Origin: a virus
Direction: 5' to 3' (one strand)
Virus record (IMG/VR): IMGVR_UViG_3300042516_002242
Location: 1-25,039 of that record
DNA length: 25,039 nucleotides
The translations under genes were made by a program, and so were the position numbers. Of the stretch, positions 1-25,039 are shown piece by piece (position 1 is the first letter of the stretch; every line of letters begins with the position of its first letter). The notes under the pieces were generated by a model that made no database searches, had not been told where the DNA came from, and was given only the letters and a program-made list of their open reading frames with translations.

Positions 1-2
1 AG

Positions 3-185
3 ATGACTCCGACCGAAGCAGTTTCGATGATCGAAAAGGCATGGCAGGAAAACAGGCGACTGCGGCAGGAGAACGCAACCCTCACCGCCGAGCGCGACGA
101 GGCGAGGATGAGATTGGCGGAGGCGAAGACCCGGATGGTGCGGCTGCTGTCGCAGTTGCAGGAACTGGAAGCGAGGGAGCAATGA
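3..185 (+). CDS. Small coiled-coil protein, possibly 5'-truncated by the window edge
   Basis: A 60-residue, highly charged protein rich in Glu, Arg, Ala and Leu with heptad-like spacing over most of its length (about residues 12-58), so it is probably one long coiled coil. No signal peptide, membrane segment or catalytic motif is visible. The ATG is two bases from the window edge, so neither a ribosome-binding site nor an earlier start can be excluded. The stop overlaps the next start in an ATGA arrangement at 182-185, which suggests translational coupling in a rightward operon. The family is not recognised. Phage coiled-coil peptides of this size are often accessory or structural, but no function is assigned. 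Confidence 0.65.
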   Translation: MTPTEAVSMIEKAWQENRRLRQENATLTAERDEARMRLAEAKTRMVRLLSQLQELEAREQ

Positions 186-433
186 GCGACGAACCGCAGA
201 TCGTGCTGCTCGCCGATGGATTCGGTCGTGCGTTCATCGGCATGGTCAGCGAATGGAACGGACACACGCGATCCGTCTACGACTACGAGAAGTGCGTCCG
301 CGTCCTGATGCGGCGCGACAAGATGACGGAGGAGGACGCTCGCGAGTACATGGAATTCAATGTGGTCGGCTCGTATGTGGGAGAGGCGACACCGTTGTTC
401 GTCAGACGAATGAAGATCGAGGAACTCATCTGA
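182..433 (+). CDS. Hypothetical protein, 83 aa
   Basis: The open frame extends further upstream, but the start at 182 is chosen because it overlaps the previous stop (ATGA) and follows a purine-rich GAGGGAGCA site at good spacing. The product begins MSDEPQIVLLADGFGRAF. It looks like a small alpha/beta protein with a basic middle (residues about 36-45) and an acidic helix. No cysteines, membrane segments or recognisable catalytic motif are present. It sits in the same rightward series as the RusA-like gene at 1190, so a role in phage DNA metabolism is possible by context only. I do not recognise the family. Confidence 0.7.
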   Translation: MSDEPQIVLLADGFGRAFIGMVSEWNGHTRSVYDYEKCVRVLMRRDKMTEEDAREYMEFNVVGSYVGEATPLFVRRMKIEELI

Positions 434-451
434 ATCGATTGGGAGAGACAC

Positions 452-919
452 ATGGACAAGCCCACATACCTACAGACTTGGTCACTCATCACAAGCCTAT
501 GGAACGAATGGTGTCCGAACGACGCGACGGCTCGGCTCTGCGCCGAGCGCTGGTCGGAACTGCATCAGGACAAGTTGCAGGACGCTGCCAAACTCCACAA
601 GATGGAGGCAAGCGGACAGTACAAGGAGCCGAAGATCCACCGCATCATGGAGATCTACTCGTCGCGCACGACGCAAGCATGGGCGACGAGCGAGCCAGCG
701 AAGCAGGAGTGGTCGTGCGACGGTCCGACCCCGCACGAACTCGCCGAGTGGGATCGCTGGGCGGATGACATCCTCGCCGATGTCAGCGAGGAGGAACTGA
801 AGGCGGCGCAGGAGATCGCGCCTGTCTCCGGCAAGCGCGTGCTGGCGTGCGCCGTGGACTACATCCGCAAGCGCAGGGCTGGCATCAGCGTGCTGCCGGA
901 AAGGTCGGGTGCGCGATGA
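452..919 (+). CDS. Hypothetical protein, 155 aa, helical
   Basis: The start is supported by a strong Shine-Dalgarno cassette, GGAGAGACAC, directly before the ATG (442-451). The same cassette precedes leftward genes at 4297 and 5628. The protein is soluble and mostly helical, with an N-terminal Trp-rich segment (MDKPTYLQTWSLITSLWNEW) and a basic C-terminus. The N-terminal half loosely resembles small phage replication-accessory or helicase-loader-type proteins in length and pattern, but no diagnostic motif is present, so that is only a guess. Its stop overlaps the next start (ATGA at 916-919). Product unknown. Confidence 0.75.
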   Translation: MDKPTYLQTWSLITSLWNEWCPNDATARLCAERWSELHQDKLQDAAKLHKMEASGQYKEPKIHRIMEIYSSRTTQAWATSEPAKQEWSCDGPTPHELAEWDRWADDILADVSEEELKAAQEIAPVSGKRVLACAVDYIRKRRAGISVLPERSGAR

Positions 920-1221
920 GGGTTCCCGACACATCCTTCGTTCATCGGATGGACATGACGGTCCGCGAACGGCTGACGGTAGTCGAGGGCGAACTCGGAC
1001 GCGCCATCCAGCGAGAGTCTCGCAGGGCTATGGAGGTTTCCTCGTTCGATGAGATGATGGACGAGGTCATCGCGGAACTGCGCGAGATAGCCGAACTCAA
1101 GTTGTGCAGCGGTCCCGTGCGTCGGCGGATGATCGCGCTCGCCCTCCGCACCGAGAAGGACATCAAGGGCATCTTCGACGGGAGGGAGTATGAGCGGCGC
1201 AAGCGACGAGCGGACGATTGA
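916..1221 (+). CDS. Hypothetical protein, 101 aa, helical and basic at the C-terminus
   Basis: The start at 916 is preferred over the longer open frame because it overlaps the upstream stop in an ATGA arrangement. The product is charged and helical, with a cluster of Glu/Asp-rich helices around residues 40-62 and an Arg/Lys-rich tail (YERRKRRADD). It overlaps the following RusA-like gene by 32 bases, as is common in compact phage operons. No enzyme motif is recognisable. The position directly before a Holliday-junction resolvase suggests, without proving, a part in recombination or replication. Confidence 0.7.
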   Translation: MRVPDTSFVHRMDMTVRERLTVVEGELGRAIQRESRRAMEVSSFDEMMDEVIAELREIAELKLCSGPVRRRMIALALRTEKDIKGIFDGREYERRKRRADD

Positions 1222-1561
1222 ACTGCCGCTTCCTCGGGTGCAGGGATCGAACTCCCGTTCCCATTGGACGGTCCGATCCAACACCGCCAAGTCGGACAGG
1301 TATGTCGCGTTCGGGACCGCCCGGACCCTCGTTCCTCGGAAGCCCCTGTCGCAAGCCCATGTGGTGATCGATTGGCATTGCCCGACCAAGCGGCTCATCG
1401 ACTGCGACAACGCCCTGTCCCGGTGCAAGTCGTACCTCGACGGGCTGACCGACGCTGGCTGGTGGACCGATGACAGGGCTATCAGGACCGTCACCATCAC
1501 CGTCCATCCCGCCTCCCCGGAACGCCGGGGTTGTGTGCGGATCCGCGCTGCCGCGCTTTAG
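1190..1561 (+). CDS. rusA: RusA-family Holliday-junction resolvase
   Basis: RusA-type nucleases cut branched DNA such as Holliday junctions and are common in phages for clearing DNA before packaging. The 123-residue length is typical. The family signature lies at residues 70-95: D71-x-D73-N74, K80, DGLTDAG and D94-D95. This fits the family pattern of acidic metal ligands, a catalytic-type Lys and a paired DD. The Lys is seven residues after D73, whereas in E. coli RusA it is four. I recognise this longer spacing from a phage subgroup with the pattern DxDN...K...DGL..AG...DD. An N-terminal Asn/Ser/basic segment (residues 20-35) is also family-like. A GGGAGGGAGT site precedes the ATG. It is the last gene of the rightward series and is followed by GC hairpins. 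Confidence 0.85.
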   Translation: MSGASDERTIELPLPRVQGSNSRSHWTVRSNTAKSDRYVAFGTARTLVPRKPLSQAHVVIDWHCPTKRLIDCDNALSRCKSYLDGLTDAGWWTDDRAIRTVTITVHPASPERRGCVRIRAAAL

Positions 1562-1594
1562 GATGGCGGGGTCCAGCCTCTTCGCAAGGATGCC

Positions 1595-1611
1595 CCCGGC
1601 GCGTTGCCGGG
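1595..1611. terminator. Short GC hairpin after the RusA-like gene
   Basis: CCCGGC (1595-1600), loop GCGTT, GCCGGG (1606-1611): a 6-bp perfect stem in the gap after the RusA-like stop. It has no U-tract. It lies just before the stronger hairpin at 1631-1656, so the two probably form a tandem barrier between convergent transcription units. Another 6-bp hairpin (1515-1530) lies inside the end of the RusA-like gene. Confidence 0.4.
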
Positions 1612-1630
1612 TCTAGCGCGGCTGGAACGA

Positions 1631-1656
1631 CAGCCCCCGGCGTGAGCCGGGGGCTG
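1631..1656. terminator. Strong hairpin between convergent gene blocks, probable bidirectional terminator
   Basis: CAGCCCCCGGC (1631-1641), loop GTGA, GCCGGGGGCTG (1646-1656): an 11-bp perfect stem. On the rightward RNA the loop is a GNRA tetraloop (GUGA) and the stem is followed by TTCGTT. On the leftward RNA it is followed by TCGTTCC. Both tails are only weakly U-rich. The position between the rightward RusA-like operon and the leftward gene ending at 1679 is where a shared terminator is expected. The sequence is related to the hairpins at 2050, 3249 and 3792. Confidence 0.75.
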
Positions 1657-1678
1657 TTCGTTGGGGCAGGGCTGGCTG

Positions 1679-2017
1679 TCAGCGTCGCCGACCGTAGGGG
1701 TAGGGGGTGACGGGCGGAGCGCCGTCCTCCCATGCCCAAGGGTCAAGCGAGCGCCGCCGGGACCGCCCGTCGCAGCCGGGGTAGGCGGGGCGGCGCTCCA
1801 GCCCCCAAGGGTTGGTCGCGCTCCAGCCGGGGAGGCGGTCGAAGCCGTCGCCGATCCAGCCGCCGCCGGGGGTCGGGATCGCGATGCCGCCGTCCCATGC
1901 CCAGCCGCCGCCGGGTACGGGCAGGACGAACGAGCGCCCGGTCGAGAAGCCTCCGCCGGGGAGGGGTGCGACGAAGTCGGACAGGCTGATCAGGGTTGCG
2001 AGCAGGACGAGTTGCAT
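1679..2017 (-). CDS. Small PGGG-repeat protein with hydrophobic N-terminus (putative)
   Basis: A 112-residue product starting MQLVLLATLISLSDF. The first 16 residues are hydrophobic and signal-like but lack a basic n-region, so export is uncertain. Three PGGG turns follow (LPGGGF, VPGGGW, TPGGGW at about residues 19-53), spaced about 15 residues apart with Trp/Asp/Gly between them. The C-terminal half is rich in Arg, Pro and Trp. A CGGAGAACCCT site precedes the ATG. The gene is bounded by a hairpin on each side (1631-1656 and 2050-2074). No family is recognised. Because the region is very GC-rich and other frames are open, the possibility that it is non-coding must be kept. Confidence 0.5.
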   Translation of the reverse strand: MQLVLLATLISLSDFVAPLPGGGFSTGRSFVLPVPGGGWAWDGGIAIPTPGGGWIGDGFDRLPGWSATNPWGLERRPAYPGCDGRSRRRSLDPWAWEDGAPPVTPYPYGRRR

Positions 2018-2049
2018 AGGGTTCTCCGAAGTGTGAGGTGGAAACGAAA

Positions 2050-2074
2050 GCCCCCCGGCACGATGCCGGGGGGC
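2050..2074 (-). terminator. Intrinsic terminator of the DUF932 gene
   Basis: GCCCCCCGGC (2050-2059), loop ACGAT, GCCGGGGGGC (2065-2074): a 10-bp perfect stem starting 20 bases past the leftward stop at 2095. Read leftward it is followed by TTTCGTTTCC, a reasonable U-rich tail. It is nearly identical to the hairpin at 3249-3273. Confidence 0.8.
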
Positions 2075-2094
2075 GGGGGGCGAGCGGGTTCAGG

Positions 2095-3111
2095 TCACGC
2101 GACCAGTTCCACGGCAGCGTCGAGCGCCGTCGCGACATCGTCGGCGACCGTGCCGTCCCATGCCGCGTAGGTGCGGACCGCGCTGTCCTTGGTGCGGACC
2201 GACTCCTCGGCGCGGGAGTGCTGGATCCAGTTGGTCATCGCGTTCGCGGCGACCCACAGGTTCGCGCCGAACTGCTGGGACTCCGCGTCGAACACGCGAG
2301 CCGCGTGTGCAAGCCCAGCGACCGCTCGCTCGCGGCGGCGCTCCTCCCAGCCGTTCTTCGGGTTGCTGGGGATCTCGCCGTCGAGGCGCTGCACCACATC
2401 GACCCACAGATCCTGCACCTGTTGCCGGGTGACCGGGGTCTTCGCCAGCGTCCGGGCGACGGTCGCGCCCTTGTCGATGGTGTTCTCCCAGTTCTTGATG
2501 CACTTCGCCAGTTCCTCGACGCGGGTGTTGAGGTTCAGCGTGTGGCGGAAGGACATCGCGTTGCGGCGAGCGCCGAGCGCGAGGTGGAAGGTGTTGCTGC
2601 ACACGACGCGGATCCCGGTCGGGATCGCCTTCAGCGCGAGCGAGCCGTCGTGACCGTTGGCGAGGAACAGGTACGGCACGGTCTCGTCGCCCTTGCAGCC
2701 GAACTCGACCGTCTTGCCGCGCAGCAGCATCCACACCCGGCGACCGCCCCGGATGGACCCGGCGGTCTCGACCTCGACCGTGCCGTCGGCGGCGGAGCGC
2801 AGACCGTAGGCGAGTTCGGCGAGTTGCGCGTTCTGAAACGGCTGGTAGTCGGGACCGACCACACCCAGCACGGTCTTGGTGTCCGAGCGCAGCAGCACCT
2901 TGGCGCTGTCGGTCGAGACCCGGTACTCGTCCTGCTCCCCGGCGTTGAAGACCCCGGTGATCGCGTCGGACTGCTCGACCTCCCACTCCAGCCCCGCGAT
3001 GCGGAGCGCCGAGAACGGATTCATCGCGCCCTGCACGACGGTCCCCATGCCGTGCCAAGCGCCGTCGTTCGCGAGCGCGAGACCGTCGATCTTCGTGAGT
3101 TCGTGTGCCAT
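2095..3111 (-). CDS. DUF932 (TIGR03299-type) phage/plasmid protein
   Basis: A 338-residue protein that matches, by recognition, the DUF932 family found on phages and plasmids, whose biochemical role is not established. Family-like features are the N-terminal MAHEL...GLALANDGAWHGMGT segment, VVGPDYQPFQN near residue 85, and the segment containing VVCSNTFHLALG near residue 175, followed by a long helical C-terminal half. The start at 3111 is chosen over the longer open frame because GGGAGACACTCAC precedes this ATG and the family normally begins there. The gene has its own promoter (3196-3224), a leader with two hairpins and a terminator (2050-2074), so it is likely a single-gene unit. It may act early in infection, on DNA or in defence interference, but this is inference. 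Confidence 0.85.
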   Translation of the reverse strand: MAHELTKIDGLALANDGAWHGMGTVVQGAMNPFSALRIAGLEWEVEQSDAITGVFNAGEQDEYRVSTDSAKVLLRSDTKTVLGVVGPDYQPFQNAQLAELAYGLRSAADGTVEVETAGSIRGGRRVWMLLRGKTVEFGCKGDETVPYLFLANGHDGSLALKAIPTGIRVVCSNTFHLALGARRNAMSFRHTLNLNTRVEELAKCIKNWENTIDKGATVARTLAKTPVTRQQVQDLWVDVVQRLDGEIPSNPKNGWEERRRERAVAGLAHAARVFDAESQQFGANLWVAANAMTNWIQHSRAEESVRTKDSAVRTYAAWDGTVADDVATALDAAVELVA

Positions 3112-3131
3112 GTGAGTGTCTCCCAAACTGT

Positions 3132-3178
3132 GAGCGCCGCAGCGCTCGGTTGCCCCTTGACTCGCGCCACGCGGCGCG
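3132..3178 (-). promoter_or_regulatory. Twin-hairpin 5' leader of the DUF932 gene
   Basis: Two perfect 6-bp inverted repeats lie between the promoter and the ribosome-binding site: GAGCGC (3132-3137)/GCGCTC (3142-3147) with a 4-base loop, and CGCGCC (3163-3168)/GGCGCG (3173-3178) with a 4-base loop. They could stabilise the 5' end of the mRNA or affect translation. No known riboswitch was recognised. Confidence 0.45.
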
Positions 3179-3195
3179 TGTGTTGGGTTGCAGGA

Positions 3196-3224
3196 ACTAT
3201 AGCACAAGTCTCACAGGGCTGCAA
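3196..3224 (-). promoter_or_regulatory. Sigma-70-like promoter of the DUF932 gene
   Basis: Read on the - strand: TTGCAG (3224-3219), a 17-base spacer, TATAGT (3201-3196). This is close to consensus (TTGACA, TATAAT) with ideal spacing and is the clearest promoter in the window. It stands out as an AT-rich patch in GC-rich sequence, about 85 bases before the ATG at 3111. It implies that the DUF932 gene is transcribed by unmodified host RNA polymerase. Confidence 0.75.
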
Positions 3225-3248
3225 GGGGTTCTTCGGAAGGAAAGCAAA

Positions 3249-3273
3249 GCCCCCCGGCATCGAGCCGGGGGGC
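3249..3273 (-). terminator. Intrinsic terminator after the 3304-3744 gene
   Basis: GCCCCCCGGC (3249-3258), loop ATCGA, GCCGGGGGGC (3264-3273): a 10-bp perfect stem, 30 bases beyond the leftward stop at 3304. Read leftward it is followed by TTTGCTTTCC. Its arms are identical to those of the hairpin at 2050-2074, and it lies just upstream of the DUF932 promoter. Confidence 0.8.
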
Positions 3274-3303
3274 GTGATTCTGACAGGGCTGTCGGAAGTC
3301 GGT

Positions 3304-3744
3304 TCAGTCGCCGTACCAACGCTCCATGTGCCGAGCCTCCCACTCGCCCCGAGCCTCGCGCTCGCCCTGCCACGCCGCGCAGTCGGCGGCGCTCGCCCCG
3401 TACCGCGTCCCGTACTCCTCGGAGACACGCTCCAGCACATCGTCCAGCGCCTCGGCTCGGCGCAGTAGCCGCGCCAGCCGCAGCCCGAACGCCCCGTCGC
3501 GGGACATGGACCGGAGGGTGTTGCCGTCCATCTTCCAGCGCTGTGCAGCCAGCCAGCACAGCGCATGGGCGACGCTGGTGAACTGAAGGCGACCCGGCTT
3601 GATCGGTTCCTGCCCGATGCGGGTGCTGTAGGCGTTCAACTCGGCGAACGCCCGGTGGATCAGGCGCTGGTGCGCGATCATGGCGTGGCGCTCGATGCGG
3701 TCGAGGCGGCGGTAGGACGAGCGGCGGGTGATGGTGAGGTTCAT
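3304..3744 (-). CDS. Hypothetical protein, 146 aa, Arg-rich and helical
   Basis: The start at 3744 is chosen because GGAGAGACCC directly precedes this ATG; a longer open frame upstream has no such site. The product is basic and helical with many Arg (MNLTITRRSSYRRLDRIERHAM) and an acidic, Trp-containing C-terminus (EARHMERWYGD). No cysteine cluster, membrane segment or enzyme motif is seen. A nucleic-acid-binding or regulatory role would fit the charge but is not shown. It lies in the leftward early-type block, with hairpins on both sides (3249-3273 and 3792-3815). Confidence 0.7.
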   Translation of the reverse strand: MNLTITRRSSYRRLDRIERHAMIAHQRLIHRAFAELNAYSTRIGQEPIKPGRLQFTSVAHALCWLAAQRWKMDGNTLRSMSRDGAFGLRLARLLRRAEALDDVLERVSEEYGTRYGASAADCAAWQGEREARGEWEARHMERWYGD

Positions 3745-3755
3745 GGGTCTCTCCT

Positions 3756-3768
3756 GTGGTGCGTTGTG
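3756..3768. repeat. 13-base leader repeat, copy 1
   Basis: GTGGTGCGTTGTG on the + strand, identical to 4812-4824 and, in the opposite orientation, to 5673-5685. A shorter version occurs at 4320-4327. In leftward RNA this copy reads CACAACGCACCAC, an A/C-rich unstructured segment directly before the Shine-Dalgarno site of the gene starting at 3744. Confidence 0.7.
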
Positions 3769-3791
3769 CGTTGCCGCGATGGCAAGCCCAA

Positions 3792-3815
3792 GCCCCCCGG
3801 CTCGCGCCGGGAGGC
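3792..3815 (-). terminator. Terminator-like hairpin after the 3833-4297 gene
   Basis: GCCCCCCGGC (3792-3801), loop TCGC, GCCGGGAGGC (3806-3815). One position deviates from the related hairpins: it would be a C-A mismatch in rightward RNA but a G-U pair in leftward RNA. That supports action on the leftward transcript. The tail TTGGGCTTGCC is poor in U, so it may act as a weak terminator or a 3'-end stabiliser. Confidence 0.6.
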
Positions 3816-3832
3816 GAGGGCGAGTCACCGCA

Positions 3833-4297
3833 TCACGCGCCCGTGCCGTACTCCTCGCCGCTGATCGGGTCGCAGTCGGACAGGAGCGCAGTCAGGATCG
3901 CGGAGCGCTGCTGCTTGGTCAACTTGCGCTCTTTGTGGTCGGTCGCGCACAGGTCGCAGACGATGCAGCCGCGCAGCGCGTCGGCGATCCTGTCGAACCG
4001 CCACGCCTCCAAGATCGCCGCGAACCCGTCGCGCACGATCTCGCAAGCGAGGTCGCAGGAGTCATCGCTGGTCGAGGCGATGCGAGCCGCGTTCATCACC
4101 GCCAGCGCCGTGCTGCGCTCGCACGGGGTGTCGTACAGGGACAGGGTGCGGTCCCGGACCTCGACGGTGAACGACGGACCGTCGCCCATCGTCGCGAACA
4201 CCGTCACCACCGGGCGGTTGCGCGTTCCGGTGAAGAGGGCGCTGACGCGGATCCCGGTGTCGGTGGCGAACTGAAGCGTGAAGTCGATGCTGTCCAT
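3833..4297 (-). CDS. Hypothetical protein, 154 aa, with CxxCxxC motif
   Basis: The ATG at 4297 follows a GGAGAGACAC cassette identical to those before 452 and 5628. The N-terminal half looks like beta strands (residues 1-57, with short repeats of Thr/Val/Phe). The C-terminal half is helical and contains C111-x2-C114-x2-C117, a possible metal-binding knuckle, followed by a Lys-rich segment. There is no membrane segment. I do not recognise the family. It is one of a run of short leftward genes, and hairpins flank it on both sides. Confidence 0.72.
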   Translation of the reverse strand: MDSIDFTLQFATDTGIRVSALFTGTRNRPVVTVFATMGDGPSFTVEVRDRTLSLYDTPCERSTALAVMNAARIASTSDDSCDLACEIVRDGFAAILEAWRFDRIADALRGCIVCDLCATDHKERKLTKQQRSAILTALLSDCDPISGEEYGTGA

Positions 4298-4324
4298 GTG
4301 TCTCTCCTAGCAGGGTGTTGTGGT

Positions 4325-4375
4325 GCGCTTCACAGCGAAGCGCCTCGTCCCCCCGCGTGACCGGGGGGTGAGGCG
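4325..4375 (-). terminator. Overlapping hairpins in the gap after the 4386-4796 gene
   Basis: The main hairpin pairs CGCCTC (4341-4346) with GAGGCG (4370-4375) and CCCCCCG (4349-4355) with CGGGGGG (4362-4368), with a small internal loop. An alternative hairpin pairs GCGCTTC (4325-4331) with GAAGCGC (4337-4343). The two share bases 4341-4343, so the ends could compete. There is no clear U-tract. By position it is the terminator or processing site after the leftward stop at 4386. Confidence 0.55.
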
Positions 4376-4385
4376 TGGCGCGGTG

Positions 4386-4796
4386 TCAGTCGAATCGGGG
4401 GCAGTCGGAGTCGCCGCACAGCGACATTCCCGGCTCGCACTCGCGGTCGCAATGGGGGCAGCGGCGCGGCTCCGGCTGCGCGTCGCGGTTCCACTCCTCG
4501 GCGCACCACTCGCCGAGGCGGATGAGCGCTGCCAACTGGGTGCGACCAGCGCACTCCATGAGCGCGTCGCCGCACGGTCCCTGCGTCTGCGCGATCCACG
4601 ACCCGCGCTTCACGAAGGTGACGCGGATGCGCTTGTCGTACAGGTTGCGGCTGCGCTCGATGATGCCGTAGCGCTTGCGCGTTCCGCCGCGTCCGCGCCG
4701 TCCGGCGTTGCCGTTGTCCACCTCGGTGTAGATGCGGCAGTTGAAGCCGCGCTTGGTGTCGGAGTGGAAGAGGGGGCTGGTGTAGGGGTCGTGCAT
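4386..4796 (-). CDS. Hypothetical protein, 136 aa, with C-terminal zinc-ribbon-like cysteines
   Basis: An AGGAGCATCACC site precedes the ATG. The protein is basic in its first half, with a Gly/Arg-rich stretch at residues 31-42. It ends in a cysteine cluster, C113-x2-C116-x3-C120 and then C127 and C132, which resembles a small zinc ribbon. A role in DNA or RNA binding is possible. Residues 14-18 (TKRGF) are shared with the neighbouring gene at 4833 and are encoded by an identical 18-base stretch. The gene is probably co-transcribed with 4833 and 5245, because no hairpin separates these three. Confidence 0.75.
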   Translation of the reverse strand: MHDPYTSPLFHSDTKRGFNCRIYTEVDNGNAGRRGRGGTRKRYGIIERSRNLYDKRIRVTFVKRGSWIAQTQGPCGDALMECAGRTQLAALIRLGEWCAEEWNRDAQPEPRRCPHCDRECEPGMSLCGDSDCPRFD

Positions 4797-4811
4797 GGTG
4801 ATGCTCCTGGG

Positions 4812-4824
4812 GTGGTGCGTTGTG
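4812..4824. repeat. 13-base leader repeat, copy 2
   Basis: GTGGTGCGTTGTG on the + strand, identical to 3756-3768 and inverted relative to 5673-5685. It fills part of the 36-base gap between the leftward stop at 4833 and the start at 4796, immediately upstream of the AGGAG site in the leftward RNA. Confidence 0.7.
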
Positions 4825-4832
4825 GTGTGTGG

Positions 4833-5216
4833 TCAACGGTGATCGGCGCAGCGCTTGTAGAAGTCTTCGCTCCATGCGTCGGAGACCGCGTTCATCCCGA
4901 AGTCGGCGACCGACTCCTCGGGCGAACAGGTGAGGTTGCTCGGGAACATGAAGGTGACCCAGCGCCCGTCGGCGTTGCCGTCGGGTCCGATGATGCTGAA
5001 GGTCGCGATCTCGATCTCGTAGACGGCGCGGATGATCTCGATCACGCGCTTGGTGCGGAAGGTGCAGAGGTCTTCGCACTCCTCCTCCTGAAGCGTGAAG
5101 GTGAAGCCGCGCTTGGTGTGCCAGCGCACGAAGTCGGCGATGGCGCACAGCGGGTCGCGAGCGATGCGGTTGCAGCGAGCGGTCTTGCGGGTCTCGTAGT
5201 CGGTCTCGATGGTCAT
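4833..5216 (-). CDS. Hypothetical protein, 127 aa
   Basis: The start at 5216 is chosen for its AAGGAGATCACA site; the longer frame upstream lacks one. The protein is soluble and mixed alpha/beta, with six cysteines scattered over its length, including a CEDLC pair near residue 47. It shares the TKRGF segment (about residues 34-38) with the protein at 4386. No enzyme motif is recognised. It has 28 bases to the gene upstream and 36 to the next, with no terminator, so it sits in a three-gene leftward operon (5628 to 4386). Confidence 0.72.
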   Translation of the reverse strand: MTIETDYETRKTARCNRIARDPLCAIADFVRWHTKRGFTFTLQEEECEDLCTFRTKRVIEIIRAVYEIEIATFSIIGPDGNADGRWVTFMFPSNLTCSPEESVADFGMNAVSDAWSEDFYKRCADHR

Positions 5217-5244
5217 TGTGATCTCCTTGTGGTGTGGTGTGTGA

Positions 5245-5628
5245 TCAGGACAGGCGGAGGGACGGACGGAGGTTGCACAGCGCGGCTTCAAGCGCTGCTC
5301 GCGCTGCGGCTCGGTGTGCGCTCGTTTCGCGGCAAGCGCTGTGAACGCTCGTCGTTGGTTCGTCGCACGACGGGGTCAGTCGGTAGGCGCTGTGGACCGC
5401 GTTGTCCAGCGCCGCTGCCTTGATGAAGTCGCGAGCCGCGTGTGCAGCGTCGGAGTACGCATCGCCGTTCACATTGGCGAGGTCAGCCGTGCAGCCGAGC
5501 GAGAGGAGCGCCGCCCGTGTTGCGTCCTCATGGTCGCGGCAAGTTCCCGAGAGCAAGTCGCACAGGCTGATGAACTGGGTCGCCCAAGCGGGGGTCTGAA
5601 TCGGCGCGGTCTTGCGGGTGGTCTTCAT
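5245..5628 (-). CDS. Hypothetical protein, 127 aa, Ala-rich; first gene of the leftward operon
   Basis: A CCGGAGAGACACCA site directly precedes the ATG at 5628, so the longer open frame, which would run into the terminase gene, is rejected. The protein is rich in Ala, Ser, Thr and Cys and appears mostly helical. Nothing resembles a helix-turn-helix or an enzyme motif. As the first gene after the divergent control region it is probably among the first leftward products made. Function unknown. Confidence 0.7.
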   Translation of the reverse strand: MKTTRKTAPIQTPAWATQFISLCDLLSGTCRDHEDATRAALLSLGCTADLANVNGDAYSDAAHAARDFIKAAALDNAVHSAYRLTPSCDEPTTSVHSACRETSAHRAAARAALEAALCNLRPSLRLS

Positions 5629-5658
5629 TGGTGTCTCTCCGGCTGGTGTTGCTAGGCC

Positions 5659-5676
5659 TGTGGGAACACTCCCACA
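5659..5676. promoter_or_regulatory. Dyad (operator- or leader-hairpin-like) in the divergent region
   Basis: TGTGGGA (5659-5665), 4-base centre ACAC, TCCCACA (5670-5676): a perfect 7-bp inverted repeat. It lies just downstream of the candidate leftward -10 (5687-5692), where a repressor operator or a 5' leader hairpin could sit. No cognate regulator is recognisable in the window. Confidence 0.45.
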
Positions 5677-5685
5677 ACGCACCAC
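5673..5685. repeat. 13-base leader repeat, inverted copy 3
   Basis: CACAACGCACCAC on the + strand, the exact reverse complement of 3756-3768 and 4812-4824. It overlaps the right arm of the 5659-5676 dyad and abuts the candidate leftward -10 element. Its inverted orientation means rightward RNA from this region would carry the same A/C-rich sequence. Confidence 0.65.
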
Positions 5686-5686
5686 A

Positions 5687-5714
5687 AGAGTACCACACAG
5701 GGCAGGGAAGGCAA
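5687..5714 (-). promoter_or_regulatory. Candidate leftward promoter in the divergent region
   Basis: On the - strand: TTGCCT (5714-5709), a 16-base spacer, TACTCT (5692-5687) preceded by TGG, an extended -10 feature. The -10 match is weak, but the position, about 60 bases before the leftward start at 5628, is suitable. The rest of the 145-base gap (5629-5773) shows no convincing rightward promoter and no good Shine-Dalgarno site for the gene at 5774. Confidence 0.35.
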
Positions 5715-5773
5715 GTAGGTAAATCCAGCCGGAATTCGATGGATTCAGCCCAAGGTGTGGTAAGCCCATCAGC

Positions 5774-6244
5774 ATGGCAGACCAGCCCAGCCAGCCGTTG
5801 AAGAAGCGCGGACCCGGCAGACCGCCCAAGTCCGCAGCCGGGGATATCGCGGCTGCAAAAGAGGCGTGGCTCGCAGCGTTCCCCGAGCATGGCTGGGACG
5901 AGGCTTGCCGCATCGCTTGCATCAGCACGAACACGCCGTCGTACTGGCGACGCACCGATGCCGAGTTCCATGCAGCGCTTGAAGCGCTCGATGTCGAGAT
6001 CGCGGACCGCTACGAGAAGATCGCCGACGAGGCGATCAAGGGACAGCGGCAGATGGATCGCAGCGCTGCGACGCTGCTGATCTTCCGGCTCAAGGCGCTG
6101 CGACCGCGCAAGTACCGCGAGGGCATCCGCATCGAACACACGGGCGCGGACGGCGGATCGATCAAGGTCGAGAACGGCGACGCTGGCGCTGGCGCTCGGA
6201 TGCTGCGCGAGTGGGGAGCGCGGATCGGTGTCGAGCGGAACTGA
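5774..6244 (+). CDS. terS: Terminase small subunit (putative)
   Basis: The small terminase subunit recognises phage DNA and regulates the large subunit during packaging. The assignment rests on the position directly before TerL and on the protein itself (156 aa). Residues 10-20 (KKRGPGRPPKS) form an AT-hook-like basic motif. A helix-turn-helix-like segment (about residues 38-62) contains CRIACISTNTPSYWRR followed by DAEF, a pattern common in phage TerS. A helical middle (66-105) would serve oligomerisation. The stop lies 17 bases inside TerL. No good ribosome-binding site is visible before this ATG, and no alternative in-frame start was found nearby. Confidence 0.75.
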   Translation: MADQPSQPLKKRGPGRPPKSAAGDIAAAKEAWLAAFPEHGWDEACRIACISTNTPSYWRRTDAEFHAALEALDVEIADRYEKIADEAIKGQRQMDRSAATLLIFRLKALRPRKYREGIRIEHTGADGGSIKVENGDAGAGARMLREWGARIGVERN

Positions 6245-7949
6245 TCGCATCGTCGCGCTGCGCGAGCGCGTGTACAGCGCGAACGCGAGAGAGCAAGCCG
6301 ATCTTCGCGCAGCGTTCTCTGAAGACTTCGCAGCGTGGTGTGAGTGCTGCGCGTGGACCTACCGCGTGAAGGAGATCGACGCGACGGGACGCGAGCGCCC
6401 GGTGGTCGCGCCGCACACGCCGTTCATCCTGTGGGACTGCCAGCGCGATGCGGCTCGCGAGATCATCGACGGCATCGAGACCGGACGCGATGTCGTGATC
6501 CGCAAGACGCGAGACATGGGCGCGTCGTGGCTGGTGTGCGCCGTCGCCGTGTGGGGCTGGATGTTCAAGGGCTGGCAGTCGCTGCTCGTCAGCCGCGTCG
6601 AGGATCTGGTGGATCGCACGGGCGACCCCGACTCGCTGTTCTGGAAGGTTGACTACCTGATCGCGGGGCAACCGTCGTGGCTGCTCCCGGCAGCGCCGGA
6701 GAAGTTCGCCAAGGGCGGCGAGTGGCGGCAGCACATGATGCTCCGGCATCCCGTCAGCGGCGCGACCGTGGCTGGCATGGCATCGACCGAACACATCGGG
6801 CGCGGCGGTCGGCGAACGCTCGTCCTGTTCGACGAGTTCGCGGCGCTCGACCACGCCGACGCTGCATGGCGCTCCGCAGCCGACTGCACCAGTTGCCGCA
6901 TCGCTTGCTCGACTCCCATCGGCGCGGGAACGGAGTACGCACGGCTGGTGAGTGTTGCGCGTACCACAGGCGAGCCGAGGCTGGTCGAGTTGATGTACTG
7001 GCAGCATCCCGAGAAGGGACGCGGCGCTGTGCAGCGCGTTGACATCGACGGCAGCGTGACCGGGTTCGCCGGATCGACCTTCACATGGTCGCCGTGGCTG
7101 TCGGACCAGTTGCGTCGCCGCGACCGCATCGACCTCGCGCAGAATGTCTTCGCCGAGAGCGTCGGCAGCGGCGCGTCGTTCTTTGCATCGCACATCGTCA
7201 CACAGCACCGCGAGGAGTTCGGCAAGGTCGGCAAGCGCTGCGAGGTGATCAACGGCAAGTTGGAGCCGCAGCCGCAGGGACGATGGCGCGTGTGGGCTGC
7301 ACCTGATCGCGTGTGCGAGTATGTGGTGTTCATCGATCCGTCCTACGGCACGGGCAGCGCGAACGCGGCGGTGTGCATCATGGACGCGAACAAGCGCGAG
7401 ACCGTCGCCGAGTTCGTGGATCCCAACCTCGCGCCCTACGACCTCGCGCTGGAAGTCGCACAGGCTTGCCGCAAGGTGTGGCGCGGTCGGCGCGAGCCGC
7501 TGATCGGCTGGGAGACCAACGGTCCCGGCGCTGCGATGCAGCACGACTTCGACCGGGCTGGCTGGCGCAATGTCTTCCGGCAGCGGCAGGAGGGGACGCT
7601 GACCGAGGCGAAGACGATGCGCGTCGGCTGGACCAGCACCAAGCGCACGAAGCGCTCGCTGCTCGGCAACCTCGCACGGCAACTGGCGCAGGGCGAGTGC
7701 GTCGTGCGGAGCGAGGAATGCCTCGACGAGATGCTGGAGTATGTGGTGATGGACGATGGCAGCATCGAGGCTGGGTCACGGCGCGACGAGGCGAGCGGTG
7801 CGCGTGAGTCGCACGGCGACCGCGTCATCGCGCTGGCTGGCGCTCTCATGCTGTGCGATGAAGTGGGGCAGCCGATCCCCGAGCAACCCGAGTTCGGCGA
7901 ACACTCGCTCGGGTCGATCCTCAAGCACTCGGAGGTGATGCATGGCTAG
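6228..7949 (+). CDS. terL: Terminase large subunit (ATPase-nuclease)
   Basis: The packaging motor and DNA-cutting enzyme, 573 aa. The ATPase domain shows a Walker-A-like segment at about residues 92-101 (RKTRDMGASW), a Walker B at 198-204 (LVLFDEF, with D202 and E203), and an STP coupling motif at 228-230. The C-terminal RNase-H-like nuclease shows VVFIDPSYG (D370), GWETNG (E429) and HGDRVIALAGALM (D531), the expected three acidic ligands. The Walker A lacks the classical GKT/GKS; phage terminases often deviate in this way. The start is GTG with GGGGAG upstream, overlapping TerS by 17 bases. It is followed by a cluster of very small basic genes. Confidence 0.93.
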   Translation: MSSGTDRIVALRERVYSANAREQADLRAAFSEDFAAWCECCAWTYRVKEIDATGRERPVVAPHTPFILWDCQRDAAREIIDGIETGRDVVIRKTRDMGASWLVCAVAVWGWMFKGWQSLLVSRVEDLVDRTGDPDSLFWKVDYLIAGQPSWLLPAAPEKFAKGGEWRQHMMLRHPVSGATVAGMASTEHIGRGGRRTLVLFDEFAALDHADAAWRSAADCTSCRIACSTPIGAGTEYARLVSVARTTGEPRLVELMYWQHPEKGRGAVQRVDIDGSVTGFAGSTFTWSPWLSDQLRRRDRIDLAQNVFAESVGSGASFFASHIVTQHREEFGKVGKRCEVINGKLEPQPQGRWRVWAAPDRVCEYVVFIDPSYGTGSANAAVCIMDANKRETVAEFVDPNLAPYDLALEVAQACRKVWRGRREPLIGWETNGPGAAMQHDFDRAGWRNVFRQRQEGTLTEAKTMRVGWTSTKRTKRSLLGNLARQLAQGECVVRSEECLDEMLEYVVMDDGSIEAGSRRDEASGARESHGDRVIALAGALMLCDEVGQPIPEQPEFGEHSLGSILKHSEVMHG

Positions 7950-8175
7950 GAAGAAGGGACCGTCGCTTGCCGTCGGTCGCGGCGAGAAGTTGCCAGTTTC
8001 CAAGGGCGCTGGGCTGACTGCAAAGGGTCGTGCGCGGTACAACCGTGAGACCGGGAGCAAGTTGCAGGCTCCGACGAAGGACAAGGACAACCCGCGCCAC
8101 AAGTCGTTCTGCGCTCGGTCCCGGTCGTGGACCGGGGAGCGCGGCAAGGCTGCACGCAAGCGCTGGGGGTGCTGA
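7942..8175 (+). CDS. Small basic phage protein (DUF6321-like), 77 aa
   Basis: A perfect GGAGG site lies six bases before the ATG, which overlaps the TerL stop by 8 bases. The protein is rich in Lys, Arg and Gly. Segments such as SKGAGLTAKGRARYN and HKSFCARS, with a C-terminal ARKRWGC, match a family of small conserved phage proteins that I recall as DUF6321, usually found near packaging genes. Function is not established. The high positive charge suggests contact with DNA or with acidic head proteins. It is the first of six or seven tiny genes between TerL and portal. Confidence 0.85.
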   Translation: MARKKGPSLAVGRGEKLPVSKGAGLTAKGRARYNRETGSKLQAPTKDKDNPRHKSFCARSRSWTGERGKAARKRWGC

Positions 8176-8177
8176 CG

Positions 8178-8306
8178 ATGGCGAAGAACTCTCTGGTCGG
8201 CAACATCAACCGTCGCAAGCGCCTTGGGATCTCGCGCCCCAAGTCGAAGTCAACCGTCAGCGCGAAGTCTTACGCCGCCATGAAGCGCGGCTGGAAGGGC
8301 AAGTGA
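8178..8306 (+). CDS. Micro-protein, 42 aa, basic
   Basis: Encodes 42 residues starting MAKNSLVGNINRRKR and ending AAMKRGWKGK. The SKSTVSAKSYAAM segment resembles a recurring small phage protein often found beside DUF6321-like genes. It starts two bases after the preceding stop, and its own stop shares one base with the next ATG (TGATG). About one third of the residues are Lys or Arg. Too short for domain assignment, but the codon use, dense packing and family resemblance support it as a real gene. Confidence 0.75.
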   Translation: MAKNSLVGNINRRKRLGISRPKSKSTVSAKSYAAMKRGWKGK

Positions 8307-8416
8307 TGCCGAAGGTCGGAAAGAAGTCGTTCCCGTACACCGCCAAGGGCAAGAAGGCTGCTGCCTCCTTCGCCAAGAAGGTCGGCAAGAAGATGACGAA
8401 GGGCAAGGGCTACTGA
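8306..8416 (+). CDS. Micro-protein, 36 aa, Lys-rich
   Basis: Encodes MPKVGKKSFPYTAKGKKAAA and a Lys-rich tail ending KGKGY. It contains 13 lysines in 36 residues. It starts on the last base of the preceding stop and ends on the first base of the next start (TGATG at both ends). GGAAGGG lies upstream. The KSFPYTAKGKKAAASFAK pattern is seen in small phage proteins of unknown role. A nucleic-acid- or scaffold-binding peptide is plausible. Confidence 0.72.
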   Translation: MPKVGKKSFPYTAKGKKAAASFAKKVGKKMTKGKGY

Positions 8417-8574
8417 TGCCGTTCAAGAGCAAGGCACAGCAGCGCATGATGTTCGCCACCAATCCCCGCATGGCTCGCGAGATGGCAAGCAAGACCAAGA
8501 GCATGAAGTCGCTTCCGGCTCGCGCCGCGAAGAAGACCGCACGCAAGGCAAGCAAGAAGGGAGGCAAGCGATGA
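8416..8574 (+). CDS. Small basic protein, 52 aa (PFKSKAQ family)
   Basis: Begins MPFKSKAQQRMMFATNPRMA and continues with KSLPAR and a Lys/Arg-rich tail. The N-terminal pattern PFKSKAQ-R-MFA--P--A is a recurring motif of short phage proteins of unknown function. It overlaps the previous stop by one base. The C-terminal 20 residues are mostly Lys, Ala, Arg and Gly, resembling histone-tail-like sequence. No enzyme motif. Confidence 0.78.
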   Translation: MPFKSKAQQRMMFATNPRMAREMASKTKSMKSLPARAAKKTARKASKKGGKR

Positions 8575-8609
8575 AGAAGGGCAAGAAGAAGGGCGGCAAG
8601 AAGTGCTGA
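8571..8609 (+). CDS. Possible 12-residue peptide MKKGKKKGGKKC
   Basis: A very short ATG-initiated frame overlapping the previous stop (ATGA) and the next gene by 7 bases. It continues the Lys/Gly character of its neighbours and ends in Cys. It could be a real peptide, a leader that couples translation to the next gene, or a chance frame. Confidence 0.3.
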   Translation: MKKGKKKGGKKC

Positions 8610-8875
8610 TCAAGTGCAGCAACGGTGTGCTGGTCCCGCTGACCAGCATCGACAAGTGCGTGGACAAGGGCGACTGCATCGTCGTGTATGTCGATGACGA
8701 GACCCACTTCGCACGCGGCGAGGACGCGGAGGTCATCCGCTCGCTCGTCGCACACAAGGCAACACAGGAGCAGCCCAAGGCTGCGAAGGAGCAGAGTCAT
8801 GTACGGAAAGAAGAAGGCATCGCCAGCATCCCGGTCTTCCCGCAAGGTGGGAAGCGCAATGTCCCGTCGCGGTGA
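8603..8875 (+). CDS. Hypothetical protein, 90 aa, GTG start
   Basis: There is no in-frame ATG, so the start is GTG (8603) or CTG (8606). The product begins (M)LIKCSNGVLVPLTSIDKC and has a beta-rich first half with three cysteines (about 5, 18 and 25) and a charged tail. Unlike its neighbours it is not strongly basic in the first 50 residues. It overlaps the next gene's ATG (8799) by 77 bases in another frame, so one of the two may be shorter than shown. Unknown family. Confidence 0.6.
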   Translation: MLIKCSNGVLVPLTSIDKCVDKGDCIVVYVDDETHFARGEDAEVIRSLVAHKATQEQPKAAKEQSHVRKEEGIASIPVFPQGGKRNVPSR

Positions 8876-8969
8876 CAAGGGTCACGCTGGCGGCGGTTAC
8901 GGCGGCGGCATGGGTGGCGGCATGGACGGCGGCAAGAAGGGCGGCTACCACCGCAAGGGAGTTCGCTGA
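8799..8969 (+). CDS. Small Gly/Lys-rich protein, 56 aa
   Basis: AAGGAG stands eight bases before the ATG at 8799, the best ribosome-binding site in this cluster after 7942. An alternative in-frame ATG at 8859, with GGTGGGAAG upstream, would give 36 residues and nearly remove the overlap with the 8603 gene. The product starts MYGKKKASPASRSSRK and ends in a Gly/Met/Lys-rich tail (GGGYGGGMGGGM). Low complexity and basic, probably disordered. It ends two bases before the portal start. Unknown role. Confidence 0.62.
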   Translation: MYGKKKASPASRSSRKVGSAMSRRGDKGHAGGGYGGGMGGGMDGGKKGGYHRKGVR

Positions 8970-8971
8970 CC

Positions 8972-10696
8972 ATGCTCAAACTCGATCTGCATTCGATGAT
9001 GCGGGAGGTCGAGGCGGCGGAGGACTTCCGCGACCAGCATCTGTCCGAGTGGCGAAGGCTGATCGAGCGATTCCACGGTCCCGCCTACCGTGCAATCGAC
9101 ACCCATGAGGACGATCCGGAGAACTTCGTGCATGAGTATGTGGCGCTTCTGCTGCCGCGCATCGTGCATGACGCTCCGAAGGTGCGCGTGAAGAGCGCTC
9201 GCCCTGTCTCGCAGTCGATGACCGCCGGGTTGCTTCAGGTCGGCGTGAACCGCTGGTGCAAGATGACCAAGGTTCGCAACACGCTTGAGCGCATCGCGAC
9301 GGATATGTTGCTCGCCTACGGTGTCGGTCTCGTCGTGAACGAGCCGCGCAAGGGCTACCGGGAGATCGATGGCGCGGAGCCGTTCCTCCCGCGCCTGTAC
9401 CGCGTCAGCCCGGATCGCTTCTTCATGGATCCGGCGGCGACGAACATGGAGGACACCCGGTACATGGGTCATTGCTGGGTGATCGACCGCGACGATCTGC
9501 TCGCGCAGGCGGAGCAGGAGGACGGCTGGGACACCGAGGTCATCAACCGCGTCGCCGACAACAGCGGCATCGACGAGGTGCGCGAGGGCTACTCGGGCAA
9601 GCGCGAGATCCCGGACCGGAAGGAGATGGTGGTCTACGAGGTGTTCGTGCCGGAGGTGCGCGACGATGACATCGAGGAGATCGATGCGACTCTCGGCGCA
9701 CAGGTGTTCAGCGGCACGATCTACACGATGATCAAGGGTCAGAGCGCGGACGGCAAGAAGTCCGATGCCGGGTTCGTTCGCAAGCCTCGCCCGTACTACG
9801 GACCGCGCACGGGTCCGTACACGGTGTTCGGCGTGTACACGGTCCCCGACGATCCGTATCCGCTGTCGCCGATCATGGCGCTGGTCCCGCAGATGGACGA
9901 TGTGAACCACCATCTGCGCTCGATGCGGTACAGCGCCAGCGCGTACAAGCGCATCATCGCGGTGGACAGCCGCAACGCGAAGTTGGCGCAGGACATCCGA
10001 GACAAGGACGATCTGTATGTGGTGCTTGCCGACGGCATTGACCCGACTCAAGTCGTTCCTATGGAGATCGGCGGCATCACTCCGCAGCAAGTTCAGTACT
10101 CGGCGATGGCGCAGGACAGGCTCGACCGTGTCTCCGGCATCCACGACGCGATGCGAGGCAACATCACGGGTCAGCCGACGGCTACCGAAGTCAGCGTTGC
10201 GGAAAGTGCGTCTGGGATGCGTATGGCGCACCTGAAGCGCCAGTTTCAGGAGTGCGTCAACGAGGTCATGCGAAATGTCGCGTGGTTCATGTTCCACGAC
10301 CGCAAGGTGGTGTTCCCCGTCGGCGAGGACGGCGTGGCGATCATGGGCGAGCCGGAGCCGATGTTCAGCGCCTCGGCGATGGTCGGCACATTCGATGACC
10401 TCGACATCGACATCGAGGCGATGAGCATGGAGCGCGTCAGCGACATGGTGTTGCAGAAGCGAGCGCTGGAGATGCTGCAACTCGTCGGCACGCTGTCGCA
10501 ACAGGTGGTCGCCGCTCCCCATGTGAAGTGGAACGATGTGATGTCGATGGTCGGCGATGCGATGAACATCCCGAACCTCGCCGATCTCATCGACCAGCAG
10601 CGTGTAATGCAGATGCAGCAGGGTGCAGCGCAAGCCCCACAGGGAGCGCAGGGCGAGAACGCGCTCCAGCAAATTCTTGCACGAAACAAGAGGTAA
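8972..10696 (+). CDS. Portal protein (putative)
   Basis: The portal is the dodecameric ring at one vertex through which DNA is packaged and ejected. The 574-aa length, the position after TerL and before the scaffold and capsid genes, and the sequence all fit. Family-like features are a helical N-terminal region that places residues at a membrane-free core, the YRVSPDRFFMDPAATNMEDT segment (about 149-168), and a long helical stem near 395-440 containing QPTATEVSVAESA and MRMAHLKRQFQECVNEV, typical of podovirus-type portals. The C-terminus is Gln- and Ala-rich. GGGAG upstream supports the ATG. The specific family was not verified by a search. Confidence 0.85.
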   Translation: MLKLDLHSMMREVEAAEDFRDQHLSEWRRLIERFHGPAYRAIDTHEDDPENFVHEYVALLLPRIVHDAPKVRVKSARPVSQSMTAGLLQVGVNRWCKMTKVRNTLERIATDMLLAYGVGLVVNEPRKGYREIDGAEPFLPRLYRVSPDRFFMDPAATNMEDTRYMGHCWVIDRDDLLAQAEQEDGWDTEVINRVADNSGIDEVREGYSGKREIPDRKEMVVYEVFVPEVRDDDIEEIDATLGAQVFSGTIYTMIKGQSADGKKSDAGFVRKPRPYYGPRTGPYTVFGVYTVPDDPYPLSPIMALVPQMDDVNHHLRSMRYSASAYKRIIAVDSRNAKLAQDIRDKDDLYVVLADGIDPTQVVPMEIGGITPQQVQYSAMAQDRLDRVSGIHDAMRGNITGQPTATEVSVAESASGMRMAHLKRQFQECVNEVMRNVAWFMFHDRKVVFPVGEDGVAIMGEPEPMFSASAMVGTFDDLDIDIEAMSMERVSDMVLQKRALEMLQLVGTLSQQVVAAPHVKWNDVMSMVGDAMNIPNLADLIDQQRVMQMQQGAAQAPQGAQGENALQQILARNKR

Positions 10697-10701
10697 TGCA
10701 G

Positions 10702-10998
10702 ATGCCAAGTTACGCTTTCATCGACGAGTCCACGGGAGCGTCCTGCGAACTGGTGTTCGCAATGAAGGACGCGCCGCCGATTGGAGCAACCGTCGAGGTT
10801 GATGGGAAGCGACTCGTTCGCGTCGTGTCCGACTTCCAAGTCGATCCGGCTACCAACAGATCGCAGTACCCGTATGTGAGCAGTTCGCTTCCGCGCAGAC
10901 TTGCCGGATGCAAGACGAACTCACAGGGCAAGCCCATCATCGAGTCGCGCCGCCATGAGCGCAATGTCATGGCACAGCACGGTTACGAGAAGGAATAG
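10702..10998 (+). CDS. Small FmdB-like protein next to portal, 98 aa
   Basis: The frame has two close ATGs. The one at 10702 is preferred because AGAGG is eight bases upstream, while at 10696 the gap would be only two bases. The N-terminus MPSYAFID resembles the start of FmdB-type zinc-ribbon proteins, but the paired cysteines are missing (only C15 and C70). The segment containing YPYVSSSLPRRLAGCKT and then KPIIESRRHERNVM resembles a conserved phage protein found near the portal. Function unknown. Confidence 0.7.
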   Translation: MPSYAFIDESTGASCELVFAMKDAPPIGATVEVDGKRLVRVVSDFQVDPATNRSQYPYVSSSLPRRLAGCKTNSQGKPIIESRRHERNVMAQHGYEKE

Positions 10999-11004
10999 GA
11001 CACC

Positions 11005-11895
11005 ATGAGTGAACCCGAAATCCAGAATGAGGACACCGAGGTCGAGAAGACCGAGGACATCGCACAGCCCAACGAAGCCTCGGCGCGTGACGCTGATGAC
11101 GATGTCTTGGACAGGCTCTTCGCCGACGATGTCGAGGAGACCGTGCCTGATACCGCGCCCCCTGCGATGAGCAAGGAGCGCGAGCGTGCCATTGCGACTC
11201 TCAAGCGGGACGGAGTCCCCGACGAGATCCTCGCGACCGTTAGCGAAGACACCCTGATGGGCTGGGCTGAAAAGGCTTCCAAGCGTCAGAAGGATGTCGA
11301 TGGCTACGGCAAGAAGATGGCTGACCTTGAGAAGCAGTTGAAGAACCCCGCGAAGCAGGAGCCGCAGGGCGACGATGCCGATGAATCCGACGATGTTGAC
11401 ATCGAACCGGAGGATTCGGACAAGCCGACCGAGCAGGAAGACCCGTTCGCGGAGATCGAGGAACTGCTTGGCGACGATGCCGCAAAGCCGCTGAAGGCGA
11501 TGCGTGCGGAACTCGCCGAACTTCGCAAGCAGCAGTCCGCTGCTGCGGAGCAATCGTTGCTGGTTCAGGTCGATTCGGCTGATGCGTATTTCCGCTCGCA
11601 GTACGGGGCAAAGGCTCCCGACCGCGAGGCGGTGATCGCGGAGATGAATCGACTCGGATCGGCGAATCCCGGAACCTACAAGACCGTCATGCACCTCGCC
11701 GAGGAGGCTTACGCCAACCTTGCAGGGAAGAAGGTCGCCAAGCCGGATGCACGGAAGCAGGGTCAGCCGACAGCCGCTCGCGGCGTGTCGCGCAACGAAC
11801 GACCCCGCACTCCCGTGGATGCGGAGGACGCGATCCTCGATGCCCTCATGGAAGGGAAGACTCGCGACGAGGCGATGCGGCTAATCAGAAAGTGA
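11005..11895 (+). CDS. Scaffolding-like protein
   Basis: A 296-residue, very acidic, low-complexity and helical protein placed between portal and major capsid, where scaffolding proteins sit. Residues 1-55 are Glu/Asp-rich. A coiled coil is likely near 100-120 and again at 165-190 (ELAELRKQQSAAAEQ). The C-terminal part is basic (RKQGQPTAARGVSRNERPR, about 250-268), and a basic C-terminus is what binds coat protein in several phage scaffolds. No protease motif is seen. The start follows AGGAATAGGACACC. It probably guides capsid assembly and then leaves or is cleaved. Confidence 0.75.
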   Translation: MSEPEIQNEDTEVEKTEDIAQPNEASARDADDDVLDRLFADDVEETVPDTAPPAMSKERERAIATLKRDGVPDEILATVSEDTLMGWAEKASKRQKDVDGYGKKMADLEKQLKNPAKQEPQGDDADESDDVDIEPEDSDKPTEQEDPFAEIEELLGDDAAKPLKAMRAELAELRKQQSAAAEQSLLVQVDSADAYFRSQYGAKAPDREAVIAEMNRLGSANPGTYKTVMHLAEEAYANLAGKKVAKPDARKQGQPTAARGVSRNERPRTPVDAEDAILDALMEGKTRDEAMRLIRK

Positions 11896-11902
11896 GCGCA
11901 AC

Positions 11903-13213
11903 ATGGCTGGAACCCCTATCCAGACCTTCAATGACTTCATGGCTGCGACTGGTCCCACCTACCTGACCAGCGCGGATGCAGTCATCAACGAAGCCGTCAA
12001 GAACACCTACGCCTTCTCCCGTCTTCTCAAGGACAAGACGAGCGAGGCGACGATTCAGGGCGGCAACGAGATCCGCGATGTCATCATGTTCGATGACAGC
12101 AGCACCTACGACCACTACCTCCCGAACGACACCTTCAACTGGCGCAACGCACAGGTGCTGGACACGATCAAGTGTCCGTGGCGCTTCAGCCTCGACCACA
12201 TGGCGTGGACCGACCATGAGATCGAACTGAACTCCGGCGAGGGTTCGGGTCGCGACTATGTCAAGTCGCAGTACAAGCGGCTGAAGCGGCAGAAGGAGCA
12301 GCGGATGTGGACCTCGCTGCTCAACGGGTTTGAGAACGACCTGTGGGCTTCGCCGTTCGGCATGAGCGCGGAGATGGAGGGCGCTGGCGGCAAGTTGCCG
12401 TACTCGCTCCCCTGCTTCATCAACGAACTCCCGGACTTCAACAACGCCTTCGGCATTCGCGGCGGTCTCCCGCTCGGTTGGTCCACGGTGATGGGTCTCG
12501 CCAACAACGCGAGCAACTCCGATACCGCTGGCGAGGATCGCTGGACCAACCAGATCTCGTACTACGACCCCGGAGTGACCGATCCGAATCAGGCGCTTCA
12601 GACGAAGGCTGGCATCGAGAACGCTCGCGTCAACGGTCAGACCTTCACCGCCGACATCGGTGGTCTCATCACCGCCTTCGACGATATGTTCCTGAAGTGC
12701 GAGTTCGTTCCGCCCAGCACGAAGCAGGAGTACTTTGAGAAGCCGACGCTCAACAGGCAGATGATCCTCTGCTCGCGCCTCGGTCTCAACCAGTACAAGC
12801 AGGCTCTCCGCGCCTCCAACGACACGCTGGTGTCGTATCAGGATGCGGCGTACACGAACCCGACTTTCAGCGGGATCGAACTGATGTACTGCTCCAACCT
12901 CGACACGGCTGCGATCTTCCCGAGCGGTGCGACGCAGCGCACGGCGTTCGACACGAACATCGCCGCCGCCAGCACCACCACGGGTGCGACCGAGACTGGC
13001 GCTTCGGTCATCGACCCCGGCGCTCGCTACTACTGGGTCAACGGCAACTACCTGACCCCGATCTATCACTCGCGCCGCTACTTCAGCAAGCACGAAGTGA
13101 TGAAGCACCCGAACCAGCCCTTCACCTATGTTCAGGTGGTTGACTGCTGGTGGAACCTGTTCTGCAACTCGCGTCAGCGCCACGGCATCGTCGCTCCGCT
13201 CGCGATCTCCTGA
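11903..13213 (+). CDS. Major capsid protein (putative)
   Basis: A 436-aa protein directly after the scaffold-like gene. It resembles a phage capsid family that I recognise by QGGNEIRDVIMFD (about 51-63) and the WRFSLDHMAWTDHEIELN segment (about 93-110), followed by KRLKRQKEQRM and a region with LPYSLPCFINE. An HK97-type fold is expected but cannot be shown here. A strong hairpin follows the stop (13222-13247). The ribosome-binding site is unremarkable (GTGAGCGCAAC). Confidence 0.85.
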   Translation: MAGTPIQTFNDFMAATGPTYLTSADAVINEAVKNTYAFSRLLKDKTSEATIQGGNEIRDVIMFDDSSTYDHYLPNDTFNWRNAQVLDTIKCPWRFSLDHMAWTDHEIELNSGEGSGRDYVKSQYKRLKRQKEQRMWTSLLNGFENDLWASPFGMSAEMEGAGGKLPYSLPCFINELPDFNNAFGIRGGLPLGWSTVMGLANNASNSDTAGEDRWTNQISYYDPGVTDPNQALQTKAGIENARVNGQTFTADIGGLITAFDDMFLKCEFVPPSTKQEYFEKPTLNRQMILCSRLGLNQYKQALRASNDTLVSYQDAAYTNPTFSGIELMYCSNLDTAAIFPSGATQRTAFDTNIAAASTTTGATETGASVIDPGARYYWVNGNYLTPIYHSRRYFSKHEVMKHPNQPFTYVQVVDCWWNLFCNSRQRHGIVAPLAIS

Positions 13214-13221
13214 TGATCACG

Positions 13222-13247
13222 GGGGGGGCTGGACCTCCAGCCCCCCC
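13222..13247 (+). terminator. Strong hairpin after the capsid gene
   Basis: GGGGGGGCTGGA (13222-13233), 2-base centre CC, TCCAGCCCCCCC (13236-13247): a 12-bp perfect inverted repeat nine bases past the capsid stop. There is no U-tract, so it may be a partial terminator, an RNA processing site, or a 3'-end stabiliser for capsid mRNA. The decoration-like gene starts 30 bases later. Confidence 0.65.
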
Positions 13248-13276
13248 TGACTTCACACAAGAAAGGACTGATCTCA

Positions 13277-13801
13277 ATGCTCTTTGCTCCTACTGCTGGT
13301 CCTGTCGGATTCCAGCCCCACACGCACGCTTGCCGAATGGTCAACAAGCACTCCGCAGCGCTTGCCGTCGGCGATGTCGTGATCACCTCGTTTGGTCACA
13401 CCAGCGCCGTCTATCCGGCGACCACCATCGCGCAGCAGTCGCTCTCCCCGTTCTCCTGCGTCAAGTTGGCTGACGGCAATGCCGCCGATACCAACGGCGA
13501 TGGATCGCACGCCAACGGCGGTTTCGTCGGTGTCGTTTCCGAACTCGGTTCGGAATCCGGCGCTGTCGGATCCGAGGTTGTCGTTCAGTTCGGCGGCGTG
13601 TGCCGCGCCAAGGTCAATCCGTCCACCAACAATGCCGTGATCGGGTCGAAGTTGGCTCTGTCCGACACCGCTGGCGAACTGACCAATGCTGGAGGCGCTA
13701 CGACGGACACTTGGTGCGCCGTTGCTCTTGAGACCAAGGCTGCTGGTTCGGCTGGTCTCATCAATGTCGTGATGAAGTACGACCTGTTCTTCGTGGTGTA
13801 A
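13277..13801 (+). CDS. Head decoration-like protein, 174 aa
   Basis: Located right after the major capsid gene and of typical size for decoration or head-stabilising proteins. It is rich in Gly, Ala, Val, Ser and Thr, with alternating strand-like segments (for example DVVITSFGHTSAVYP, GFVGVVSELGS, and VVVQFGGVCRAKV) and no helix-rich region, suggesting a beta-barrel. A GAAAGGACTGATCTCA site precedes the ATG. It is bracketed by two strong hairpins (13222-13247 and 13817-13844), so its mRNA level may be set separately. Exact family not recognised. Confidence 0.7.
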   Translation: MLFAPTAGPVGFQPHTHACRMVNKHSAALAVGDVVITSFGHTSAVYPATTIAQQSLSPFSCVKLADGNAADTNGDGSHANGGFVGVVSELGSESGAVGSEVVVQFGGVCRAKVNPSTNNAVIGSKLALSDTAGELTNAGGATTDTWCAVALETKAAGSAGLINVVMKYDLFFVV

Positions 13802-13816
13802 CCGCTACAACCATCA

Positions 13817-13844
13817 CCGCTTGGGGGGGAAACCCCCCAAGCGG
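13817..13844 (+). terminator. 12-bp GNRA-loop hairpin before the adaptor-like gene
   Basis: CCGCTTGGGGGG (13817-13828), loop GAAA, CCCCCCAAGCGG (13833-13844): a perfect 12-bp stem with a GNRA tetraloop. It ends six bases before the ATG at 13851, leaving no free Shine-Dalgarno sequence. It could be a partial terminator, a stability element for the upstream mRNA, or a translation-control element. There is no U-tract. Confidence 0.65.
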
Positions 13845-13850
13845 ATTTCC

Positions 13851-14591
13851 ATGCCTACCTTCGCTGAAGCCAAGAACCACGCTGTCCTTGCCGTCGGCGG
13901 ATACCCGTCGCTCGCGCCGGGTCAGACGCGAGCCGCCCGACTGGCGGAGATCGTCAATCAGGCTGGGCAGTACCTGTTCTCTCGCCCGTGGCGATTCCGG
14001 GAGCGGACCAGCAAATACCTGTCTCTGGTCGCGAACCAGTCGTACATCGCCCTGCCCAGCGACGCGGAGGAGATCCTGTCGATCATCTCCCTTGAGTCGC
14101 TCGGCTACCTCATCGAGATGGTCACTCCGGACCACATGGAGCAACTCCGGCAACTGGGGCTGACCATGACCGGACCGGGCGTGACCCACGCCGTCTTCAC
14201 GCGCACCCCGCCAAGCGACGGCGATGCTCTTCCCCCCGTTCGTCTGGATGTCTATCCGACCCCGACCGGAGCGCTCGCCGATGCCATCGCGATTCGATAC
14301 CGGGCTGCATGGGTGGACATCGCGTCCGACGCTTCTGATTCGTGGCAGATCCCGATTCCGAAGTACTGCGATGCCCTGTTCATCGGCTACTGCCGCGCAT
14401 TCGCGCAGGCTTACGAAGACGAGGGGCTGACTGCCCGTCTTCAGGAAATCGATGCTGGTCCGCTGCTCGCCACGGCATCCACCAAGGATGGTCTGCTCCA
14501 GCGCGACCTCGGTCGTATGCGACCGTCGCGCAGCCCTGTCTCTGTCAACTGGACTCGCCCTGACTACGGGTATGTCACGAACCCGGATTGA
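13851..14591 (+). CDS. Head-tail adaptor-like protein, 246 aa
   Basis: The ATG at 13851 is the first plausible start; an upstream in-frame TTG lies inside the hairpin. The sequence contains WRFRERTSKYLSLVANQSY, LPSDAEEIL and a later beta-rich half, a pattern I associate with podovirus adaptor or tail-tubular-A-like proteins that join portal to tail. The region following the head genes is the expected place. Residues 55-75 have the W...L..V..Q..Y.LP layout. No membrane segment. The family name is tentative. Confidence 0.6.
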   Translation: MPTFAEAKNHAVLAVGGYPSLAPGQTRAARLAEIVNQAGQYLFSRPWRFRERTSKYLSLVANQSYIALPSDAEEILSIISLESLGYLIEMVTPDHMEQLRQLGLTMTGPGVTHAVFTRTPPSDGDALPPVRLDVYPTPTGALADAIAIRYRAAWVDIASDASDSWQIPIPKYCDALFIGYCRAFAQAYEDEGLTARLQEIDAGPLLATASTKDGLLQRDLGRMRPSRSPVSVNWTRPDYGYVTNPD

Positions 14592-14593
14592 TC

Positions 14594-15391
14594 ATGCAAT
14601 ACAAAGGTCAATACACCGACAACCTGATGTACAGCCCCGGCGATGTCGTGCTGTTCGGGTCGAGTTCGTTCGTCGCCCGGAAGATGACCCGTGGCGAGCA
14701 GCCTTCTATGTCATCGCCGTGCTGGTCGATGGTCGCCGCTGGCGGTCAGGCTGGTCGGGTCGGCGATGCCGGATCCAACGGACGGGACGGAAAGGACGGC
14801 GCTGGCGTTCCGGTCGGCGGATCCATTGGTCAGGTTCTCGCCAAATCGACCGAACGCGACCATGACACCGAGTGGAGGACCATCAATGTCTCGTCGCTCG
14901 GCGCTGCGCTCGCGTCGCACAAGCATTCATGCTCGGACATCATCGACTTTCCCGGCATGATGGACACGAAGGCGAATGCAGGACACAAGCACGACACCGC
15001 CGATATCGTCGGATTCTCCGACGCATTGAGCCGGATGTCTCCGGCAAAGCACCAGCATTTCGGCGAAGACATCATCGGCGGCAGCATCAAGGCGACGATG
15101 GTCGAGGCTGATTCCGTCGTTGTCGGAACGGCGATCATCACGGATGACATGGTCAGTTCGTCCGAGCGACTGACCCTGAATGTCAACGGCTGCGACGCGA
15201 TCTCGATCCTGCGGGAAAGTACGAGGATCGACAACCCTCTTGATGTTCGGCAGATTCGCGTGTTTGCGCCGAGAGTCCCGAAGGCATCATCGTCAATCGG
15301 ATCTCCCGGCGAGATTTCTTGGGACGATTCGTACATCTACATCTGCGTCCGCAAGGACACATGGAAGCGGATGCCGCTTTCTTCTTGGTGA
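14594..15391 (+). CDS. Tail fibre or appendage protein with collagen-like and HxH repeats
   Basis: The ATG at 14594 is chosen over a TTG two codons earlier. Residues 1-30 (YKGQYTDNLMYSPGDVV) resemble a small carbohydrate-binding module. A Gly-rich, partly collagen-like stretch follows at about 49-75. Then come three HxH repeats, H109-K-H111, H131-K-H133 and H153-Q-H155, exactly 22 residues apart and each followed by a DI(I/V)-type pair. Such HxH motifs bind metal in trimeric phage fibres. The C-terminus (GEISWDDSYIYICV, then WKRMPL) is common at phage fibre ends. It is probably a trimeric appendage, perhaps receptor-facing. Confidence 0.75.
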   Translation: MQYKGQYTDNLMYSPGDVVLFGSSSFVARKMTRGEQPSMSSPCWSMVAAGGQAGRVGDAGSNGRDGKDGAGVPVGGSIGQVLAKSTERDHDTEWRTINVSSLGAALASHKHSCSDIIDFPGMMDTKANAGHKHDTADIVGFSDALSRMSPAKHQHFGEDIIGGSIKATMVEADSVVVGTAIITDDMVSSSERLTLNVNGCDAISILRESTRIDNPLDVRQIRVFAPRVPKASSSIGSPGEISWDDSYIYICVRKDTWKRMPLSSW

Positions 15392-15396
15392 CAACC

Positions 15397-15963
15397 ATGC
15401 CTAACCCTCCGATTAGTGGTCTCTTCACCGTGTCGCAGTCGGTCACGCCGACCCGCGAGTTCGTCCTCGCGTCGCCGACCGTCAATGCGACGATGATCAA
15501 TGGCTCTGCGACATCTCGTTCCCCGGCGGCGACCGTTCCGGTTACCAACGCCGCGAGCGGAATCATCGTGTTTCCGTCCGAGGGGGCGAACTACATGAAG
15601 ATCTGCCCTGTCGTTCAGAGGTCATTTGGATCAAATACCTACACGACTGCAAGCGTTCGCATTGTCGGGTGGAACCGAGATGCTGCGAACACTCTCTGGA
15701 TTCCTCTGACGCTCGCCGACTTCACTCTGACGCTCGGATCGTCGTTCTTTACGCTTTCGTCCATCGGAGCAACCCCGACTTTCCGACAGGCGATTGGGTT
15801 CACGCTGAACGCTGGCGACGCGAAGATCTATAACTCTCCGACGGTCGAGTCCGGTGCGTTTGCGTGCGTAGACACATGGGGCTGCTCGATGATCGAACTT
15901 GAGTTCCGTGGGACCGTGACCGCAGGGACTCCCGTCGCAAACTGCTGGTACGCATCGGCATGA
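15397..15963 (+). CDS. Hypothetical virion-region protein, 188 aa
   Basis: Starts at an ATG six bases after the fibre stop, and its stop overlaps the next start (ATGA). The protein is rich in Thr, Ser, Val, Ala and Gly with strand-like alternation and few charged residues, so a beta-sandwich virion protein is likely. It has three cysteines in the last third. I recognise no family. The position between two fibre genes suggests a tail appendage or fibre-associated protein. Confidence 0.65.
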   Translation: MPNPPISGLFTVSQSVTPTREFVLASPTVNATMINGSATSRSPAATVPVTNAASGIIVFPSEGANYMKICPVVQRSFGSNTYTTASVRIVGWNRDAANTLWIPLTLADFTLTLGSSFFTLSSIGATPTFRQAIGFTLNAGDAKIYNSPTVESGAFACVDTWGCSMIELEFRGTVTAGTPVANCWYASA

Positions 15964-17219
15964 GGAACAGGCTGCGGAAATCATCTGCACTTGGCACGAC
16001 TCGTCCGCTTCGTGGTCGAGATGTTGTCATGTCGGAGTTTCCGGATGCCGCACTTCAGTTTGACTTCACGACCAACAACGCTTTGAACGAGCAGTATGGA
16101 AACAATCCAAACTGCCTGTTCTTGACAAGAAGCGCCCAGACAAAAGCAAGTGGCTATCTGAACAACCTTGGGTTTCTTCAGTTCGCGGAAACCGCAAACA
16201 CTCCAAGGTTTGAGTACACCAACGGGGCGTGTCGCGGATTGAGGCTTGATGGCTATGTGACCGTCACCAATCTGCTCGGCAACACGATTGTGTTCGGAAC
16301 ATCTGGAACGACATTCAACTGGTCGCAGTCAAACATTTCCGGCGCTGGGACGGCAAACGCGACTGGTCCAGACAACACGACATCGGCAGTTACATTTACG
16401 GCTACTGCGGCAAACGGGACAGTTTCGCAGAGCCGTGGCGCAGTTGGTGTCGGCGGTCGAGTGTTCTCGGTGTGGCTTCGTAGACCGAGCGGTGGCGGAA
16501 GCGGCAATATCCAAATTACCTACAACACGGCTGGAACATGGACCACCGTGTCTGTCACGGATTCATGGCAGCGATTCTCTGTTGTTGCGACATCCGGATC
16601 AGCCGTTCCCGGAATCAGAATCGTTACCTCCGGAGACAAGGTCGAGGCGTATGCCCCGATGCTCCAAGTCTACTCATCGACTTTCTATAAGTCTGCTGGA
16701 CCGGAAGTCATTTCGCTTGCCAACAACACCACCGCACTAGGCGATGCCCCGCAAATCAAACTTCCGGCATCTAGCAATGCCGCTGTCGGGGCATCCGTGT
16801 TCGTTGAGTTTGAGCAGTCTGATAGATATGGAATTGCGAACGGATCGCAGACATACATCACATTCGATGATGGAAATGATTCTTACATTTCATATACACA
16901 GACGAGATCTGATGAATCGGTTCTTGGAGATTCATGGGCTGCGGAAGTTTCGTCATCATCAACCGCTTATCTTTCGACAAGCGGTGATTCCGACACATCG
17001 GAGCAACTGAATAGGGTTTGCCTCGCAATTCAAAACGGGAGCGCTCGCCTCGTCAGAAATGGGGAAACTCTCCTTGATCTTGTTGATTCAAACATTGTCT
17101 TCCCAAACTGGGAAAGCCAAGTCGTATCAATGAATTGTGCATGGACATACATCAGGAAGATTGCCGTGTTTGAGGGCATGAAGACCGTAGCCCAGATGGA
17201 GGCTATGACATCATGGTGA
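15960..17219 (+). CDS. Tail fibre / receptor-binding-like protein with carbohydrate-binding-type domain
   Basis: A 419-aa protein. Residues about 166-240 (RVFSVWLRRPSGGG, WTTVSVTDSWQRFSV, GIRIVTSGDKVEAYAP) match the jelly-roll carbohydrate-binding pattern common in phage fibres and head spikes. A concanavalin/LamG-like fold is possible in the C-terminal half (FVEFEQSD, ITFDDGND and similar strands). The start at 15960 uses an ATGA overlap; an internal ATG at 16029 is less well supported. From about 16,050 the gene is visibly richer in A+T and in A/T-ending codons than its neighbours, as often found for exchanged receptor-binding genes. Confidence 0.75.
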   Translation: MRNRLRKSSALGTTRPLRGRDVVMSEFPDAALQFDFTTNNALNEQYGNNPNCLFLTRSAQTKASGYLNNLGFLQFAETANTPRFEYTNGACRGLRLDGYVTVTNLLGNTIVFGTSGTTFNWSQSNISGAGTANATGPDNTTSAVTFTATAANGTVSQSRGAVGVGGRVFSVWLRRPSGGGSGNIQITYNTAGTWTTVSVTDSWQRFSVVATSGSAVPGIRIVTSGDKVEAYAPMLQVYSSTFYKSAGPEVISLANNTTALGDAPQIKLPASSNAAVGASVFVEFEQSDRYGIANGSQTYITFDDGNDSYISYTQTRSDESVLGDSWAAEVSSSSTAYLSTSGDSDTSEQLNRVCLAIQNGSARLVRNGETLLDLVDSNIVFPNWESQVVSMNCAWTYIRKIAVFEGMKTVAQMEAMTSW

Positions 17220-17458
17220 TTTATCTGCGAGCAAATACGCAGCGGGAGATTTCTGATGCTGTCGTTGCTTCTGGTCTTGCGAGGATTCGCTGCGGGTCGA
17301 GAATCTCGTCACCCGGAGTGACGATCATTGACATTGGTCCTCTGGACCAAGACAGCAGATGGCACATGAATGTTCACTTTGAATCCGACATCGGGTTCTC
17401 TCTCGGGCAGTTGCCGACAATTCCAGATCCAATCACCCCTGAATACCTGTTCGCATGA
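17213..17458 (+). CDS. Hypothetical protein, 81 aa
   Basis: Overlaps the fibre stop by seven bases and shares an ATGA overlap with the next gene (17455-17458). The sequence is mixed alpha/beta with one cysteine and no membrane segment. It shares the lower-GC composition of the preceding fibre gene and may belong to the same exchanged unit, for example as a fibre chaperone or an additional small tail protein. This is inference; no family is recognised. Confidence 0.6.
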   Translation: MVIYLRANTQREISDAVVASGLARIRCGSRISSPGVTIIDIGPLDQDSRWHMNVHFESDIGFSLGQLPTIPDPITPEYLFA

Positions 17459-17661
17459 CCATCGAGAAGACAAACATCAAGGTGAGCCTGTCCACGGCGA
17501 ACTGGATCGCGCTCTGTGCGATTGCCCTGACGCTGATCGGAATGCTTCTTCCCGCGTATCTAAACCACGACCGCCTGCTGATGCAGGTCGTGACCAATCA
17601 GGACAGCATCAGCAAGCGCCTCGACAAGATCGAGGAGAAACTTGAAAGGCACGACCGATGA
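17455..17661 (+). CDS. Small membrane protein with coiled-coil tail (lysis cluster)
   Basis: A 68-residue protein with one clear transmembrane segment (about residues 17-35, WIALCAIALTLIGMLLPAYL) followed by a coiled-coil-like helix ending in DKIEEKLERHDR. This layout fits an inner-membrane spanin-like or antiholin-like protein. It overlaps the holin gene by four bases (ATGA). The context of the holin and a lipoprotein candidate supports a lysis role. Which of the two it is cannot be told from sequence. Confidence 0.65.
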   Translation: MTIEKTNIKVSLSTANWIALCAIALTLIGMLLPAYLNHDRLLMQVVTNQDSISKRLDKIEEKLERHDR

Positions 17662-17855
17662 GCGAGATCATCAAGAAGTCATCTTGGAAGACCACGGGCG
17701 CTGGCGTTGCGGCAATCATCGTCGCGGTCGGCGCTGCGCTGACGGCGCTGACCGACAGCGATCCGCTGACCGTCCCGGACTGGGGATCGCTGATCGCAGC
17801 CGTCATGGCTGGCATCGGTCTGGTCTTCGCCAAGGACAACAAGAAGGGCGAGTGA
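17658..17855 (+). CDS. Holin (putative)
   Basis: A 65-residue protein with two hydrophobic segments (about 14-31, GAGVAAIIVAVGAALTAL, and 42-58, GSLIAAVMAGIGLVFA), a short polar loop and a charged C-terminus (KDNKKGE). The layout is that of small two-helix phage holins, which open the inner membrane to start lysis. It starts in an ATGA overlap with the previous gene. No endolysin gene is adjacent. Confidence 0.72.
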   Translation: MSEIIKKSSWKTTGAGVAAIIVAVGAALTALTDSDPLTVPDWGSLIAAVMAGIGLVFAKDNKKGE

Positions 17856-17860
17856 GGTGT

Positions 17861-18166
17861 ATGACTTCCTGCGAGCCTTGTTCATGTCCCTGCTGCAATG
17901 GACGGAAGGACTCTTCCGACAGCGCGGTATGGGCGTTGACGCTAAACATGATCGTGGTTTGCTGTCTCGCGGTGGCTCTCGCATTCGCAACTGGCTGCAC
18001 GCGCACGGTGCTGGTGAGCGAAAGCAGCCCGATCAGGATGGGTCCGGAGATCAAGGGTCGCGTGTACACGAAGACCGCTGACGGCTGGAAGTTGAGCGAC
18101 AACGAGGTCAAGATCCAAGAAGGCTGGTACTGCGTGCCGCCTTCCTTCGTCGAGGAGACACGGTAA
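17861..18166 (+). CDS. Lysis-cluster lipoprotein candidate with Cys-rich N-terminus, 101 aa
   Basis: The start at 17861 has GAGG close upstream. The first 12 residues, MTSCEPCSCPCC, are strikingly Cys-rich. A hydrophobic segment (about 27-44) ends in AFATGC, a lipobox-like sequence with Cys46. Translation from the inner ATG at 17948 would give a more conventional lipoprotein signal (MIVVCCLAVALAFATGC). The downstream part (TRTVLVSESSPIRMGPEIKG, ending EGWYCVPPSF) resembles a small phage protein often placed next to holins. It may be an outer-membrane spanin or an accessory lipoprotein. A GTG frame at 17857 overlaps it and is rejected. Confidence 0.65.
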   Translation: MTSCEPCSCPCCNGRKDSSDSAVWALTLNMIVVCCLAVALAFATGCTRTVLVSESSPIRMGPEIKGRVYTKTADGWKLSDNEVKIQEGWYCVPPSFVEETR

Positions 18167-19401
18167 TGGCAGTCAAGATCCAGTTCCGACGAGACACAGC
18201 AGCAAACTGGACGGCTGTCTCGTCCACCGTTCTCTCGGCTGGCGAGGTCGGCTACGAGTCCGACACGGGAAACATCAAGATCGGCGACGGGACCACGCAA
18301 TGGCAGAACCTTGCGTACTACCAGTTGCCGAATGTCTCCGTGAACCCGGCGACCAGCAGCGACCTGAATGCGACCAACTACCGGGTCATGGGTCGGTACA
18401 GGCTCGACACCGTCACCAGCGGCACGACGCTGACCAATGGTCCGTCGGATCTGGATGCAGCCGATGCTGACTCGGTCTGCACGCTGCTCGTCACGACGCA
18501 CGCCTACGACAGCCTCACGACCCATGTCCAGCAGACGCTGACCCAGTTCAGCGCCAGCGCGACCAGCCTCAAGCAATGGGTGCGCCTATACAACGGAACG
18601 AACTGGACGGCATGGACCAGCACGGCGCACCTGTCGGACGGCGAAGTTACGACGGCGAAGATCGCTGACGCAAATGTCACAACAGCGAAAATCGCTGACA
18701 CGAATGTCACGACCGCGAAGATCGCTGATGATGCTGTGACCGCAGACAAACTTGCCGATGATGCAAGCACGGACGGCAATCGAGCGGTCACCACAAATCA
18801 CATTCGTAATTCGGCTGTCACAACTGCGAAGATTGCTGACTCCAATGTGACTACCGCAAAGATTGCTGATAGCAATGTCACTTTCGCAAAGTTGCCAAAC
18901 AGCGCCGCTGCTGGTCTTTCTGTGATTGGTCGAAGTGCAAATTCCGCTGGAGTCTTCGCGGAAATTGCTGCCGGAACGGACGGTCAGGTTCTTCGGCGTA
19001 GCGGAACCGCAGTTGGATTTGGGACGATTGCTACTGCTGGAATTGCAGATAGCGCAGTCACTACGGCAAAGATTCTCGATGCAAATGTCACTGTTGCGAA
19101 AGTCGCAGCAGACATCATGCAGCGAACCACCAATCAGATTGGCGTTTTCGTGATTGCAAGATCACAAGGAAATTCGGATACGGTGACGCAAACTGTGTCT
19201 GGTGCGTTTATCAATACTGTGTCTGGTGCGTCTAGAGCGCTTCGTCCTGCCGCCGGAACTTGGACCGTAATGTTTGTTGGTCCGACATCATCACAACTTG
19301 TCGAACAAGGACTTATTGTCGGAATGACGAGTAGTTCTACTGATCTGCGTCAAAACAACGATAGCGCGTCGTTGGTTGTCATCGCTATCAGAACTGCCTG
19401 A
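18166..19401 (+). CDS. Tail fibre with Mtd-like N-terminus and VTTAKIAD repeats
   Basis: A 411-aa fibre. Residues 1-50 (FRRDTAANWTAV, then GEVGYESDTGNIKIGDGT) are the short N-terminal module seen in phage fibres and in the Bordetella phage tropism determinant. Repeats of about ten residues, VTTAKIADxN, run from about residue 161 (18646-18765), with more copies at 18817-18906 and 19057-19116. Such repeats form trimeric shafts in aquatic phage fibres. The last 90 residues form a separate tip-like domain. Codons change from GC-ending to AT-ending at about 18,780. GAGGAG precedes the ATG, which overlaps the previous stop (TAATG). Confidence 0.82.
   Translation: MAVKIQFRRDTAANWTAVSSTVLSAGEVGYESDTGNIKIGDGTTQWQNLAYYQLPNVSVNPATSSDLNATNYRVMGRYRLDTVTSGTTLTNGPSDLDAADADSVCTLLVTTHAYDSLTTHVQQTLTQFSASATSLKQWVRLYNGTNWTAWTSTAHLSDGEVTTAKIADANVTTAKIADTNVTTAKIADDAVTADKLADDASTDGNRAVTTNHIRNSAVTTAKIADSNVTTAKIADSNVTFAKLPNSAAAGLSVIGRSANSAGVFAEIAAGTDGQVLRRSGTAVGFGTIATAGIADSAVTTAKILDANVTVAKVAADIMQRTTNQIGVFVIARSQGNSDTVTQTVSGAFINTVSGASRALRPAAGTWTVMFVGPTSSQLVEQGLIVGMTSSSTDLRQNNDSASLVVIAIRTA
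18646..18906 (+). repeat. 10-residue fibre shaft repeats, 30-base period
   Basis: Units at 18646, 18676, 18706 and 18736, then 18817, 18847 and 18877, each 30 bases, encoding variants of VTTAKIADAN. Further diverged units start at 19057 and 19087. The first group uses mostly ATC/GAC codons and the second ATT/GAT, so they are repeats at the protein level rather than fresh DNA duplications. Confidence 0.85.
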
Positions 19402-21533
19402 TGCCATACACCCAAGCCATCATCCCGCTTCGTGGCTGGATCACGGACACCGTCTACAGCGGCGTTCCGGAGGGGTACACGCATGACATCCTGAATGTCA
19501 TCCCCAACGATCCGTTCCGCCGCAGGGTGAGGCTTGCCACTCGTCCGGGATTCAACCGGATGTACAAGTTCGCGTCCGGATCAGTTCAATGCTGCGTTCG
19601 GACGAACGCATTCAGCGGGACTCCGCCGACGATCAAGGACCGGGTATTGATCGTCAATGCAGGCAAGATCTACTACATGGATCCGGGCGGTGACCCGGTT
19701 CAGGTGCTTGGTCCTTCGTCATCCACCGCAGCAGCACTCATTACGACCGGGCGAGTCGAGGCTGTCCAGCGAGGTCAGTACTGTTACTTCGTGGATGGCA
19801 CGCACTACAAGAAGGTGGATCTGTTCGTCAATCCTCCGACATGGGCGAATTGGGAACACTCCTCCCACGGTCCCGAAGACAATGTCCGCAACACCGTCGG
19901 CGGAGTCACATACACCGCGACGCTGATTGCCTTGTTTGGAACCCGTCTTGTTCTTGCTGGAGTTCGCCAGAAAGAGAACATCTGGTGGATGTCGAACATC
20001 GAGGATCCGGATCATTGGTCGATCACATCCGGAAACGCCGCCGATCCTATTGCCGGAAACGACGGAACATGGGGTGTTCCGGGCGATGAGATCGTCGCCC
20101 TGATTCCGTTCGGTCAGGGTTCGCTGATCTATGCCGGAAAGAAGTCGATGTCAATGCTGACTGCCGACCCTGTCTTCGGCACGGCAACCATCCAGCAGAT
20201 GAGCCGAACCGTCGGCATTGTCGGTCCGCGTGCATGGTGCAACGGTCCAGAGAAGACGGTGTATGTCCTCGCGCAGGACGGTCTGTACAGGCTGTCGCCG
20301 AACGACTTTAACATCGACCGTGGTCAACTGGTGTCGCTGAACAAACTCGACTCGTTCTTCAACGCTGTCAAGTGGGAGGACATCAACGCGACGCTGTCAT
20401 ACGATGTCGAGCGGAGAGGTCTGTGGATCTTCCTGACCCGCATCGACCAGCCGACGAGCAGCACGCACCTGTTCTACTCCGACCAGACGGACGGGTTCTA
20501 CCCGTTCAAGATGTATGACCCGAACTTCGACGGCGCGTATTCGACTTGCCAGATGCTGACTACCGATGGTCGCAATCAGGTCGCGCTGTTCGGCTCGCTT
20601 GACGGACAACTCGGAATCTTCGACCAGAAGGTCATCGCGGGAATCGACGGTTATGTCGCCGCAGGATATGACTCGACTCGCAATCCGACCATCGGTGAAT
20701 CCGAGGATCAGCGCATCATTGCCCGCGTCACCATCGGTCCGATGGTGTCAAGCCAGCCGGGACTGGCATTCTGCTCCGAGGTTCAGATCGAACTCGGATC
20801 CGACACCTACCTTCCTGACTTGGATGTGAAGGGTCTTGCCCCGAATCCATACGCCACGATGCTGTCTGCCGAGACCGCGCAGGACGCAATTGCCGAGAGC
20901 ATCAATTCGGTGGCTGTGTCGGATGTGCTTGGGATCACGGCTGACGGTGGATCCTCCGGGACATCATCGTTCACGACCACCTATGACGGTGGTGATGCGA
21001 ATGACTCCGTCACCTCCTATCTCGACGGTCAGTACTCGGATCCGACACCCGGCACATACACGACGCAGGACACCTTCGTCGCTCCGCTTGATCGGGTCTA
21101 CGAGAACGACATCAGCAGATACGAACTTGTGCGAGCGACCATCGGCGGATCATCGAGATGGTGCATTAGGTTTCAGGACGATGGCGTGTATCCGGTCACG
21201 AATCGAATCGTTTTCGTCCAGCAGCAGTCGAACGGTGAGTATGCCGAGGATCCGAGCGTCGGCGAGTACAGGTATGTAGTGACCGACGAGACCGGGGCAA
21301 TCGTGTCCACGCTGACCACGGTCACCGCAGCCGTTTCAGCAGCCGTGTCGGAAGGCGCGACCACTACCAGCCTCGGAAACTTGACCGAAGGGGCAAACAA
21401 CCGGATGCGCTGCCGAATCCGTGCAAACGCGATGTTCCTCCGTCTGGAATCGTCTGGATATCCGTTTGCCATCGAGCGCATTGCCGCAAACCTCCAGCCT
21501 GTCGGACCAAGGAGGGCTGTCATCGATGTCTGA
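19401..21533 (+). CDS. Tail nozzle / DNA-stabilisation protein (P22 gp10 or tail-tubular-B-like)
   Basis: A 710-aa protein that starts on the last base of the preceding stop (TGATG). It resembles the beta-propeller nozzle proteins of short-tailed phages: the NIWWMSNIEDPDHWSITSGN segment (about 193-212) matches the typical W-S-x-x-x-D-P-x-x-W pattern, and the C-terminal residues (FLRLESSGYPFAIERIAANL, then GPRR) match the usual final strands. It would close the tail tube and hold packaged DNA. A ribosome-binding site for the next gene (AAGGAGG) lies in its last codons. Confidence 0.78.
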   Translation: MPYTQAIIPLRGWITDTVYSGVPEGYTHDILNVIPNDPFRRRVRLATRPGFNRMYKFASGSVQCCVRTNAFSGTPPTIKDRVLIVNAGKIYYMDPGGDPVQVLGPSSSTAAALITTGRVEAVQRGQYCYFVDGTHYKKVDLFVNPPTWANWEHSSHGPEDNVRNTVGGVTYTATLIALFGTRLVLAGVRQKENIWWMSNIEDPDHWSITSGNAADPIAGNDGTWGVPGDEIVALIPFGQGSLIYAGKKSMSMLTADPVFGTATIQQMSRTVGIVGPRAWCNGPEKTVYVLAQDGLYRLSPNDFNIDRGQLVSLNKLDSFFNAVKWEDINATLSYDVERRGLWIFLTRIDQPTSSTHLFYSDQTDGFYPFKMYDPNFDGAYSTCQMLTTDGRNQVALFGSLDGQLGIFDQKVIAGIDGYVAAGYDSTRNPTIGESEDQRIIARVTIGPMVSSQPGLAFCSEVQIELGSDTYLPDLDVKGLAPNPYATMLSAETAQDAIAESINSVAVSDVLGITADGGSSGTSSFTTTYDGGDANDSVTSYLDGQYSDPTPGTYTTQDTFVAPLDRVYENDISRYELVRATIGGSSRWCIRFQDDGVYPVTNRIVFVQQQSNGEYAEDPSVGEYRYVVTDETGAIVSTLTTVTAAVSAAVSEGATTTSLGNLTEGANNRMRCRIRANAMFLRLESSGYPFAIERIAANLQPVGPRRAVIDV

Positions 21534-22347
21534 CAACGGCATGAGCAAGTCAGATCTCGACAAGGTGCAGCGCTTTGAGCAGGCGCTGCTGTCGCTTCCA
21601 CAGGTGGATATGCAGACGGCGAGCCTCATCCACGGCAAGATGTACGCCCGGACGATCTTCATCCCAGCCGGGACCGCCGTGACCGGGACGCTCACCAAGT
21701 TGGACAACATCTGTGTGGTCAGCGGGGACATCACCGTCACCACCGACAACGGTATGCAGCGTCTTGTGGGATTCCATGTCCTTCCGGCGAGCAAGGGGTA
21801 CAAGCGTGTCGGGTACGCGCACGCGGACACCTACTGGACCACGCTCATTCAGACGGACGCAGCCACGGTCGAACAGGCGGAAGACGCTATGACCGACGAG
21901 GCTGCAAATCTCCAGACACGGCGCACGGGCATCGAGTACGACTGGAACAGCAAGGCTCGGTCTGATTACGGAGACTTTATCCGCGAATACGGGTTGCCGC
22001 TGGAGTTCATTGATGCATGGATGCGACGCACCGATGACCTGATCGAGACAGAGGCTTGCTATCGCAACATGGCGATGTCTCCGTCGCCGATCCACGGCAT
22101 TGGGGTGTTCGCGAATCGAGACATCAAGAAGGGCGAGCGAATTGCCCCGGCTCGCCGGGACGGTCACAGGTGCGTCGCTGGGAGGTTCACGAACCATTCC
22201 CATGAGCCGAACGCGCAGTTTGTCGCAACGGGAATCGGCGATCATGTGGACATGGTCGCCATCAAGCAGATCAAGGGCGGTCGCGAGATCACGGTCGATT
22301 ACCGGGTCAGCGGTCTGGTAGCACACGCCATCGATACGGAGACCTGA
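21526..22347 (+). CDS. Cupin-SET domain fusion protein, 273 aa
   Basis: The start at 21526 has AAGGAGG upstream and overlaps the nozzle stop by eight bases. The N-terminal half (about 37-110) is a cupin-like barrel (YARTIFIPAGTAVTG, VVSGDITVTTDNG, GYKRVGYAHADTYWTT), a module recurrent in phage virion regions. The C-terminal part (about 186-262) has SET-domain marks: GIGVF (191-195), the AxxR/GR-FTNHS-HEPNA segment (N223-H224-S225) and EITVDY (D258-Y259). SET domains usually methylate protein lysines using S-adenosylmethionine. Whether this copy is active, and on what target, is unknown. It may be a virion-associated or late modifying enzyme. Confidence 0.8.
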   Translation: MSDNGMSKSDLDKVQRFEQALLSLPQVDMQTASLIHGKMYARTIFIPAGTAVTGTLTKLDNICVVSGDITVTTDNGMQRLVGFHVLPASKGYKRVGYAHADTYWTTLIQTDAATVEQAEDAMTDEAANLQTRRTGIEYDWNSKARSDYGDFIREYGLPLEFIDAWMRRTDDLIETEACYRNMAMSPSPIHGIGVFANRDIKKGERIAPARRDGHRCVAGRFTNHSHEPNAQFVATGIGDHVDMVAIKQIKGGREITVDYRVSGLVAHAIDTET

Positions 22348-22348
22348 T

Positions 22349-23338
22349 ATGTCATTCATCGGAGCAGGAGCAGCAATCGGAATCGGCGCGTCGGCAGCGG
22401 CGGCAATCGGCACGGGTCTTGCCGTCGGCGGCGTTGCGATGGGTGTCGGATCCATTGCATCCGGCATCCTCGCCAAGCAGGCTGCTGACGCGAAGCAGCG
22501 TGCCTATCGAACCATGACCGAATGGGCTGGCGGTCAGTATCAGGATCTCGGCAAGTACCAGCAGGAGCAGCAGGACAAGATCCTGAAGTCGTTCCTTGAG
22601 AACCGCACCACAAATCTGGCGCAGTACAAGGGCGGCTACGAGACCCTAATCAGCGACTTCGATACCCGGTTCAAGGAACTGGAGACCGCCTACTCGCAGG
22701 CTTCCGCAGGAATTACCTCCCAGTTCCGCGAGGGCATGGGTCGCGTCCGGGAGACCGCTGCCGTCGGTCGGACCAACACGCTGGCTGCAATCGATCAGGC
22801 GACCACGCAGAGCCTTGCTCGTATGCAGCAGGCACAGGCGTTTACGGGTCTCGGAGGAACGACCTTCGGGCAGTCGGCGCTCGCCGCCGAGCAGCGGCAG
22901 GGTGCGCTCCAGAAGGGCGTTGTCGAGGAGCAGTATGCAAGCCAGTTGGCTGGCATCGAGCAGGCGTTGACGCAGGGCGTTTCGTCGCTTGAGCAGCAGA
23001 GACTGGCTAACCTGACGCAGATGCAGCAGGCTCGCGTCGGCGGCGGCTTGTCGATGCGCCAGCAGTTGCTCGGTCAGACCTTCGCGCAGCGCGAGGATGT
23101 CGCTCGCCAGAGGGCTGCGCTCGGCGCTGACTTCCTCAACGCGCAGATCAACCTTGAGCGCGAGCGCGTCGCCCGAGTCATGGGCGGCAAGGAAGCGCAG
23201 GCACAGTACGCGGGAAGCGGCTATCAGGCTGCTGCCGCAATCGTCGGCGGAGCGACCAGCGGTATCGCGTCCGGGATCATGGGTATGTACCAGCCGTACC
23301 TGTCCGGAATGGGCATGGCTGCTGGAATGCGAGCATAA
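22349..23338 (+). CDS. Putative internal virion / DNA-ejection protein 1, 329 aa
   Basis: GGAG precedes the ATG. Residues 1-45 are hydrophobic and Gly/Ala-rich with glycine-zipper spacing (GAGAAIGIGASAAAAIGTG), a feature of ejection proteins that enter membranes. A long helical, Gln-rich middle (about 55-285) follows, then a second Gly/Ala/Met-rich hydrophobic end (YQAAAAIVGGATSGIASGI). P22 gp7/gp20-type and T7-type internal proteins have similar composition. Position after the nozzle gene fits. No lysozyme motif seen. Confidence 0.6.
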   Translation: MSFIGAGAAIGIGASAAAAIGTGLAVGGVAMGVGSIASGILAKQAADAKQRAYRTMTEWAGGQYQDLGKYQQEQQDKILKSFLENRTTNLAQYKGGYETLISDFDTRFKELETAYSQASAGITSQFREGMGRVRETAAVGRTNTLAAIDQATTQSLARMQQAQAFTGLGGTTFGQSALAAEQRQGALQKGVVEEQYASQLAGIEQALTQGVSSLEQQRLANLTQMQQARVGGGLSMRQQLLGQTFAQREDVARQRAALGADFLNAQINLERERVARVMGGKEAQAQYAGSGYQAAAAIVGGATSGIASGIMGMYQPYLSGMGMAAGMRA

Positions 23339-23349
23339 GGAGAATCACG

Positions 23350-23883
23350 ATGTCGGCAGGGACACCACAGCAGGACATGGAGCGGCAGAGCGCCCAGAAC
23401 TCCACATACCTTGGGAACCTCGGTCGGTTCTTCATGTACGCCGGGACCGGGATGGCGCAGGGAATCGGTCAGGGGCTTGCCGCGACCGATCTGCGGAACC
23501 CGTTCCGTGGCGCTGGCATGGCGCTGGTCGGCGGATCCGAGATGGGTCAGCGTGCGTCGATGGCGCAGATGCAGATGGACGAGGCTCGCGCCGGGATGCC
23601 GCTGCTTGCCGAGCAGGAGCGAATGAAGCAGGCGCTCCGGCTTGAGGAATACCAGTCCAAGTTGAACGCCGACTTGGAGCAGGAGAAGAAGATGCTCGGC
23701 ACATTCAAGGGGATGCCCAAGCGACAGCAGGAAGAGGAGATGGAGGATCGGGGCGAGATGAAGATCGGAACCTCGTACCTGTCTCCGGCTGGCAAGGTCT
23801 TTCTGGCGCAACAGGGTCTTGCCACGGCTGAAGCCGCTCGCCTCCTGTCCGGTGTCCGCTCCGGCGTGAGGGGGATGGCGTGA
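23350..23883 (+). CDS. Putative internal virion protein 2, 177 aa
   Basis: A perfect AAGGAG site lies seven bases before the ATG. The first third is Gly/Met/Ala-rich and mildly hydrophobic (RFFMYAGTGMAQGIGQGL). The rest is helical and Gln/Glu/Lys-rich (about 70-130). No known motif. It overlaps the next start by one base (TGATG). By composition and position it belongs with the neighbouring ejection-type proteins. Confidence 0.6.
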   Translation: MSAGTPQQDMERQSAQNSTYLGNLGRFFMYAGTGMAQGIGQGLAATDLRNPFRGAGMALVGGSEMGQRASMAQMQMDEARAGMPLLAEQERMKQALRLEEYQSKLNADLEQEKKMLGTFKGMPKRQQEEEMEDRGEMKIGTSYLSPAGKVFLAQQGLATAEAARLLSGVRSGVRGMA

Positions 23884-25039
23884 TGGACACCGCACCGATC
23901 AGGACCGCGAACGGATTCCAGCAGCGCCCCATCGAGTCGCAGATGCGGGAAGAAGATCTTCCGCCACAGGTCAGCCAGTTGGTCGATTGGTCCAACAAGG
24001 ACCGTTCGTACTATGTCGGCGACCCCCGCAATGTGACCCAGCCGTCTTTCGGCAAGGCAATCGGCGGGATCGAGAACGGCGACTACGAGGGTCTGGAGAT
24101 GCTCGACTTCGGCGCTCTTGCCGACGGCACTCCTGCGGTGTCGTTCTTGGACGAGGACGGGCAGCGCCAGACCATTCGCATGACCGTCCCGCAATGGGTC
24201 GGCGCGATGGAGTACAGGTCGAAGGCGCGTACCGAACTGGCGCAGCAGCGCGATCTTGAGGCTCGCCGCGAGGCGTTCAAGCCGTACTTCAACGCAATGT
24301 CCCGCAAGGTCGGCGCGACCAACGACCCGGACATCGGTGGCTATCTGGCTGCGATGTACCAGATGGATCCGAAGATCGCTCTCGACCAACTCGGCGAGTT
24401 TCAGCGCCAGCAGATGAAGCAGGACGCGGAGACCGTTGAATGGCGCGGCAAGGCTGTTCCCATCAAGTTCGCGCAGCAGGCGATCAAGATGGAGCAGGAT
24501 GAATACGAGCAGGGCGAGCGTGCGTTCGACAGCGCCATGAAGGCATACGAGGACCAGCCGTATGCAGCGCCGCTCATCGAGAACATCCGCGCCCTGCGCC
24601 GCAAGCCGAGCGACTACGCAGCGCCAAGCACGATGACGCTGATTGACTCGCTTGCTTCGCAGAACTCCGGTCCGCTTCCTCTGGTCTCGCTGTTCCACGC
24701 GATGACCAAGCCGATGATGACTCCGCTTCCGCAGCCTGCCATCCTGCCTCGCCGCGACCAGAACGGCGAATACAACATGGCAGAGGTCACCAACTTCCTC
24801 AACAACTTCAACATGGTCAGCCAGCGTCTTGGCTGGGATCAGGTGACTGCCGCAGACGAGGTCGGTCTGTCCACGATCATTGACGCGCTCGACATCGCCA
24901 ACAACTCGCAGGGTCTTGCGAGCAAGGTCTCTCCGCCGCCGCAGCGCACAACTCCGGTTTCGATCCAGCGTCAGCAGATGGCAAACGAGGCTGCTGCCGC
25001 ACGCGATGCCGCCCGATATGGGGTCGGCGGTGGATCTCC
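23883..25039 (+). CDS. Large virion protein, partial (3' end beyond the window)
   Basis: Begins at an ATG sharing one base with the previous stop and stays open to the window end, 385 codons so far. It starts MDTAPIRTANGFQQRPIESQ. The visible part is mostly helical, Gln-, Met- and Ala-rich, and lacks membrane segments. Residues about 120-215 look like long helices, with DELs of charged residues around EWRGKAVPIKFAQQAIKMEQ. The size and position suggest a large internal virion or ejection protein. No catalytic motif is seen in the visible part. Confidence 0.7.
   Translation, partial: MDTAPIRTANGFQQRPIESQMREEDLPPQVSQLVDWSNKDRSYYVGDPRNVTQPSFGKAIGGIENGDYEGLEMLDFGALADGTPAVSFLDEDGQRQTIRMTVPQWVGAMEYRSKARTELAQQRDLEARREAFKPYFNAMSRKVGATNDPDIGGYLAAMYQMDPKIALDQLGEFQRQQMKQDAETVEWRGKAVPIKFAQQAIKMEQDEYEQGERAFDSAMKAYEDQPYAAPLIENIRALRRKPSDYAAPSTMTLIDSLASQNSGPLPLVSLFHAMTKPMMTPLPQPAILPRRDQNGEYNMAEVTNFLNNFNMVSQRLGWDQVTAADEVGLSTIIDALDIANNSQGLASKVSPPPQRTTPVSIQRQQMANEAAAARDAARYGVGGGS

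What the first reader, a model, noticed from the sequence alone, without database searches (positions are those of the whole stretch)
21526..22347. Cupin-SET fusion encoded among the virion genes
SET domains are best known as eukaryotic or bacterial protein-lysine methyltransferases. Here the SET marks (GIGVF, NHS, EITVDY) sit after a cupin-like barrel in one late gene, between the nozzle and internal virion genes. I recall related cupin or SET proteins in other phage genomes, so the combination may not be new, but its role is not established to my knowledge. The enzyme could modify capsid, tail or host proteins late in infection, or be carried in the particle.
Basis: partly seen in the sequence, partly recalled or inferred. 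Interest (0 to 1): 0.65.

Follow-up and report, generated by a model that had tools for sequence, protein, structure and literature searches.

The report
Phage cupin–SET lysine methyltransferase-like protein
A gene in the particle-building part of this bacterial virus joins a cupin barrel, related to known phage tail-gene proteins, to an enzyme domain of the kind that puts methyl groups on lysines; the same fusion occurs in hundreds of environmental viruses, so it is real and widespread, but nobody has tested what it modifies.

Summary
Confirmed. Window 21526-22347 (+) encodes a 273-aa protein. Residues 28-110 form a cupin barrel and 176-260 a SET domain (Pfam E 6.8e-12; model matches the MLL1 SET domain, Z 13.4, rmsd 1.6). 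GxG, NH and the catalytic Tyr are kept across relatives, and dN/dS in the SET part is about 0.04-0.3. The gene has its own AGGAGG and sits between a nozzle-like gene and a DNA-ejection-family gene.

(2) The fusion recurs in cultured phages (PH1, P26218) and at least 468 viral-contig stretches, as PHROG 34170, function unknown. (3) The SET-I insert is missing: 9 residues against 43 in MLL1, which should leave the lysine channel open unless something else closes it. (4) SET was gained or lost repeatedly. (5) BPP-1-type cupins without SET instead have a GNAT acetyltransferase gene directly upstream.

Most likely it is a late lysine methyltransferase, docked by its cupin on the connector/ejection machinery. 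Activity, substrate and presence in the virion are untested.

The parts
21526..22347 (+). cupin-SET gene, 273 aa
21510..21515 (+). Shine-Dalgarno-like AGGAGG; the start codon overlaps the end of the upstream ORF (stop at 21533)
   Evidence: sequence
21607..21855 (+). cupin barrel, residues 28-110
   Evidence: AF2 pLDDT 95.6/pTM 0.87; cupin hits up to Z 10.4; homologous to phrog_12032 and BPP-1 Bbp23
21943..22026 (+). helical hairpin, residues 140-167, found only with the SET module; D147, Y/F148, G156 conserved
   Evidence: also present in the split SET ORF of Paraburkholderia ferrariae
22051..22305 (+). SET domain, residues 176-260, without SET-I
22096..22104 (+). GxG motif (G191, G193), SAM-binding loop
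   Evidence: invariant in A1; G193 66/66, G191 65/66
22192..22197 (+). N223-H224, SAM-binding motif
   Evidence: 66/66
22285..22302 (+). EITVDY with the predicted catalytic Y259
   Evidence: E254 and Y259 66/66
19401..21533 (+). upstream 710-aa nozzle/tail-appendage-like gene
   Evidence: phrog_8094 E 1.8e-4; nozzle cluster
22349..23338 (+). downstream gene of the DNA-ejection cluster
   Evidence: no direct family match

Best explanation
It is a late phage protein in which a non-metal cupin barrel (the 'PHA00672/short tail fiber' family) carries a compact SET lysine methyltransferase. The cupin most likely dimerises the protein and docks it at the head-tail connector/ejection apparatus. The SET domain would bind SAM through GxG and NH and methylate lysines of a neighbouring virion protein (an ejection protein or the nozzle) during assembly, with Y259 as the catalytic residue. 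The helical hairpin 140-167 or a second protomer would stand in for the missing SET-I. Shown here: both folds, conserved cofactor and catalytic residues, purifying selection, late-gene position. Inferred: activity, dimerisation, docking, substrate and timing.
For: SET fold and motifs. dN/dS in the SET part 0.04-0.20 wherever dS is usable, 0.30 in one near-identical pair. The GxG-to-NHS distance is 32 residues in 75 of 76 proteins, so the short form is fixed, not decayed. The cupin is homologous to tail-annotated PHROG families. The next gene falls in the ejection cluster in 85 of 104 loci. In Paraburkholderia ferrariae the two modules are separate, overlapping ORFs, which supports a joint function.
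Against: SET-I, which in known enzymes helps form the lysine channel (background knowledge), is missing, so activity on lysine is not assured. No proteomics was found placing the protein or its relatives in virions. pTM 0.52 leaves the domain arrangement undefined. Many relatives lack SET altogether and none of those tested has one elsewhere, so the modification cannot be essential to the cupin's role. In P. ferrariae the pair lies beside a DnaB-like and an integrase gene, not beside virion genes. The 'tail fiber' names are annotations, not tests.
Confidence: 0.42

Rival explanations
1. It is an active lysine methyltransferase, but its target is a host protein: it is made late, or is injected with the ejection proteins, and alters a host factor.
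For: Same catalytic features. Gene next to the ejection cluster. One relative lies outside the virion genes.
Against: Late position and tail-type cupin point to assembly; nothing identifies a host target.
Confidence: 0.25
2. The SET domain binds SAM or a peptide but no longer catalyses; it is a structural or regulatory add-on to a tail cupin.
For: SET-I missing (9 against 43 residues); no post-SET cysteines in 83 of 83; domain dispensable in relatives.
Against: E254, Y259, N223 and H224 are unchanged in 66 of 66 and dN/dS is low. Part of that invariance is built in, because the scan patterns contained these motifs; the 11-sequence set (5 of them found by tblastn on named phages) agrees.
Confidence: 0.2
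3. The protein is a receptor-binding short tail fibre, as some records call the cupin family, and the SET part is incidental.
For: phrog_12032 and phrog_24280 names; record names.
Against: About 120-aa globular cupin with no fibre repeats; conserved over very different hosts; a separate Mtd-type fibre gene is in the window; the name has no experimental basis in the papers read.
Confidence: 0.1

Closest known systems
PHROG 34170 (Pseudoalteromonas phage PH1 gp49, Rhodoferax phage P26218 gp30, and others)
   Same: Same cupin-SET architecture over the whole length (E 2.5e-43); in PH1 and P26218 the next gene is annotated as DNA ejection
   Different: 23-33% identity to the named phages; uncharacterised, no function assigned
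BPP-1 Bbp23 / PHA00672 'short tail fiber' family (phrog_12032)
   Same: Cupin domain, 46% identity over residues 6-137
   Different: No SET; lies between the terminase and portal genes, next to a GNAT gene
SET-domain lysine methyltransferases (MLL1/KMT2A; viral vSET)
   Same: SET fold, GxG, NHSxxPN, ExTxDY; Z 13.4 to MLL1, 12.2 to vSET
   Different: SET-I missing, no post-SET cysteines, fused to a phage cupin; substrate unknown
Stand-alone phage mini-SET proteins (Pelagibacter phage Kolga gp27, cyanophage P-SSM7)
   Same: Similarly short stretch between GxG and NHS, and a Tyr after the ELxxK motif
   Different: About 100 aa, no cupin, not beside virion genes in the stretches viewed

Membership tests
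SET-domain protein lysine methyltransferases | SET fold | tested here: met
   Pfam E 6.8e-12; Z 13.4, rmsd 1.6 over 80 residues to 7u5v
SET-domain protein lysine methyltransferases | GxG and NH(S)xxPN SAM-binding motifs | tested here: met
   S225 is Ala in 15 of 66
SET-domain protein lysine methyltransferases | catalytic Tyr in the ExxxDY motif | tested here: met
   Y259 66/66
SET-domain protein lysine methyltransferases | SET-I insert forming part of the lysine channel (common to characterised enzymes, variable in length) | tested here: not met
   9 against 43 residues in MLL1; fixed 32-residue GxG-to-NHS spacing
SET-domain protein lysine methyltransferases | methyl transfer to lysine | not testable with these tools
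   needs biochemistry; it is therefore called methyltransferase-like here
Cupin superfamily | double-stranded beta-helix fold | tested here: met
   pLDDT 95.6; list of cupins, best Z 10.4
Cupin superfamily | metal-binding His/Glu motifs (enzymatic cupins only) | tested here: not met
   the positions read T55, T57, N61 in the window protein
phrog_12032 / PHA00672 | sequence homology of the cupin | tested here: met
   E 9.5e-26; 46% identity to Bbp23
phrog_12032 / PHA00672 | is a virion tail component | not tested
   no proteomics found in the papers searched and read
PHROG 34170 | full-length cupin-SET match | tested here: met
   E 2.5e-43, residues 13-260

The most novel reading that the evidence does not exclude
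The cupin is an exchangeable adaptor that brings a lysine-modifying enzyme to one phage target, either a fused SET methyltransferase or an adjacent GNAT acetyltransferase, giving phages a dedicated post-translational modification system at the connector/ejection machinery, with a SET domain that works without SET-I.
Probability: 0.13. Interest if true: 0.82.

Novelty: new variant of a known kind. Interest (0 to 1): 0.52.

Why it matters
If active, it would be a phage protein-lysine methyltransferase tied to particle assembly or DNA ejection, and a SET enzyme without its usual substrate-channel insert. Cultured phages (PH1, P26218) carry it, so it can be tested. It would also give a function to a family found in hundreds of viral contigs that is now labelled unknown, and would question the 'short tail fiber' label on its cupin relatives.

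Tried and rejected
Artefactual fusion: rejected, since the fusion recurs in independent records. Decay of the SET part: rejected by dN/dS and fixed spacing. SET supplied by another gene in SET-less relatives: one of 50 genomes matched, and that match (G093, locus L250) lies about 220 bases past the cupin in one open frame, so it is itself a fusion. A general GNAT link: only in the terminase-portal group; 2 of 50 cupin-SET records have an above-cut-off GNAT. Metal-dependent cupin enzyme: ligands absent in the window protein. PDB relatives of the cupin by sequence: none significant. Literature on phage SET proteins, PHA00672 and Bbp23: nothing on function. A near-DNA relative of the window among phage records: none. 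The tree cannot tell gain from loss of SET, and its many rows on 132 columns leave many forks open.

Full report
Observation. The ORF at 21526-22347 (+) is real and complete: 273 aa, AGGAGG 10 bases before the ATG, start overlapping the end of the upstream ORF, next start 2 bases after its stop. No promoter-like or terminator-like site beyond chance was found around it, which fits one late transcript. The window is a 25-kb virus record of unknown completeness with no DNA-level match among 50,697 phage records.

Domains. Pfam finds SET at E 6.8e-12. The AlphaFold2 model made from 68 relatives has mean pLDDT 86 and pTM 0.52, so the domains are reliable but their mutual arrangement is not. The SET half aligns best to MLL1 (Z 13.4, rmsd 1.6, 80 residues) and to vSET (Z 12.2). 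The cupin half modelled alone has pLDDT 95.6 and pTM 0.87, and the list it returns is made of cupins, best Z 10.4. The residues of the usual cupin metal site read T, T and N in the window protein, so a metal enzyme is unlikely.

Catalytic residues. In 11 full-length proteins, 5 of them from named phages found by tblastn, G191, G193, N223, H224, E254, D258 and Y259 are invariant. In the larger set of 66, G193, N223, H224, E254 and Y259 are unchanged; part of this is built in, because the contig scan used motifs that include some of these positions. dN/dS against close relatives is 0.04-0.20 in the SET part where dS is usable, with one pair at 0.30 where dS is only 0.03.

What is missing. Between the GE(x)I strand and the NHS segment the family has 9 residues where MLL1 has 43. 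The GxG-to-NHS spacing is 32 in 75 of 76 proteins, and none of 83 has three cysteines after the catalytic Tyr. From general knowledge of SET enzymes, SET-I helps build the lysine channel and supplies some of its aromatic residues. Its loss means that activity cannot be taken for granted. A conserved helical hairpin (residues 140-167) always comes with the SET module and is absent from SET-less cupins; it could take that place, but this is a guess. Two stand-alone mini-SET proteins of other phages (Kolga, P-SSM7) are similarly short in this stretch.

Relatives. The whole protein matches PHROG 34170 (E 2.5e-43); the cupin alone matches phrog_12032 'short tail fiber protein' and BPP-1 Bbp23 at 46% identity. 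Full-length relatives with names are PH1, P26218, zth2-2 and phage genomes from Manatee Spring. A motif scan found 468 related stretches in viral contigs. Seven loci came from bacterial genome assemblies, among them Paraburkholderia ferrariae NBRC 106233, where cupin and SET are two ORFs overlapping by an ATGA, beside a DnaB-like helicase gene and an integrase gene. The P26218 genome paper does not mention SET or methyltransferase.

Neighbourhood. In 85 of 104 loci the next gene falls in one cluster seeded with annotated DNA-ejection proteins, and nozzle-like genes lie one to three genes upstream in most; the window fits this. These clusters were grown by iterated profiles on compositionally biased proteins, so single members may be wrong, but the constant +1 position argues against drift. 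A second setting, terminase - cupin - portal, is seen in BPP-1, ctQRb9 and L083.

Evolution. A cupin tree (113 rows, 132 columns) needs 8 changes between SET and no SET; well supported branches force at least 4. The window's clade lies among SET-less cupins near the BPP-1 type. Two near-identical phages, L004 and L006, are about 98% identical on both sides but only 68-88% over the cupin half, so the cupin has been exchanged by recombination with a break near the domain boundary. Of 50 cupin genomes listed as SET-less, none has a separate SET gene; the one match is itself a fusion.

GNAT. In 72 of 82 BPP-1-type loci a GNAT acetyltransferase gene lies directly upstream of the cupin, against 1 of 104 with SET (searches agree). 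Because the BPP-1-type loci share one gene order, this may be a single inherited linkage rather than repeated pairing. It is the basis of the novel case only.

Judgement. A phage methyltransferase-like protein with intact cofactor and catalytic motifs is well supported; lysine methylation of a virion protein is the best guess, not a result. Methyl transfer, substrate and presence in the particle all need experiments.

Noticed in passing
window 18166-19401: Tail-fibre-like gene whose N-terminus matches the Major tropism determinant domain (PF18454, E 1.2e-15), with repeated TTAKIAD-type units. A diversity-generating retroelement was not looked for.
   Followed up: no
window 13821-14591 and 8972-10696: SU10-type adaptor (PF24175, E 3.6e-12) and sub-threshold SU10/P22-type portal matches, pointing to a podovirus-like virion.
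   Followed up: partly
L270 5665-7112 (Paraburkholderia ferrariae): Cupin and SET as separate overlapping ORFs beside a DnaB-like gene and an integrase gene, not beside virion genes.
   Followed up: partly
L004 and L006, around 9981-10400: Cupin half strongly diverged between otherwise about 98% identical phages: recombination near the domain boundary.
   Followed up: yes
L014 4501-5420 and loci L106-L185: GNAT acetyltransferase gene directly upstream of SET-less BPP-1-type cupins in 72 of 82 loci.
   Followed up: partly
window 2095-3207 (-): Long minus-strand ORF of 370 aa opposite to the late genes; it was not searched against any library.
   Followed up: no
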